Source: a bacterium (GTDB taxonomy: Bacteria > Armatimonadota > Zipacnadia > Zipacnadales > Zipacnadaceae). Taken from it: DNA of 64,000 nt. Within the stretch, counting starts at the first letter, position 1. The number at the start of each line of letters is the position of its first letter. The notes beneath the pieces are model-generated. The model had not been told where the DNA came from. It searched no databases and saw only the letters and a program-made list of their open reading frames with translations. The stretch spans positions 62,001 to 126,000 of the forward strand of contig JAUWYY010000008.1 of assembly GCA_030615605.1 (NCBI GenBank), in the 5' to 3' direction. Shown here piece by piece: positions 1 through 64,000 of this stretch. The position numbers were made by a program, and so were the translations under genes.

Positions 1-308
1 GACAGTTATCTGTCAATTGTGGCAAGAATGTTAACATATTACCCACAAATTGTCAAAATAAACCCAAGTACACCAGGAAAATGCACTGCCGTGGTGGGAG
101 GTTTCTATAGGGTGGAAAGTCTGGTACACCAATTGCAGATAGATAATACAGGGACATTGGCGACACAGATGAGAATGGGGCCTGCCCAGGTGGAGGATAG
201 CTGAGGAGAGGGCATCACTCGCATCGCGAATGGCACGCAGAGCAGAAGGGCTGGCCCGCCAGCGGCGCCCACCTGTCCTGCAAAGCGCCCTGCCCGGGAA
301 TTCACAAC

Positions 309-740
309 TTGAACGGAGGTGCAGTTGGAATGGTGCGACTATTCGGTAGTACCATAACGGTAGTGGTTGTTGTTGGTCTCGTAGTGGGATTGGTAGGGTG
401 CGGCGGAGAAGGAGCCAACGCCGGGACGGCGAAGGGATATGTGTACGAGCTCGAGGCAGGCGGCACGGCACTAAGCGCAGAACCACCTCCCATAATCATC
501 AGTGCCAGCTCGACGCCGCCGGAAGGCTATGTGCCGGCTGTCGGCGCGGTGGTTACTCTCGGCGAGGAAATTGTCACCACTAACTCGCTGGGATTCTATG
601 CACTCTACAATCTGCCGCCTGGCGAGTACGAACTGGAAGTTGACATAGACGACGACGGGGTAGTGGACATAGCGGTGACGATAACGATCATAGCCGGGGA
701 AACCACCTGGGGCGACGACCACGATGAGGGTGGCGACTAA
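309..740 (+). CDS. putative lipoprotein with carboxypeptidase-regulatory-like (beta-sandwich) domain
   Basis: ORF 143 aa; hydrophobic N-terminus ending in a VGCGG lipobox; 'GAVVTLG..IVTTNSLGFYALYNLPPGEYELEVDIDDDG' resembles CarboxypepD_reg-like repeats. Confidence 0.65.
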   Translation: MNGGAVGMVRLFGSTITVVVVVGLVVGLVGCGGEGANAGTAKGYVYELEAGGTALSAEPPPIIISASSTPPEGYVPAVGAVVTLGEEIVTTNSLGFYALYNLPPGEYELEVDIDDDGVVDIAVTITIIAGETTWGDDHDEGGD

Positions 741-896
741 AGCTTGCCTGGCCACAGTTAATGTTCTGCATTTGAGGCGGACAGCCACGGTGTGTATGTG
801 GCTGGCAATCGGTGCGGACGCTCTCTAGTCTGCGGGACGGCCAGAGGTCTAGCAAATCGGTGGCATTCCTTCTCACCGCAAAGGGGGGGCAGCCTC

Positions 897-3161
897 ATGC
901 TGGTGCGACGCTCTGAATGGCGTATCGTCGGATGCATGCTTGCATTTGGCCTGGTCGCCGTTGCCGCGTACGCTGAAGGCGGCGGTGCCAAGCAGGATAC
1001 AGCGCGGCTGCTGGTTGCCTGCGGATTGCAGGAAGTCAGCTTCGAGCGTCAGAACAACGAGCTATCCATCACATACGCCTTCAGCGAGCAGTTCTCAGAC
1101 AAACTCGCACTTGCCCTGGTGGCTGTTGGAAGCCAGGATATCGTCGGTGGCTGCGACAAAGTCTGTGTCATCGCCCAGCGCGATGACCGGCGCTTTCTCG
1201 AGTTCTCCACCAGCCCTTCCGGTTTAATGCACTTCGCGGAGAGGAATGCCGGATCCGAGGCTATGGCGGAGGCCAACAGGCTCCTGCAGCAAGCGGCATC
1301 CGCCGCCAACGCACCGCAGATTGGGCAACCCGATGAATCCGGGTACCAGACGCCCCAAGCCGGGTCTGCCCCACTCCCCACAGCCAACGAACCACCGAGC
1401 CTGCAACCTGGCTTCGCCTCAGAGCTGGGACAAGCCCTTGTTCGGGTGGGACTGGAAAACGTCGCAGTAAGCCTGCTCGACTCCGGCCAGGTAGCCGTAG
1501 AATATGAAAACCGTACCTACCGCAGCGATACAGAGGCACTGAGCACAGCAGCGCAGATTGCTTCTCAGCATTGTCCGGTAGGCACGGTTTTGTATCTGAC
1601 GGCCAAGCGCGACGACATACCCGTCATCAGCGTCATCACGAAAGCCAGGGATTCTCAGCAATTGCCCGGGCCCGGCACTGTTCCGGAGGGACTGAGAGAA
1701 ACTCGTCCGACGGCGCCCGATAGCGCGGTGGCCGACAGCACCGGACTGCTGAACGAAAGCTTTGGCCGCTTTGATCTGAGCTTCCGGCCGGCGCTGATCT
1801 ATGAGATCGGTAACTGGCGGCGTCCGGTCATTACTGACTGGTTCGCCCTGCCTCAGCTTACCACCACCATTGCGCCGGGCTGGCGCATGTCGCTGCAGGG
1901 CAGCCTGCAAGCCGACAACCCAGGCGCACACTTGAGTCACGCCTTGCTGACCAAGACCGGGCGACTGGAGGGCGGTCGAGTGCTCTGGACTGCCAGCATG
2001 GGCCGATTCGACACCCGCCTGCGCGGGGTCTTTGGGGAAGCCCAGTTAGAGCTGGGCGACGGCCGGGCTGGTGTGCGCCTGGCGCGAGTGGGCCGTGACG
2101 ACTGGGACTTTGACATTCCCATGTGGCTCGGCTACTACGAGCATGAGTTCGGCGATCTCGGACTTACCCTGCGGGCTACCGGCGGGCAGTTTGCCGACTA
2201 CATAGAGCCCACTGGCCTGGTCGAGCTGAATCGACGTTTCGGTGAAAGCACTTTCAGGGCGGGCATAACAGTTCATTCGCCGGTGCGCGAAGGAATCGTG
2301 CGGGTGACCGTACCGTTTGGCCCGCGCCGGGTTGACGACCCCCGGCCCCTGCGGCTGCGCACCTCTGACTACCTGGCTCTCAGTTATTTCACCGATAGGG
2401 GGACGCCCGGGACAGAGATGTTACGGGGAGATCATGACCTGCGCGCCTTCCGCGACGAATTAACCGGACCATACCTGACCGCTGACTCCCACCGTCAGGC
2501 AGGCCAACACCGGGCTATGTCCGGACAGACCTGGAACCCGGGGCCCTCCCACGAGGGCATCTCCGGCTTGATCCGCATACCGACAGCCGATGTGATCCCC
2601 GACGGCAGCTATCGGGTGGGTGCCAGCTTCATAGATTCCGAGTACACCCGAGGAGCTTATACCGGCCGAAGTGATATGATTCCCACCTTTGTCAACGTGG
2701 GGCTGCTCCCTGGCCTGGAGCTGGGCTTCCGGCTCAGCATATTCCCTGATGTCGAGCCACTCCGGTTCCCCAATTGGCACTACAGCACCGACCGCAGCGT
2801 CTTTGCCCACTATCAACTCTGGCCGCAGCACGGTAATCTCCCCGCTGTTGCCATTGGTGCCCAGGATATCAGCTTTCGCGATGACGCTGAGGTCGTCGGC
2901 CGCGCCGAATACATTGTGGCAACCCAGCAACTGGGTGACCTCCGCATACACCTGGGCCGAGGCACGAAGCGGCTTAGCGGACTGTTCGGCGGGGCTGAAT
3001 ACCGCCTCTCCCCAACCCTGGCGATAATCGGGGAATACGACACCGACTGGTTCAACTACGGGCTGCGTGCCGCTCCGAATCGCTCGTGGCGGGTGGATCT
3101 GGCGCTGACCGACTCTCGCGCGATTGGCGGGGCAATCAGCTACCTCGGCATCTTTCCGTAG
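897..3161 (+). CDS. YjbH-like outer-membrane/exopolysaccharide-associated protein
   Basis: Likely start ATG 897 after a purine-rich stretch (AAAGGGGGGG) with signal peptide MLVRRSEWRIVGCMLAFGLVAVAAYA; C-terminal 'SGLIRIPTADVIPDGSYRVGASFIDSEYTRG...' typical of YjbH. Confidence 0.65.
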   Translation: MLVRRSEWRIVGCMLAFGLVAVAAYAEGGGAKQDTARLLVACGLQEVSFERQNNELSITYAFSEQFSDKLALALVAVGSQDIVGGCDKVCVIAQRDDRRFLEFSTSPSGLMHFAERNAGSEAMAEANRLLQQAASAANAPQIGQPDESGYQTPQAGSAPLPTANEPPSLQPGFASELGQALVRVGLENVAVSLLDSGQVAVEYENRTYRSDTEALSTAAQIASQHCPVGTVLYLTAKRDDIPVISVITKARDSQQLPGPGTVPEGLRETRPTAPDSAVADSTGLLNESFGRFDLSFRPALIYEIGNWRRPVITDWFALPQLTTTIAPGWRMSLQGSLQADNPGAHLSHALLTKTGRLEGGRVLWTASMGRFDTRLRGVFGEAQLELGDGRAGVRLARVGRDDWDFDIPMWLGYYEHEFGDLGLTLRATGGQFADYIEPTGLVELNRRFGESTFRAGITVHSPVREGIVRVTVPFGPRRVDDPRPLRLRTSDYLALSYFTDRGTPGTEMLRGDHDLRAFRDELTGPYLTADSHRQAGQHRAMSGQTWNPGPSHEGISGLIRIPTADVIPDGSYRVGASFIDSEYTRGAYTGRSDMIPTFVNVGLLPGLELGFRLSIFPDVEPLRFPNWHYSTDRSVFAHYQLWPQHGNLPAVAIGAQDISFRDDAEVVGRAEYIVATQQLGDLRIHLGRGTKRLSGLFGGAEYRLSPTLAIIGEYDTDWFNYGLRAAPNRSWRVDLALTDSRAIGGAISYLGIFP

Positions 3162-3406
3162 GGAAACGGTTAGTGCCCCCAGAGAGTCAACAGCCGCAAC
3201 ATATTCAAAGCAATTACCTACCGTCGCGTCTCCGGCCTAACGCTGACTACTGGGAGGGCAAAGCCAACAGCCGCTGCGCTTCCCCACAGCGCAAGCACCC
3301 GTTCAAACAACATTTCGTCGGCTTCTGCCTTCTTCACACAATACTCGAACAAGCCTGCTTTGGCTTACCCAATCATCGAGAAAATGGCTGCGCTAATCGT
3401 ACTTCC

Positions 3407-5428
3407 CTATATGCCGATATCTATCATATTGCCGGTGTGCCCGGTCAGTTGGTCTATTACCAGCCATAGAGTTGTGGAGACATAGTATCCGCATATTAGT
3501 CCCAGGAAGACGGGCCGCAGGCGCTGGTAGCACTTCATACCGCCATAACGCAGCGCCAGGCCCTTCACCAACCACGCCACAAAGCAGGTAAACCACAGCC
3601 AATCCATACCGCCTATGCCCCCCAGGGCAAAGCCTATCGGATGAAAGGGCCACCACAGGAAGCGGAAGCGCATTGCCACCAGACTAACGTATATGGCTGC
3701 CCCCAACCCGGTGAGCAGGTGTCCGGTCAGACTGGGACCAGGACGCCTGGCGACCCAGTCAGCCGCCCAGGCAAGATGACGCTGGGGGCCCCGTACGAAC
3801 GCCCAACTGCTTGCGCCGCCCATCATACTCACTGCGCCCTGGTGATAGCCAGTTCGCGTCGTTATCCACATCGAGGAGAACAGTGCCACCAAAAAGGCTA
3901 TCCCAAACGCCCACAGCAGTCGCGGCTGCTTATCAGTGATGACCTGGGCCATCTTTAGAGTGTGGGCCACCGGAGTCATCACATACTGGCGACTGTCACT
4001 CGCCCATACATGAGCCATTAGTAGAGCCACTATTCCCCTGTTCCCCAGGGGTCCCCATCCCAACCAGCCGGCTACCACCGTCGCCGACCCGTACGGCGCC
4101 CATATCTCGGGCAAGCCACTTTCGGCGATGATTCGGGTCAGTCCGACGATGGCCACAAAGCCTATCACCAACAGGAATACCACTCCGATTACCGACAGCC
4201 CCGACATAACCAGCCACCAAGCCATTACAATCACGCAGCCTATCAATAGCCAGAAGGCGACTCGATAGGACAGCATTTCTCCGCTGTCGCCGCCGGGATC
4301 ACCTTGCCCCCTCGCTTCCGCCCAGATGTCCTTGAAGTGCCGGCGCGCCACCCACAGACCCGAGCCAACCAACGCGAGGAACGCTCCGGCACCAAGGTAC
4401 CGGAATATGGGGGTGCGTGCCCCTTGCTCACCTAGATTCTCAGTACTAGCGATGCCCAGGACATTAAGTATGGCTGAGACGAGCTGTTGGAGGAGATTGA
4501 AGAACCACAGACTGAAGTTGACGTCTAGGCTAACCAGATAGAGAAAGCCAAGTATCGGCAGGCTGATCCAGAAGGCGAACACTGCTTGCGGCAATAGTGG
4601 CGCGTCTAACATTATGCCCGTTGCGCGAATGCCGGGAAAAGAGGGAAAATAGTAGACCAGGCCTTTGGAACTGGTGACCAGCAGTGAGATGCCAAAACCT
4701 ACCCAAAACAACCCCCGCGAAAGTATCACCGGGCGGCCTCCGCTCTCGGCTCCTCCCAGCGCCAGCGGCAGGTAGGCAAGTGGATAGACCAGGTGTTCAT
4801 TCTCCACCCATTGCTTGCGCAACAACACTGCCATGCAAACCATAGCCAGGTGCAAGCAGAGCAAAAACACCAACCATGCCCCCAACGCCGGCAGCCAAGC
4901 CACCCACGGAACCTGAGCCCCGGGCGGCAAGCCCTCATACAGATGCGTTATCACTGGGGCGTTTTGCGCCGCTCCCCGCGGACTCAGCCATGGTGGGAGA
5001 TGAGGGAGTATGGTCTCGGCCCATTTGTTTTCCGGGCTGGCGTAGTAATAGGGTGCAGTGATCCACGGTACCAAGTAGTCGGTCAGCCCCGTCGTCACAA
5101 TGGTCGAAGCTACTGCCATCATACCGAAGATGACCACAATCTCGGCAGTAGTCAGTGCCAGCAGCTTGCGGAAGCGCAATAGCACTAGATTAGGTCCGGC
5201 AACTAAGAAAAACGTCAGCGCCACGGCAAATGGCCAGGTCGGGTACATGGTCATATACGAGCCATGCAGGCCGTGCTCGGCATAGGGTCCGGCCAGACCA
5301 ATGGCCAGCGCCCCTACTGCCCCAATAACCAGCGAACGCCTCGTTACAGCACGAGGGCCGTCGTCGGGCTCTGCTGAGCGTCCCAATGTGCCACGTTCTT
5401 TGTCGCGCGTGCTTGGAGTCACTTGCAT
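3407..5428 (-). CDS. DUF6785/6784-like polytopic membrane protein (copy 1)
   Basis: 673 aa, many TM segments; highly similar to the ORF at 5704-7719. Confidence 0.7.
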   Translation of the reverse strand: MQVTPSTRDKERGTLGRSAEPDDGPRAVTRRSLVIGAVGALAIGLAGPYAEHGLHGSYMTMYPTWPFAVALTFFLVAGPNLVLLRFRKLLALTTAEIVVIFGMMAVASTIVTTGLTDYLVPWITAPYYYASPENKWAETILPHLPPWLSPRGAAQNAPVITHLYEGLPPGAQVPWVAWLPALGAWLVFLLCLHLAMVCMAVLLRKQWVENEHLVYPLAYLPLALGGAESGGRPVILSRGLFWVGFGISLLVTSSKGLVYYFPSFPGIRATGIMLDAPLLPQAVFAFWISLPILGFLYLVSLDVNFSLWFFNLLQQLVSAILNVLGIASTENLGEQGARTPIFRYLGAGAFLALVGSGLWVARRHFKDIWAEARGQGDPGGDSGEMLSYRVAFWLLIGCVIVMAWWLVMSGLSVIGVVFLLVIGFVAIVGLTRIIAESGLPEIWAPYGSATVVAGWLGWGPLGNRGIVALLMAHVWASDSRQYVMTPVAHTLKMAQVITDKQPRLLWAFGIAFLVALFSSMWITTRTGYHQGAVSMMGGASSWAFVRGPQRHLAWAADWVARRPGPSLTGHLLTGLGAAIYVSLVAMRFRFLWWPFHPIGFALGGIGGMDWLWFTCFVAWLVKGLALRYGGMKCYQRLRPVFLGLICGYYVSTTLWLVIDQLTGHTGNMIDIGI

Positions 5429-5703
5429 TATCTCTTTGTCTCACCTATATACGTGGACAGGCATAGTTTCAGGTCAAACAGTCACAACCCATCTGCTCCC
5501 CATATGCTGCCCCATTAGCGGACATATCAAATTCCCCTTCGGTTTGTTGAATACCTCCTTCCCACAGCCACTGCGCTTCCGCACAGCGCAAGCACCCGCT
5601 CAAACAACACTTCGTCGGCTTCTGCCTTCTTCACACAATACTCGGACAAGCCTGCTTTGGCTTACCCAATCATCGAGAAAATGGCTGCGCTAACCATAGT
5701 TCC

Positions 5704-7719
5704 CTACAGGCCGACATCTATCATATTGCCGGTGTGCCCGGTCAGTTGGTCTATTAACAGCCACAGAGTTGTGGAGACATAGTATCCGCATATTAGTCCC
5801 AGGAAGACGGGCCGCAGGCGCTGGTAGCACTTCATGCCGCCATAACGCAGTGCCAGGCCCTTCACCAGCCACGCCACAAAGCAGTCAAACCACAGCCAAT
5901 CTATTGGACCTACAGTCGCCAGGGCAAAGCCTATCGGATGCAAGGGCCACCACAGGAAGCGAAAGCGCATTGCCACCAGACTAAGGTATATAGCTGCTCC
6001 CAACCCGGTGAGCAGGTGTCCGGTCAGGCTGGGACCAGGACGCCTGGTGATCCAATCAGCCGCCCAGCTCATAAAACGGCGGGGTTCGGCTGTGAACGCC
6101 GAAGCGCTTGCGCCGCCCATCAGAGTCACTGCACCCCGGTGATAAGCAGTTCGCGTCGTTAGCCATATCGAGGAAAACAATGCCACCAAAAAGGCCAACC
6201 CAAACGCCCACAGCAGTCGCCGCTGCTTATGAGTGATGACCTGGGCCATCTTTAGAGTGTGGGTCACCGGGATCATCACATTCTGACGACTATCAATGGC
6301 CCATACATGAGCCATCATTAGAGCCACTATTCCCCTGTCGCCGAGCGGCTGCCATCCCAACCAGCCGGCTATCACCGGATACCCGGACGGCGCACTGGCC
6401 CCGGCCATGCCACTTTCGGCCATGATTCGGGTCACTCCGACGATGGCCACAAAGGCTATCACCAACAGGAACAGCATTCCGATTACTGACAGCCCCGACA
6501 TAACCAGCCACCAGGCCATTACCACCAGGCAGCCTATCAATAGCCAGAAGGCGACTCGGTAGGACAGAATCTCTCCGCTGTCGCCGCCGGGTTCACCTTG
6601 CCCCCTCGCTCGCGCCCAGATGTCCTTGAAGTGCCCGCGCGTTACCCACAGACCCGAGCCGACCAACCCGAGGAACGCTCCCGTACCTAAGTACTGGAAT
6701 ATGGGCGTACGCGCCCCTCCGCCCACACCTAGATTCTCAGTGCTGGTGATGCCCAGGACATTAAGTATAGCTCCGACGAGCTGTTGGAGGAGATTGAAGA
6801 ACCACACACTGAAGTTGACATCCAGGTTAACCAGATAGAGAAAGCCGAGCATCTGCACGTGGATCCAGAAGGCGAACACTGCTCCCGGCAATAGTGGCGC
6901 ATCTAGCATTATGCCCGTTTCCCGAATGCCGGGAAAAGAGGGAAAATAGTAGACCAGGCCTTTGGAACTGGTGACCAGCAGCGAGATGCCAAAACCTACC
7001 CAAAACAGCGCCCGGGAAAGTATCACGGGCCGGCCTCCGCTGTCGGCTCCTCCCAGCGCCAGCGGCAGGTAGGTAAATGGATAGGTCAGGTGTTCGTTCT
7101 CCACCCATTGCTTGCGCAACAACACTGCCATGCAGACCATAGCCAGGTGCAAGCAGAGCAAAAACACCAACCATGCTCCCAATGCCGGCAGCCAAGACAC
7201 CCACGGAACCTGAGCCCCGGGCGGCAAGCCCTCATACAGATGCGTTATCAACGGGGCGTTTTGCGCCGCTCCCCGCGGACTCAGCCACGGCACGAGATGA
7301 GGTAGTACGGTCTCGGCCCATTTGTTTTCCGGGCTGGCGTAGTAATAGGGTCCAGTGATCGTCGGTACCAAGTAGTCGGTCAAGCCGGTTGTTACAACTG
7401 TCGAGGCCACCGCCATCATACCGAAGATGACGATAATCTCGGCAGTAGTCAGTGCCAGCAGCTTGCGGAAGCGCAATAACACTAGATTAGGTCCGGCAAC
7501 TAAGAAAAACGTCAGCGCCACGGCAAATGGCCAGGTCGGGTACATGGTCATATACGAGCCATGCAGGCCGTGCTCGGCATAGGGTCCGCCCAGACCAACG
7601 GCCAGCGCCCCTACCGCCCCAATAACCAGCGAACGCCTCGTTACAGCACGAGCGCGGCCGTCGGACTCTCCTGAGCATCCCAAGCTGCCACGTTCTTTGT
7701 CGCGCGTGCTTGAAGTCAC
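5704..7719 (-). CDS. DUF6785/6784-like polytopic membrane protein (copy 2)
   Basis: 671 aa; close paralogue of the adjacent ORF 3407-5428; probable GTG start with GGAG upstream. Confidence 0.7.
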   Translation of the reverse strand: MTSSTRDKERGSLGCSGESDGRARAVTRRSLVIGAVGALAVGLGGPYAEHGLHGSYMTMYPTWPFAVALTFFLVAGPNLVLLRFRKLLALTTAEIIVIFGMMAVASTVVTTGLTDYLVPTITGPYYYASPENKWAETVLPHLVPWLSPRGAAQNAPLITHLYEGLPPGAQVPWVSWLPALGAWLVFLLCLHLAMVCMAVLLRKQWVENEHLTYPFTYLPLALGGADSGGRPVILSRALFWVGFGISLLVTSSKGLVYYFPSFPGIRETGIMLDAPLLPGAVFAFWIHVQMLGFLYLVNLDVNFSVWFFNLLQQLVGAILNVLGITSTENLGVGGGARTPIFQYLGTGAFLGLVGSGLWVTRGHFKDIWARARGQGEPGGDSGEILSYRVAFWLLIGCLVVMAWWLVMSGLSVIGMLFLLVIAFVAIVGVTRIMAESGMAGASAPSGYPVIAGWLGWQPLGDRGIVALMMAHVWAIDSRQNVMIPVTHTLKMAQVITHKQRRLLWAFGLAFLVALFSSIWLTTRTAYHRGAVTLMGGASASAFTAEPRRFMSWAADWITRRPGPSLTGHLLTGLGAAIYLSLVAMRFRFLWWPLHPIGFALATVGPIDWLWFDCFVAWLVKGLALRYGGMKCYQRLRPVFLGLICGYYVSTTLWLLIDQLTGHTGNMIDVGL

Positions 7720-8015
7720 TTGTATTATCTCCTTGCCTCACCTATATATGTGGACAGCCATGATTCCACGTCAAACGGTCACAGCCCATCTGCTTCCAGT
7801 AGCCTACCCCACCAGCGGACATATCAAATTGCCCTTCAGTTTGTTGAATACCTCCTTCCTACAGCCGCTGCGCTTCCCCCACAGCAGCCGCGACGGGAGC
7901 TGCTTCTGTCGTGGCATGGCTGTTTTCGGAGACCCCGAGGTGAAAATGCTCAACCTCGCAACGGGCGGGCGCCTCGCTTGCTCCCGAGCGCAAAACCGGC
8001 ACAGTTCTGCCGCAT

Positions 8016-8201
8016 CTACCATACGAAAGACTGTTCCGTAGACTTCGTTTGGTCCATCCTCTCCACCAATTCTGCAGGTAGCGGCCCTTTTGCTGCGGAG
8101 GCAACTTTAGCCTGTACCTCCGCTACCGTTCGTGGGGCAGGAATAACCGTGCTGACATCGGGATCGCTCAGCAGGTAACGCATGCGGGGGGATGAATCCA
8201 A
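8016..8201 (-). pseudogene. C-terminal fragment of an aldo/keto reductase
   Basis: 'YLLSDPDVSTVIPAPRTVAEVQAKVASAAKGPLPAELVERMDQ' matches the typical AKR C-terminus; no N-terminal barrel upstream. Confidence 0.6.
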
Positions 8202-9187
8202 GACCCGCGGTGCGTGCCTCCACCCCTCATGTTGGAAGATCTACCAGCAGTGGCTGAAGGAGCAGTACGGCTCGATAGAAGCGCTCAACGCGTCCTGGGG
8301 ATACTCCTACAGGTCCTTCGATGAGATAAAGCCGACTGTTGGCAATGCCGATGTCCTCAACGCGAAGGAGCAGTACGGCGACATAGCGGCGCTGAACGCC
8401 ACGTGGCAGACGTCCTACACATCATTCGAAGTAGATACTCCCGAGCGTGGACTGGACCGCCGTGAACAATGAGTACGCCTTCGTACCCGCTCCGCCGAGT
8501 AAGTGGGTAGGCGATCAGTACTCGCGCAAAGAGGACGGCTACTTCGGCAAGATGAGGATCAGCTATCCCCGCTACTTCGATCGGCTAGCATTCCAATAGT
8601 GGAACTACGCCAGGCGTTGGAGGCAAATCACACAGGAACTGGATCCTCATGCGAAGGTGGAGATTTCAGCCCCGATGAGCTGCCTGGACGATGATCTGGA
8701 TACCCTCGTGCATGGCACCGACATGATGATAGTCTACTCCCATCTGCAGATGGAAGTGCTTCGCAGCATTGCAAAGCCCGGATACCTGTTCGGCACCTGG
8801 TCGGAGTATGGTAACGATGAATGGAACCGAAGCGCCTGGTGGCTGAGTTTCTTAAAGGATGCAAACAACACCGGCTGGTGGTATGTGCACCATTTCCTGG
8901 GATCGCATTTGGAGCCACCATCAGGCGCGCGATTCATCGACGACGCTCGCCCCGTCTTCGACAGGCTGGGCACCCTCCTGAACGTGCGCTCGAAGATCCA
9001 GCACGACGGGATCGTCATGCCGGCCTCCTTCCCTTCTGCGCAGGCGCCAAAGCTCGAGGTCGGCTACTCCTACGGCACATGGGACCCGTTCAACTCCATG
9101 GGCCACTACGACACGGGCAGTCTCCCGGGCAAGGGCATCCGACGACGTCCAGCGCCTTCGGTACTAAGGCCGATTACCAGGTTTTGA
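8182..9187 (+). pseudogene. decayed glycoside-hydrolase-like (GH42/beta-galactosidase-like) gene
   Basis: 'SCWKIYQQWLKEQYGSIEALNASWGYSYRSFDEI' resembles GH42-type enzymes; homologous reading continues in another frame (DWTAVNNEYAFVPAPPSKWVGDQYSRKEDGYFGKMRISYPRYFDRLAFQ*WNYARRWRQITQELDPHAKVEISAPMS...), i.e. a frameshift near 8445 and an in-frame TAG at 8597-8599. Confidence 0.55.
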
Positions 9188-9800
9188 AGGCCCGGATGGA
9201 GGCGTAGCGGGCGAGGTAGCTGCCCTCATTGGTTCGCACCCAGCGGTCAATCCACACCTGCGCGCCCTTGCGGCGGGCCAAGAAGTCATTGCGCTTGGCG
9301 CCACGGTCTTCAATGCGCCGTGCTTCCCAGCCATCGGGCAGCTCTATGAGGACATAATAGTGTGAGGGGATCAGGTTGGCCGCAGCAGTTGAGTCACTAC
9401 ACCCATAGCCGAAGGCGCAGGCCTCACCGAACATAAAGCCTTCCCAGGGGCCGTAACTGGTGACCCAGGCCACTCCGTCAACATTAGCCTCCTGGATCAG
9501 AGCATATTTGTACGCCTTATACTGCCAGTCTTCCAGCTTACCGTACTCACCATTCAGGGCCTTGTGAGCCACTCTCTGAACTGGGTTCCCTGGTAGTTGT
9601 TTTCCGTCATTATTATCCACATCGTCCCTCCGGCCAGTATCTGCTGTCGCCGACTTCTCAGACGACGTATCTTTGTCTTCACGCCCTACAACCAGGCCAG
9701 TGGTAAGCAATGCTGCCAGCGCCAGCACTACCCAGGCAAATACTGCCACAGGCGATTTGCCAGAATTCATCTGGCGCCGCCGATATTTGCTGATACTCAT
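9174..9800 (-). CDS. hypothetical signal-anchored protein
   Basis: 208 aa; N-terminal TM segment 'VAVFAWVVLALAALLTTGLVVG'; no family recognised. Confidence 0.5.
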   Translation of the reverse strand: MSISKYRRRQMNSGKSPVAVFAWVVLALAALLTTGLVVGREDKDTSSEKSATADTGRRDDVDNNDGKQLPGNPVQRVAHKALNGEYGKLEDWQYKAYKYALIQEANVDGVAWVTSYGPWEGFMFGEACAFGYGCSDSTAAANLIPSHYYVLIELPDGWEARRIEDRGAKRNDFLARRKGAQVWIDRWVRTNEGSYLARYASIRAFKTW

Positions 9801-10081
9801 CGAATCACTCCTGTCGGCAAGGAAACTACCTACTTATGGTGCTAACCCAACGACGAGGCGACCGCTCTTTCGGCGATCGCCTCGCTACTGTCTCTCTATG
9901 ACGGTCTGAACAGGTAAAAAGTTTCCTATCCATATTGCTCCTGCTATCAGTGGCCTGCGCTCACCAGTTGCTGCAAGGTAGCAGGAGGACGTCCGCTTCG
10001 CCGCGAATTACCAAGTCGTCGGGTCTGAGAAACATTCACGACGGAGAAGGTCTTTAGAACATTTGTTGGAGACGAATTTCT

Positions 10082-11137
10082 ATGAGATGGCAGCTCGGCT
10101 CTGACGCTCTGGTCCTGGGCATCGAAACCTCCTGTGACGAGACCAGCGCAGCAGTGGTGCGCGCTGGACGACAGATTCTCTCGAATGTCGTAGCGACGCA
10201 GGATGACCTCCACGCTGTCTTTGGCGGAGTAGTCCCCGAGATTGCCTCCCGCCGCCATACCGAGGTCATTACCCTGATTACACACAAAGCCCTGCACCAG
10301 GCTCACGTGTCACTGGCTGAAATTGACCTGGTAGCTGTCACCCAAGGCCCCGGCCTGATCGGTTCGCTGCTTGTCGGAGTCAGCGCCGCCAAGGGTTACG
10401 CCGCCGCCAGCGGCATCCCTCTGGTGGGGGTCAATCATCTGAAGGCTCACGTTATGTCCAACTTCATCGTTGCGCCCGGCCAACACCCGCCAGCACAGCA
10501 GCTCTTCCCTACCGTGTGTCTGCTTGCGTCGGGCGGGCATACCAGTCTCATCCTCATGCGACAATTCGGTGACTACCAATCCATCGGTCAGACGTGCGAC
10601 GACGCCGCCGGGGAGGCTCTCGACAAGGCCGCCCGCCTGCTGGAGCTGGGTTATCCGGGCGGCCCAGCTATTGAGCAGGCCGCCGCTCAGGGCGATCCCA
10701 AGGCTGTGGACCTGCCGCGGCCTCGTATTGAAGGTAGCTACGACTTCAGTTTCGCCGGTCTCAAGACAGCGCTGGCCCGCCAGGTGCGCGAAACTCCCCC
10801 GAAAACCGCTCAGCAAGTTGCTGACCTGGCCGCCAGCTTTCAGCAGGCCGTGGTAGACACGCTCGTCGCCAACCTCTCCGCGGTGATCCGGGAGCACAAG
10901 GCCAAGCAACTGATAATGGCCGGGGGCGTCGCCGCCAATCAGCATCTACGACGGAAGCTAGCCGAGGTTGCTCAGCTTCAGGAGATTCCCGTGGCCTTTC
11001 CGCCGCTCGCTCTATGCACCGACAACGCAGCGATGATCGCCGCAGCTGGCTACTTCCAAGCTACGCGCCAAGGCCTCTCTGAGCTGGATATGGACGTATT
11101 CTCCAGCCTGCCGCTGTTACCATGTGACCAACTTTAG
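10082..11137 (+). CDS. tsaD: tRNA N6-adenosine threonylcarbamoyltransferase TsaD
   Basis: 'VLGIETSCDETSAAVV', 'PEIASRRHTEVI', 'GPGLIGSLLVGVSAAKG', 'ASGGHTSLI', 'GGVAANQHLRRKL'. Confidence 0.95.
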   Translation: MRWQLGSDALVLGIETSCDETSAAVVRAGRQILSNVVATQDDLHAVFGGVVPEIASRRHTEVITLITHKALHQAHVSLAEIDLVAVTQGPGLIGSLLVGVSAAKGYAAASGIPLVGVNHLKAHVMSNFIVAPGQHPPAQQLFPTVCLLASGGHTSLILMRQFGDYQSIGQTCDDAAGEALDKAARLLELGYPGGPAIEQAAAQGDPKAVDLPRPRIEGSYDFSFAGLKTALARQVRETPPKTAQQVADLAASFQQAVVDTLVANLSAVIREHKAKQLIMAGGVAANQHLRRKLAEVAQLQEIPVAFPPLALCTDNAAMIAAAGYFQATRQGLSELDMDVFSSLPLLPCDQL

Positions 11138-11370
11138 GCACGACATACTCAATTCCAAGATTGACGATAAGCCCCAGATAGGCCCCTGCCAGTGGCATCG
11201 CATTGTGGAAAAGTCGGTTGATAACAGGTGTATCTTGCCTGTAAATGTGGAAAGATGGCCAATTATAGGCCAATAGCAAGCTCAGTCGATCCGTCAGAAT
11301 TCCCTGAGAAGGCTGAAATAATCAGGGCGAGGAGAACCTTTTGATAGCGAAACACGTCTATACTATTGTA

Positions 11371-11483
11371 CAAAACAAGCGAGACGCCCAACCACCCGCA
11401 CCTGCGGGATAGCCAGGTCATGAGAAGGTCCCACCCTCCCTCCTTCACATGCCGCACCAACTGGGCGTCTCGCCCTCTTTTTT
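11371..11483 (+). ncRNA. candidate structured small RNA or leader RNA
   Basis: Perfect 12-bp closing stem GCGAGACGCCCA (11379-11390) / TGGGCGTCTCGC (11462-11473), inner hairpin CCCGC-ACCT-GCGGG, then T6 run at 11478-11483; TATACT at 11359-11364 places a start near 11371. Confidence 0.45.
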
Positions 11484-11634
11484 GCCTCGGGCAGATGATA
11501 TCAATTCCTTGCTAATCTCCGCGCCACCCCAGCACAGAGGTATAGTTGCCTCAGTTACTAATACTAACTGTTGCCACACTAAACAACTTGCCAGCTCGCT
11601 CCCAAGACCACTTGACGAGGAAGGATGGCTTACA

Positions 11635-12627
11635 ATGAGATACCGACCCTTAGGGCAATCAGGAATTGAAGCATCCGTTGTTGCATTCGGAGCATGGGCA
11701 ATCGGTGGATGGTATTGGGGGGGAACGGACGAGACTCAATCAATAGACGCCATTCATGCGGCCCTTGACGCCGGAGTAAACTTCATTGACACCGCTCCCG
11801 CCTACGGACTGGGACATTCTGAGATGATCGTCGGGCAAGCCATTGCTGGACAGCGGGATCAGGTAGTAATTGCCACCAAATGTGGCCTGGTATGGCACAC
11901 TCAAAAAGGAAAGCCGCACTTCCAAGAGTACGGCAAGCACGTATACCGATACCTTGGTGCTGAGTCAATTCGCTACGAAATTGAAGAGAGTCTCAGGCGA
12001 CTTCAAACTGACTACATAGACCTCTATCAGACCCACCGGCAGGATCCAACTACCTCCATCGAGGAGACTATGGGGACACTCCTGGAGCTGAAACACCAGG
12101 GCAAGATTCGGGCCATCGGCGTCAGCAATGCGACTGCTGATGACATGGAACAGTACCGTAAGCTGGGGTCTTTGGATAGCGACCAGGAAAGATATAGCAT
12201 GCTTGACCAGCACATCGAAGAAGAGCAACTGCCCTACTGCCGGAACCAGGGTATTGCGGTGCTCGCGTACTCCCCCCTCGAACAGGGTCTCCTAACCGGC
12301 AAGGTCACCGCCGGAAGGGAATTTGCCGAAGATGACTGGCGCACCGAAAAACCGGGGTTTGATATGGACAGTCGCAGGGCAATAAACGCAATGCTGAAAG
12401 AAGACTTCCAACCTATCGCTGACCGCCATGGTTTGACCTTCGCTCAACTAGCGATCGCCTGGACCATCGCCCAGCCTGGTCTGACCCACGCTCTGGTGGG
12501 CGCGCGCAACTTGCAACAGGCTACTGAAAACGCAGCAGCAGGTGATGTACTCCTCAGCTCACAAGAGAGTGCTGCCATGAACCAAGCCGTCCGCAAGCGG
12601 GGGCTTTTCAACTTCACCTTTCGCTAG
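11635..12627 (+). CDS. aldo/keto reductase
   Basis: 'LGQSGIEASVVAFGAWAIGG', 'GVNFIDTAPAYGLGHSE', 'ATKCGLVW'; ATG 11635. Confidence 0.9.
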   Translation: MRYRPLGQSGIEASVVAFGAWAIGGWYWGGTDETQSIDAIHAALDAGVNFIDTAPAYGLGHSEMIVGQAIAGQRDQVVIATKCGLVWHTQKGKPHFQEYGKHVYRYLGAESIRYEIEESLRRLQTDYIDLYQTHRQDPTTSIEETMGTLLELKHQGKIRAIGVSNATADDMEQYRKLGSLDSDQERYSMLDQHIEEEQLPYCRNQGIAVLAYSPLEQGLLTGKVTAGREFAEDDWRTEKPGFDMDSRRAINAMLKEDFQPIADRHGLTFAQLAIAWTIAQPGLTHALVGARNLQQATENAAAGDVLLSSQESAAMNQAVRKRGLFNFTFR

Positions 12628-12699
12628 TGGCTGTGATGAGCCCCAATTGTAGGAGGCACGTCACGAATGTCCTACTCGCCAACTGGCCCTCTGATGCAG

Positions 12700-12736
12700 A
12701 CAAAGCCCGCTGGCCTCAATCGCAAGCGGGCTTTGT
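12700..12736. terminator. terminator-like hairpin between convergent genes
   Basis: ACAAAGCCCGCT / AGCGGGCTTTGT, perfect 12-bp arms with 13-nt loop. Confidence 0.6.
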
Positions 12737-12805
12737 CAGTTGCTTGTTTTTGCGCGCAGCGCCGGATTCTGGCAGCCGGTGTTAGTCTTCGTCTGCAACT
12801 TCCAC

Positions 12806-13489
12806 TTATTGGGTTTGACTTTCTGGTTCGTCTGCAGCCTCAGGTTCTGCCCCTGCGCCACCCTCAGCGAACACCTCTTCTTCAGCTTCAGCCTCCACAA
12901 CTTCCTCTGCGCCTTCGGCTATCGCTTCCTGCTTATCCTCCTCAATCTCTTCTTTGGCATACGGATTGACAATCTCTCGGTCCATCATCTCTTCGACGGG
13001 TATACCCCGTCGTTGCGCGACTTCCTCAGGATTCCGCAATTCCGACAGCGCCCTAAAACAGGCCTTGGCGCGGTTCATCACATTGCCGCTGCCCAGCGAC
13101 TTGGTAAGTATGTCGCGGATACCGCTGATCTCGATCAGTTGCCTCACTGCACCACCAGCGACGATACCGGTACCCCGTGATGCCGGCCTCAGCATAATAA
13201 CGGCACCGCCGACTTTGGCCTGGACGACATGAGGAATGGTGTATCCATCCAGTGGAATGTCAATCATGTTCTTCTTCGCCTTGCGAATTCCCTTAGAAAT
13301 CGCTTCCGGAACATTACGGGCCTTGCCTATCGCCAGACCGATGTGCCCGCGTTTATCGCCCACAGCAACTACAACGCGGGCACTCGATAACCGCCCACCC
13401 GCTACGGTCTTCCGAGTGCGGTCAATCCGGATTACTCGATCCTCTAGCTCTTCTGCCGCCAACTTGTCACGCTCTGATACTGTGGCCAA
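12806..13489 (-). CDS. rpsE: 30S ribosomal protein S5 with extended acidic C-terminus
   Basis: 'LEDRVIRIDRTRKTVAGGRLSSARVVVAVGDKRGHIGLAIGKARNVPEAISKGIRKAKKNMI..' canonical S5; likely TTG start preceded by AGGAGG. Confidence 0.95.
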   Translation of the reverse strand: MATVSERDKLAAEELEDRVIRIDRTRKTVAGGRLSSARVVVAVGDKRGHIGLAIGKARNVPEAISKGIRKAKKNMIDIPLDGYTIPHVVQAKVGGAVIMLRPASRGTGIVAGGAVRQLIEISGIRDILTKSLGSGNVMNRAKACFRALSELRNPEEVAQRRGIPVEEMMDREIVNPYAKEEIEEDKQEAIAEGAEEVVEAEAEEEVFAEGGAGAEPEAADEPESQTQ

Positions 13490-13516
13490 TACAATCCAAC
13501 CTCCTGAATAAGATAG

Positions 13517-13532
13517 CCTCCCGCATGGGAGG
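13517..13532 (-). promoter_or_regulatory. hairpin in rpsE 5' leader, possible SD-sequestering element
   Basis: CCTCCC-ATGC-GGGAGG shortly upstream of the rpsE Shine-Dalgarno AGGAGG; CCTCC can alternatively pair with the SD. Confidence 0.3.
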
Positions 13533-13991
13533 GTGATTCATTTTACCGCATTAGCCAGCACCTGTCAACCTGTTCGGCGCCTGGGCAGCGCCTCTTGGCT
13601 TCTACTCTCGCCGCTTTCCCTCACCCTGTGCCTCCTTGCTCAACACCACAAAGCACGATCAGCCCGCCGCAAGTGCTTGCATTCTTCGATACCAAATAAC
13701 CGCTGAGCAAAACAACCCCGCGACGACTGTCCTTCTCACAGGGCCACAAGCAATATGACAATCAATTCCAATTTGGTGGGGGCTTCTATGGCCCGCGACA
13801 TTTCGCTAGGCAAGCATCTCGCGCAGCCGTCTGCAGCACAACTGCCGGGGTATACTGACTTGAACAACCCGTAAGGCCAGGAGCAATAGAACATACGTTT
13901 CAGTTCGCAGGAAAATGTTCCTGACGCGGCAAACCGTTGAATGTACACTCTTGCACAGACCGGAAGCAGGGCCCTTCAGAGGATGGCCAAC

Positions 13992-14867
13992 TCAAAGATA
14001 GTCCCCCGGGGCAATGTGCTCCGCGATTCGTTGCAGCTCCTCGGCGTCGCTAAATCGAATAAGGATCGTTCCCCCACCGCTCTTCCTGGGCTGCACCTTG
14101 ACCTCAGTGGCTAGGGTTTCCTGGAGATGCTCGCTAAGCGCCATCAAGTGAGGATCCGGTGGCACGATCCGGGAGGAGCGCCGGGCCTCTGCTGCTGGCT
14201 TATCCCGTCCCAGCACCTCGCGCACCAGTTCCTCAGTAGCACGAACGGAGAGTTCCCCGCTCTCGACCGCCCGCCATGCCTCTCGAAGCGAATGAAGGTC
14301 GTCTTCCAGGCTGAGCAAGGCACGGCCGTGCCCTTCGCTGATATTGCCCTTCGCTAGGCTCGCCAGCACCTCCTCAGGTAGTTGCAGCAGCCGGAGTGTG
14401 TTAGTGATGGCGGAGCGACTCTTGCCGATATGCTGAGCCAGTTCTTCGTGAGTGAAGTCGAAGTCATCAACGAGCTGCTGATAGGCCCGGGCTCTCTCCA
14501 CAGCATTGAGGTCTTCGCGATGCAGATTCTCGATCAAGGCCATCTCCAGAGCCTGCCGGTCCTCCACTTCCTCAACAATGCATGGTACAGTCTCCAGACC
14601 GGCTTGCTGGGCAGCTCGCCAGCGCCGCTCACCAAGGATGATCTGGTAGTTGTCACCGGCGGGCCGCACTAACAACGGCTGCAGTATGCCCTGCTGGCGA
14701 ATTGATTCGGCTAATTCATCCAATGCTGCAACATCATAGCCGCGCCGGGGCTGAAAGGGATTGGGCTGAAGCCGATCCGGCGTAACCTCTATCACTGCAC
14801 GACTTTGCGACAGGGCATTGCTGGAAATAAGCTGACTGAGACCGCGTCCAAGGCGGGATCTACTCAT
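13992..14867 (-). CDS. parB: chromosome partitioning protein ParB
   Basis: 'MSRSRLGRGLSQLI..', 'QPNPFQPRR', 'GERRWRAAQQAG', 'LIENLHREDLNAVERARAYQQL', 'GKSRSAITNTLRLLQLP'; start ATG 14867 overlaps the parA end. Confidence 0.95.
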   Translation of the reverse strand: MSRSRLGRGLSQLISSNALSQSRAVIEVTPDRLQPNPFQPRRGYDVAALDELAESIRQQGILQPLLVRPAGDNYQIILGERRWRAAQQAGLETVPCIVEEVEDRQALEMALIENLHREDLNAVERARAYQQLVDDFDFTHEELAQHIGKSRSAITNTLRLLQLPEEVLASLAKGNISEGHGRALLSLEDDLHSLREAWRAVESGELSVRATEELVREVLGRDKPAAEARRSSRIVPPDPHLMALSEHLQETLATEVKVQPRKSGGGTILIRFSDAEELQRIAEHIAPGDYL

Positions 14868-15636
14868 GGGGGAATACCTCCTCGTAAAGTCGCCAGTATG
14901 CTCGACTGCCGGCACAGTGCTTGTCGTAAAGCACAGCGGGGAGTCCATAGGACGGCGCCTCCGCCAACTGCACATTGCGGGGAATAACCGTCTGGTAGAC
15001 TCGCCCCGGGAAGTTCTCGCGGACCTCCCGCTCAACCTCAGCGGCCAGGTTGGTGCGCGCATCATACATCGTCAGCGCCACACCATTGAGGCGTAAACTG
15101 GGGTTGAGTTGACTCTGAACGAGCTGAATAACCTCCAACAACTGCGTCAGACCCTCCAGCGCATAGTATTCGCACTGAATAGGGATAATGATCTGCTGAA
15201 CAGCAGTGAGGCTATTCATCGTCAGCAACCCCAAAGAAGGAGCTGTGTCAACAATAATGATATCGTAGCGCTCGTAGGCAGTTTCCAAGGCATGCTGCAG
15301 TTTGGTCTCTCGAGCAATAGCAGTGACCAGAGCTATAGAAGCCCCCGCCAGATTGATTGTAGCTGGCACCACCGAAAGGTTCTCAACCGATGTGGGGGTC
15401 ACTACCTCCGGAAACAGTTGCGCGGGATCTATAGCAGTAGAAGTAAGCAGATCATAGATACACTGGTCCAATACCGAGCGATCAACACCACAACCACTGG
15501 TGGCGTTGCCCTGCGGGTCGGCATCTACCAGCAGCACTTTATGGCCGTCCAGAGCCGCACAGGCAGCCAGATTGACTGCGGTGGTCGTCTTGCCGACACC
15601 GCCCTTCTGATTAACCACTGCATAGGACAAAGCCAT
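14860..15636 (-). CDS. parA: chromosome partitioning ATPase ParA/Soj
   Basis: 'VVNQKGGVGKTTTAVNLAA', 'LLVDADPQGNATSGCG', 'IIVDTAPSLGLLTMN'. Confidence 0.95.
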   Translation of the reverse strand: MALSYAVVNQKGGVGKTTTAVNLAACAALDGHKVLLVDADPQGNATSGCGVDRSVLDQCIYDLLTSTAIDPAQLFPEVVTPTSVENLSVVPATINLAGASIALVTAIARETKLQHALETAYERYDIIIVDTAPSLGLLTMNSLTAVQQIIIPIQCEYYALEGLTQLLEVIQLVQSQLNPSLRLNGVALTMYDARTNLAAEVEREVRENFPGRVYQTVIPRNVQLAEAPSYGLPAVLYDKHCAGSRAYWRLYEEVFPHE

Positions 15637-15683
15637 TAGCGCACCTCCGGCAGCATCTTAGCCAGCGGCTGGCAGGCAAGTGA

Positions 15684-16379
15684 TCACCAACTCGTTACTT
15701 GAGGTCTATACAGCGACGCCACCAGACCCGGTACAACTGTCGGAGTGGTAGCTCGGTAGGGTAGCGAGGACTGGGGAGGACGGAAGCCTTCGTCCTCGGT
15801 CTGGTGCCAGGCCACTACATATCCACCAGACATAGCCAAGGGCCCAGCCAGTTGCAGGGCTTGCCGGGACGAGGCCACCGCCCGGAAACAGACCAAATCG
15901 TACTGGGCAACGCTGGCAGTGGCCGCCGGGGTGGCGTCCTCCTGCCGGATCGTGACATTCTCCACCCCTAGCCGTTGAACAGTCCACTCCAGAAAGGTGG
16001 CTGTCTTGCTGCTGCGATCCATCAATGTCACTTCCCAGCCAGGCTGGATAATACTCAGGGTCAAGCCCAAAGCGCCGGAGCCTGCCCCCAGGTCAACAAC
16101 TCGTTTGACCTCGCCTGGTTCGATAAGGTCGGATATCGCTAATGCTGGCGCCATGGCATACGAGAGAACGCTGGGCAGATCGGCATATTTAGACAGTCCC
16201 AGCGGTGGTGCCCTTTCTGCCAGCCATTGAGCCAAGTCAGCAATACGCTGCTGCTGATCATCAGATAGCAACCAGCCTTGAGCCTGGGCATAGTCAGCGA
16301 ATTGCTGGCAACCTGGTATGGGTAGTGGTTTCACGTGAAACAGCTCCGGGTACTGATCAGCGGCTATACGTTGGCGCAA
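15684..16379 (-). CDS. rsmG: 16S rRNA (guanine(527)-N7)-methyltransferase RsmG
   Basis: 'VVDLGAGSGALGLTLSIIQPGWEVTLMDRSSKTATFLEWTVQRLGVENV'; likely TTG start; upstream of parA. Confidence 0.85.
   Translation of the reverse strand: MRQRIAADQYPELFHVKPLPIPGCQQFADYAQAQGWLLSDDQQQRIADLAQWLAERAPPLGLSKYADLPSVLSYAMAPALAISDLIEPGEVKRVVDLGAGSGALGLTLSIIQPGWEVTLMDRSSKTATFLEWTVQRLGVENVTIRQEDATPAATASVAQYDLVCFRAVASSRQALQLAGPLAMSGGYVVAWHQTEDEGFRPPQSSLPYRATTPTVVPGLVASLYRPQVTSW
16327..16342. promoter_or_regulatory. parS site (inside rsmG)
   Basis: GGTTTCACGTGAAACA, 15/16 to TGTTTCACGTGAAACA with an intact GTTTCACGTGAAAC core. Confidence 0.85.
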
Positions 16380-16384
16380 GAATA

Positions 16385-16400
16385 GGTTTCACATGAAACA
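16385..16400. promoter_or_regulatory. parS-like site upstream of rsmG
   Basis: GGTTTCACATGAAACA; core GTTTCACATGAAAC, one base from the consensus core. Confidence 0.7.
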
Positions 16401-16696
16401 TCTGACAACACTAATGAATAGTATAGCACAAACTGCCGCTAAATGCAAGGCCAAAGTCCTGCTTGCGAAGAAAGGCAGGAAAGTACAAGGAAATGACCGT
16501 ATTGCTAGACAATGCTCCTCAATGCGCTCGTAACTAGCAATATGACCCCTGCGGCATGCCATAATCCGAAAGATGCCGGCCTGATCCAGCAAATAGAGGG
16601 GAAAGCAGCAAGAGTGGAGAATGTATCATAAGCTGCTTCTGCCCGCATACCAACCGGGCGGGAATAGGAATACCAACAACAACGGAGGTGTGCACA

Positions 16697-17797
16697 ATGC
16701 CCAAGCTTTTTGGCCAACATTACTCGCGTGATGAGTTGTTGCGAAAGGTGGGGAGCGTCGATCAACTTGGTGGCGTCCGTCAGATTACCCTCGCCGACGG
16801 GAAGGCCAGAGCCAGCCGCGCCGTCGAATTTCGTACGGGAACCGGTCTGTGCTTCACTGCCGTCGCCGACCGGGCTTTGGATATCTGTTCAGCCACGTAT
16901 TGCGGCGCTTCGCTGTGCTGGCAGGCACCATGCGGCGTTGTTCATCCGGCCTATTATGAGCCGGAGGGACTGGGGTGGCTGCGCAGCTTCTTTGGGGGTC
17001 TGTTGGTGACTTGTGGTATGACCTGGATTGGAGCACCGCACGACGACCCGGCCGGCGGGGTCGAGGCACACAGTGACCTGGGCCTGCACGGCAGGATCAC
17101 CCACATCCCAGCCGAGAATCTCTACGTGGACGGAGCCTGGGAGGGCGATGAATACACTATGTGGGCTCAAGGCAATATGCGGGAGACAATGCTATTTGGC
17201 CCCAACTTGCTTCTGGCCCGCAAAGTCTGGACCCGCCTGGGGGAGAATCGAATCTGGATAGATGATGAAGTCACCAACGAGGGGTTCGGCGAGCAGGAGC
17301 ATATGTTGATGTATCACTGCAACATAGGCTTCCCCGTAGCCGACGAGCACAGCGAATACCTATTCGCCTCCGAGCAAGTGATCCCTCTCACAGAGTTGGC
17401 TGACGAATGTGCTGAGCAGTGGGACAAGTTCGCGGCTCCCAATCCCCACCAGGAGGAGCTATGTTACTATCACCGCCTGCGGGGAAACCCAGATGGTACC
17501 ACCTATGTTGCCTTCGTGAACCGAGAATTCAACAGCGGTCAGGGGCTAGGGGTATACCTGAAGTTTAATCTCGAACAGATGCCGTGGTTGCTCCAGTGGA
17601 AGATGCCCGGGGTACAGGCGTACGTAACAGGTATCGAGCCGGCCACCGGCCAGGGCGGCGACCGGCCTGGAGAACGCGAAAGTGGGCGGATGATTACCAT
17701 CGCCCCGCAGCAGTCGCGGAAGTACAATCTGGAGATTGGAGTCCTCACCAATGAGGCAGACATAGGGGCGATTGAGGACATTATTTCGAATCTCTAG
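16697..17797 (+). CDS. DUF4432 family (aldose-1-epimerase-like) protein
   Basis: 366 aa from ATG 16697 with GGAGG upstream; 'FRTGTGLCFTAVADRALDI', 'GGLLVTCGMT', 'DLGLHGRI'. Confidence 0.7.
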   Translation: MPKLFGQHYSRDELLRKVGSVDQLGGVRQITLADGKARASRAVEFRTGTGLCFTAVADRALDICSATYCGASLCWQAPCGVVHPAYYEPEGLGWLRSFFGGLLVTCGMTWIGAPHDDPAGGVEAHSDLGLHGRITHIPAENLYVDGAWEGDEYTMWAQGNMRETMLFGPNLLLARKVWTRLGENRIWIDDEVTNEGFGEQEHMLMYHCNIGFPVADEHSEYLFASEQVIPLTELADECAEQWDKFAAPNPHQEELCYYHRLRGNPDGTTYVAFVNREFNSGQGLGVYLKFNLEQMPWLLQWKMPGVQAYVTGIEPATGQGGDRPGERESGRMITIAPQQSRKYNLEIGVLTNEADIGAIEDIISNL

Positions 17798-18108
17798 GCA
17801 GTGGGACCACTAGATCCTGGCGCCGACGCCACCAGGAGGCCATCGGGCCAGCAATAGATAGAACATACGTACGACCCCAGGCAAGCTAGCACAGTCTTCT
17901 AAGTACCCTACTGGCTGCAGCACACCTCCCAATCAGGTTGTGGTGTTCCTATGCGAGTAGGCGGTCAGGCACTGGAACATACATTCCATAGATAAGATAG
18001 GACAGACAAGAGGACGGTCAACGCTACAGAGACGCGCACCACGGCAGAGGGCACAATAGGTATGCAGAGCAGAGAGCTTCCAATATTGAGGCAAGGGCTG
18101 CGCGGACC

Positions 18109-18624
18109 TCAATCGGGTGAGGAAAAGTGACTCAGGGTATACTGGATGCCCTGCTTCAGTTCATTGGTACTGATGCGCCCGCCGAGGAATTCAGCTTGCA
18201 GCAGCTTGTTAAATTCACCGAATAGTTGGCTGCGCGTTTTGCCCTCAGCTACCCACGAATCGATCTGCTTGTGGAGTTGCTCCAGTCGTCGACCCGGGAT
18301 CGCCCGTACATGCCTGTTCATCATCGCCAGGACCTGCTGGGGCTCATTAGTTACTACAGTTCTTTCCAGTGCATCTCCCAGGAAACTGAACTCAGCGCTT
18401 TGATGATCGTACTCCACATTAACCTGGCAAGTTGAGCCGCCGGGAGTCTCATAGATGACTGCTATGTTGGTAACCATCTGCTCTTCTCGAGCCCAATCCG
18501 AGCACTCGCAGCGCAGATTACCATACCCTATACGCTGTTCTTCAACCATCGTACGCGAATTGATCAGATCTTCTACGCCGGTCCTTACCCTTTGTAGACC
18601 GTTATCCTCTGGCCTGCCAGACAC
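18109..18624 (-). CDS. hypothetical protein
   Basis: 171-aa ORF, no recognisable family. Confidence 0.4.
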   Translation of the reverse strand: MSGRPEDNGLQRVRTGVEDLINSRTMVEEQRIGYGNLRCECSDWAREEQMVTNIAVIYETPGGSTCQVNVEYDHQSAEFSFLGDALERTVVTNEPQQVLAMMNRHVRAIPGRRLEQLHKQIDSWVAEGKTRSQLFGEFNKLLQAEFLGGRISTNELKQGIQYTLSHFSSPD

Positions 18625-18871
18625 TACACAAACCTCCTTGCTGAATAATCACGCAGGTCATTCTACCACATACGGGCCTGCAAATCAACCGAAATCTTAT
18701 GGACCCCGCAAGAACGACGAATTAACTGCCCAAGGAAAAAGCCAATATTCCGCGAACAGTCGCCTGCCAGGGCAGCAACCATAATAGCCTGCAATTCCTA
18801 CGCCACAGCAGCGTGACTTGACCACGGATGAAGCGGTGGCAACGTCAGTCAGCCGAGGATAACTAACCTCT

Positions 18872-20054
18872 ATGGCAAACCAGCGTACCATACTCCACGT
18901 GGACATGGATGCGTTCTTTGCGGCCGTCGAGCAGCGCGATAATCCCACCTTACGGGGAAAGCCGGTAGCAGTGGGTGGCTCTGCGGAAAGCCGAGGGGTG
19001 GTTGCAGCGGCTTCCTATGAGGCCCGCCGGTATGGCATTCGTTCGGCCATGCCCACCGCTGAGGCCCAGCAGCGTTGCCCACAATTGATTCTCGTGGCCC
19101 CTGACCACACCAAATATCGTCGGGTCTCCGGGCAGATAATGGCATTACTGGCTGAGTATACGCCGCTGGTCGAGCAAGTGTCAGTAGACGAAGCCTTCCT
19201 GGATGTGACCGGCTCCTTGCGGCTGCATGGCAGTGCCACGCATATCGGCCAGCAGATTCGCCAGCGCATCAGCCAGGACTTTCAGTTGACTGCGTCAGTA
19301 GGTATCGGGTCCAACAAATTTGTGGCTAAGCTTGCTTCCGAGCAGGCCAAGCCCGACGGGCTGCTGGAAATCAAGCTCGGCGAAGTGGCGCAGTCCCCTT
19401 GCTCCGCTGCCAGTTGCTGCCCTGTGGGGAGTGGGAGAGGCGACTGCGGATAAGCTACACCGGCTGGGCTTCGCCAACATCGGTCAGCTCCAGCACTGCG
19501 ATGTTGATGAGCTGGTTGCCCAGTTTGGCAAGCACGGCCGGAGGCTGGCGCAGCTTGCCCGAGGCAAGGACGATAGCCCCATCCAGACCGACCGGGACCG
19601 CAAATCAGTCAGCCACGAACAGACTTTCGCTGAAGATACCAAAGACAGGCAGTTTCTGCGCGCCAAGCTGCTGGAGCTGTCAGAGCAGGTCGGCCACCGA
19701 TTGCGCTCTAGCCAGTTTAAGGGTAGAACTGTGACGCTCAAGCTGCGCTTTTCCGATTTTCATACTATAACCCGCAGTACCACTTTGGCCGAGCCAACCA
19801 ACTCCGACCAGCAGATATACCGAGCAGTCGGCGGCCTGCTGGACACAGTCAACCTGGCCCGGCGCAAGGTCCGACTGGTGGGTGTGGCGGTGAGCAAACT
19901 GGACACGGGTCAGCAGCCCCAGTTGCTTGCCACATCCAACTCCCGCGAGTCAGAGGTTGACAAGGCGATAGACGCGGTTCGGGAGCGTTTTGGGACTGAC
20001 AGCGTGCGGCGCGCACGCCTGGCCGAGGATAATTCGCCCAAGGATAAGCCATAA
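18872..20054 (+). pseudogene. dinB: DNA polymerase IV (Y-family), frameshifted
   Basis: 18872-~19395 encodes 'ILHVDMDAFFAAVEQRDNPTLRGKPVAVGG...'; homology continues in another frame as 'LAPLPVAALWGVGEATADKLHRLGFANIGQL...' to 20054; dropping one C from CCCC 19395-19398 restores one ORF. Confidence 0.85.
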
Positions 20055-20144
20055 TGCTGAGCCACCAGCACGAACTTCCCTTTATCAAGGACGACGCGGT
20101 GGTCAGCAGCGCTGCTCAGCAGATTCAACTTCGGGCGACTCTGA

Positions 20145-20915
20145 CTAGCTTCTGAGCTGCTCGAGGGCGGCGCGGCTGGTCTCGTAGATCATGCCGATAT
20201 CGTAGCTATAGCACATAAAGAGGCCACCGCGCTCCACCCAGTACCGGACACCCTCGACACTCTGCACATGGATGCCCGGCGCTACGTCTTCAGCAGCGGC
20301 GGCCTGGAAAACCTTTTCTACTGACTGAGTAAGCTGAGGATTGTCCGCCTGACCCGGTATTCCCATGCTCACCGACAGGTCAGCCGGCCCCACGAAACAG
20401 GCCTCAATTCCCTCCACTGCGAAGATTTGTTGGCAGTTCTCAACCCCGGCTGCTGTCTCAATCTGGACGGCAATCATCGTCTCCTGGTTGGCCTCAGCCA
20501 GAAGCTCGGGAGTCAGGCCAGTCCCGTAGTCCTCACAGCCCATCATGTAGCCGCGGCCCCGCCCGCCCAGCGGGGGATACTTTGTCCATCTGATAATCTC
20601 ACGGGCCTGCGCGACGCTCTCCACGTTGGGAATGACAAAGCCAGTCGCGCCCAGGTCGAGCAGTTTGCTGAGCATCTGCTGAACGGTCAACGAGATCCGG
20701 AAAAAGACGGGCAGCCCAATCTCGCGGGCACAACGGATCATCATTGCGCAGCCTCGCAAATCCGCTCCGAAGTGCTCACAGTCGACAACGAACCAGTCAT
20801 AGCCGGCGTTCTTAAGTATCTGGGGAACACTCGGTGAGATCATCTCAGCCAGCATTGTCCCGTAGGCAGGCTCACCCCGAGCCATTTTTTCTTTTACTGG
20901 ATTTGCCATAGTCAT
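20145..20915 (-). CDS. HpcH/HpaI aldolase/citrate lyase family protein
   Basis: 'GYDWFVVDCEHFGADL', 'LLDLGATGFVIPNVESVAQAREII', 'CFVGPADLSVSMG'. Confidence 0.85.
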   Translation of the reverse strand: MTMANPVKEKMARGEPAYGTMLAEMISPSVPQILKNAGYDWFVVDCEHFGADLRGCAMMIRCAREIGLPVFFRISLTVQQMLSKLLDLGATGFVIPNVESVAQAREIIRWTKYPPLGGRGRGYMMGCEDYGTGLTPELLAEANQETMIAVQIETAAGVENCQQIFAVEGIEACFVGPADLSVSMGIPGQADNPQLTQSVEKVFQAAAAEDVAPGIHVQSVEGVRYWVERGGLFMCYSYDIGMIYETSRAALEQLRS

Positions 20916-21111
20916 CCCTTCGCGACATCATTGTCTGCTCTCCTATACAATTCAGCGAACACAAGTATCAATCCTTCTCGAGCGGCGCACCTGGGCAATT
21001 GACTACCGCTGATGCAGCCATGACAGGCAGAAACACTGCTCGCAGTTGCCAGCAGCGGCGATTTGTGTTAAAAGTATAGCTGCTGAGCAACTTGGATGGG
21101 AGGAAAAGCTA

Positions 21112-22212
21112 TTGTCTAACATATCTGACCTGGTTCGCGATAGCATAAAGCAGATAACACCATACTCCCCGGGGAAATCATCTCGCGAAGTCAAAGAAGA
21201 GCTGGGCCTGGCTGAAGTTGTCAAGCTGGCTTCCAACGAGAATCCACTGGGGCCGTGCCGCCGGGCAATCGAAGCGATGCAGCAGGCGGCAGCCGAGGTC
21301 TATTTCTATCCCGATCCACTCTGTCGAGATTTGACCGCGGCGCTGGCCGACAAGTGGGATGTTGATCCCGACGGAATTCTGGTGGGCCGCGGCTCGGACG
21401 AGATTATCCATATGATGGGGCTGGCCTTCGTCAATCCCGGCGAGGAGATTATCTACTCCGACCCGCCATTTGCACTCTACCCAATGACAACGGCGATGAT
21501 GGATGGGCGTGCAGTGGTAGTGCCGTGCCGCGATTTCACCCACGACCTGGAGGCAATGGCGGCGGCAATCACCGACAATACCAAGCTGGTCTTCATAAGC
21601 AACCCGTACAATCCGACCGGAACGATCGTCACCGCTGAGCAGGTCGGCGAGTTTATGGAGGCGATTCCCGACCACGTCATTGTGGGCTTTGACGAAGCGT
21701 ACTATGAGTACGTGGACGACCCAGACTATCCCAACTGTCTGGACTATGTCCGCGAGGGACGTAAGGTGGTAGTGCTGCGTACCTTCTCGAAGGCGTATGG
21801 CCTGGCCGGGCTGCGCATCGGCTATGGCATAGCGCCGCCGGAAGTGGCCACGGCACTCAAGCAGGTGCGCGAGCCGTTCAACGTCAGCAACATCGCCCAG
21901 GCGGCGGCGCTGGCCAGCCTGGCCGACCCTGACCAGGTCCAGCGCAGCTTTCAACTCGTCCAGGATGGCAAGCAGTACCTGTACGAGCAATTCGAGCAGA
22001 TGGGGCTGGACTATGTCCCCACGCAGGCCAACTTCATCTTTGTGGACGTGGGGATTGATTCCCGGAAGTGCTTTGATGAGCTGATGCAACGGGGGGTAAC
22101 CGTCCGCACCGGTGACATCTTCGGCCTTCCGACGCACATTCGCGTGACGATAGGGACAATGGAGCAGAACCGCAAGTTCATCGAGGCACTCCGAGACGTA
22201 GTCGCAAACTGA
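21112..22212 (+). CDS. hisC: histidinol-phosphate aminotransferase
   Basis: 'LASNENPLGP', 'YFYPDPLCRDL', 'SNPYNPTGT', 'FSKAYGLAGLRIGYG'; likely TTG start at 21112 after GGGAGGAAAAG. Confidence 0.85.
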   Translation: MSNISDLVRDSIKQITPYSPGKSSREVKEELGLAEVVKLASNENPLGPCRRAIEAMQQAAAEVYFYPDPLCRDLTAALADKWDVDPDGILVGRGSDEIIHMMGLAFVNPGEEIIYSDPPFALYPMTTAMMDGRAVVVPCRDFTHDLEAMAAAITDNTKLVFISNPYNPTGTIVTAEQVGEFMEAIPDHVIVGFDEAYYEYVDDPDYPNCLDYVREGRKVVVLRTFSKAYGLAGLRIGYGIAPPEVATALKQVREPFNVSNIAQAAALASLADPDQVQRSFQLVQDGKQYLYEQFEQMGLDYVPTQANFIFVDVGIDSRKCFDELMQRGVTVRTGDIFGLPTHIRVTIGTMEQNRKFIEALRDVVAN

Positions 22213-22281
22213 ACGAACACAACGTCTTACCCACAGTCAACTCAATTTGACATAGCAAGAGGCACGGAGGATCAAGTATAA

Positions 22282-23301
22282 ATGATCATCGTAATGGGAC
22301 CAGAGGCCACAGAGGAAGACATTCAGCGCGTTTCTGATAAGCTCAAGGAATGGGGTTATGACTCGCATATCTCGCGGGGCGTGGAGCGCACACTCATCGG
22401 CGCGGTCGGTGCCCCCGAAGGCGAAAAGGAGAGCATCGCCGAGCAACTGTCGCGTTTCCCCAACGTGGACCGGGTCGTCCCCATTCTCAAGCCCTACAAG
22501 CTGGTCAGCCGCGAGTCGCAGGCGCAGACGACCCAAGTGAGACTAGGCGAGGTGGAGTTCGGCAGCCGTCAGGTTGGTGTTATCGCCGGCCCCTGTGCAG
22601 TTGAGTCAGAGGAGCAGATTCTGGAGGCGGCCCGCGCGGTGAAGGCCGCCGGAGCCTGCGCGCTGCGCGGTGGGGTCTACAAGCCCCGCACATCGCCGTA
22701 TTCGTTCCAGGGCCTAGGAGAAGAAGGCCTGGAACTGATGGTGGCCGCTCGCGAAGAGACCGGGCTGCCCATTGTCACCGAGGTAATGGACCCCCGCCAG
22801 GTGGAGCTGCTGGCAGAGGCAGATGTGCTCCAGGTCGGTGCCCGCAATATGCAGAACTACGACCTGCTGCGTGCAGTCGGCCAGACCGACAAGCCGGTTC
22901 TGCTTAAGCGAGGCTTTGCGGCGACGGTCCAGGACTGGCTGCGGGCAGCAGAGTATATCGCGGCGGCGGGTAACCTGCGGGTGATAATGTGCGAGCGGGG
23001 CATCCGCAGCTTTGAGACCCAGACCCGTTTTACGCTTGATTTAGGCGGGATGGCGGCGGCCCAGCGCGAGACCCACTTGCCCATAATCGCCGACCCCAGC
23101 CACAGCATGGGCATGCACGAACTGGTCCCGCAGATGGCGCTAGCAGCCATCGCCGCCGGCGCTGACGGCCTGCTGGTGGAGGTGCATCCCCATCCCGATC
23201 AGGCTCTGTCCGATGGCCCCCAGTCGCTGACGCCGGCCAGCTTCCAGCGCCTGATGACCGACCTGCGAGCGGTAGCCCAGGCGATCGGCAAAGAACTGTA
23301 G
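22282..23301 (+). CDS. aroF: 3-deoxy-7-phosphoheptulonate synthase with N-terminal ferredoxin-like regulatory domain
   Basis: 'VIAGPCAVESEEQILEAARAVKAAGACALRGGVYKPRTSPYSFQGLG', 'PIIADPSHSMG'. Confidence 0.92.
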   Translation: MIIVMGPEATEEDIQRVSDKLKEWGYDSHISRGVERTLIGAVGAPEGEKESIAEQLSRFPNVDRVVPILKPYKLVSRESQAQTTQVRLGEVEFGSRQVGVIAGPCAVESEEQILEAARAVKAAGACALRGGVYKPRTSPYSFQGLGEEGLELMVAAREETGLPIVTEVMDPRQVELLAEADVLQVGARNMQNYDLLRAVGQTDKPVLLKRGFAATVQDWLRAAEYIAAAGNLRVIMCERGIRSFETQTRFTLDLGGMAAAQRETHLPIIADPSHSMGMHELVPQMALAAIAAGADGLLVEVHPHPDQALSDGPQSLTPASFQRLMTDLRAVAQAIGKEL

Positions 23302-23318
23302 CCGACTGAGGAGACATT

Positions 23319-24182
23319 GTGAGATACAAACGCACAGCAATAATTGGCATTGGTCTCATCGGCGGGTCGTTCGCACTGGCGGCCAAGCGGGCCGGGATCG
23401 TCGAGACAGTGGTAGGCGTGGCGCGCTCGGATGAGACGCTGCGGGCAGCGCTGGAGGTGAGCGCCGCCGACGAAGTCACCACTGACTCCGCCGAGGCGGT
23501 GCGGGAGGCGGATCTGGTCTACATCGCCGTGCCGGTGGGCGCTACCCGCGGCGTCTTCGAGCAGATCCGTGATTCGTTGGCGCCAGGAGCATTGGTCACC
23601 GACGCCGGCAGCACCAAGCGCGAGGTTATGCAGGCCGCTGCCGAGTTGCTGCCTGACCACGTCACCTTCATCGGCGGCCATCCTATGGCCGGCTCCGAGC
23701 AATCGGGAGTGCGGGCGGCACGGGCTGACCTATTTGAAGAGGCAGTGTACTTCCTAATCCCGACGGATACCACCTCGCAGGAAGACCTGGACAGGATGCA
23801 ACAAGTAGTGCGGGCGCTGGGCGCGATTCCCAGTGTGCAGACGGCACACAATCACGATCGCATTGCTGCCGCCACCAGCCACCTCCCCCATTTGGTCTCG
23901 GCTGCGCTGGCAAGCACAGTCGCCAAACTGGCCGGCGACAACCAAGAAGTGCAGAGCTTTGTCGGCACAGGATTCACCGACACCACGCGCCTGGCTGAGG
24001 GGTCGCCCGAGGTATGGCGCGACATCCTTATGAGCAATGCCGACAATCTAGGAGATAGCGTGGAGGAATTGATTGGCGCATTGCAGACCCTAACAGTCGC
24101 ATTGCGCGAGGCAGACTCCGCTGCGTGCGAGCGGCTGCTAACCGAAGCTCAGCAGGCGCGCTGGAGGCTGACAAACCAGTGA
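23319..24182 (+). CDS. tyrA: prephenate dehydrogenase
   Basis: 'IIGIGLIGGSFALAAKRAG', 'VTDAGSTKREVM', 'FIGGHPMAGSEQSGV'. Confidence 0.9.
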   Translation: MRYKRTAIIGIGLIGGSFALAAKRAGIVETVVGVARSDETLRAALEVSAADEVTTDSAEAVREADLVYIAVPVGATRGVFEQIRDSLAPGALVTDAGSTKREVMQAAAELLPDHVTFIGGHPMAGSEQSGVRAARADLFEEAVYFLIPTDTTSQEDLDRMQQVVRALGAIPSVQTAHNHDRIAAATSHLPHLVSAALASTVAKLAGDNQEVQSFVGTGFTDTTRLAEGSPEVWRDILMSNADNLGDSVEELIGALQTLTVALREADSAACERLLTEAQQARWRLTNQ

Positions 24183-25501
24183 CTGCGCTGCGCATTGTCG
24201 GTCCGGCAACTGCCCTGCGCGGCGAGGTCTCCGTGCCTGGCGACAAATCCATCTCCCACCGGTCAGTAATCCTCGGAGCCCTGGCCAAGGGCAAAACCAA
24301 AATCAGCGGCTTCCTGGCCGCCGCCGACTGCCGCAAAACCGCCCAGTCCCTCGTCGCAATGGGCGTAAAGATTGACAACCTGGGCCAGGACGATATGGTT
24401 GTCCACGGCGTGGGGCTGAGAGGGCTGTGCGACTCCGGCGAAGTGCTGGACCTGGGCAACTCCGGCACTGGTATGCGCCTGTTGATGGGCGTGCTGGCCG
24501 GACAGAATTTCACCACTACGCTCACTGGCGATGAATCGCTGCGCCGCCGGCCTATAGATCGCATTGCCATTCCTCTGGCACAAATGGGTATAAAGGTTAC
24601 CGGCCAGGGAGAGCGCTGCACGCCACCAGTTACCATATATGGCGGCCAGCCGCAGGCAATCACTTACCATACACCGATGGCCAGTGCCCAGGTCAAGTCG
24701 GCAGTGCTGCTGGCCGGGCTATATGCCGACGGCACCACTACGGTGATTGAGCCAGGCCCTTCGCGCGATCACACCGAGCGAATGCTGGCGGCCTTCGGCG
24801 CTGAGATCACACTTGACGAACTGCAGGTCAGCGTGGTTGGCTCGCCTGAGTTGCGCGGGCAGGAGATTGTGGTGCCCGGTGACTTCTCCTCAGCAGCATT
24901 CTTGCTGACTGCCGGTCTGCTTGCGCCCGACTCACAGGTGACCGTGCGTAATGTTCTGCTGAATCCGACGCGCACTGGCCTGTTGGACATCCTGCAGCGG
25001 ATGGGAGCTGAAGTAGAAGTGGCAAATCGTCGGCAGGTCGGCGGGGAAGAGCGGGGCGATATCACCGCCTCCACCAGCGAGCTTGTTGCCACCGAGGTAG
25101 GCGGCGACGAGATACCCCGGACGCTGGATGAGGTGCCGATTTTGGCGCTGCTCGCCACGCAGGCAGAGGGGCAAACCGTCATCCGCGACGCCGCCGAACT
25201 GCGCGTAAAGGAGTCCGACCGGCTGGCAACTACGACTAAGATGCTCCGGGCGTTCGGCGCACAGGTGGAAGAACAGCCGGATGGGCTGGTCATCACCGGA
25301 CCTACCCGGCTGCACGGAGCCACCGTAAACAGCTACGGCGACCATCGCATCGCCATGACGGCAGCGATCGCCGGATTGATTGTAGCAGGTGAGACCGTAG
25401 TGGAAGATACGGCGTGTATTGATACCTCGTTTCCCGGATTCATTGACTTGGTTGGCCGACTGGGTGGCGAAATATCACCGAATGAGGCGCACAATGACTG
25501 A
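24179..25501 (+). CDS. aroA: 3-phosphoshikimate 1-carboxyvinyltransferase
   Basis: 'LRGEVSVPGDKSISHRSVILGALAKG', 'LDLGNSGTGMRLLMG'; GTG start overlaps the tyrA stop (GTGA). Confidence 0.93.
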   Translation: MTALRIVGPATALRGEVSVPGDKSISHRSVILGALAKGKTKISGFLAAADCRKTAQSLVAMGVKIDNLGQDDMVVHGVGLRGLCDSGEVLDLGNSGTGMRLLMGVLAGQNFTTTLTGDESLRRRPIDRIAIPLAQMGIKVTGQGERCTPPVTIYGGQPQAITYHTPMASAQVKSAVLLAGLYADGTTTVIEPGPSRDHTERMLAAFGAEITLDELQVSVVGSPELRGQEIVVPGDFSSAAFLLTAGLLAPDSQVTVRNVLLNPTRTGLLDILQRMGAEVEVANRRQVGGEERGDITASTSELVATEVGGDEIPRTLDEVPILALLATQAEGQTVIRDAAELRVKESDRLATTTKMLRAFGAQVEEQPDGLVITGPTRLHGATVNSYGDHRIAMTAAIAGLIVAGETVVEDTACIDTSFPGFIDLVGRLGGEISPNEAHND

Positions 25502-26213
25502 ATTCCCGCCCAAAATCAAAGGTGTAGTGGCCATTGACGGCCCGGCGGGCTGCGGTAAGAGCACGGTTGCCCAGATGCTGGCCCGGCGGCTGGGCTATGT
25601 TTACGTTGACAGTGGTGCGATGTACCGGGCAGTGGCTTTTTGGGCAAGCCAAGCAGCATTGGACGTGGAGCAGGATACCGAAGAGATTGGCAATCTATCA
25701 GGAGAGCTTAGCTTCGAGTTCCAGCAAGTCGGTGATGAGCAGCACCTGTTCGCGGACGATGAAGACGTCGAAGAGGCGATTCGCAGTGTGGAGGTGAGCA
25801 ATCTTTCGTCGCCGGTCTCAGCCATCCCCCAGGTGCGCGAGCATCTGGTCGCCGCCCAGCGGCAGATGGCCGCTCAGGGCGGCGTGATTATGGAAGGGCG
25901 CGATATCGGAACCGTGGTACTGCCCGATGCAGATCTCAAGGTTTTTCTGACCGCAACAGCTGGCGAGCGAGCGCGTCGCCGCTGGCGGCAGCTCCAGGAG
26001 CAGGGCATTATCGAAGATTACGAGCAGGTCCTGCGCGACCAACTCGAACGGGATAAGCGCGACAGCTCGCGGGCAGTGGCACCGTTGCGCCCAGCCGAAG
26101 ATGCCCGTGAACTGGTTACTGATGAACTGACTATCCAGCAGGTTGTGGACGTACTGGAAAGCTGGCTGCAAGATGCGCTGGCCCGCGGAGGGGACGATGC
26201 ACAAGACGCCTGA
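25494..26213 (+). CDS. cmk: cytidylate kinase
   Basis: 'VAIDGPAGCGKSTVAQMLARRLGYVYVDSGAMYRAVAF', 'IMEGRDIGTVVLPDADLKVFLTA'. Confidence 0.93.
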   Translation: MTEFPPKIKGVVAIDGPAGCGKSTVAQMLARRLGYVYVDSGAMYRAVAFWASQAALDVEQDTEEIGNLSGELSFEFQQVGDEQHLFADDEDVEEAIRSVEVSNLSSPVSAIPQVREHLVAAQRQMAAQGGVIMEGRDIGTVVLPDADLKVFLTATAGERARRRWRQLQEQGIIEDYEQVLRDQLERDKRDSSRAVAPLRPAEDARELVTDELTIQQVVDVLESWLQDALARGGDDAQDA

Positions 26214-26871
26214 GCCAATTCGCTCCTGGACCTGGCCCCATTACCAGGCGTTGCATGTGTTTCTGCGCGCGTTACTGCGGCTGCTGGGCGGCTGGCGGGT
26301 GATGGGACGGGACAATGTGCCGGAGACTGGTGGCGCAGTAATTGCATCTAACCACGTCTCTTATCTCGACCCACCAGCGATCGGCTCAGCCCTACTCAGA
26401 CGCACCTACTCCTTCGCCAAGAAGGAACTCTTTGAGATACCGATCTTCGGCTGGATTATCCGCAAGTGCTACGCCTTCCCCGTGGATCGGGAGATCAGCG
26501 ATATAGCTGCCTTTCGCCATGCTATTAGGCTGCTACAAGCTGGTGAGCTACTGCTCGTCTTTCCCGAGGGGGGGCGCAGCGCCGACGGTGAGCTTGAGCA
26601 AGGCAAGGTTGGAGCAGCTCTGATCGCCTCCCGCGCCGGCGTCCCCATAATCCCCTGCGCGCTGCACGGTACCGACCGGGTCCTGCCGCGCGGAGCCTGG
26701 TATCTGCATCGCGGTACCGTCCAGGTCAGCTTTGGGGAGCCAATCACCTTTGATAAATTCGAGAGTCGCCGCCTGCACAAAGAACAACTCCAGGAAGTTA
26801 CCGACCAGGCAATGGCCAGCATCGCCCGAATGCGACGCGAGCAGGAAGCATTTCTCCAGGCAAAGGCATAA
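26197..26871 (+). CDS. plsC: 1-acyl-sn-glycerol-3-phosphate acyltransferase (PlsC family)
   Basis: 'VIASNHVSYLDPPAIG' (NHxSxxD), 'LVFPEGGRSADGEL'. Confidence 0.85.
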   Translation: MHKTPEPIRSWTWPHYQALHVFLRALLRLLGGWRVMGRDNVPETGGAVIASNHVSYLDPPAIGSALLRRTYSFAKKELFEIPIFGWIIRKCYAFPVDREISDIAAFRHAIRLLQAGELLLVFPEGGRSADGELEQGKVGAALIASRAGVPIIPCALHGTDRVLPRGAWYLHRGTVQVSFGEPITFDKFESRRLHKEQLQEVTDQAMASIARMRREQEAFLQAKA

Positions 26872-26942
26872 GCGGCCTCTGCGGCGAAGATATCCACAGT
26901 AAACACTCCGTATTGTCACAGCGAGATGAGGGGAGAAGTATT

Positions 26943-27455
26943 GTGCTCGAGGCTATTGCTCAGCGCGCCAGCGTCCGTTCGTATAAGCCGGATCCTGTCT
27001 CTGATGAGGAGATCCAGACCATCCTGGAGGCTGCGCTGCATGCTCCGTCGGCCAATAACGCGCGCCCCTGGCACATTGTGGTCGTCCGCGACGAAGCCCG
27101 GCGCCAGCAACTAAGCGGAGTCCACCGGTGGGCCAGCTTTTGCACGCAAAGCCCCGTAGTGCTCATCTTCTGCGCCGAGGAAAGTTGCTCACCGCACTGG
27201 TGGATTGAAGATCTGTCCGCGGCGGTCGAGAATGCACTCATTCAGGCCTCTGCATTGGGACTGGGCACCTGCTGGATTGGCATTCGCGGCGGCGGGCCGG
27301 GCCACGCATTGAGGCCGGAGGAACATGTGCGGAAGGTCTGCGACATTCCTGCCGGCATCCGGGTGTTGGCGCTGGTCACCCTGGGTTATCCCGCCGACAG
27401 CCCCCGTGCGAAGCAGCCGGGCCCGATGGATAATGTGCACGACGAAACTTGGTAA
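26943..27455 (+). CDS. nitroreductase family protein
   Basis: 'LEAIAQRASVRSYKPDPVSDEEIQTILEAALHAPSANNARPWHIVVV'; GTG start with AGGGGAG. Confidence 0.85.
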   Translation: MLEAIAQRASVRSYKPDPVSDEEIQTILEAALHAPSANNARPWHIVVVRDEARRQQLSGVHRWASFCTQSPVVLIFCAEESCSPHWWIEDLSAAVENALIQASALGLGTCWIGIRGGGPGHALRPEEHVRKVCDIPAGIRVLALVTLGYPADSPRAKQPGPMDNVHDETW

Positions 27456-27496
27456 GAAGCCTCTGCTCATATCCAGTTAGCCGGGAGTTAAAGACA

Positions 27497-28897
27497 GTGA
27501 CGGATAGGCGACACTCCGACAACCAATTTCGGCGGGCCCAGCATCCGGAGGATGTGGCAGCAGCGATCCGCGCTGCCGCGCGCAGCCAGGTGCCGGGCGC
27601 GCTGGAGGGACTCATTAGCGGCTATCACCCCATTGATATCGCCTTTGCTATGCGCGAGCTGGAGCCTGACGAGCGGGAGGTCCTGTTCCGGCTGCTCGAT
27701 AGCGTTGAGGCCGGGGTAGTTCTGGAAGAAGTTGACGACGAGATAAGCGTCGACCTGGCCGAGGCCACCGCAGAGGCCGAACTGGCTGAAATCATCGACG
27801 CTATGCCCCCCGATGCCGGTAGTGATATGGTCAGCCAACTTGATGAGCAGACCGCCCACCGTGTCCTGGAGCGCATTCCTGACGAAGAGTCACAGGAGCT
27901 TCGCGAGCTATTGGAATTCGGACCCGAGACCGCCGGCGGCTTGATGACCTCTGAGCTGGTCTACGCGCCCCCTGACATCACTCCCAGCGAGGTCGTTGCC
28001 CACCTGCGCAGCCAGCAGGTGGAGGCGCAGGTGCTCAGCTACATCTATGTGGTGGACGAAGAGAGCCGGCGATTGCTGGGCGTGGTGGATATACCCGAGC
28101 TGGTCACCGCCCCACCTCATAAACCCCTGGCTGAGGCTATGGTCACCGATGTGGTAACGATAAGTCCAGATAGCGATCGAACTGAGGCAGTGCGCCTGGT
28201 GGACAAGTACGATTTGATGGCCTTACCTGTCGTTGACGAGGATCATAGATTGCTGGGTGTCGTAACTGTTGACGACATTATTGACGCGATGCAGGCCGAA
28301 CATACCGAAGATCTCAGTCGCGTGGGTGGCACCAGCGCCGAGGCGCTGGCCACCGGCTCCAGCTTTCGTATTGCCCGGCTGCGTTTACCGTGGCTGATTA
28401 TCTGTCTGGGCGGAACATTTGTCTCGGCAGCAGTTATCCGCCTGTTCACCACCAGCCTGCTGGGACCGCTTATCGCCCTGGCGGCCTTTATCCCTGTCAT
28501 TAGCGCAACGAGTGGCAACAGCGGACTGCAATCATCAACCATCGTCGTGCGCGGGCTGGCTCTGGGTTTGATCGGCCGGGTGGGTCTGTACCGAATGCTG
28601 ATCCGCGAATTGCTCATTGCAGTGCTGGTAGGCCTGGGTTGCGCAGTGCTGGCCGGGCTGGGCGCCGGGCTGCTCACCGGCGAGATGGCCTACGCGCCCC
28701 TGATTGGAATAGCCCTATTCTGCGCAGTTGTTTGGGCTTCGATGGTGGGGGCCGTTATGCCCCTCCTGTTCAACCGCTGGAACATCGACCCCGCCGTGGC
28801 CGCCGGCCCGCTGGTGACCACACTCAATGACAGCTTCGCGCTGCTTATCTACTTCGGACTGAGCCTGCTGCTCGTCAACGCGCTTGGACTGGGGTAG
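27497..28897 (+). CDS. mgtE: magnesium transporter MgtE
   Basis: MgtE N domain plus CBS pair ('LLGVVTVDDIIDAMQAEHTEDLSRVGG') and 'ISATSGNSGLQSSTIVVRGLALG'. Confidence 0.93.
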   Translation: MTDRRHSDNQFRRAQHPEDVAAAIRAAARSQVPGALEGLISGYHPIDIAFAMRELEPDEREVLFRLLDSVEAGVVLEEVDDEISVDLAEATAEAELAEIIDAMPPDAGSDMVSQLDEQTAHRVLERIPDEESQELRELLEFGPETAGGLMTSELVYAPPDITPSEVVAHLRSQQVEAQVLSYIYVVDEESRRLLGVVDIPELVTAPPHKPLAEAMVTDVVTISPDSDRTEAVRLVDKYDLMALPVVDEDHRLLGVVTVDDIIDAMQAEHTEDLSRVGGTSAEALATGSSFRIARLRLPWLIICLGGTFVSAAVIRLFTTSLLGPLIALAAFIPVISATSGNSGLQSSTIVVRGLALGLIGRVGLYRMLIRELLIAVLVGLGCAVLAGLGAGLLTGEMAYAPLIGIALFCAVVWASMVGAVMPLLFNRWNIDPAVAAGPLVTTLNDSFALLIYFGLSLLLVNALGLG

Positions 28898-28988
28898 CCA
28901 GCCAGAAAGCAGTGACGGAGGAATCTGCCGGCGATGAGTGCCTAGATTCCTCTCAGCCCCTTCCTCACTGCGCGAGCGTCACACAAAC

Positions 28989-29018
28989 AAGGCTCTGGTC
29001 TGGCCGGACCGGAGCCTT
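28989..29018. terminator. bidirectional terminator-like hairpin
   Basis: AAGGCTCTGGTC / GACCGGAGCCTT between convergent genes. Confidence 0.6.
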
Positions 29019-29047
29019 TAGATCCGGCTAACTCTCTACCATCGGGT

Positions 29048-30454
29048 TCAGGGAACCTGGGCGGTCTGGGTTGCCAAGGGGACGCTGGCCACCTCGCCCA
29101 GCGGTGTGCCCCGGTCGTTGACCAGTCTCAGGGCCAGTGCCGACGCCTCTGGCTGCGGCGTTACAATCTGATCCAACACCACTGTCTGTGCTGGGCCGAC
29201 CGTGATCGTGGCCACCGGCTCGCCCATAGGTCTCCCTGCGCTGTCAGTCAGGACGACCTCAAGGGTTCCCGGCGCGAATATGCCCAGCTCGCCGGTAAGC
29301 TGCAACCCCGCCTCCACGCTTTCCAGGCGCAATGGCTCGCGGATAGCCGCCAGCTCGGTAGTATCACGAACCGGCCCTGGCAAGCTGGTGGCATACCACT
29401 GTTGAGAGTAGGATTTCGTCTCGCCGGGCTGGAGGGTGTATAACTGGCTGAGCGTCCCCATCTCCATATAGGCGAACTCTTCACCCGAGGTATATACCTC
29501 CACGTTCGCGCCCTGGTCGGGATATTCGCTCAAGCTCCGCTCCTCAAAACGCTGGACAAAAGTATACTGGTGAATATCGTCAACATAGGCCACCCAGCCG
29601 CCGGCTACGTCCGCGCCAATCTTACTGGTCTCAAAGCCGTACGAGACTCGCATCAATTGTCCGTCGTCCAGCAGTTGGAATTGATCCGAAGGGCCTTTGG
29701 CCAAATACCAGAAACCCTTCGGGGCGCGGCTGTCGGGGTTCAGCGGGAAGTAGATGCGGGCCTCTTCGCTGAACTTTTCACTGCTGGACAGCGACCCGGG
29801 GACCTGAGTGATGCCCCAGATGCTCCAACTGATCGGCTCGTCGCTTACGTTCTGGAAGATCTCGGTAACCACTATCTGGGTAGTACCAGCAAACATCTGT
29901 ACTCTCCGCTTAATTTGCAAGCCCGTCACGTTCTCGTCCGCGGGGCTGACCAGTTCGATCTCACCAATCTGGCCGCCCTGGGCAGTAATCTTGCCGTTCC
30001 ACTTTCCGCCGTCCAGAGTCGAGCCCAACGGATCAGGCGGCCCACCCCAGCGTTTCGCAGGAGCCGGCCACACTTTGTACCCACCGTAGTTGTGCCACTG
30101 CCGGTCTTCCTCTGTCTCGGGCGGGTCATAGGTCTTGCCAAATTCAGCGTCGTTGACCCACAGAAAGGGGTGACTGCCCAGCTTATACTCCATAATCCGA
30201 CCGCCGATGGCTGGCACCGCCACCACAGTGACCAGACCATTTTTCATAAACAGCGCTGGCCAGCCGTGGTAGTCGTCTTCATAGACGCTCACCTGGCTGG
30301 CCGGCTCTAACTGTTGAGGGAAGCTCGTACCACGAATAGTGGGCGGCTGGCGACTGGTCTGTCGCGAGGAGCTCGGGCCGCCCCCACAGCCCGCCACTAC
30401 TGCCCCGGCGAGCAATACTGCCGCAATTCTCATCCACTTCGTCACTTGGACCAT
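29048..30454 (-). CDS. DUF4380-like lipoprotein
   Basis: 'AAVLLAGAVVAGCGGG' lipobox; 'LVTVVAVPAIGGRIMEYKLGSHPFLWVN' aldose-epimerase-like fold region. Confidence 0.65.
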   Translation of the reverse strand: MVQVTKWMRIAAVLLAGAVVAGCGGGPSSSRQTSRQPPTIRGTSFPQQLEPASQVSVYEDDYHGWPALFMKNGLVTVVAVPAIGGRIMEYKLGSHPFLWVNDAEFGKTYDPPETEEDRQWHNYGGYKVWPAPAKRWGGPPDPLGSTLDGGKWNGKITAQGGQIGEIELVSPADENVTGLQIKRRVQMFAGTTQIVVTEIFQNVSDEPISWSIWGITQVPGSLSSSEKFSEEARIYFPLNPDSRAPKGFWYLAKGPSDQFQLLDDGQLMRVSYGFETSKIGADVAGGWVAYVDDIHQYTFVQRFEERSLSEYPDQGANVEVYTSGEEFAYMEMGTLSQLYTLQPGETKSYSQQWYATSLPGPVRDTTELAAIREPLRLESVEAGLQLTGELGIFAPGTLEVVLTDSAGRPMGEPVATITVGPAQTVVLDQIVTPQPEASALALRLVNDRGTPLGEVASVPLATQTAQVP

Positions 30455-30542
30455 CCTCCTGCCAAAGCTGTTGTTTCCTCCTGCATTTTCGCAGAGTTGA
30501 CGGCTACTGTCAAGCATCAGCGGCCCGCGCAACTACAAAGGG

Positions 30543-31316
30543 TCAAGGAGGAGTTAAGCCAAGCTGATCCAGCCGTGGGGCCTCATCGGGACAGGTTGCG
30601 ATGCGCTCGATCTGTTTGTCAGTCAAGAAGTGCGGGCCGCCGAGGGCATAGGTACCCACCAGGATGCGCGCGACCTGCACCGACATAACCGTGATGCTTT
30701 CCACTTCCTGAGGCGATCCACCCAGGGCAATGAGTCCGTGGTTCTGAATCCACACACAGCGCGGCCGCCGCCTGTATCTGTCCACATAATCAGCCAACAA
30801 CTGGCGCAGCCGCCTAGCCAGAGCGATACCCGATTCGGCGAACGGAACCCAGATTGGAGCTAGGCCACAAACAACTATTTCCTCGGGAAGTAGCCGCCCG
30901 CTGAGGGCCTCTTCGGCACGCTGGGAACAGGTTACGGCGTTGACAGCGGTCGGATGAGTATGACCGATGAAGCTAACTCCATCAAGCCGCAGCAACAACG
31001 CATGGAAGAACGTCTCCACAGAAGGACGCGGCCCGTCGGCCTGCACGCAAGATTCGGTCAGTGTCCGCTTGACCAACTCGTCAGAGACTTCCTCGGCCTC
31101 CACCAGTTCCAGGATCGGGGCCGACCGCACCTGGACAAAGTCTTCTGAACCGATACCAGCTAATGCAGCGCCACTGGCCTTCACCCAGAAGGTCTGCTCG
31201 TCGATCTGTGCCGAAGTGTTCCCCCCGCCAAGGATAACGTAGTCGTTTTCGGGCGCACCCAGACGGCGGGACATATCTACCAACTGTCGCAAAGCAGTGG
31301 GCGGTCTTATACTCAT
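30543..31316 (-). CDS. class II aldolase/adducin family protein
   Basis: 'VILGGGNTSAQIDEQTFWVKASGAALAGI', 'VSFIGHTHPTAVNAVTCS'. Confidence 0.85.
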   Translation of the reverse strand: MSIRPPTALRQLVDMSRRLGAPENDYVILGGGNTSAQIDEQTFWVKASGAALAGIGSEDFVQVRSAPILELVEAEEVSDELVKRTLTESCVQADGPRPSVETFFHALLLRLDGVSFIGHTHPTAVNAVTCSQRAEEALSGRLLPEEIVVCGLAPIWVPFAESGIALARRLRQLLADYVDRYRRRPRCVWIQNHGLIALGGSPQEVESITVMSVQVARILVGTYALGGPHFLTDKQIERIATCPDEAPRLDQLGLTPP

Positions 31317-31402
31317 CTACTGCCGCCCTCCCAGGGCTTGCAGGTTAGCTTTAGCTCCTACACTGAGTGCGCCCGCGGCGAGCTGCTACTACAACGGGGC
31401 AG

Positions 31403-31825
31403 CTAGCGCCCGTGGCGGGCGATGCGCAGGCGATTCAGCGCTCGGGTTAGCGCCACCTCGGCCCGGGTAAGATCCACCTGCTCTTCAAGACCGGCTCCGA
31501 ACAGGCGAGCACGGGCCCGCTCGGCGGACTCTTCGGCCCGCGCGACATCAATATCCAGCGTTCGCTCCCCAGTATCAGCCAGCACCACCAGGACATTGCC
31601 CTGCACCTTAGCTACCCCGCCAGCAATGGCAAAGTAACGGGTTTGGTTGTCGGGGGTAGTGATTCGGAGTTCACCTATGCCCAGCGCGGAGACAAACGGA
31701 GCGTGGTTGGCCTTCACGCCAAAGCATCCTTCCTGGCCGGGGGCAACTACGCTTACTACCTCATCCGCAAACAGCTCTTCATTGCGCGTAACGATTTTAG
31801 TGATAAATGCAGGTGCAGACGCCAT
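31403..31825 (-). CDS. atpC: ATP synthase F1 epsilon subunit
   Basis: 'VVSVVAPGQEGCFGVKANHAPFVSALGIGELRI', 'FAIAGGVAKVQGNVLVVLAD'. Confidence 0.9.
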   Translation of the reverse strand: MASAPAFITKIVTRNEELFADEVVSVVAPGQEGCFGVKANHAPFVSALGIGELRITTPDNQTRYFAIAGGVAKVQGNVLVVLADTGERTLDIDVARAEESAERARARLFGAGLEEQVDLTRAEVALTRALNRLRIARHGR

Positions 31826-31855
31826 GCGCTCAACCCGTCCATTCCCCTGGGGGTG

Positions 31856-33244
<1,389 letters not shown>

Positions 33245-33283
33245 CTATATCGTTCGTCCCTCGAGCGCTCGGCCGCAGGCTGG

Positions 33284-34159
33284 TTAGGACTGCAAGGCCC
33301 GCGCGCCGGTCACCACGTCCAGAAGCGCGGCGGTGATTTCCTCCTGGCGGGCGCGATTGATACTACGAGTAAGGCCAGTGATCATCTCATCAGCGTTGTC
33401 AGTAGCGGCACTCATCGCAGTCATACGCGCTGCTTGCCCTGAGGCCTGGGTCGTCAGCAATATCTGGGCGATCTCCACCTCTAAGGCCCGGGGCAGCAAC
33501 TCTGCCAGTAACTGGGCGGCGGGCGGCTCAAAGATATATTCAACAGGCACGGGGCCTGCATCGTCAGTAGCTTCGGCAAACGCCTGCGGCGACAGCGGCA
33601 ATAGCTGCTCACTCACTGTCGGGTGCCGGACGAGCGAGTCAAACCGGGCATAGACCACCTGCACCAAATCCACATGACCGCTTTCATACCACGAGCGCAC
33701 CTCGCCGATGATATGGTCAATATCAGGCTCATCAGCGCGCTCCACGGCTGCGTGACTGCTCACGACTTCCAGCCCGTGGCGGTCGGCATACCGGCGCATG
33801 CGATTGCCCACCGTAATGACTTCAACCGGTGCTGACTGGCCGGCAATGAACTCGACCGCCTGCTCGTCTATCTGACGATTAAACGCTCCACACAAGCCGC
33901 GGTCGCCGCCGACAACCAATACGCCCACCCGCTCGACTTCGCGCGCTTGCAGGTAGGGATGATCTACTTCTACGCTGGCATTGGCCACATCGGCCAGCAG
34001 CCGGCGCAGCTCTTCCTGGTAGCGCCGGCTGTTCTCGACTGTGCGCTGAATACGCTTCAACTTGGCCGTGGCCACCATCTTCATCGCCCGAGTGATCTGC
34101 CGGATGTGCTGGATGGCTTTGGTTTTTCGGCGCAAATCGCGCAGGCTGCCAGCCATCAA
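33284..34159 (-). CDS. atpG: ATP synthase F1 gamma subunit
   Basis: 'SLRDLRRKTKAIQHIRQITRAMKMVATAKLKR', 'GDRGLCGAFN'. Confidence 0.95.
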   Translation of the reverse strand: MMAGSLRDLRRKTKAIQHIRQITRAMKMVATAKLKRIQRTVENSRRYQEELRRLLADVANASVEVDHPYLQAREVERVGVLVVGGDRGLCGAFNRQIDEQAVEFIAGQSAPVEVITVGNRMRRYADRHGLEVVSSHAAVERADEPDIDHIIGEVRSWYESGHVDLVQVVYARFDSLVRHPTVSEQLLPLSPQAFAEATDDAGPVPVEYIFEPPAAQLLAELLPRALEVEIAQILLTTQASGQAARMTAMSAATDNADEMITGLTRSINRARQEEITAALLDVVTGARALQS

Positions 34160-34194
34160 TCATTCTACCTACTATCTATACAGCGCCAATGCTG

Positions 34195-35757
34195 CTATTT
34201 ACCCTCTTCTGGCTGATTTTCCGCCTTGAACCTTTCGATGGCCTCACTCAATGCCTCCGCCAGCGCTTCCTCAAGCTCTTGCTTCTGCTGCAGCTCTTCG
34301 ATGATTTCAGGATGCTGTTCGTGAATGAACTCGATCAGTTTGTTTTCAAGCTCATCAACGGCATCTGCTGGGGTCTCGTCCCAATGTCCCTTGCTGCCGG
34401 CAAAGATAGCGATAACCTGGTCTTCCACAGCCTGAGGGACATACTGGGGCTGCTTGAGCACCTCGACCATGCGCTGGCCACGGCGCAGAATTTGCTGAGT
34501 ATAGGCGTCAAGCTCTTCGGCGAACTGCGTGAAAGCCTCTGACTCGCGATATGTAGCCAGGTCAGAGCGCAACTGCCCGGCCACCTGGCGCATCATCCTC
34601 GGCTGGGCAGCGCCTCCCACCCGGGAGACGCTCAGGCCCACATTAATTGCCGGCCGCACTCCCTGGTGAAACAGATCCGGCTGTAGATATATCTGCCCAT
34701 CAGTAATGGAGATTATATTGGTAGGAATATAGGCCGAAAAGTCGCCCTCCTGGGTCTCCACAATGGGCAGAGCGGTGAGCGACCCGCCACCCTCTTCGTC
34801 ACTCATCTTGGCGGCCCGCTCCAGCAGACGGGAATGGAGGTTGAATATGTCCCCCGGGTAAGCTTCCCGGCCTGGGGGCCGTTCCAACAGCAGGGAAAGC
34901 TCGCGGTAGGCCGTGGCATGTTTGGACAGGTCGTCATAGACAATCAGGGCGTCGCGGCCGTTGTTGCGCTCATCCTCGCCTATGGTACAGCCCGCGTAGG
35001 GAGCGATATACTGCAGCGCCGCCGGGTCACTGGCACAGGCAGCGATGATACAGGTATATTCCATCGCCCCATACTCTTCTAAGATGGCAGCGATGCGCCG
35101 AACGGTGGAGATCTTCTGACCAATGGCCACGTATATGCACTTTACGCCGCTGTCACGCTGGTTGATGATGGTATCAACGGCAAGAGCAGTCTTGCCGGTT
35201 TGGCGGTCGCCGATGATCAGTTCGCGCTGGCCCCGCCCGATGGGCGTTAGAGCATCAATGACCTTAATGCCGGTATACAGCGGCTCGTTGACGGGCTGGC
35301 GCTCGATAACTCCCGGCGCCTTGACTTCCAGCGGACGGGTGGTCTCACCCGCAATGGGCCGGTCCGGATCGTCCAGTGGCTCAGCCAGCGGGGTCATCAC
35401 CCGACCCCAGACCCCTTCACCGACCTTGGTCTCCGCAATGCGACCGGTGCAGCGGACAACGTCGCCTTCTACGATATCCTCGTCTGGCCCCATCAGGATG
35501 CAGCCGACCGTATCCTCCTCCAGATTCAGGGCAATCCCCATCACCCCACCAGGGAACTCCACCAGCTCCTGGGCCATAACCTTCTCCAGGCCGTAGACCC
35601 GCGCGATGCCGTCGCCGACGCTAATCACCGTCCCGCGCTCGTCTACCTTCAACTCCTGCTCATAGGCGGCGATTCGCTCGCGAAGCACAGACGTTATGTT
35701 AGTTTCATTTGCCCGCAACCGGCTCACCTCTTCAATAAGCTGCCGCAGACGGCCCAC
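34195..35757 (-). CDS. atpA: ATP synthase F1 alpha subunit
   Basis: '[39 protein letters not shown]', '[27 protein letters not shown]'. Confidence 0.97.
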
Positions 35758-35769
35758 GCCTCTGCGAGT

Positions 35770-36315
35770 CTACCCGACGGCCTGGCGGAGGGCCTCCAGC
35801 CGCCCCTGCAAGCTGACATCTATCACTCTGTGCCCCAGCGAAATGCGCAGCCCGCCCAGGACCTGCGGGTTGATCTGCTCTTCCAGGCTGACCTGACCGC
35901 CGACAATCTTTTGTAGGGCCGCCTGCAGGCGCTGTTTTTGCGAGTCACTCAGCGGGATCGGGGTTTCGACCAGGGCCCGCTGCACGCCGCGCACCTCGTC
36001 ATATAGCCCCTCATACAGGTCAGCAACGTGCTGCAAAACGCCCGTCTGCCCGTCCCTGACCAGCAGGTCCAGAAATCCCGCCACCAGCGCTGGCCGGTCT
36101 TCTCCGATCGCCGTGTTCAGGATCTGCAGCTTCTCGTCATCGGCCAGCTCAGGGTGGCTCAGGGTGACGACCAACTGTGGCACGCTTTCAACAGTATATT
36201 GAAGTCTGCGCAGGCGTACTCTAACTTCCTCTACCTTGTCCCGCTCCACAGCAGCCTGCACCAGCCCCTGAACGTACTTCTTTCCGCTCTGACTGGCAGC
36301 CAGCACCACAATCAC
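35770..36315 (-). CDS. atpH: ATP synthase F1 delta subunit
   Basis: position between atpA and atpF; 'FLDLLVRDGQTGVLQHVADLYEGLYDEVRGVQRALVETPIPLSDSQKQRLQAALQKIVGGQVSLEEQINPQVLGGLRISLGHRVIDVSLQGRLEALRQ'. Confidence 0.9.
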   Translation of the reverse strand: MIVVLAASQSGKKYVQGLVQAAVERDKVEEVRVRLRRLQYTVESVPQLVVTLSHPELADDEKLQILNTAIGEDRPALVAGFLDLLVRDGQTGVLQHVADLYEGLYDEVRGVQRALVETPIPLSDSQKQRLQAALQKIVGGQVSLEEQINPQVLGGLRISLGHRVIDVSLQGRLEALRQAVG

Positions 36316-36848
36316 ACCTGCTCACTGTTGCGCCTGGCTATCTCTTCTACATCGCGCAGAGCAGCCTCTAGCAGTTGCTGCTGCTCTTCATCCTTCAGGC
36401 TCTCGCCCAGCGCCCGCCGGGCAAGCTGAGTAGATAGCTGGGCAATTTCGCTACGAGCCTCAGCTAAAGCCCGCTCCCGGCTGTCGCGGATATGCTCTTC
36501 AGCGCGCTGTTCCCGCTCGAGAGCTTGCTGGCGAGCTTCGTCCAGCAGCTCATCAGACTGCTGCCGGGCCTGCTGCCGGGCTTCGTTGGCTTCCTGCTGA
36601 GCCTGGTCAAGCATCTCCTGGCGCTGGCCCTGGATGTGAGAAAGCTCCTGAGCAGCCTGTTGCTGAGCGCTCTCGGCACTCCCCACCCACTGGGCCACCT
36701 CCTGCTGACGCTCAGTGAAAAACTGGCTGATTGGCCCAAAGAAGAACTTGCGCATCAGGGCAAGCAGGATCAGAAACCCGATAATATTGACGAGTATTAC
36801 TGGCGGGTCAATATGCAGGTCATGGAACAACTCCTGCAGGAATTCCAT
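36312..36848 (-). CDS. atpF: ATP synthase F0 b subunit
   Basis: N-terminal TM followed by long coiled coil; overlaps atpH. Confidence 0.9.
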   Translation of the reverse strand: MEFLQELFHDLHIDPPVILVNIIGFLILLALMRKFFFGPISQFFTERQQEVAQWVGSAESAQQQAAQELSHIQGQRQEMLDQAQQEANEARQQARQQSDELLDEARQQALEREQRAEEHIRDSRERALAEARSEIAQLSTQLARRALGESLKDEEQQQLLEAALRDVEEIARRNSEQV

Positions 36849-36882
36849 ATACCCCCATCCTCTACAAAGTTACCGCTGACGA

Positions 36883-37143
36883 CTATAATTGCCCGATTTT
36901 TTCGATCAAAGGCGCGATCTTCCCCTGGAGGATAAAAAAGGTGAGGAGGGCGTAGATGACCAGCGACTCGATCAGCGCCAGCGCGATGATCAGGTTGCGA
37001 CCGATATCGCCAGCTGCCTCCGGCTGGCGGGCGATCCCCTCCATGGCTGCTATGCCTACCTTGGCCTGGCCCATAGCTCCGGCCACAACCGCGATGGGTA
37101 CGGCTAACCCAACTACAGCAGCTAAGACAGCAGCAAACAACAT
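36883..37143 (-). CDS. atpE: ATP synthase F0 c subunit (Na+-type signature)
   Basis: 86 aa hairpin with conserved 'ARQPEAAGDI' loop; 'GQAKVGIAAMEGIARQPE' and 'ALIESLVIYALL'. Confidence 0.93.
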   Translation of the reverse strand: MLFAAVLAAVVGLAVPIAVVAGAMGQAKVGIAAMEGIARQPEAAGDIGRNLIIALALIESLVIYALLTFFILQGKIAPLIEKIGQL

Positions 37144-37214
37144 AATCCTGGACCTCCTGTCGCGATCTACCTGTATTGTAAGACTTATTGACGGCGAACC
37201 ACCGGATAGTGACG

Positions 37215-37967
37215 CTAAGAGTGGCTGCTCACCGCCCCTTGAAGGTACACGGCAGTCAGCATCACAAATATTACGGCCTGAATCAGGCTGATCAGCAACC
37301 CCAAGAGCAGCAGGGGGATGTGCAGCAAAAGCACACCACCGAGCACCATCGGTGCACGCAGCAGAATGTTCAACTGGTGCATCACGACGATGCTACCGAG
37401 TAGCACGAGCACCTGACCGATAACAGTCTCCTTGGCGAAGATATTGCCGAACAGACGAATGCTCAGCGACAGTATCCGCGCGATCTCACCGATGAGATGG
37501 ATCGGTGCCATTAGCGGCCACATCCACCATGGCCCATCCACGAAGTGCTCCAGGTAACGCCAGCCCTTCTCCCTCATCCCGTAAATCTGCACGCTTGCCA
37601 GCGTCACAAGCGCCAGCGCCAGCGTCATATTAAGTGTGGCGGTCGGCGAAGTGAAGCCGGGAATCAGACCGGTCAGATTCATGATCAGGATGTAAGCGAA
37701 CAGCGTGCCCAGCATAGGTGCGTAGCGCTCCCCGGCCAGGCCGAATTGCCCGCAGAGGCTGGTGCACAAGTTGTAAGTCCACTCGCCCAGCGTCTGCCAG
37801 CCCGAGGCCGGCACTCGCTGCAGCCGACGGGTACCCAACCACGCCATAAACACCACCAGGCCCAAGATCAGCCACGCAGTGACGACCTCCAGGGGCAAGT
37901 AAGGCTGGAGCCATTCCGGCTCCAGGTTAACCAATACGTTTACCCAACTACCAGCGTGCTTTTCCAC
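37215..37967 (-). CDS. atpB: ATP synthase F0 a subunit
   Basis: 'LIMNLTGLIPGFTSPTATLNMTLALALVTL', 'LSLSIRLFGNIFAKETVIGQV'. Confidence 0.93.
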   Translation of the reverse strand: MEKHAGSWVNVLVNLEPEWLQPYLPLEVVTAWLILGLVVFMAWLGTRRLQRVPASGWQTLGEWTYNLCTSLCGQFGLAGERYAPMLGTLFAYILIMNLTGLIPGFTSPTATLNMTLALALVTLASVQIYGMREKGWRYLEHFVDGPWWMWPLMAPIHLIGEIARILSLSIRLFGNIFAKETVIGQVLVLLGSIVVMHQLNILLRAPMVLGGVLLLHIPLLLLGLLISLIQAVIFVMLTAVYLQGAVSSHS

Positions 37968-37995
37968 GTTGCGTGATCAAGTTCTCGCTTCGAAC

Positions 37996-38433
37996 TCAGT
38001 AATCCTTTGGGACCTGCTTGTGAGTGCTGGCCACCCTCGCACCCATGATGGCCATTGTTGCCAGCGGTATACTGTAACCGGCCGCGATGCCCGGGGGACT
38101 AGTATCGGTCATTACTACCAGGACATACAACGCACCAATGCCCACCACGTACTTGGCGATCTGAACAGCCACCAGACCCTTCATAGAGCGACCAGTTTCG
38201 CCTTGTGGCTGGGCTCGGCTGACCAGCGCGCTGCCCAGCACAACGGTGCCGTGGATCATTACTAGCCCAATCAGCGCTCCCGCGACGAGCCCCAGTGCGA
38301 AGTCCCTCAGCCCACCAGCCACCATCCCTGTCGCCGCCACTCCAACGATTATGCCGGCAACAAGATAGCTACGGGCAAAGAACCGAGCTTGTAACTGGTC
38401 AGTCATCGGAATCTGCAGATCGCTTGATCTCAC
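37996..38433 (-). CDS. ATP synthase subunit I-like membrane protein
   Basis: four predicted TM segments, directly upstream of atpB in the operon. Confidence 0.6.
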   Translation of the reverse strand: MRSSDLQIPMTDQLQARFFARSYLVAGIIVGVAATGMVAGGLRDFALGLVAGALIGLVMIHGTVVLGSALVSRAQPQGETGRSMKGLVAVQIAKYVVGIGALYVLVVMTDTSPPGIAAGYSIPLATMAIMGARVASTHKQVPKDY

Positions 38434-38623
38434 GGATTAGCTGATGGAAGCCGGCAGCGCTGCCCAGCAGCACGCCCGAAATCGTTAGCCAGGGCTCAGT
38501 TCCCAGGTAGTCATCCAAATACAGCCCGCCCACTGCACCAATCCCCACGGCAATCGCCAGCGTCAGTCCCACGGTGGACAGGCGCAACTGGCTGCCCCAC
38601 TTTGATCCCGGCCCACGTCCCAT
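38399..38623 (-). CDS. AtpZ/AtpI family protein
   Basis: 74 aa, two TM; 'AIAVGIGAVGGLYLDDYLGTEPWLTISGVLLGSAAGFHQLIREIK' typical AtpZ. Confidence 0.75.
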   Translation of the reverse strand: MGRGPGSKWGSQLRLSTVGLTLAIAVGIGAVGGLYLDDYLGTEPWLTISGVLLGSAAGFHQLIREIKRSADSDD

Positions 38624-38722
38624 CAGCCTCGCCCCTGCACGAAAAGGTACTCAGTTGCCCAGCGAATGTCAAGGTCAGCGGCGAGCAGCGCACCAAATTT
38701 GGTATACCCAAGCCATCGCGCG

Positions 38723-39910
38723 TCAGGCCGCAGAACCTTCATCTGCCTTGCTCATAGCCCACCACAGCACGATTTGGACCAGCCCAGCAATGACCATTAC
38801 GCCCGCGGCCAAGGCAAATGCGGCTGGCAGTTGGCCGGTATGATCAGCCACCAGCCCGCCCAGCAGCGGCCCGGCCACCGCTCCTGCTCCCAAGGCAGCC
38901 TCATGATAGCGCATACTGGCGGCGCGGCGATGCTCAGGCTGATGCAGTCCGTAGAACTGGCTGGCCAGGAAGGAAATCCCCCCGCACAAGCCGACCAGGG
39001 AGAAGCCGACCAAGAACTGCCAGGGCGCCTGGGCCAATGTCGCCAGCACCATCCCCACAACCCCACTCGGCACCGCCAGCCATAGCTTCCAGGGACGATA
39101 TTGCCAGCGGCCGGTGGTCCTTGCCAGCGCATATATGACCATGGCGCTAAGGTAGGGCATACCAGCAGCCCAACCGACCAGGGTACTTGAGTAGCCCAGA
39201 ACATCACCAACTTTGGGAAACAAGGCCGGAACCATGGCGGTGCAGAAGAAACTGGCAAAGACCCCAATGCGGCCAGCGATGCGCAGGCGGCGCCCCAGCG
39301 CAGGACGCGCCAGTGCGGTTGGCTGGTCGGGGGTGTGTTCACCACCTCGGCCGGCGCCCCCTGGGGTAAGTTGCAGCAGAACCAGGATAACTATCCCCGT
39401 GGCGATCGAAAAGTAAAAAGAGCCAGGACCCACCCAGTCCCACAGAGCCCCCGCGACCACTGCCCCAACTAGCAAGCCTGCGCACCCTGAGATGTTGAAC
39501 AGGCCCAGCGCCCGGCCCAGGCCCAGCGCGTGTCCCGAACTCAAATCGGCTACCCATACCATTAGGGAGGGCCAATAGAAGGCCGCGATCATGCCCCTGG
39601 CCACTACCAACCCCAGCAGTAGTCCCATGCGACCCGCGGTTGCCATTGCCAGCCAAACCGCGATTGTTGCTGCCACGGCCAGTATGGTGCTGCGCCGGGG
39701 GCCAAACCGATCTGCCACCACCCCACTACCCAGGCACGATATGGTATAAGTGGCTCCGCCCACAGCGGCCAGCAGCCCCAGCATACCGGGCCCGGCTCCC
39801 AAATCCACGCCCATGAACTGCACAGCCAGCATGGCACAGCCAGCCGCCATATCCATAGCAAAGGCTGCGCCGACCAGCCGCTGACCAGGTGCTCGGATAT
39901 GCTGCCACAT
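38723..39910 (-). CDS. MFS transporter
   Basis: 395 aa, ~12 TM; 'GSGVVADRFGPRRSTIL' MFS motif A-like. Confidence 0.8.
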   Translation of the reverse strand: MWQHIRAPGQRLVGAAFAMDMAAGCAMLAVQFMGVDLGAGPGMLGLLAAVGGATYTISCLGSGVVADRFGPRRSTILAVAATIAVWLAMATAGRMGLLLGLVVARGMIAAFYWPSLMVWVADLSSGHALGLGRALGLFNISGCAGLLVGAVVAGALWDWVGPGSFYFSIATGIVILVLLQLTPGGAGRGGEHTPDQPTALARPALGRRLRIAGRIGVFASFFCTAMVPALFPKVGDVLGYSSTLVGWAAGMPYLSAMVIYALARTTGRWQYRPWKLWLAVPSGVVGMVLATLAQAPWQFLVGFSLVGLCGGISFLASQFYGLHQPEHRRAASMRYHEAALGAGAVAGPLLGGLVADHTGQLPAAFALAAGVMVIAGLVQIVLWWAMSKADEGSAA

Positions 39911-40090
39911 CTATGACCACTCTCTATCCGACCGCACAGTTGTCAGTGCCGCCATCTGCTCATCAGCCAGGTTGGTCCGGTGGCAGATTGGTGCTGCAGT
40001 TGGCACAATTATGACTCCTAACAAGGGCGCTAAGCGGTATGTTGCCAGCGGCGACACCTTGCCCACTGAGCCTTCGCAACATAGACGTAT

Positions 40091-40118
40091 AAAAGAGCCG
40101 TGGAGACCTCCACGGCTC
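40091..40118 (-). terminator. rho-independent terminator
   Basis: GAGCCGTGGAG-AC-CTCCACGGCTC; on the minus strand followed by TTTTAT; downstream of ORF 40160-40843. Confidence 0.8.
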
Positions 40119-40159
40119 ACTTGCTAGCAGGGATCGCGGGCAGTGAATGCTAGCCGGAT

Positions 40160-40843
40160 TCAGATCTTGCGCGGCCGGTTGCGAACCAGACGGGTGCCGT
40201 AGCCGACAACCTGAAAGACAACAAACCCTACTATGTAGAGCAGAAGCAGCAGATAACCCCAGCGCAGGCGGCGGGACGTAGCCTCGAGGGTATATGTATC
40301 AACGTTCGCGCTTAGTTCCCAGAACGCCGTGCCGCCATCTGTGCGATCCGCATTGGAGGCGATGACTCTGCCCGGCATATTCAACTTGTAGGATAGTATA
40401 GCTATTTTTTCGCCAACGATCTCGATCGGGGTAGCGGTTTTGCGGTAGATCTCAAGCTGCTCTGACCAATGATACTCGGTAAACACCGTCAAGGGCTTCT
40501 GGATTATATCAGTAATCTGCAGCGAGGCCGCCGCGTCTGGGGCGGTGACCGCTCTGCCCAAATTAGCCGGCCGCCAGTCGCGAGTGACCACCCGGTCTGG
40601 ACCTTTACGTTGCCAACTTTGGTGGTCAAAATCCGCGGTTTGCTCGAGCAAGCGCTTCTGCACCTCTTTAGTACGATCCGGCACACAGGTGATCGTATAC
40701 TGGCGCAGACCTGAGCCGTCCAGGTTGATTGTCGTCGTCAGTTGAACGCTTTGCGAGGCCGACAACAGCAGATAGGGCACCGCGGCCAGCATGGCAATGA
40801 CAGGAGGACGGCGCCGATAGGTTGCTTGTCGCTCATAGGCCAT
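40160..40843 (-). CDS. hypothetical membrane-anchored protein (LppM/DUF3153-like?)
   Basis: signal peptide plus C-terminal TM; 'VQLTTTINLDGSGLRQYTITC' secreted beta-rich domain. Confidence 0.45.
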   Translation of the reverse strand: MAYERQATYRRRPPVIAMLAAVPYLLLSASQSVQLTTTINLDGSGLRQYTITCVPDRTKEVQKRLLEQTADFDHQSWQRKGPDRVVTRDWRPANLGRAVTAPDAAASLQITDIIQKPLTVFTEYHWSEQLEIYRKTATPIEIVGEKIAILSYKLNMPGRVIASNADRTDGGTAFWELSANVDTYTLEATSRRLRWGYLLLLLYIVGFVVFQVVGYGTRLVRNRPRKI

Positions 40844-40866
40844 AGTCTTTTCCCCTATCGCCTCAG

Positions 40867-41259
40867 CTATGCTTCCTCAGATTGCTCGGCTCGGGCCGCT
40901 CGCCGACTGTGGTAGGCATCCCATCCCCGCACCAAGACTGCCCCCAGTAGTATTGCAGCAATGATGACTACTGACTTAGGAACATCAAATCGCCAGACGA
41001 GTACATCGAGCCGAACGTCAACCCAGTTGCGCCAAATCAGGATGAACGCGATCAATATGGCAAGGCCATATAAGAAACTGCGCAGGTTCCACTCAGGCAG
41101 TCCAATGCGCGCGATTTGATTGCTTATCCGCTCGCCCAGGCGCGCCAGCCAGCCCGGCTTGCGCGCCGGTATCGCCTTGGCGGGGTGGAGAGCCTGCTCT
41201 GCAATGTCCTGCTCGGTTTCCTGCGCTGGGTACTGGAGATCGTCAAGCTCGTCCGCCAT
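40867..41259 (-). CDS. hypothetical membrane protein
   Basis: two TM segments; likely start ATG 41259. Confidence 0.45.
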   Translation of the reverse strand: MADELDDLQYPAQETEQDIAEQALHPAKAIPARKPGWLARLGERISNQIARIGLPEWNLRSFLYGLAILIAFILIWRNWVDVRLDVLVWRFDVPKSVVIIAAILLGAVLVRGWDAYHSRRAARAEQSEEA

Positions 41260-41610
41260 CTGCCTGGCCTCCTTGGAGTTGAGTGCAGCGCTCAGCGGCT
41301 GGCGCTCACACTGCTCATTATAGACCAAACCCCTGATAGGGTCAAGGAAAAGCTCAACTGTACCGAGGTGCTCCGGAGGAGGCCACCACGCCACTACCTC
41401 AAAAGAAACTCAAGGGTTTATCTAAACCAATGTTTAAGAATGTGTCGATTTGAACATACTAAATATAGATTGTGTAAAGTATCAATGTTAGTTCAACTGC
41501 TTAAGGTTAGGAGGGCACGCTGCCGCTTCTTAACTTAGAACTCTTGGTTCCACAACTTGAACTGACAGCCTACCACGCAGCTACGATTGACAGTTGCAGC
41601 CAAATCAATC

Positions 41611-43296
41611 ATGACACTAACAGAACCCAAGTTGGAAGGCGAAGCCAGCTCTATCAAGTCACGGAACACCGAGCCGCCGCCGGCGCCCCGGGCCGGCAGT
41701 AACGAGCGCCTATCCCGTTTGAGCTATGAGATGCGGTTGATGCTGCTGGGGGCGGCTTTGGGCGTCGGCATTGTTCTGTACTCTGTGCTACCAGCCATTG
41801 CCTACTTCATCGCTCTTACGCTGGTTCTCATAGCCTTGGTAGCTGCCAGCTTCGTATTAGACATCCGGCAAAGTAGCTGGTTGATAGGTGGCACGGTAGC
41901 CTTGATGCACGTAGCATGGATTGCTTTCGCGCTGCAATTCACTGGCCACTTGGCTAGTCCCCTACTGCCGTTGCTGTATCTAGTGGTAGTCATTTACTCC
42001 ATCTACGCCACCAGCGCTCAGACCGGACTGGTTGTGGGCGGGGCAGTGGTGGCCTTATCAGCTCAGGCTTTGGTGATGGGGACCGCCAGCAGCAACGTAC
42101 TGTTTACCCTCGCCGCCCACAGTATATTGCTGATTGCCATAAGCTGGATAGTCAGTAAATACATGACCCAGCTTTACCAAGCCCACAATACTGCTCGGCA
42201 TAAGGCACGCCGGTACTGGGAGATGAGCGAGTCATCTGACGATGCACTGCTGGTAGTTGACCCAGCCTGGAGGGTGCAGGAGGCCAATACCACGGCTGCC
42301 AGCATGCTGGGGAACGGCGACGGACCCCACCTGGAGGGAAAGAACCTGCTGGAACTGCTGCAGTTGCGCCATCCCGAGCGCCTCAGGCGCTATCAGGACC
42401 AGATTCTGGCAGGAGAGAGTATCTCAGAAATCCTCCTGACCACCACTGGCGGGAACGGCACGCCTCACACGTTGCTGTTCAGCGCCCTGCCTATTACCGA
42501 AGAAAGTCAGATAACCACCATCAATGTTGCCATTCGTGACATTACCGAACTGTGTCAAACCCAGCGGGACCTCAAGCACCTTGAGAAGTTCGTGGCGGTG
42601 CGTCATGTCCTGACCAGCCTGGGCCATATTCTCAACAATCCCCTGGCTACCATTCGGATGAGCATCCAGGTAGCCGAAGTGATAGGTGAGGAACCCGACT
42701 GGCATGAGATCGTCCGTCAGCTTGACCGCTGCGACGCAGCCGTCAGAGGGATAGAGGTTTATGCCACCGGCCGGGATGAGGGCATCCCGGTCGCGGATGT
42801 AAACGAAATACTGAACCAAGCACTCTTGCTGACTAATGCGCATCTGCTGATTACTGGTGTACAACTGGAGACAGATATACCCCCCAAATTGTCCCTAGCC
42901 CACGCGAATTGTCATAGTCTCTTTCACAGCTTCGTCAACGTCATCACCTACGCATGGCAAACCCTGGAAGACTGGCCGGGACTACGGAAACTGCGTATCG
43001 CGGCACGGCGCCGCTTCGAAGGCGTGGAGATTGTGTTCCGCATGACCGGCCCCTCCCCTGAGCCAGGAGAAGTGCCCGAATTGCTCAAGGGTTCCGAGGC
43101 TATTGAAGAGAGCCAGGACAAGTTCATGGATATGGGACTGCCGGTGGTATATAGCACAGTCCAGCAAGCTGGTGGGCAAGTATTGGTATCGCCCAACCGC
43201 CAGGAGAGTGGCACCCTCGTTAAGATAATACTGCCGGCTGCCAATGAACAAGAAGTTGAACAGTACCAATCTATCCGTGGGAGTGTGACCAAGTAA
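41611..43296 (+). CDS. membrane histidine-kinase-like protein with PAS domain, degenerate ATPase domain
   Basis: 6-7 TM N-terminus, PAS ('DDALLVVDPAWRVQEANTTAASMLG'), H-box 'LTSLGHILNNPLATIRM'; start may instead be TTG 41587. Confidence 0.75.
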   Translation: MTLTEPKLEGEASSIKSRNTEPPPAPRAGSNERLSRLSYEMRLMLLGAALGVGIVLYSVLPAIAYFIALTLVLIALVAASFVLDIRQSSWLIGGTVALMHVAWIAFALQFTGHLASPLLPLLYLVVVIYSIYATSAQTGLVVGGAVVALSAQALVMGTASSNVLFTLAAHSILLIAISWIVSKYMTQLYQAHNTARHKARRYWEMSESSDDALLVVDPAWRVQEANTTAASMLGNGDGPHLEGKNLLELLQLRHPERLRRYQDQILAGESISEILLTTTGGNGTPHTLLFSALPITEESQITTINVAIRDITELCQTQRDLKHLEKFVAVRHVLTSLGHILNNPLATIRMSIQVAEVIGEEPDWHEIVRQLDRCDAAVRGIEVYATGRDEGIPVADVNEILNQALLLTNAHLLITGVQLETDIPPKLSLAHANCHSLFHSFVNVITYAWQTLEDWPGLRKLRIAARRRFEGVEIVFRMTGPSPEPGEVPELLKGSEAIEESQDKFMDMGLPVVYSTVQQAGGQVLVSPNRQESGTLVKIILPAANEQEVEQYQSIRGSVTK

Positions 43297-43689
43297 ATGG
43301 AGACCGCTAACGGACAGCGAATACTAATTGTCGACGACGAAGATACCCTGGCCCGGCTAATGCAGGCCCTGCTGGAGCATTTGGGCTATGCCGTCGACCG
43401 AGCCGCTGACGGAGAAAAAGCCCTGCAGATGGGCGCCCAGCGCAGCTACTCCGCGGTCATCTGCGATCTGCTGATGCCAATCCTCAATGGGATGGAATTG
43501 TTCAGGATCTGGCAGCATCAGGCGCCAGAACTAGCTCAGCGGGTTATCTTCGTCACGGGGGACAACCTGGGCGACCGAACCAACCGCTTTGTGGAGCTTT
43601 CCGGCCAGCCCTGTCTTTACAAACCCTTCGACATCAAGGAATTGACTGCCACCCTTGATAAGGTTACTGGGGTCTATGCCGGCAGCTAA
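43297..43689 (+). CDS. single-domain response regulator (CheY-like receiver)
   Basis: 'ILIVDDEDTLARLMQALLEHLGY', 'AVICDLLMPILNGMEL', 'VIFVTGD', 'YKPFDIKEL'. Confidence 0.9.
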   Translation: METANGQRILIVDDEDTLARLMQALLEHLGYAVDRAADGEKALQMGAQRSYSAVICDLLMPILNGMELFRIWQHQAPELAQRVIFVTGDNLGDRTNRFVELSGQPCLYKPFDIKELTATLDKVTGVYAGS

Positions 43690-43783
43690 CTGTGCTGGCA
43701 TGTCCGTTAACGCCAAGGGGGCAGGGGGGCCGCCGATGCTATTATTCCGGCAATTCTCTGCGAGGGCGGCAGGCGGCGGGCGT

Positions 43784-45094
43784 CTAGTGTCGGCGTCGCT
43801 GCACCGCCTCAGCGTGTGCCGCCAATCCTTCAGCCTCAGCCAACTCGATTACATCAGAGGCCAGTCGATCTAAGCTGCGGCGCGTTGCAGAGATCAGTGA
43901 CGTCTTCTTCACAAAGTCATCAACCGCCAGTCCCGAAGCGAAGCGGGCCGTGCCACCAGTCGGCAGCACATGACTGGGACCGGCAGCATAGTCGCCCAGT
44001 GGCACCGGCGTCAGCTCTCCGAGACACACACACCCGGCGTGGTCAATCTCGGCCAACAGCGCCAGAGGTTCCTCCACCAACAGTTGCAAATGCTCGGGGG
44101 CAATGTCGCTGGCCAGCCGGGCAGCGTGGTGCAAGTCCCGCACCAGCACAATCGCGCCGAACTCGCTCAGCGAATCCTGAATCTCGGTGACCCGCTCAGC
44201 CCCCGCAACTTGCTGTTGCAGTTCGGCGGTTACCTGCTCGACAAGCGCTTCGCTGGGCGTGATCAACACCGTCATATTATCCCCGGTATGTTCGGCCTGC
44301 GCCAGCAGGTCAGCCGCAACCATAGCTGGCTTGGCAGTTGCATCAGCGATTACCAACACCTCGCTGGGCCCAGCCAGCGAATCAATGCCCACTATGCCGT
44401 AGACGTATTTCTTGGCCATCGTCACCCAGGGATTGCCCGGGCCGACAATTTTGCTGACCGCCTCGACGCTCTCCGTACCAAAGGCCAGAGCAGCGATGGC
44501 CTGGGCGCCTCCCAGACGATATATCTCGTCCACGCCGCACTCGGCGGCAGCCACCAGCGTCAATGCATCAAGTGAACCGTCCTTGCGCGGCGGCGAACAC
44601 ATAGCGATCCGCGGCACTTCCGCCACCTTGGCGGGCATCGCACACATATACACAGTGGAAGGCAAAGGGGCGCTCCTGGCGGGCACGTAAATACCAGCCG
44701 AATCTACCGGGGTAACCCGCTGCCCCAGCCACATGCCATCGAAGTCGTCAAGCCACGAGCGAGGCCGAGCATGCAGGTGAAACTCATACACATTCTCCCG
44801 CGCCCGCCGCAGTGCCCCTAACTGAGCCGAGGAGACCTGCGCATAGGCCGCCTCAATCTCATTGGAGCTAACCACCAGGTGCTCGGCGGTGAAGTTCGCG
44901 CAATCAAACTGACGCTCGTAGTCTATCAACGCCTCGTCACCACGCTGCCGAACATCTTCAACGATGCGCCGTACATCGGTCTCAATGTGATCAGGCAGGT
45001 CGGCCAGTGATCGCTGGCACAGTGCTTGCAGGGCTGAACTGTCGCCAGTCCGCGCATCAATAACGTCTATGATTGGTGCCATCAGCGATGCCAC
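43784..45094 (-). CDS. hisD: histidinol dehydrogenase
   Basis: 'VDSAGIYVPARSAPLPSTVYMCAMPAKVAEV', 'IVGPGNPWVTMAKKYVYGIVGIDSLAGPSEVLVIAD'. Confidence 0.95.
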   Translation of the reverse strand: MASLMAPIIDVIDARTGDSSALQALCQRSLADLPDHIETDVRRIVEDVRQRGDEALIDYERQFDCANFTAEHLVVSSNEIEAAYAQVSSAQLGALRRARENVYEFHLHARPRSWLDDFDGMWLGQRVTPVDSAGIYVPARSAPLPSTVYMCAMPAKVAEVPRIAMCSPPRKDGSLDALTLVAAAECGVDEIYRLGGAQAIAALAFGTESVEAVSKIVGPGNPWVTMAKKYVYGIVGIDSLAGPSEVLVIADATAKPAMVAADLLAQAEHTGDNMTVLITPSEALVEQVTAELQQQVAGAERVTEIQDSLSEFGAIVLVRDLHHAARLASDIAPEHLQLLVEEPLALLAEIDHAGCVCLGELTPVPLGDYAAGPSHVLPTGGTARFASGLAVDDFVKKTSLISATRRSLDRLASDVIELAEAEGLAAHAEAVQRRRH

Positions 45095-45131
45095 CTCCCC
45101 GGCCCGGTGCCCTGTTGCTCCAGCTATTAGC

Positions 45132-48100
45132 TTACTGCTGCCACAGAGTTATTACAGCAGGGCAGTGCCGGATTTGGATCGGAAACTCCTCGTTGCAGTC
45201 AACCGTATAGCCTTCGCCCAAGTCCACGCGCCGCGCCCCAGTGCCTCCGGTCAGTTTCAGCACAACGGGCTGCTGGCCACGATTCTCTTCGATGACCTGT
45301 TTGATTCGGTGCAGTGACTGCTCACCACAATCGGTCGCGTCCACTTCAATGAATACGGTCCGGGCCGGAGTCGAGACAGCCAGCGGTGCAGGTTCGGGCT
45401 GTTGGTCGCCCGCGGATTGTGCCGAGCTATCCTTCAGCCGACCTTGCTCAGTTCGCTTCCGTTGTTGCTCCGAGACGGCCGCACTCTCCGCCAGTGGCTT
45501 GATCCAATCGCACAGCAACTTCACCTCGTTGCTATCGTCATTGCGCGCGCCCTTTCGGTCAATCTTGCCCTTGACGACTACAACCCCGCCTTCGTTGATA
45601 TTGTCTCGATATTTCTCATAGGCATCCGGAAACACGACTGTCTCCAGGTGCTTACCCAAACCTTCAAGCGTCAAGAACATCATGGGAGCGCCACTGTTAG
45701 TAACATAGTGCTTGGTCTGCCCGATAATCCCGCTCACAATTACCGGCGTACCGTCGGCGAATTCTGCCAGCTCACGTATTTCAGCAGTGGTCCGCTGGGC
45801 CAACTGCTCTTGCTTCTCAATCAGCGGGTGGCTGGAGACATACAAACCAAGTAGCTCTTTCTCCAGGCGCAGGCGCTCCGACTGCGGCATCTCCGGTACG
45901 TCGGGCAGCCGCTCATCAAACGTCGGCACTTCCCCTGAACCCGCCTCCCCAAACAAAGAATTTTGGCCGGTGATTTGATCCTGTTGATATTTCTGTCCGG
46001 CTGCGTAGAGACTATCCAGGCCTGCCAGTAATGCGTTGCGTTCTGCGAATTCGTCCAGGGCCCCCGCCTCGGCAAGCAGTTGCACTGCTGTGCGAGGGAC
46101 TTTACTGCCAGGCAGGCGCCGGCACAGATCACCCAGCCCCTGATAGGGGCCATTTCCCTCACGCTCAGCAACAACTGCTTGAGCAGTTGGTGCGCCGAGG
46201 TTCTTGATAGCAGCCAGCCCGAAGATAACTTCTCCGTCACGGGCTGTGAACTGCGCCAGGCTACGGTTGACGGTAGGCCCACACACCTCCAGGCCCATTC
46301 GGCGACACTCATTCATATACCTGCCGACGTCCTCGCTGTTATCCATAACCGTGGACAGGTGTGCGGCCATAAACTCGCCGGCGTAGTTAGCCTTCAGGTA
46401 AGCCGTCCAATAGGCTACCAGCGCATAAGCCGCCGAGTGGGACTTGTTGAAACCGTACGAAGAGAAGCTCTCCATTCGAGAATAAACCTCGTGCGCGACA
46501 CTTTCAGCTACGCCGTTGTCTATGCAGCCCTGGAGGAACTTCGGCTTCATCTGCTGCATCTTCTCGAGCTGTTTTTTGGCCATCGCCCGCATAATAATCT
46601 CAGCCTGGGGCATCGAGAAACCGGCCAGCTTCACCGCAATCTGCATAACCTGCTCCTGGTAGGTGATCACCCCGTAGGTCTCTTCCAGAATCGGCTCCAG
46701 GGATGGATGCAGGTATTCAATGGCAGCTCCGTGCCGACCCTCGCAGAACTCATCCAGATGCTGCATAGGGCCGGGCCGGTATAGCGCCACTGCGGCAATG
46801 AGATGTTCGAAGCGATTGGGCTGCAGCTTACGCATCAGCCCGCGCATCCCCTCGCTCTCCAACTGAAATACCCCCGCCGTATCTCCACGGCAAAGCAACC
46901 CGAACGTCTCGGGGTCATCGCGGGGGATAGCCAGTAGGTCCAGTTCTACCTGTTGATTTCGCTGTATTGCCTCCATCGCCCGGGCACAGGCTGTCAGCGT
47001 CTTGAGCCCCAGGAAGTCGATCTTGACCAACCCGACTTCCTCAACCGGCCCCATCGGATACTGAGTGGAAACCGTGCCATCTTTTTCTCCACGCAGCGGC
47101 ACATAGTCGGTAAGCGGGCCGTCAGAGATGACTACCGCCGCAGCATGGACCGAAGCGTGGCGCGCCAGCCCTTCCAGGCGCTGGCCAATGTCCAGCATAC
47201 GCGCGATTTCGGTATCTTCCTGCCGGGCTTCAGACAACTCCGGAACCAGCTCACAGGCCTCTTTCAAACTTGTGCCCGGCGGTACTGCCTTAGCCAGCGC
47301 GTCAACCTTATCCAAAGGCACACCCATAACTCGCCCGACGTCGCGGATGGCCGCCCGCGCCCCCATGGTATTGAATGTCGCCACTTGGGCAACGTGGTCT
47401 CGGCCATACTTCTCCTTGACATACTCGATGATCTCTTCGCGGCGGTCGTCGGGGAAATCAAGATCAATATCGGGCGGGCTGGCCCGCTCAGGGTTAAGCA
47501 TGCGCTCGAAGATCAAGCCGTACTGCAGCGGGTCAACGTCGGTAATCCCCAACAGATAAGCGACAATACTGCCCGTTGCCGAACCTCGCCCGGGCCCCAC
47601 CAGGATACTCCGGCCTTTGGCCTCGCGAATGAAGTCGCTGACGATCAAGAAGTACCCTGAGTAGCTCATCTCATCAATGATATCCAGCTCGTAATCCAGC
47701 CGCTGGCGCACCTCGCCCCGCTCACCGCCGTAGCGCTTCTCGATATTCTGCTCGCACAGATGCCGCAGATAGCTAGTCACATCGTAGCCGTTATCAACCT
47801 CAACATAGGGCAGGCGCACCGCCCCCAGGTCCAGCTCAAGATTGCAGCGGTCAGCTATCTGCACCGTGTTGCTCAGCGCTTCGGGAACTTCCCCAAACAG
47901 CTCTGCCATCTCTTCGCCCGACTTCAGGTAAAACTCGTTAGTCTCAAAGCGCATCCGGTTGAGATCGGAGAGGGTGGCCTGCGTCTGAATGCAGAGCAAT
48001 ACATCGTGGGCCTCAGCGTCTTCCTGGCGCACGTAGTGAGCGTCATTGGTCGCCACTACGGAGATGCCCAGTTCCTCAGAAAGCCGCATCGTAGCGGCGA

Positions 48101-48662
48101 TGATCTTCTTCTGGCCGGGCAGGCCGTGATCCATAAGCTCCAGATAGAAATTATCTTCGCCGAACACCTCGCGCAGCACCTCAGCCTGCTGGCGGGCTGC
48201 GGCGTAGTTGTCATCGAGAATCTCGCGGGCAATCGCCCCCTGCTTGCAGGCACTCAGTGCAATCAGCCCTTCTGCATGGTCGCTGAGCAGCTCCAGGTCG
48301 GCACGAGGATGATAGTAGAAGCCCTCCAGGTGCGCCTGGCTGACGATCTGAAGAAGATTACGGTAGCCGGCCTCATTCTCAGCCAACAGCGTCAGATGTC
48401 GCGTGCGTTGATCCTGGCGAGGAGCCCGTTCGAAGCGACTATCAGAAGCCACATAGATTTCGCAGCCAATAATCGGCTTGACTCCGACGGCCTGGCATGC
48501 CTTGTAGAAATCAATGGCCCCATACATCACGCCGTGGTCGGTCATCGCCACCGCCGGCATACCCAGCTCAGCAGCGCGTTGCGCTAGCTGGTCCAGACGG
48601 CAGGCACCGTCCAGAAGACTGTACTCAGTATGAACGTGGAGGTGCACAAACTGCTCGGCCAT
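45132..48662 (-). CDS. dnaE: DNA polymerase III subunit alpha
   Basis: 1176 aa; PHP 'FVHLHVHTEYSLLDGACRL', 'VGPGRGSATGSIVAYLLGITDVDPLQYGLIFERMLNPERASPPDIDLDFPD'. Confidence 0.97.
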   Translation of the reverse strand: MAEQFVHLHVHTEYSLLDGACRLDQLAQRAAELGMPAVAMTDHGVMYGAIDFYKACQAVGVKPIIGCEIYVASDSRFERAPRQDQRTRHLTLLAENEAGYRNLLQIVSQAHLEGFYYHPRADLELLSDHAEGLIALSACKQGAIAREILDDNYAAARQQAEVLREVFGEDNFYLELMDHGLPGQKKIIAATMRLSEELGISVVATNDAHYVRQEDAEAHDVLLCIQTQATLSDLNRMRFETNEFYLKSGEEMAELFGEVPEALSNTVQIADRCNLELDLGAVRLPYVEVDNGYDVTSYLRHLCEQNIEKRYGGERGEVRQRLDYELDIIDEMSYSGYFLIVSDFIREAKGRSILVGPGRGSATGSIVAYLLGITDVDPLQYGLIFERMLNPERASPPDIDLDFPDDRREEIIEYVKEKYGRDHVAQVATFNTMGARAAIRDVGRVMGVPLDKVDALAKAVPPGTSLKEACELVPELSEARQEDTEIARMLDIGQRLEGLARHASVHAAAVVISDGPLTDYVPLRGEKDGTVSTQYPMGPVEEVGLVKIDFLGLKTLTACARAMEAIQRNQQVELDLLAIPRDDPETFGLLCRGDTAGVFQLESEGMRGLMRKLQPNRFEHLIAAVALYRPGPMQHLDEFCEGRHGAAIEYLHPSLEPILEETYGVITYQEQVMQIAVKLAGFSMPQAEIIMRAMAKKQLEKMQQMKPKFLQGCIDNGVAESVAHEVYSRMESFSSYGFNKSHSAAYALVAYWTAYLKANYAGEFMAAHLSTVMDNSEDVGRYMNECRRMGLEVCGPTVNRSLAQFTARDGEVIFGLAAIKNLGAPTAQAVVAEREGNGPYQGLGDLCRRLPGSKVPRTAVQLLAEAGALDEFAERNALLAGLDSLYAAGQKYQQDQITGQNSLFGEAGSGEVPTFDERLPDVPEMPQSERLRLEKELLGLYVSSHPLIEKQEQLAQRTTAEIRELAEFADGTPVIVSGIIGQTKHYVTNSGAPMMFLTLEGLGKHLETVVFPDAYEKYRDNINEGGVVVVKGKIDRKGARNDDSNEVKLLCDWIKPLAESAAVSEQQRKRTEQGRLKDSSAQSAGDQQPEPAPLAVSTPARTVFIEVDATDCGEQSLHRIKQVIEENRGQQPVVLKLTGGTGARRVDLGEGYTVDCNEEFPIQIRHCPAVITLWQQ

Positions 48663-48748
48663 CGGCTAATTTCCTTCTCTTGCTGCGTAGTTTACTGGCG
48701 GCCGATCCATATTGGTGCAGACGACCTCACAACTCCTGACCCACGCGA

Positions 48749-49252
48749 TCACTTGTCACTTTGCTCAAGGTGGCGGTGAGCTTCCTGGACTATCATCATC
48801 ATGAGTCCGGCATCGGGGCGTTGCTCCAGGCGTCTGTTGGCCCATTTCAACGCCTTTGCCCACTGCCCAGTTCTTCGGTAGAGGGAGGCCAAGCAACCAG
48901 CCGCACTGAGCCCTGATATTTTCTGCTCTGGGAAATCTGCTGTCATCTGCGGTGCCAGTTCCCACACTTGATTTGCAGCCTGTATCGCTTGTTCATATTG
49001 GTCATTCCATCGATACGCCAGGCCCAATAGCAGCAGGACCCGCGCTTTATGACGATCAGTTATCGCCCAGTCGAGGGCTTTTTCCAGATGCCCTATTGCC
49101 TTGGGGATATCTCTTTGCCCCATAGCCTCGAGTCCGTCGCTAAATGCCGGGTTCAGTGACTCGAGCATGGGCATAGCCAGGTAGACTACAACAGCGAGCC
49201 CAGCTAGCAACAAAGCCCACTTGGCACCGCGGCTCCGTAACGAGTTGCTCAT
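48749..49252 (-). CDS. TPR-repeat membrane-anchored protein
   Basis: N-terminal TM; repeated 'A...L..A......R......LG.A'. Confidence 0.55.
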   Translation of the reverse strand: MSNSLRSRGAKWALLLAGLAVVVYLAMPMLESLNPAFSDGLEAMGQRDIPKAIGHLEKALDWAITDRHKARVLLLLGLAYRWNDQYEQAIQAANQVWELAPQMTADFPEQKISGLSAAGCLASLYRRTGQWAKALKWANRRLEQRPDAGLMMMIVQEAHRHLEQSDK

Positions 49253-49344
49253 GCTTTGCTACACCTTCTGCCGATAACAGTCGTCCTCAGTCCAGCCAGC
49301 CCAAATTTGCTGAGCGGATGTCGCTTGCGGCAGTAACCGACGCG

Positions 49345-50259
49345 TTAGTGCTCAGCAGCCTCCGTCCTCGCCTCTGGCGTCTCAGCCTCGGCCTCTTCGC
49401 CCGGTTCGGCTGCCTCTTCTTCCGCCTCTTCTACTTCTGCCGGCTCCTGCTCACCAGCAATTACGGTGGTCTCCTCCCCGATCTTCTCCTGAAGCTGACT
49501 GAGCATGACCTCAAGCTGATCCAGCTCGGCAATAAGCACCGGCCAGGCTCCCCGCTGCAGCGCATCCTGGGCCCCGCGCACGCTCCTGCTGGCCGTATCG
49601 AGCAACTTCACAGTGGCGTCGTCCCGGAGCTCGGCCAGTATTTCCAGTATCTGCTCGCCGCCCGGCTGTAGCTGCTCGTCGTCGACTCTACTCTTGGCGC
49701 GCTCGACAGCGTCCACCACTTCCGGCACCAGAGGCGCCGGCGCCTGCATAGCAGTGTCAATGGCCGCCAGCAGCGAAGACGAAGCCGCACTGACCGCCTG
49801 CTGGGCGGGCAAATTGCTGATGGCGATCAGCGCCCGTTCCAGATGCTGAGCGATGACTGCCGCCGGAATCTCGGCGCGCAGCGCCCGCAGCGTCGCAACC
49901 AGCCGCCCCAGTGCAGCAGTCGTCTGCTCGGCTTGCTTGTTGGCGGCACCGCTGCGAGCAGCCGCTACCAGCGCCTTGGCCACGCGCAGATCCTCATCTA
50001 CCGCCTCTACCCCGGACGGTGCCTGGGCGAGGGCCTCGCGACGGCGGGCTTCCTCGGCCAGCTCTTCCAGGGTGCTGCCGGTCTGCTTGGTATATTCCAG
50101 GATCTCCTCCAGCAGTTGCTCCTGCTCAGTGGAGATTCTTGGCGCTTGCGGCTCAGGGAGCGGAGGCGGGACGGTGGGAGCAACCTGCTGCTCAGGCTGA
50201 CAACCAACGATCACTAAGATACACAACACTACCGCAACGACCGAGCCAATAACGCGCAT
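49345..50259 (-). CDS. Ala/Glu-rich coiled-coil lipoprotein with acidic tail
   Basis: 'VLCILVIVGCQPEQQ' lipobox; C-terminal 'EEAEEEAAEPGEEAEAETPE'. Confidence 0.55.
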   Translation of the reverse strand: MRVIGSVVAVVLCILVIVGCQPEQQVAPTVPPPLPEPQAPRISTEQEQLLEEILEYTKQTGSTLEELAEEARRREALAQAPSGVEAVDEDLRVAKALVAAARSGAANKQAEQTTAALGRLVATLRALRAEIPAAVIAQHLERALIAISNLPAQQAVSAASSSLLAAIDTAMQAPAPLVPEVVDAVERAKSRVDDEQLQPGGEQILEILAELRDDATVKLLDTASRSVRGAQDALQRGAWPVLIAELDQLEVMLSQLQEKIGEETTVIAGEQEPAEVEEAEEEAAEPGEEAEAETPEARTEAAEH

Positions 50260-50420
50260 TATTTACACCTTCCCAAAACGAGGTGTTGATGTCTGGAGGT
50301 ATGCTCCTAATAATACCAGTCCGCTAGCGGTATGGCAAGAGGCAATTTTTCGGCAGATTCTTCTCCCCTTGCTATGCGTAATTTCTGGCTATGTCGGGTT
50401 GCCCTAGTAGTGCCCTGCCT

Positions 50421-51422
50421 TTATTGCGTCACATTCCCGCTGCCTTCTGCGGTGTGCGGCGGGGACTGGGCACTGGCAAACGTAGCCAGCAGGTGGGCGG
50501 CGTATGGGTGGTCGGGGGCGATCTCTATGGCCTGCTGCAATTCGGCCTGGGCCTGGTCGGCTTCGCCTAACGCGTACAGGCTCACCCCGTGCCAGAAGTG
50601 CAGGTCGGCATTGGTTTTGTTGCGGCGCACGGCGCGGTCCAGGATACTCTCGGCGTCCGCCGGCTCATTCCAACAGATCAACGACTGCGCGTGAGCCACA
50701 ACTGCCGCCACCGAGCTGGGATCGGCCTCGTAGGCTTCGCGCAACTTGTCCTTGGATAGAGGCGCACAGCAGCTACCAACTTCCTCCTGCAAGTCGTGGT
50801 CAGGTAGTGCCGCGAAGAAGTCTTCCAGTATGCGCGTCAGGCAGACGTCGGCGGCGGTCCGCTCCATAGACGTAGCCCGCTTGGTCGCGCCCCCGTGCCC
50901 ACCCGAGGTATCGAAGCGTTGCCGCCAGAACAGGATTTCGCCGGTAGCGGCAGCCACAATCGTCAGCTTGATGCCCACTTTCGCTTTCTTGCGTTCGGAG
51001 AAGAAGCTCTTTTTCTCATACGTCTCCAGTTGCATCACATTGCCATATATGGCCCAATCGGCCCCCAGCTTGGTGGCAAGGCGCACCGCATCATCTCTTC
51101 TCATCGGCAACCCGGGCTCAAGCTTGGTGTCCTGGGAGACTACCGCCGTCACGAGGCCAGGAGGCACCACTCGGAAGCCTTCGCGGGTGAAGTAACGATG
51201 CAGATGATCCCGACAAACCTCGGTGTGACGGGGGAGGTTCTTGTAGTCCCAGAAGGGCACCAGGGCGACCGTTACCTCAGAGGGCGCAGGAAGCTGCAAC
51301 CGGGCCAGCTCGTCAACAGTGGTCCCCTGAACTGACTCGTCCCCCGCTGTCACCAGCAATGCGCTCACTAACACAGCAACAATGACCATCAATAGCCCTG
51401 CCCGCCAATTCTGCATACGCAA
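50421..51422 (-). CDS. secreted protein with CsgG/LpoB-like N-terminal region and TPR C-terminus
   Basis: 'VTVALVPFWDY...AVRLATKLGADWAIYGNVMQLETYEKK' plus 'ALGEADQAQAELQQAIEIAPDHPYA'. Confidence 0.55.
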   Translation of the reverse strand: MRMQNWRAGLLMVIVAVLVSALLVTAGDESVQGTTVDELARLQLPAPSEVTVALVPFWDYKNLPRHTEVCRDHLHRYFTREGFRVVPPGLVTAVVSQDTKLEPGLPMRRDDAVRLATKLGADWAIYGNVMQLETYEKKSFFSERKKAKVGIKLTIVAAATGEILFWRQRFDTSGGHGGATKRATSMERTAADVCLTRILEDFFAALPDHDLQEEVGSCCAPLSKDKLREAYEADPSSVAAVVAHAQSLICWNEPADAESILDRAVRRNKTNADLHFWHGVSLYALGEADQAQAELQQAIEIAPDHPYAAHLLATFASAQSPPHTAEGSGNVTQ

Positions 51423-51700
51423 TCACTCCCGATGTATCCGGACTCGACGACCACCAGCCACTTCATCATACACCACCTCCGTCAGCAGGGCAAGTTGATT
51501 GACAGCCTACTGCCTGTGTGTCATCCTTTACGTGAACAGAAGAGCCAGAGGAGGGAGCGGCGACCTGCTGAAACTCGTAACCTTTTCTGGTACCTGTCAC
51601 GTTTTGGTGGAAAAGGTCATTATATACTATGGCAGCCCACGAAATACCGCGCGCGGCACGAACAGACAATTCATATCTCATCCGGAGGGAGAGAGGCAAA

Positions 51701-52282
51701 GTGGCACTTGAACTGTCCGGCACGAAGACAGAAACGGAGTTAGGACTCGATTGGCGTAAGGGCCATCAAGAAGCCGGTGGGGATTTGTACGAACTCTTAA
51801 GTGGCCACACCCTGGGACCCTTCCAGAAGCGGGCGCGTAATCAAGACGATGCCGAAGACCTAAATCAGGACCTCTGGCTCACAGCATACCTAAGAATACA
51901 AACATGGGATCCTGATCTATGTACATTTCGAACGTGGTTGGGCGGGATAGCTCGCAACATTCTATTACGCTATACGAGCCAACAGCGGCAAGATTGGCAC
52001 AATCGGACCATCTCGCTTGAGGAGCTCAGCGAAGAGCCCAAGGATCTGGAAGAGAGCACAGCGCGCTTAGTCGAGAACAGACTATGCTGGGACCAGGTAT
52101 CGAAGCAGCTAGGCAGAGCAGAGACCCGGATTATCGAAATGCATGTTGTAGACGGACTCAGTTTTGGCGACATTGCCGACAAGCTTGGAATCACGGTCGA
52201 TGCGGCCCGGCAAAGATTTCACCGCGCTTGCACGCGCGCGCGAAGCATGGCTGAAGACGAAGGTATTCCCGATATCTGGTAA
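51701..52282 (+). CDS. sigma-70 family (ECF-like) RNA polymerase sigma factor
   Basis: region 2 'NQDDAEDLNQDLWLTAYLRIQTWDPDLCTFRTWLGGIARNILLRY'; region 4 'EMHVVDGLSFGDIADKLGITVDAARQRFHRACTRAR'; GTG 51701 with GGAGGGAGA. Confidence 0.85.
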   Translation: MALELSGTKTETELGLDWRKGHQEAGGDLYELLSGHTLGPFQKRARNQDDAEDLNQDLWLTAYLRIQTWDPDLCTFRTWLGGIARNILLRYTSQQRQDWHNRTISLEELSEEPKDLEESTARLVENRLCWDQVSKQLGRAETRIIEMHVVDGLSFGDIADKLGITVDAARQRFHRACTRARSMAEDEGIPDIW

Positions 52283-52291
52283 AGAAGATCT

Positions 52292-52348
52292 GAGGCCCCC
52301 CCATGCAAGCACTTCCTGGGGCCGCCATGGCGGGGGCCTCTTCTTTTA
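52292..52348 (+). terminator. rho-independent terminator after sigma factor gene
   Basis: GAGGCCCCCCCATG ... CATGGCGGGGGCCTC followed by TTCTTTT. Confidence 0.75.
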
Positions 52349-52413
52349 TCCTGAGTTGTGGAGCACCGACTGACAATCTGGACCATCAAAGCAGCAGAGA
52401 AGGGACTACAGGA

Positions 52414-52713
52414 ATGGATCCACGCACCCACAGTGGCACTTGGGAAAAGGTGTCTGAGCGCGCGACGGCGATCCAACAAGAACCGTACCATGAGGAAGCT
52501 CTGGCCCTAATGACGGCCAGTGATACAGCGGAGAAAGCAATCTCCCTGCTGGCGTCTCATCGTATGGCTCGTGTGTTTGTACGGTTGGCGCGCCTCGACG
52601 ACAAACACCTTGACCTCCTGATCAAGCAGTTGGAGCGGTGGCTGGGGCAACAGCAGAGAGAACGCGAAGCAGCAGGGCCCATCGCCTCTCTAATACTAAC
52701 GGAGGGACAGTAA
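52414..52713 (+). CDS. small hypothetical protein downstream of sigma factor
   Basis: 99 aa from ATG 52414; purine-rich ribosome-binding region. Confidence 0.45.
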   Translation: MDPRTHSGTWEKVSERATAIQQEPYHEEALALMTASDTAEKAISLLASHRMARVFVRLARLDDKHLDLLIKQLERWLGQQQREREAAGPIASLILTEGQ

Positions 52714-52778
52714 CAAACGGTCGATAGGAGTAAGTCCTTTCTGAAGTCGGATGGACATAAGAGAGGGAATTGTCAGCG

Positions 52779-52822
52779 GGACAGTGACCGGTCCTAAACT
52801 TAGGAGCGGTCACTGTCCTTTT
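52779..52822 (+). terminator. strong rho-independent terminator
   Basis: near-perfect 40-nt inverted repeat GGACAGTGACCG-G-TCCTAA-AC-TTAGGA-G-CGGTCACTGTCC followed by TTTTA. Confidence 0.85.
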
Positions 52823-52884
52823 AGCATTATATATAAAGGCATGCTGCCCACAATAGCACAGCTTCATACAAGACTTGTCTGCTG

Positions 52885-52913
52885 TTGACACCCCTAGCCA
52901 GGTATGCTATACT
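52885..52913 (+). promoter_or_regulatory. sigma-70 type promoter
   Basis: TTGACA (52885-52890), 17-bp spacer, TATACT (52908-52913). Confidence 0.75.
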
Positions 52914-52951
52914 CACCTCGACATAGAGACGGGTAGGAGGGAGGAGCGGGT

Positions 52952-52979
52952 ACCTGCCAGACCGAAAGGGCAGGTTTTT
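52952..52979 (+). terminator. candidate attenuator terminator in leader of the HNH-repeat-like gene
   Basis: ACCTGCC-agaccgaaag-GGCAGGT followed by T-run, ~30 nt after the promoter and ~33 nt before the start codon. Confidence 0.5.
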
Positions 52980-53011
52980 GGTTGTCACATTCGATAACGG
53001 GTAGGAGTAGT

Positions 53012-53416
53012 GTGGTGCCGGCGCGCAGATGGACACGAGATGCTATAATCCAGGAGATACACGATCTGCACGCCGCCGGTGAATCGCTGAAAACCCGCAA
53101 TATGCAGCGGCTGGGCTACGGCGGAATGCTGGCGGCAGCCTATCGCGACCCCAGTCTGGGCAGTTGGCGGGCAGCAGTAGAGGCAGCCGGGCTGAACTAT
53201 AAAGAGGCTACGCCGCACCAACGCAAGTGGACGCGCCCGCGCATTGTAGCCACAATCACCCAGCTTCGCCAGCAGGGCAAAGACCTCTCCTACACCGGTA
53301 TGAAGCAGCAGCATCCCTATCTGCTGGTGGCGGCGCGGCGCGCTGATACCTTCGGGAGCTGGCAGGCAGCGATAGAAGCAGCCGGATTGGATTATGCCGG
53401 GGTGGCACGCCGCTGA
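53012..53416 (+). CDS. small protein made of two HNH/homing-endonuclease-associated-type DNA-binding repeats
   Basis: two repeats 'WTRDAIIQEIHDLHAAGESLKTRNMQRLGYGGMLAAAYRDPSLGSWRAAVEAAGLNY' and 'WTRPRIVATITQLRQQGKDLSYTGMKQQHPYLLVAARRADTFGSWQAAIEAAGLDY'; GTG start after GGTAGGAG. Confidence 0.7.
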   Translation: MVPARRWTRDAIIQEIHDLHAAGESLKTRNMQRLGYGGMLAAAYRDPSLGSWRAAVEAAGLNYKEATPHQRKWTRPRIVATITQLRQQGKDLSYTGMKQQHPYLLVAARRADTFGSWQAAIEAAGLDYAGVARR

Positions 53417-53508
53417 ATCAATCGGGCGGAGGTGCAGGAGTAGCCGGCGCCGAAGGCGAAATAGATGTAGCCTGAGGGAGAACAATTTGTCGAAGGCAGG
53501 TGTTAATC

Positions 53509-54030
53509 ATGGCGGTAGAAATGTTCGTGTACCGACTGCTTATTGATCTGCAGGGCCGCGCGCTGGTAGTCCTGGCTGACGATGAAGCTGAACAGCTTTT
53601 GCACATCTGGATTGGTATGTTCGAGGCCCATGCTATAGCCCGGGTGCTCAAAGACGAACCGTTTGAGCGCCCCCTGACCCACGATTTGCTCTCATCGATA
53701 ATCGCTCAAACCGGCTATACAGTCGAACGAGTAACCATAACCAGGCTGGAAGACAATACGTATTTTGCAGAAGTTTCTCTGGCAAACTCAACCACAGCAA
53801 CACAGATTGACGCGCGTCCCAGCGACGCGATTGCGCTGGCGCTGCGGGCCGGGGCCCCGATATATGTAAATGAAGAGGTCCTCGAAGAGGCCGCGGAGTC
53901 CGCGACCCAAATGCGCGAAGATGCTGAAGAGATCGAGAAATTCAAAGACCTGATGAGTGTTATTGATATCCCGGAGAACTTCCCGGGCCGCGATATTCCC
54001 TCTGAAGAAGATACGGAGGACGAACAGTGA
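53509..54030 (+). CDS. bifunctional nuclease family protein (DUF151)
   Basis: 'VLADDEAEQLLHIWIGMFEAHAIARVLKDEPFERPLTHDLLSSIIAQTGYTVERVTITRLEDNTYFAEV', 'DARPSDAIALALRAGAPIYV'. Confidence 0.92.
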   Translation: MAVEMFVYRLLIDLQGRALVVLADDEAEQLLHIWIGMFEAHAIARVLKDEPFERPLTHDLLSSIIAQTGYTVERVTITRLEDNTYFAEVSLANSTTATQIDARPSDAIALALRAGAPIYVNEEVLEEAAESATQMREDAEEIEKFKDLMSVIDIPENFPGRDIPSEEDTEDEQ

Positions 54031-56945
54031 ACGAACAGCAGTCGTCTAAATTGTCCAAGTATTTCCTTGGTATCCTGATCGGCCTGATCCTGATCGTGTG
54101 GTTATCTCGGGTATATACCGACTACCAGTGGATGGCGTCAGTCGAGCAGGCTGCGGTGTTTGTCAAGATTCTGAGCACCAGGGCGCTGCTGGCCGCGGTA
54201 GTTGGCGTCATCTGCTTCATCTGGCTCTACCTCAACCTGCGCTATGCCCGCAAGGCGCTGCCCGAAGACGTTACCTTCGTGGGCCGGCGGCTGCTGCCCG
54301 ATGAGGAGCGCGAGCAGATTGAGCAGTATGCCGACCGCGGTCTGCTCATCATTGCCATCGTAGCTGGCCTGATGGCGGCGCTGGTGGCCAGCGGCAAGTG
54401 GCGGGACTACCTGCTGTTTACCAATGCCGTGGATTTTGGTGACACCGACCCTGTCTTGCACTATGAGATTGGCTTCTACGTGTTCAAGCTGAGCTTTATC
54501 CAGTATGTGTGGCGCTCTCTACTCTATGGTGTGATCATCGCCTTCGTGCTCAGTACGCTGGTGCATTTGTACCAGGAGGCTATCCGCCTTGTGGGCAACA
54601 CCGTCCACATTATGCCGCGAGCCCGCCAGCATCTGTTCTCGCTGCTGGCCCTGGCCATGTTCATCAAGATCGGCGATTATCGGCTGATGCAGTTTAACTT
54701 GATGTATTCGAGCCGGGGTGAGTTCTTCTCCGGTCTCTCCTATGCAGATGGTCACGCCCGGTTTCCAGTGCTGTTCGCGATGATGGGTGTGGCCCTGATA
54801 ACGGGCATCATAATGCTGGTCAGTATCCGCCGGCGCGGCTTCAAGCTGGTGGGCTGGGCGTTGGGAGGGCTAGTAGTCATCTCGCTGCTGGCGGGCACAG
54901 TCTACCCGGCGGCCATCCAGGCTCTAATAGTCACGCCAAACCAGTTGGAGGTAGAGAGAGAGTACGCCGCTCACAACATCAAGGCAACCAACGATGCATA
55001 CGGGCTCAGCGATGTGCAGGCCAAGACCTTCCCCCGCTCACGTCCAGTGACTGCCGGTGATATCGCTAAGAACCAGGAGACCATCAAGAGCATCCGTCTG
55101 TGGGATCATCGGCCCCTGGAGATTACCTACGACCAGGAGCAGGGGCTGCGCCGCTACTACAAATTCGCCGATGTAGACGTGGACCGCTACACGCTAGATG
55201 GCGAATATCGCCAGGTAATGCTGTCCGCAAGACAGCTAAATTACGCTCAGTTGCCCTCCCAGAGTTGGGTTAACAAGTTCCTGACTTATACCCATGGGTA
55301 TGGCTTGTGCGTCTCGCCCGTCCACAATGCGGATGAAGCAGGCTTCCCCCTGTTTTGGGTCAAAGACATTCCGCCAGTGGCGGAGTATGAGGAACTGAAG
55401 CTCTCCCAACCCAGACTTTACTACATGGCCAGCACTCGCCCGCGCCTGATAGAGCTGATCGCCCCGCCCGAGCAGCGACCAGCGCCGCCCAATGTTAGTC
55501 AGCCAGGTGGCCCCGAAGCAGGCATGCAGTACCAGGAGCCGCCGCCCTCCTTCGGCGCCCAGCAAGTGCGGGTTGAGCCTAACCCTTACGTTATCGTAAA
55601 TACGAAGAATCCCGAACTGGACTATCCCAGAACTGAAGGACCAGCCGGGCAGAATGTCACTACCCACTATTCCGGCAGCGGCGGGGTAGCTATTGACAAC
55701 TGGCTGAACCGCATTGCCTTTGCGATGCGGTTCAAGGACAAGGATATAATCCTGACCAATTATATCAAGCCGGGCAGCAAGATCCAGATGAATCGCTACC
55801 TGCCCGACCGGTTGCAAGCTATTACCCCCTTCCCGACAGTGGTATACGACCCGGATCCTTACTTGGTCGTGGTAGATGGCCGGCTGAAATGGATCTGCGA
55901 CGCCTATACCCTCTCGCGCATGTACCCGTACTCAACCCGCTGGGCACAGGTCGGCAACCTGAACTACATGCGCAATTCGGTGAAGGTGGTTGTTGATGCC
56001 TACAATGGTCAGCCGACCTTCTACGTAGTTGACCAACAGGATCCGGTTCTGCGGTGCTACCGAAATATCTTCCCGACCCTGTTCACCGACGCGCCGATGC
56101 CTGCGGAAGTGGGCAAGCACATCCGTTATCCGCAGCTTCTGTTCCGGGTCCAGGCGGAGATCTACACCCGCTACCATATGAAGGACCCCAACACCTTCTT
56201 CCACAACGAAGACGAATGGGCCATTCCTCCTGAGCTGTACGCAGGCTATCGCCGGCCCATGGAGGCTTACTATGTAATCGTCAAGCTGCCCGGAGAGAAC
56301 AAGACCGAGTTCATCCAGATGATACCGATGGTACTGACCGGCCGGGAGGAGAAGAACCTGGTGGGATGGATGGCCGCGCGCTCCGATCAGCCCAACTACG
56401 GGGACCTGGTAGTGTACAAGTTCAGTGCCGCTGAGTCGTTTCTGGGGCCTATGCAGTTTGAGTCGCTCATCAACGCGGATGAGTACATCTCCAAACAGAT
56501 CACCCTGTGGGACCAGAAAGGTTCGGAGGTCATACGGGGCAATACCCTGGTTATTCCCATCGAGCGCTCTCTGCTGTACGTTGAGCCTCTCTATCTGGTC
56601 TCAACCGAAGCAGCCTTCCCCGTCATGAAACAGGTTATAGTCAGCTCGGGCGAGCGCATCGTGATGAAGCCAACGCTGGACGAAGCCCTGGAGAGCCTGT
56701 TTGGCGCGGGGGCGGGGGTCACAGTCGCCAAAAAGCCCACTGCGGAGGTGGCTGAGCCAACCGCGCCAGGGGTGCCGATACCGACCGGCGTGGACGTTGA
56801 TAAGCTGGCCCAGTTGATCCGCCGCGCCCAGCAGTTGTCAGCCGAAGCGGACCGGCTGCGACGCACTGGTGATCTGGCGGGCTATCAGGCCAAGAATGAA
56901 GAATTGCAGAAGGTCATCAAACAGCTTGGCGCGGCAGTCCAGTAG
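54027..56945 (+). CDS. UPF0182 family large membrane protein
   Basis: 972 aa; 7 N-terminal TM then 'ALIVTPNQLEVEREYAAHNIKATNDAYGL', 'YVNP-like PYVIVNTKNPELDYP', 'RYPQLLFRVQAEIYTRYHMKDPNTFFHNEDEWAIP'. Confidence 0.92.
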   Translation: MNEQQSSKLSKYFLGILIGLILIVWLSRVYTDYQWMASVEQAAVFVKILSTRALLAAVVGVICFIWLYLNLRYARKALPEDVTFVGRRLLPDEEREQIEQYADRGLLIIAIVAGLMAALVASGKWRDYLLFTNAVDFGDTDPVLHYEIGFYVFKLSFIQYVWRSLLYGVIIAFVLSTLVHLYQEAIRLVGNTVHIMPRARQHLFSLLALAMFIKIGDYRLMQFNLMYSSRGEFFSGLSYADGHARFPVLFAMMGVALITGIIMLVSIRRRGFKLVGWALGGLVVISLLAGTVYPAAIQALIVTPNQLEVEREYAAHNIKATNDAYGLSDVQAKTFPRSRPVTAGDIAKNQETIKSIRLWDHRPLEITYDQEQGLRRYYKFADVDVDRYTLDGEYRQVMLSARQLNYAQLPSQSWVNKFLTYTHGYGLCVSPVHNADEAGFPLFWVKDIPPVAEYEELKLSQPRLYYMASTRPRLIELIAPPEQRPAPPNVSQPGGPEAGMQYQEPPPSFGAQQVRVEPNPYVIVNTKNPELDYPRTEGPAGQNVTTHYSGSGGVAIDNWLNRIAFAMRFKDKDIILTNYIKPGSKIQMNRYLPDRLQAITPFPTVVYDPDPYLVVVDGRLKWICDAYTLSRMYPYSTRWAQVGNLNYMRNSVKVVVDAYNGQPTFYVVDQQDPVLRCYRNIFPTLFTDAPMPAEVGKHIRYPQLLFRVQAEIYTRYHMKDPNTFFHNEDEWAIPPELYAGYRRPMEAYYVIVKLPGENKTEFIQMIPMVLTGREEKNLVGWMAARSDQPNYGDLVVYKFSAAESFLGPMQFESLINADEYISKQITLWDQKGSEVIRGNTLVIPIERSLLYVEPLYLVSTEAAFPVMKQVIVSSGERIVMKPTLDEALESLFGAGAGVTVAKKPTAEVAEPTAPGVPIPTGVDVDKLAQLIRRAQQLSAEADRLRRTGDLAGYQAKNEELQKVIKQLGAAVQ

Positions 56946-56975
56946 CGCCAGCCCCGATAGAGAGCAGGCCAAATG

Positions 56976-57005
56976 GCCTCCCGGCTACTGTCGGGAGGCT
57001 TTTTT
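56976..57005 (+). terminator. rho-independent terminator
   Basis: GCCTCCCG-gctactgt-CGGGAGGC-TTTTTT. Confidence 0.85.
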
Positions 57006-57043
57006 GGTGGATTGGCGAAGATTCCAGGAGGCAAAGCAAAGGT

Positions 57044-57751
57044 ATGATTATGCACAAGCTACCAGAACAAACCAGGGCTGGACTATGTGACATAGAGGCA
57101 GTTGTGTTCGACTTCGACGGAACGCTGGTCCACACCGACATTGACTTTGCCGCAATGCGGCAAGGAATCGTCGAGCACCTGCACCAGTGGGGCCTGTGGG
57201 AGCCAGGGGTCGAAGAGAGCCGCTACGTCCTGGAAATCATTGCCTGGGCCGAGGAGCGACTGCAGGATGACCCCAGCCGCCAGCAACAGTACCGGCAGGA
57301 GGCCAGAGAGATCATCCACGAGGTCGAGCTGCCTCACTGCCAGCGCGCCGAACCGTTCCCGGGAGTGCCTGAGGCATTGCAGCGGCTGCGGGCGGCCGGC
57401 CGGAAGATAGGCATCATCACTCGCAACAGCCACGAAGGCGTCGCTGCGGTGCTCTGCCGCCATCCACTGCCCTATGATGTGCTCATCACCCGCGATGACC
57501 TGAGCAACGTCAAGCCGCACCAGGAACATCTCGAGCAGGCTCTGACCGAGCTGGGGGTGGCGGCGTCGCAGGCGCTGATGGTCGGTGACCACGCTACTGA
57601 TATCCAGTGCGGACGGGCCGCCGGCGTGCGCACCTGCGGGGTGCTGACCGCCAAGACCACCCTGCAGCAGTTCCACGAGCTGGGCGCTGACCTCGCCTTT
57701 GCGGACGTGCCCGCGCTGGTCGAAGCGTTGCTGGACGAGAGGCTGCCATGA
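57044..57751 (+). CDS. HAD-superfamily hydrolase (phosphoglycolate phosphatase-like)
   Basis: 'VVFDFDGTLVHTDIDFAAMR', 'KIGIITRNS', 'MVGDHATDIQCGRAAGVRTCGVLT'. Confidence 0.88.
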   Translation: MIMHKLPEQTRAGLCDIEAVVFDFDGTLVHTDIDFAAMRQGIVEHLHQWGLWEPGVEESRYVLEIIAWAEERLQDDPSRQQQYRQEAREIIHEVELPHCQRAEPFPGVPEALQRLRAAGRKIGIITRNSHEGVAAVLCRHPLPYDVLITRDDLSNVKPHQEHLEQALTELGVAASQALMVGDHATDIQCGRAAGVRTCGVLTAKTTLQQFHELGADLAFADVPALVEALLDERLP

Positions 57752-58779
57752 GCGAGACACCCCTGCCAATCGGTAAGTTGTCGGCTGAGTTTCTGGTCAA
57801 GCTGCTGGCCGAGCTTGACACCGACGACTCCTCGGTTATCGTCGAGCCGGGCGTCGGTCGCGATGTTGCTGTGCTCGACGTCGGTGCCCAAGATTACCTG
57901 GTAGTCACCTGCGATCCGATCACCTTCGCTACCGGCGCGCTCGGCTATTACACGATCTGCGTCAATATCAACGATATCGCCACCAGTGGCGGCACTCCCC
58001 GCTGGATGCTGACCACGCTGCTGCTGCCGGCGGGCGGCAGCGATGAGGCACTGGTGCGAGATATCTGGCGGCAGCTTCGCGAGACCGCCGCACACTGGGA
58101 TATTCTGCTGGTCGGCGGGCATACCGAGGTGACTGCCACGGTGGATGTGCCGGTGACCTGCGGGATGATGATCGGGACGGTCCCGCTCGGCGAGCAGATT
58201 GCCGCCTGCGGTGTGCAGGTGGGCGATCAGATTGTCCTGCTGGGGCAGGCACCGATCGAGGGAACTGCACTGCTAGCCCGCGAGTTGGGGGAGAGGCTGG
58301 GCGAGGAGGGTTTCACCCATCAGGAGATTGAGCAGGCCGCCGAACTACTCTATGACCCCGGTATCTGTGTACTGGATTATGCAAGATTAGTGACCGAAAC
58401 CTGTACAGATATCCACGCAATGCACGACCCAACCGAAGGGGGCATTGCTACCGGCCTCTGGGAGTTGGCCACGGCCTCGGAGGTTGGTCTACGCGTCGAG
58501 GCGGAGGCGATTGCGCTGGTCCCGCTGGGCGAGCGGTTCTGCGCGGCGCTGGGTATTGATCCGCTGGGGCTAATTGCCTCTGGCTGCCTGCTGGTGGCGG
58601 TGCCTGAAGCAGAATCTGACCAGCTCGTCGCAGCAGCCGCCAAAGCAGACATACCCGTCGCCATCATCGCCACCGCCCTACCCGCCTCCGCAGGCCTCAC
58701 CCTGACCACCGCCGGCCAACCCCACCCCCTCCCCCGCTACGACCAGGACGAGTTGACGCGGGTGGTGCAAAGCCAGTAA
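57748..58779 (+). CDS. AIR synthase/HypE-like protein
   Basis: 'YTICVNINDIATSGGTPRWMLTTLLLP', 'MHDPTEGGIATGLWELATASEVGLRVE'; overlaps the HAD ORF. Confidence 0.82.
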   Translation: MSETPLPIGKLSAEFLVKLLAELDTDDSSVIVEPGVGRDVAVLDVGAQDYLVVTCDPITFATGALGYYTICVNINDIATSGGTPRWMLTTLLLPAGGSDEALVRDIWRQLRETAAHWDILLVGGHTEVTATVDVPVTCGMMIGTVPLGEQIAACGVQVGDQIVLLGQAPIEGTALLARELGERLGEEGFTHQEIEQAAELLYDPGICVLDYARLVTETCTDIHAMHDPTEGGIATGLWELATASEVGLRVEAEAIALVPLGERFCAALGIDPLGLIASGCLLVAVPEAESDQLVAAAAKADIPVAIIATALPASAGLTLTTAGQPHPLPRYDQDELTRVVQSQ

Positions 58780-58802
58780 TATAGGTATGGGAGGGGACGG
58801 AA

Positions 58803-59972
58803 TTGCGCCGCACAGAGTCACGGGAACAAGTCGTAGAAGAGGCACCGGAGCACACCACGAAAAAACGTGCAATTCTTCGGGATTACATGGGGGCGTGGCT
58901 TGGGATATTGGGGCGGGCTCCGTTCCCCAGTCTATGGTGGGTCGACTGTTTCGCAGGTCCCGGCTTAGGGCGGGACGCAAGCCGCACTACGGGCGCCCTA
59001 AGCGTAAGAATGAGCCAGCGGCTCCTGGAAAGCGGAGGAGCTCAGCGAGTTAGCTGCATAAACGTTGAAATGGATTCATCTTACTTCGACCGATTGATTT
59101 CGGTTATCAGCGATGACGGTATCCCATTGGAAAACCAGATCAACTGCCCACCCCTCGATAGAAGTGAGTGGTTTCAGCAAATCGCGGAGAGTGTATCCCC
59201 TTCCGGCGATGTTAATGTCTACAATTGCAATGCGGCATTTCAAGATGTTATAGATGGTATCGTTCATCACTTACCGAATCACTCGCAACCAAGTTTTTTC
59301 TTCATGGACCCATGGGGCTGGAGCCACGTGCCCTTTGCCACTATGCGAAGGGTATTGGCTAGAACGAAGGCAGAGGTCTTCCTCACATTCTTTGTCAAGC
59401 ACATTGCTCGTTTCCTAGAAAGCAGAGAACACATCCCTGTAATCAGCAATGTGCTCGGAACAGAAGCTTTCTCGGAGGCAATCGGCGCCCAGGGGCACGA
59501 ACGAGAGGAAGCAATATTGCGTATATATAAGGAACAATTGCACACAATAGGAGGATGCTTTGCAACGGAATACCGCATGATCCATACTAACATACGCCAA
59601 ACGGCGTACTACCTCCTACACGTATCCAAGCATCCCACAGCATTCGAGACGATGAAAGAGACTATGTGGCGGCACGGTACACCCGGGAGAGGGGCCTGCT
59701 ATGCAGGGCCGGACCATGCTCACCTATCTCAAACTAAACCCCTCTTCGACCCGGACACCTTCGAGTTGAAGCAGATACTGAGCCGAGACTTCGCTGGGCG
59801 AACCCTCACGCACACCGAGTTGAAGAAATGGGTATTGTGGGAGACAAGGTGGGTCTCGACCGTGCTGCGGGATTCGCTGCAAGAGCTGGAGCAGCACGAG
59901 GCAATACACGTTCAAGCAGATAGGAACCGAAGGAGCGGATTTCAAGACACTGACCTGATCACTTTCATGTGA
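58803..59972 (+). CDS. three-Cys-motif partner protein (TcmP-like)
   Basis: 389 aa; 'KKRAILRDYMGAWLGIL...LWWVDCFAGPGLG' SAM-methyltransferase-like motif, 'FFFMDPWGW'; TTG start with GGGAGGGG. Confidence 0.7.
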   Translation: MRRTESREQVVEEAPEHTTKKRAILRDYMGAWLGILGRAPFPSLWWVDCFAGPGLGRDASRTTGALSVRMSQRLLESGGAQRVSCINVEMDSSYFDRLISVISDDGIPLENQINCPPLDRSEWFQQIAESVSPSGDVNVYNCNAAFQDVIDGIVHHLPNHSQPSFFFMDPWGWSHVPFATMRRVLARTKAEVFLTFFVKHIARFLESREHIPVISNVLGTEAFSEAIGAQGHEREEAILRIYKEQLHTIGGCFATEYRMIHTNIRQTAYYLLHVSKHPTAFETMKETMWRHGTPGRGACYAGPDHAHLSQTKPLFDPDTFELKQILSRDFAGRTLTHTELKKWVLWETRWVSTVLRDSLQELEQHEAIHVQADRNRRSGFQDTDLITFM

Positions 59973-59987
59973 AAGGAGGAGCGCCTT

Positions 59988-60965
59988 ATTCCCCTCACCG
60001 TATTCGAAAAAGGGTATACGAACCTGCTTGGAGAAGACGAGCCTAAGACGGAGCGCGTCAGCGATGGCTCGATAATCAAACGCTTCGACCTGACGCCATT
60101 CCCCCAAGAACCCGAAGATATTGTCTGCCCTCATTTCCTCGAGTTAAAGTGGGCAACTGGCTGTAACTATAACTGTGCCTGGTGCTATCTGCAGGGGACC
60201 TGCAGGATGCTGCCATACCGGACAAAGCTGCACGAAAAAGATCGCGGCAAGATTCGTCGCCACATGGAGACGTTACTCAGCCATAACGGAAGTAGCACCA
60301 ATTCGGCGAATGGCACAGAACTCCTGAACAGCGGAGAACTCGCCGACTCCCTGGCGGCTGAACACTCGCCTGAACCATTCTCCAGATTCATAGTCCCCCT
60401 GTTTGAAGGCCAAGAGCATTTCAAGCTGCTGATGCTCACCAAATCCGACTACATTGACAATCTGCTGACGGTCGAAGGGCAGCAGTCAACCATAGTCAGC
60501 TTTAGCGTGAACTCCCCCTATGTTTCGCAAAGGTGGGAGAAGGGCGCGCCGCCGCCAGAAAGAAGGCTTGCAGCCGCAGCACGATTGGCTGACGCTGGCT
60601 ACGAGGTACGGCTGCGCATTGACCCAATCGTGCCAGTGGCAAAATGGAAGCAGCGCTACCGGGGACTGCTTCAGCACATTCTTGACACCTTCCGGCCGGA
60701 ACGAATCACACTGGGGTCTTTACGAGGGCTGCAAAGCACAATCAATAACTGCCGTGACAAGTCTTGGACCGAGTTTCTCTCCGAAAAATCGCCGTGGGGC
60801 AAGCGCGTCGAATCAGACCTCCGGCTTGAGACCTTTGCCTACATCATAGAGCTACTAAGACACGATTGGGGATATTCCGACGTGGCCCTGTGCAAAGAGC
60901 CGGTAGCAATGTGGGATGGGCTGGGCCTGAATTACAAGAAGATTCGCTGTAATTGCATAGCGTAG
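59988..60965 (+). CDS. SPL-family (spore photoproduct lyase-like) radical SAM protein, probable ATT start
   Basis: 'CPHFLELKWATGCNYNCAWCYLQGTC' (CX3CX2C cluster motif), 'VSFSVNSPYVSQRWEKGAPPPERRLAAAARLADAGYEVRLRIDPIVPV'; open frame extends upstream of the tracked ORF to the TcmP stop codon. Confidence 0.75.
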   Translation: MPLTVFEKGYTNLLGEDEPKTERVSDGSIIKRFDLTPFPQEPEDIVCPHFLELKWATGCNYNCAWCYLQGTCRMLPYRTKLHEKDRGKIRRHMETLLSHNGSSTNSANGTELLNSGELADSLAAEHSPEPFSRFIVPLFEGQEHFKLLMLTKSDYIDNLLTVEGQQSTIVSFSVNSPYVSQRWEKGAPPPERRLAAAARLADAGYEVRLRIDPIVPVAKWKQRYRGLLQHILDTFRPERITLGSLRGLQSTINNCRDKSWTEFLSEKSPWGKRVESDLRLETFAYIIELLRHDWGYSDVALCKEPVAMWDGLGLNYKKIRCNCIA

Positions 60966-61187
60966 TACCCCGCTCGTGCCTCGATTAATGCCAGTCCCCT
61001 AACACCTCCTCATAGGCCACGCAATTGTGGAAAACTTTGTGGAGAGTGTGGAAGAGTGTTGAGCATCCAGCAGGATAAGCTAGACAGATGTTTCCTGTAT
61101 TGGGGCCACGGCCCGTGCATAGGATTGGGGATAGGCGGGGGAAGAGATGTAGATAGCATGTGGAGGAGAGACGTTGAGGGGCGAGGG

Positions 61188-62543
61188 TCAGACTACTTCC
61201 AGGAGGCTGGCGGCGGCGCGGAAGTCGGTGTTTAGTACCTGCTTGACCTCGCCGGCGAAGCGGCGCAGCATCCCCGAAACCTCTTCAACGTCAACACCGC
61301 TCATAGCCAAGTCTAACAGCCGGGGGTATTCCATCAGCAGTTCCTCGTCGGTGTGAGTGAGGACCGTCGAGGCCTGGGTGAGCAGAGCCACCAGATTGGT
61401 GAAGGCGTCGGTGCCGCTGTGGGCCAAGGGGTCGCCGAGGAGGTCCATCATATAGGCTTCGTCGGGCAGGCCAGCGGCGAGCATAGAAAGGCGGCGCAGC
61501 AGGCAGGGAATACAGCCGCCGCACTGGCGATGTTTGCGACCGGCCATCCAGCAGGAAACTGTCTTCTGTAGGTCCAGAGGGCTGAGCACCGGCCGCAGAA
61601 AGTCGCTGATAAGCTCGGCCTTGGTTTGATATATGAAGGGATTCTGCACCCGGCAGCTCCAGCCGGCCTGCTTACAGAGCCTGTTGAACTGGTTGATGAC
61701 GCCCGGGTCGGTGCTGCGGGTAGAGAAGCTGCCGATGCGGGCGCGGGTCAGCGGCAGGGCGGCGGTGAGCACGCCATTCTCGGGAAGGTAGACCTCTTCA
61801 AGCCCGGCGGTAGCGGCAGCGACCGCACCCAGCACCATAAACAGTAGCGAGCGGACTCGGCGGGAGTCTTCGCGGTTTTCCGGCTCAGGGAAGGGCAGCG
61901 CCTCCTCGCGGCTGGTATCGGGCGCGGCATGCACTGCGCTGGTCAGATGGTGGGCTGGCCAATTGTTGCGCAGCACGGTGACGACGCTATCCTGGGCCTG
62001 GCGTACCGTGGGATTGCCCGAATAGTGCAGGATAAGATGCGGTCGGCGCTTGGCCTCGAGCAACATTGCCGCGCCGGCCAATGAGTCAACCCCTCCGGAG
62101 AGCAGGCTCACGCAATCCGCCTCGAAGTCAACAGAGCGTTCATCTGCGGCAGGTTCATCTTGCTCGTCGGCGCGCGGCAGAAAAGCGAGGATGAAATTGT
62201 CGCCAGTTAGACGCTGGACCAGCCCGATGAGCAGACCGGCGTTGGCCTGCCAGAAATCAAGCTCACGCACGACCAGACACAGGTCGATGTCGCGGACCCA
62301 CTGCTCGTTGCGTCCGCGGGGGACGGCGATATCAGCCAGAAAGATACCAGTGGCGACATCCACAAAGTCGCAGGCCAGCGGGCTAAGGGGAGCAGGCAGG
62401 TGCCGCCGCAGCTCTGTTAGGGTAATGAGGGCGTTGCGGCGGGGTGAGCGCCAGTCCAGCAGCCAATCGGCGGCCTCCGGATCACACGGGCCGACCAGAT
62501 CAGAGTCATCTGCTCCCTCAATTTGCAGCACCCGTACAGGCAC
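61188..62543 (-). CDS. QueC-like 7-cyano-7-deazaguanine synthase paralogue, QatC-like
   Basis: PP-loop 'VSLLSGGVDSLAGAAMLL'; 'PENGVLTAALPLTRARIGSFSTRSTDP'; zinc site 'SCWMAGRKHRQCGGCIPCLLRR'; GTG start 4 nt after the upstream gene. Confidence 0.75.
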   Translation of the reverse strand: MPVRVLQIEGADDSDLVGPCDPEAADWLLDWRSPRRNALITLTELRRHLPAPLSPLACDFVDVATGIFLADIAVPRGRNEQWVRDIDLCLVVRELDFWQANAGLLIGLVQRLTGDNFILAFLPRADEQDEPAADERSVDFEADCVSLLSGGVDSLAGAAMLLEAKRRPHLILHYSGNPTVRQAQDSVVTVLRNNWPAHHLTSAVHAAPDTSREEALPFPEPENREDSRRVRSLLFMVLGAVAAATAGLEEVYLPENGVLTAALPLTRARIGSFSTRSTDPGVINQFNRLCKQAGWSCRVQNPFIYQTKAELISDFLRPVLSPLDLQKTVSCWMAGRKHRQCGGCIPCLLRRLSMLAAGLPDEAYMMDLLGDPLAHSGTDAFTNLVALLTQASTVLTHTDEELLMEYPRLLDLAMSGVDVEEVSGMLRRFAGEVKQVLNTDFRAAASLLEVV

Positions 62544-62546
62544 CGT

Positions 62547-63311
62547 TTATGCTCCTCCGACCAGAACATCCAACCCGGCAGCAACGCCCTCAACAATCAC
62601 CGGCTCCAGCAGCCTAATGCGCTCGGCGGTGGCCAACTGCACCGATTCCTGGAGCTGATCCTCGAAGCCAGCCAAACTTACTGTGGCAGTGGTATCGCGG
62701 CAATATCGGGCTACCTCGTCAAGCAGTCGAGAACTGTGGCTGACAGTGGGGAAGGCCTCCGTGCCCACAAAATCATCAATATCACGAGCCACAAAGTAGC
62801 GGAAGACCTGGTCAAAGTCGTGACCCAATAACCGCTCGCCAAGTGCCGTGAGGTTTCGTTCGGTGAAATAACGGCCGAAGTTGGCTTCGACCTGGGCAGG
62901 CTCTGCCTGGAGGATGCCTCGGCCACCAGCAGCGACATCCATAACGGTGTTGCTGAGGGCATCCAGAGCCAGTTCGCCGAAGCGCGAACTTACCTGGGCT
63001 TCGATGATACGCTGCTGGGCCTGATCCCGCAGCAGAGCAGCCAAAGATACAACCGGAGCAGCGGCGAAGGCCGGGGCACCGGCTAACAGCTCGGAAAGGC
63101 CCTGCGTAGCCATCTGATAGCTGCCCGACAGCAGGGCATCGAGGTCGTAGACTACACTGGGCCCGCGCATCTGCTGGCGGGTCTCGGGGCTGAGCGCCGC
63201 CACGATCCGTCCGACTACCTCACCAGGCAGAGGATTAGGCTGCCTGTAAAGTTCTCTTACCCGCTCCCATTCAGGGGTCGCAGGCGAGCGGTGTGCGGTT
63301 GATGTTCCCAT
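62547..63311 (-). CDS. QatB-like protein
   Basis: 254 aa from ATG 63311 ('MGTSTAHRSPATPEWERVRELYRQP...'); immediately upstream of the QueC-like gene; QatB assignment rests on position and the MGTS-type N-terminus. Confidence 0.5.
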   Translation of the reverse strand: MGTSTAHRSPATPEWERVRELYRQPNPLPGEVVGRIVAALSPETRQQMRGPSVVYDLDALLSGSYQMATQGLSELLAGAPAFAAAPVVSLAALLRDQAQQRIIEAQVSSRFGELALDALSNTVMDVAAGGRGILQAEPAQVEANFGRYFTERNLTALGERLLGHDFDQVFRYFVARDIDDFVGTEAFPTVSHSSRLLDEVARYCRDTTATVSLAGFEDQLQESVQLATAERIRLLEPVIVEGVAAGLDVLVGGA

Positions 63312-63590
63312 AGCGCCAGGGGTCTGTCTGCTGGAATAGTTGTCTTTGTGCAATCGTTATATTCACTCTCCTCAGCCAAATCCCTCCCTGAATGATATCG
63401 GTTTGCGCAAGTTGAGTCTTGACCTAGCTGCGGACAACTCAGGAAGGGGTCGAGCCGCAAGGTATCGTATTATCTCCCTATCTCGGTGCTACAGGATCCG
63501 GGTGTGCACCGTCCGTGCTGATTAGGCAGTCCGGTAGTCGCAGCAGGGCTGGCTGGCAAGGCAACTGCTCCGGCCATCGGCTTGCCCGAG

Positions 63591-63968
63591 TTATCCACAA
63601 TTAGGGTCTGGTTTTCCCAGAGTTTTCCACAAGGGGGTGTGGCGACAGGAGATAATAGGCCACGGGTCACAGAGCGGAAGCGCCGATCCGTTTGCGGCTG
63701 ATGTGAGGGACTTATCTGCTAGGAGGAGGATAATCCTGGTGTTGGAGTAAATTAGCGTACTGAGGAGAAGAAGATGCAGCACATATAAGGTCGTTGAGGC
63801 TGTCACCAGGGGTTGATTTACTCGATCAGGGACCACTTTGGAAAAATTTCTAGTAATCTTGGGATTTATTGGTTTTTCCTCTTTACATTGATTTTAATTT
63901 GTGTTATACTTACTCTACATCTGGGAGGGCCCGCGTTTTCCACATTTGTGGATAAGTATTGTGGAAAA
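63591..63968. other. candidate replication origin: DnaA-box-like cluster with AT-rich region
   Basis: TTATCCACA 63591-63599; TTTTCCACA 63623-63631; TTTTCCACA 63936-63944; TGTGGATAA 63947-63955; TGTGGAAAA 63960-63968; AT-rich segment ~63836-63925. Confidence 0.6.
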
Positions 63969-64000
63969 GCCGGGAAAGCCAGTTCGCTGGTAATCTTTCG

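What the first reader, a model, noticed from the sequence alone, without database searches (positions are those of the whole stretch)
61188..63311. Two-gene QatB/QatC-like cassette without QatA or QatD
The QueC-like protein keeps a PP-loop and a full 4-Cys zinc site. It carries the 'PENG..LTRARIGSFSTRSTDP' signature and N-terminal extension that separate defence-type QueC homologues (QatC, CBASS-associated Cap9) from biosynthetic QueC. It is translationally coupled to a ~254-aa MGTS-starting protein whose position fits QatB. Published Qat systems have four genes (ATPase QatA, QatB, QatC, TatD-like QatD). No KAP-type ATPase or TatD nuclease is visible in this window, and no queD/queE/queF either. 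It may be a minimal deazaguanine-type modification or defence system.
Basis: partly seen in the sequence, partly recalled or inferred. Interest (0 to 1): 0.75.

Follow-up and report, generated by a model that had tools for sequence, protein, structure and literature searches.

The report
Core QatB–QatC gene pair beside oriC
Two genes known as the minimal core of a bacterial anti-virus system sit here without their usual partners, and nearly every member of one bacterial class has inherited them like housekeeping genes, so the pair is either a permanent built-in defence or a former defence that took on a cellular job.

Summary
61188-62543(-) encodes a QatC (NCBIfam QatC E=3.6e-65, below the curated cut-off; QueC model 17.6 bits against a cut-off of 150; Foldseek top hits are the solved QatB-QatC complex). 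62547-63311(-) encodes a protein starting MGTS...P-x-W, the essential QatB tail motif, three bases upstream of qatC. No KAP ATPase exists anywhere in the genome, and the only TatD-type match is weak and on another contig. It is not a local cassette. The same B->C pair is in 42 of 46 genomes of the class (Candidatus Zipacnadia, Armatimonadota; 24 of 25 genomes at least 90% complete), against QatC in 9 of 245 elsewhere in the phylum. The QatC tree matches the DnaA tree, omega is 0.12-0.17, and in the window's genus and its sister genus the pair lies across oriC from dnaA. Published work shows QatBC alone gives phage defence. What is new: core-gene status, housekeeping surroundings, a QatB-S24 protease fusion in one family, related QatC-TIR and QatC-nuclease fusions, and one family that keeps QatBC with no detectable queD/queC/queE. 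QatB-body homology, the chemistry and any defence activity remain unproven.

The parts
61188..62543 (-). qatC-like gene, 451 aa, GTG start: QueC-fold ATP-dependent ligase with N- and C-terminal extensions
   Evidence: NCBIfam QatC 3.6e-65; PADLOC QatC 5e-59; phmmer to solved QatC 3e-34; Foldseek top hits 9y02_B/9y01_B QatB-QatC complex across the whole length
62547..63311 (-). qatB-like gene, 254 aa, ATG start, MGTS N-terminus; putative substrate of QatC
   Evidence: MGTS in all 33 class sequences aligned; 3-nt gap to qatC; no HMM hit
63243..63311 (-). codons 1-23 of qatB: the conserved tail MGTS..RSP.TPEW..VRELY
   Evidence: 9 of the 12 invariant columns of 34 sequences lie in residues 1-22 (P=9e-9); MGTS and P-x-W match the functionally essential QatB tail in PMC13279940
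62082..62099 (-). PP-loop SGGVDS of QatC (residues 149-154)
   Evidence: alignment
61704..61784 (-). QatC-specific active-site loop PENG..LTRARIGSFSTRSTDP (residues 254-280); Thr275 corresponds to T278 and Ser277 to T280 of P. aeruginosa QatC
   Evidence: residue roles from PMC13279940
61503..61553 (-). four-Cys zinc site C331, C341, C344, C347
63591..63968 (.). cluster of five DnaA boxes (oriC); dnaA starts 181 bp past the window end, divergent from qatB
   Evidence: 5 boxes here plus 1 at 64158; about 0.04 expected by shuffling; dnaA-dnaN-recF in L007

Best explanation
This is a stand-alone QatB-QatC module, vertically inherited as a core gene pair of the class Zipacnadia. After removal of Met1, QatB exposes Gly2 at the end of a flexible tail (GTS..RSP.TPEW). 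The tail enters the QatC active site, where QatC uses ATP to activate the carboxylate of a small-molecule donor and couples it to Gly2, as Cap9 couples 7-carboxy-7-deazaguanine (CDG) to its CD-NTase. The modified QatB, predicted all-helical, is the active species or the signal. The most likely job is a resident antiviral or stress-response unit that needs no QatA or QatD. Shown here: gene identity, motif conservation, absence of QatA/QatD, vertical inheritance, purifying selection. Inferred from the canonical system: complex formation, N-terminal modification, defence. Unknown: the donor and the effector step.
For: QatC assignment by HMM, PDB sequence and fold. Catalytic residues kept throughout the class: SGGxDS, RxRSxxF, ENG, T278 position, TK, 4 Cys, with a few substitutions. 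MGTS in all class QatBs, with most invariant positions in the first 22 residues of an otherwise 33%-conserved protein. Tight B->C coupling in nearly all. QatBC alone defends against lambda-vir; QatB G2 and the QatC SGGxDS and T278/T280 are essential (PMC13279940). Related pairs carry defence effectors: QatC-TIR (ThsB-like TIR, E=9e-52), QatC-DpnII/MboI-like nuclease, partner starting MGH, whose body is homologous to the class QatB (97-98%). The out-of-class pair in G142 sits beside a TmtA-like gene.
Against: Core-gene status, housekeeping neighbours (dnaA, lepA, pyrD, lipoamide dehydrogenase), agreement with the DnaA tree and omega 0.12-0.17 are unusual for an anti-phage system. No class-type pair was found in phage or viral collections, and the class QatB was not found on plasmids. 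The QatB body does not match canonical QatB, and its model was too poor to compare (pLDDT 37). No activity data.
Confidence: 0.55

Rival explanations
1. Domesticated housekeeping module: the class ancestor captured a QatBC pair and turned it into a core physiological regulator (for example of replication, DNA damage or translation), so modified QatB acts on the host and not on phage.
For: Present in 42/46 class genomes and 24/25 of those at least 90% complete, against QatC in 9/245 elsewhere in the phylum; QatC and DnaA trees share 18 of 30 splits (best of 1000 shuffles 3), Mantel r 0.85 (permutation maximum 0.65); evolves about as fast as dnaN, thiL and HAD; fixed beside oriC in two sister genera; QatB fused to a LexA-type S24 protease in one family, hinting at damage control.
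Against: No conserved physiological partner gene: the main recurrent neighbour in several families is a convergent GNAT acetyltransferase; oriC linkage is limited to genera g1 and g2 (G258 lies about 6 kb from dnaA); defence-relevant residues are retained.
Confidence: 0.3
2. Same module, but the attached group is not CDG-derived: QatC activates another carboxylate, so this is N-terminal modification without deazaguanine. (A sub-question that cuts across the defence and housekeeping readings.)
For: Both genomes of family f10 (G249, 98% complete; G250, 90%) keep QatC with its motifs, and G249 keeps MGTS QatB, yet show no QueD and only partial generic PP-loop and radical-SAM matches for QueC and QueE. 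QatC lacks the Tyr/Asp pair with which QueC and Cap9 recognise CDG, and its activity could not be reconstituted in vitro (PMC13279940).
Against: Only two genomes of one genus; MAGs can miss genes, and CDG or preQ0 might be taken up; nearly all other good class genomes have queC and queD.
Confidence: 0.35
3. Remnant of a decayed qatABCD operon that lost qatA and qatD.
For: Canonical four-gene operons occur in other families of the phylum (L085, L086, L088, L089).
Against: No QatA/QatD relic found within about 9 kb in any class genome, as far as contigs reach; purifying selection and intact motifs; the two-gene form is spread over all families of the class.
Confidence: 0.04
4. Misannotated biosynthetic QueC making preQ0.
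For: QueC fold, PP-loop and zinc site; weak Pfam QueC match.
Against: TIGR00364 17.6 bits against a cut-off of 150.3; a bona fide queD-queC pair exists on contig C7; best fold match is QatC.
Confidence: 0.02

Closest known systems
QatBC core of the qatABCD anti-phage system (P. aeruginosa, E. coli; PMC13279940, PMC13329287)
   Same: QatC fold with both extensions, SGGxDS, RxRxxxF, T278-type threonine, P-x4-TK and zinc site; partner immediately upstream with MGTS...P-x-W tail; small partner predicted all-helical
   Different: No QatA/QatD; QatC scores below the QatC equivalog cut-off; T280 position is Ser, HP is DP in the window genus, first Cys spacing x9 instead of x19; QatB tail short (about 25 aa) and body not recognisably homologous; core and vertical, not sporadic or plasmid-borne
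Cap9-CdnD of type IV CBASS (NDG modification; PMC11996544)
   Same: QueC-like enzyme paired with an N-terminal MG(G/T)S substrate; fold match rank 3
   Different: No CD-NTase seen nearby; the CDG-recognising Tyr/Asp are replaced
MGH-type QatBC pairs with fused effectors (L087, L090, L091, L095, Leptospira plasmid L152; no published description found in the library)
   Same: Two-gene B->C layout; partner body homologous to the class QatB; N-terminal MG and L-P-K-like tail with a conserved W
   Different: QatC carries a C-terminal TIR or DpnII/MboI-like nuclease domain; scattered, not core
Biosynthetic QueC
   Same: PP-loop and zinc-site scaffold
   Different: Fails the QueC model; a separate true queC is present in the genome

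Membership tests
Qat system (qatABCD) | QatC homologue above the curated NCBIfam cut-off (NF041925, 280 bits) | tested here: not met
   220.4 bits, E=3.6e-65: clear homologue, outside the equivalog
Qat system (qatABCD) | QatA KAP ATPase in the operon | tested here: not met
   None beside the pair, none in the genome; KAP in 12/46 class genomes, none in the pair's neighbourhood
Qat system (qatABCD) | QatD TatD-family nuclease in the operon | tested here: not met
   One weak TatD hit on contig C22 only; none near the pair in the class
Qat system (qatABCD) | QatB with N-terminal MGTS and conserved P-x-W in the tail | tested here: met
   MGTSTAHRSPATPEW; MGTS and W15 invariant in 34 sequences
Qat system (qatABCD) | QatB helical body homologous to canonical QatB | tested here: inconclusive
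   HH profile match vanishes without the tail (91.8% to 2.4%); predicted all-helical but pLDDT 37
QatC protein family (PF06508 cluster 2) | SGGxDS, RxRxxxF/Y, ExG, P(x)4TK and four Cys | tested here: met
   QatC alignment with plasmid and phylum homologues; first Cys spacing differs
QatC protein family (PF06508 cluster 2) | N- and C-terminal extensions around the QueC core | tested here: met
   451 aa; Foldseek aligns 435-453 columns to QatC chains 9y02_B/9y01_B, prob 1.00, though the model has pLDDT 48 and TM about 0.47
Qat system (qatABCD) | Anti-phage activity | not testable with these tools
   needs plaque assays
Type IV CBASS Cap9 | CD-NTase substrate and QueC-type CDG-binding Tyr/Asp | tested here: not met
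   No CD-NTase recognised among the genes read around the pair; Thr/Ser at those positions
Biosynthetic QueC | TIGR00364 above cut-off | tested here: not met
   17.6 against 150.3 bits

The most novel reading that the evidence does not exclude
A QueC-type protein N-terminal modification system has become an essential or near-essential core function of a whole bacterial class, uncoupled from phage defence and possibly using a donor other than CDG; in one family it came under LexA-like autoproteolytic control.
Probability: 0.25. Interest if true: 0.88.

Novelty: new variant of a known kind. Interest (0 to 1): 0.7.

Why it matters
Papers of 2026 leave open what QatC attaches to QatB and what QatA and QatD add. 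A class of bacteria that keeps only QatB and QatC, as core genes, is a natural minimal system. One family within it that lacks the visible CDG pathway gives a direct handle on the donor. Fusions to an S24 protease, TIR and nuclease domains suggest that QatB-QatC is a portable sensing or licensing module for several outputs. It also warns that defence annotation by QatC homology can label housekeeping-like loci.

Tried and rejected
QatB by HMM libraries and PDB sequence: nothing credible. The long QatC ORFs in L079 and L080 looked like B-C fusions but are start-codon artefacts, since the QatB is found in another frame. A conserved functional neighbour was sought across the class; mainly a convergent GNAT gene recurs. 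Location beside dnaA was first read as a class trait but is limited to two genera. Viral scan: nothing. Plasmid search with the class QatB: nothing.

Full report
OBSERVATION. Both genes exist as described, on the minus strand: 61188-62543 (451 aa, GTG) and 62547-63311 (254 aa, ATG, MGTS). The end of the second carries GGAGGAG and its stop lies 3 nt before the qatC start, so coupling is likely. The window is contig C54:62001-126000 of a 2.89-Mb, 93% complete genome. Relatives are annotated as Candidatus Zipacnadia, Armatimonadota.

QatC. NCBIfam QatC matches at 3.6e-65 (220 bits, below the 280-bit equivalog cut-off), PADLOC QatC at 5e-59, QueC models only at 0.002 and 6e-5. phmmer finds the solved QatC at 3e-34. 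A moderate AlphaFold2 model (pLDDT 48) still has the P. aeruginosa QatB-QatC complex as its top two PDB matches over the whole length, then Cap9; QueC ranks 28th. In an alignment with plasmid QatCs the PP-loop, RxRSxxF, ENG, P-x4-TK and four Cys are kept; the T278 position is Thr throughout the class, while T280 is Ser in most of the order, and HP is DP in the window genus. A true queD-queC pair lies on another contig.

QatB. No HMM library recognises it. It has the MGTS motif and a P-x-W in the tail, the features shown to be essential in canonical QatB (G2D and deletion of residues 16-22 abolish defence; PMC13279940). Among 34 homologues, 9 of 12 invariant columns lie in the first 22 residues (P=9e-9). 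A profile comparison with 13 canonical QatBs gives 91.8%, but 2.4% once 24 residues are cut, so the resemblance is the tail; column-shuffled profiles give under 1%. The body is homologous to a third partner family, MGH-type (97% after the cut).

NO QatA OR QatD. There is no KAP NTPase in the genome and only one weak TatD-type hit on another contig. Across the class KAP occurs in 12 of 46 genomes, but no QatA or QatD homologue was found within about 9 kb of the pair, as far as contigs reach. Four-gene operons do occur in other families of the phylum and on plasmids, so the method sees them when present.

CORE GENE PAIR. QatC is in 39 of 46 class genomes, QatB in 40, either in 42; of 25 genomes at least 90% complete, 24 have it (only G263 lacks it). 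G278 and G279 have QatB cut by a contig end, upstream of dnaA. Outside the class 9 of 245 genomes have a QatC-type hit beyond 1e-10. QatC and DnaA trees share 18 of 30 splits (shuffles at most 3); families f1, f2, f3 and f5 are recovered in both; Mantel r=0.85. dN/dS among close relatives is 0.12-0.17 for both genes, and protein identity keeps pace with dnaN, thiL and HAD.

LOCATION. In genus g1 and sister genus g2 the pair lies divergently across oriC from dnaA-dnaN-recF. The intergenic region holds six DnaA boxes against 0.04 expected. In G258 it is about 6 kb from dnaA; elsewhere it is next to other housekeeping genes such as lepA or pyrD. The main recurrent non-QatB neighbour is a convergent GNAT gene in families f3, f5 and f7. 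So the oriC position is a lineage trait and not part of the mechanism.

VARIANTS. In three genomes of family f3 QatB is 428-436 aa with a C-terminal Peptidase_S24 domain (E 6e-12 and 7e-13 for the two scanned), with GRSMEP/GQSMEP and YTVKRYES as the likely Ser/Lys dyad and an Ala-Gly (Val-Gly in L073) near the start of the domain. MGH-type pairs carry QatC fused to a ThsB-like TIR (L090, L091) or to a DpnII/MboI-like nuclease (L095 and a Leptospira plasmid above the Pfam cut-off, L087 below it). Pairs with ASCH (and in one case CHAT) neighbours on rhizobial plasmids have partners starting MGS. An N-terminal Gly2 thus recurs in partners that are otherwise unlike; one helix-turn-helix-associated pair (L149) is annotated with MS instead.

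DONOR. Good class genomes outside f10 have queC and queD, but G249 (98% complete) and G250 (90%) show neither, and only generic radical-SAM matches for queE, while QatC keeps its motifs. With the published loss of the CDG-recognising Tyr/Asp, this suggests, without proving, that the donor may not be CDG. Two genomes of one genus are thin evidence.

JUDGEMENT. The biochemical reading (QatC modifies Gly2 of QatB) rests on transfer from the solved system plus conservation here. Resident defence unit versus domesticated core regulator cannot be decided from sequence. I favour defence or stress response because two-gene QatBC is sufficient in the laboratory and the nearest relatives carry defence effectors, but core status is a real counter-argument. 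A published survey reports qatA near only about a third of QatC-cluster genes (PMC13329287), so two-gene forms may be commoner than thought; I found no published description of this one in the papers searched.

Noticed in passing
L064:4073-5383, L070:7126-8412, L073:2371-3660: QatB fused to a LexA/UmuD-type S24 peptidase domain in family f3 of the class; suggests autocleavage control.
   Followed up: partly
L090:7232-9157, L091:5970-7907 (partners L090:9154-9933, L091:7904-8680): QatC-like protein fused to a ThsB-like TIR domain, with a partner starting MGHERxGxLPKSxxW; two-gene putative defence unit.
   Followed up: partly
L087:7486-9237, L095:8030-9937, L152:2938-4803 (Leptospira plasmid): QatC-like protein with a C-terminal DpnII/MboI-like nuclease domain (sub-threshold in L087) and an MGH-type partner.
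   Followed up: partly
L147, L148 (rhizobial plasmids): QatBC-like pair followed by an ASCH-domain gene; in L147 also preceded by a CHAT-domain gene. Partners start MGS.
   Followed up: partly
G249, G250 (L082, L083): Family f10 keeps QatC (and MGTS QatB in G249) but shows no QueD, QueC or specific QueE match.
   Followed up: partly
window 58803-59972 (+) and about 59990-60965 (+): TcmP (three-Cys-motif partner; PADLOC candidate PDC-M30A) followed by a spore-photoproduct-lyase-like radical SAM gene with CNYNCAWC, lying between thiL and qatC only in the window genome; other genus members hold a membrane protein or another gene there.
   Followed up: partly
L084:7890-14408 (G142): Out-of-class two-gene QatBC beside a 1028-aa TmtA-like protein and two unknown proteins: looks like a defence operon.
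   Followed up: partly
window 3407-5428 and 5704-7719 (-): Tandem near-duplicate 670-aa multi-spanning membrane proteins.
   Followed up: no
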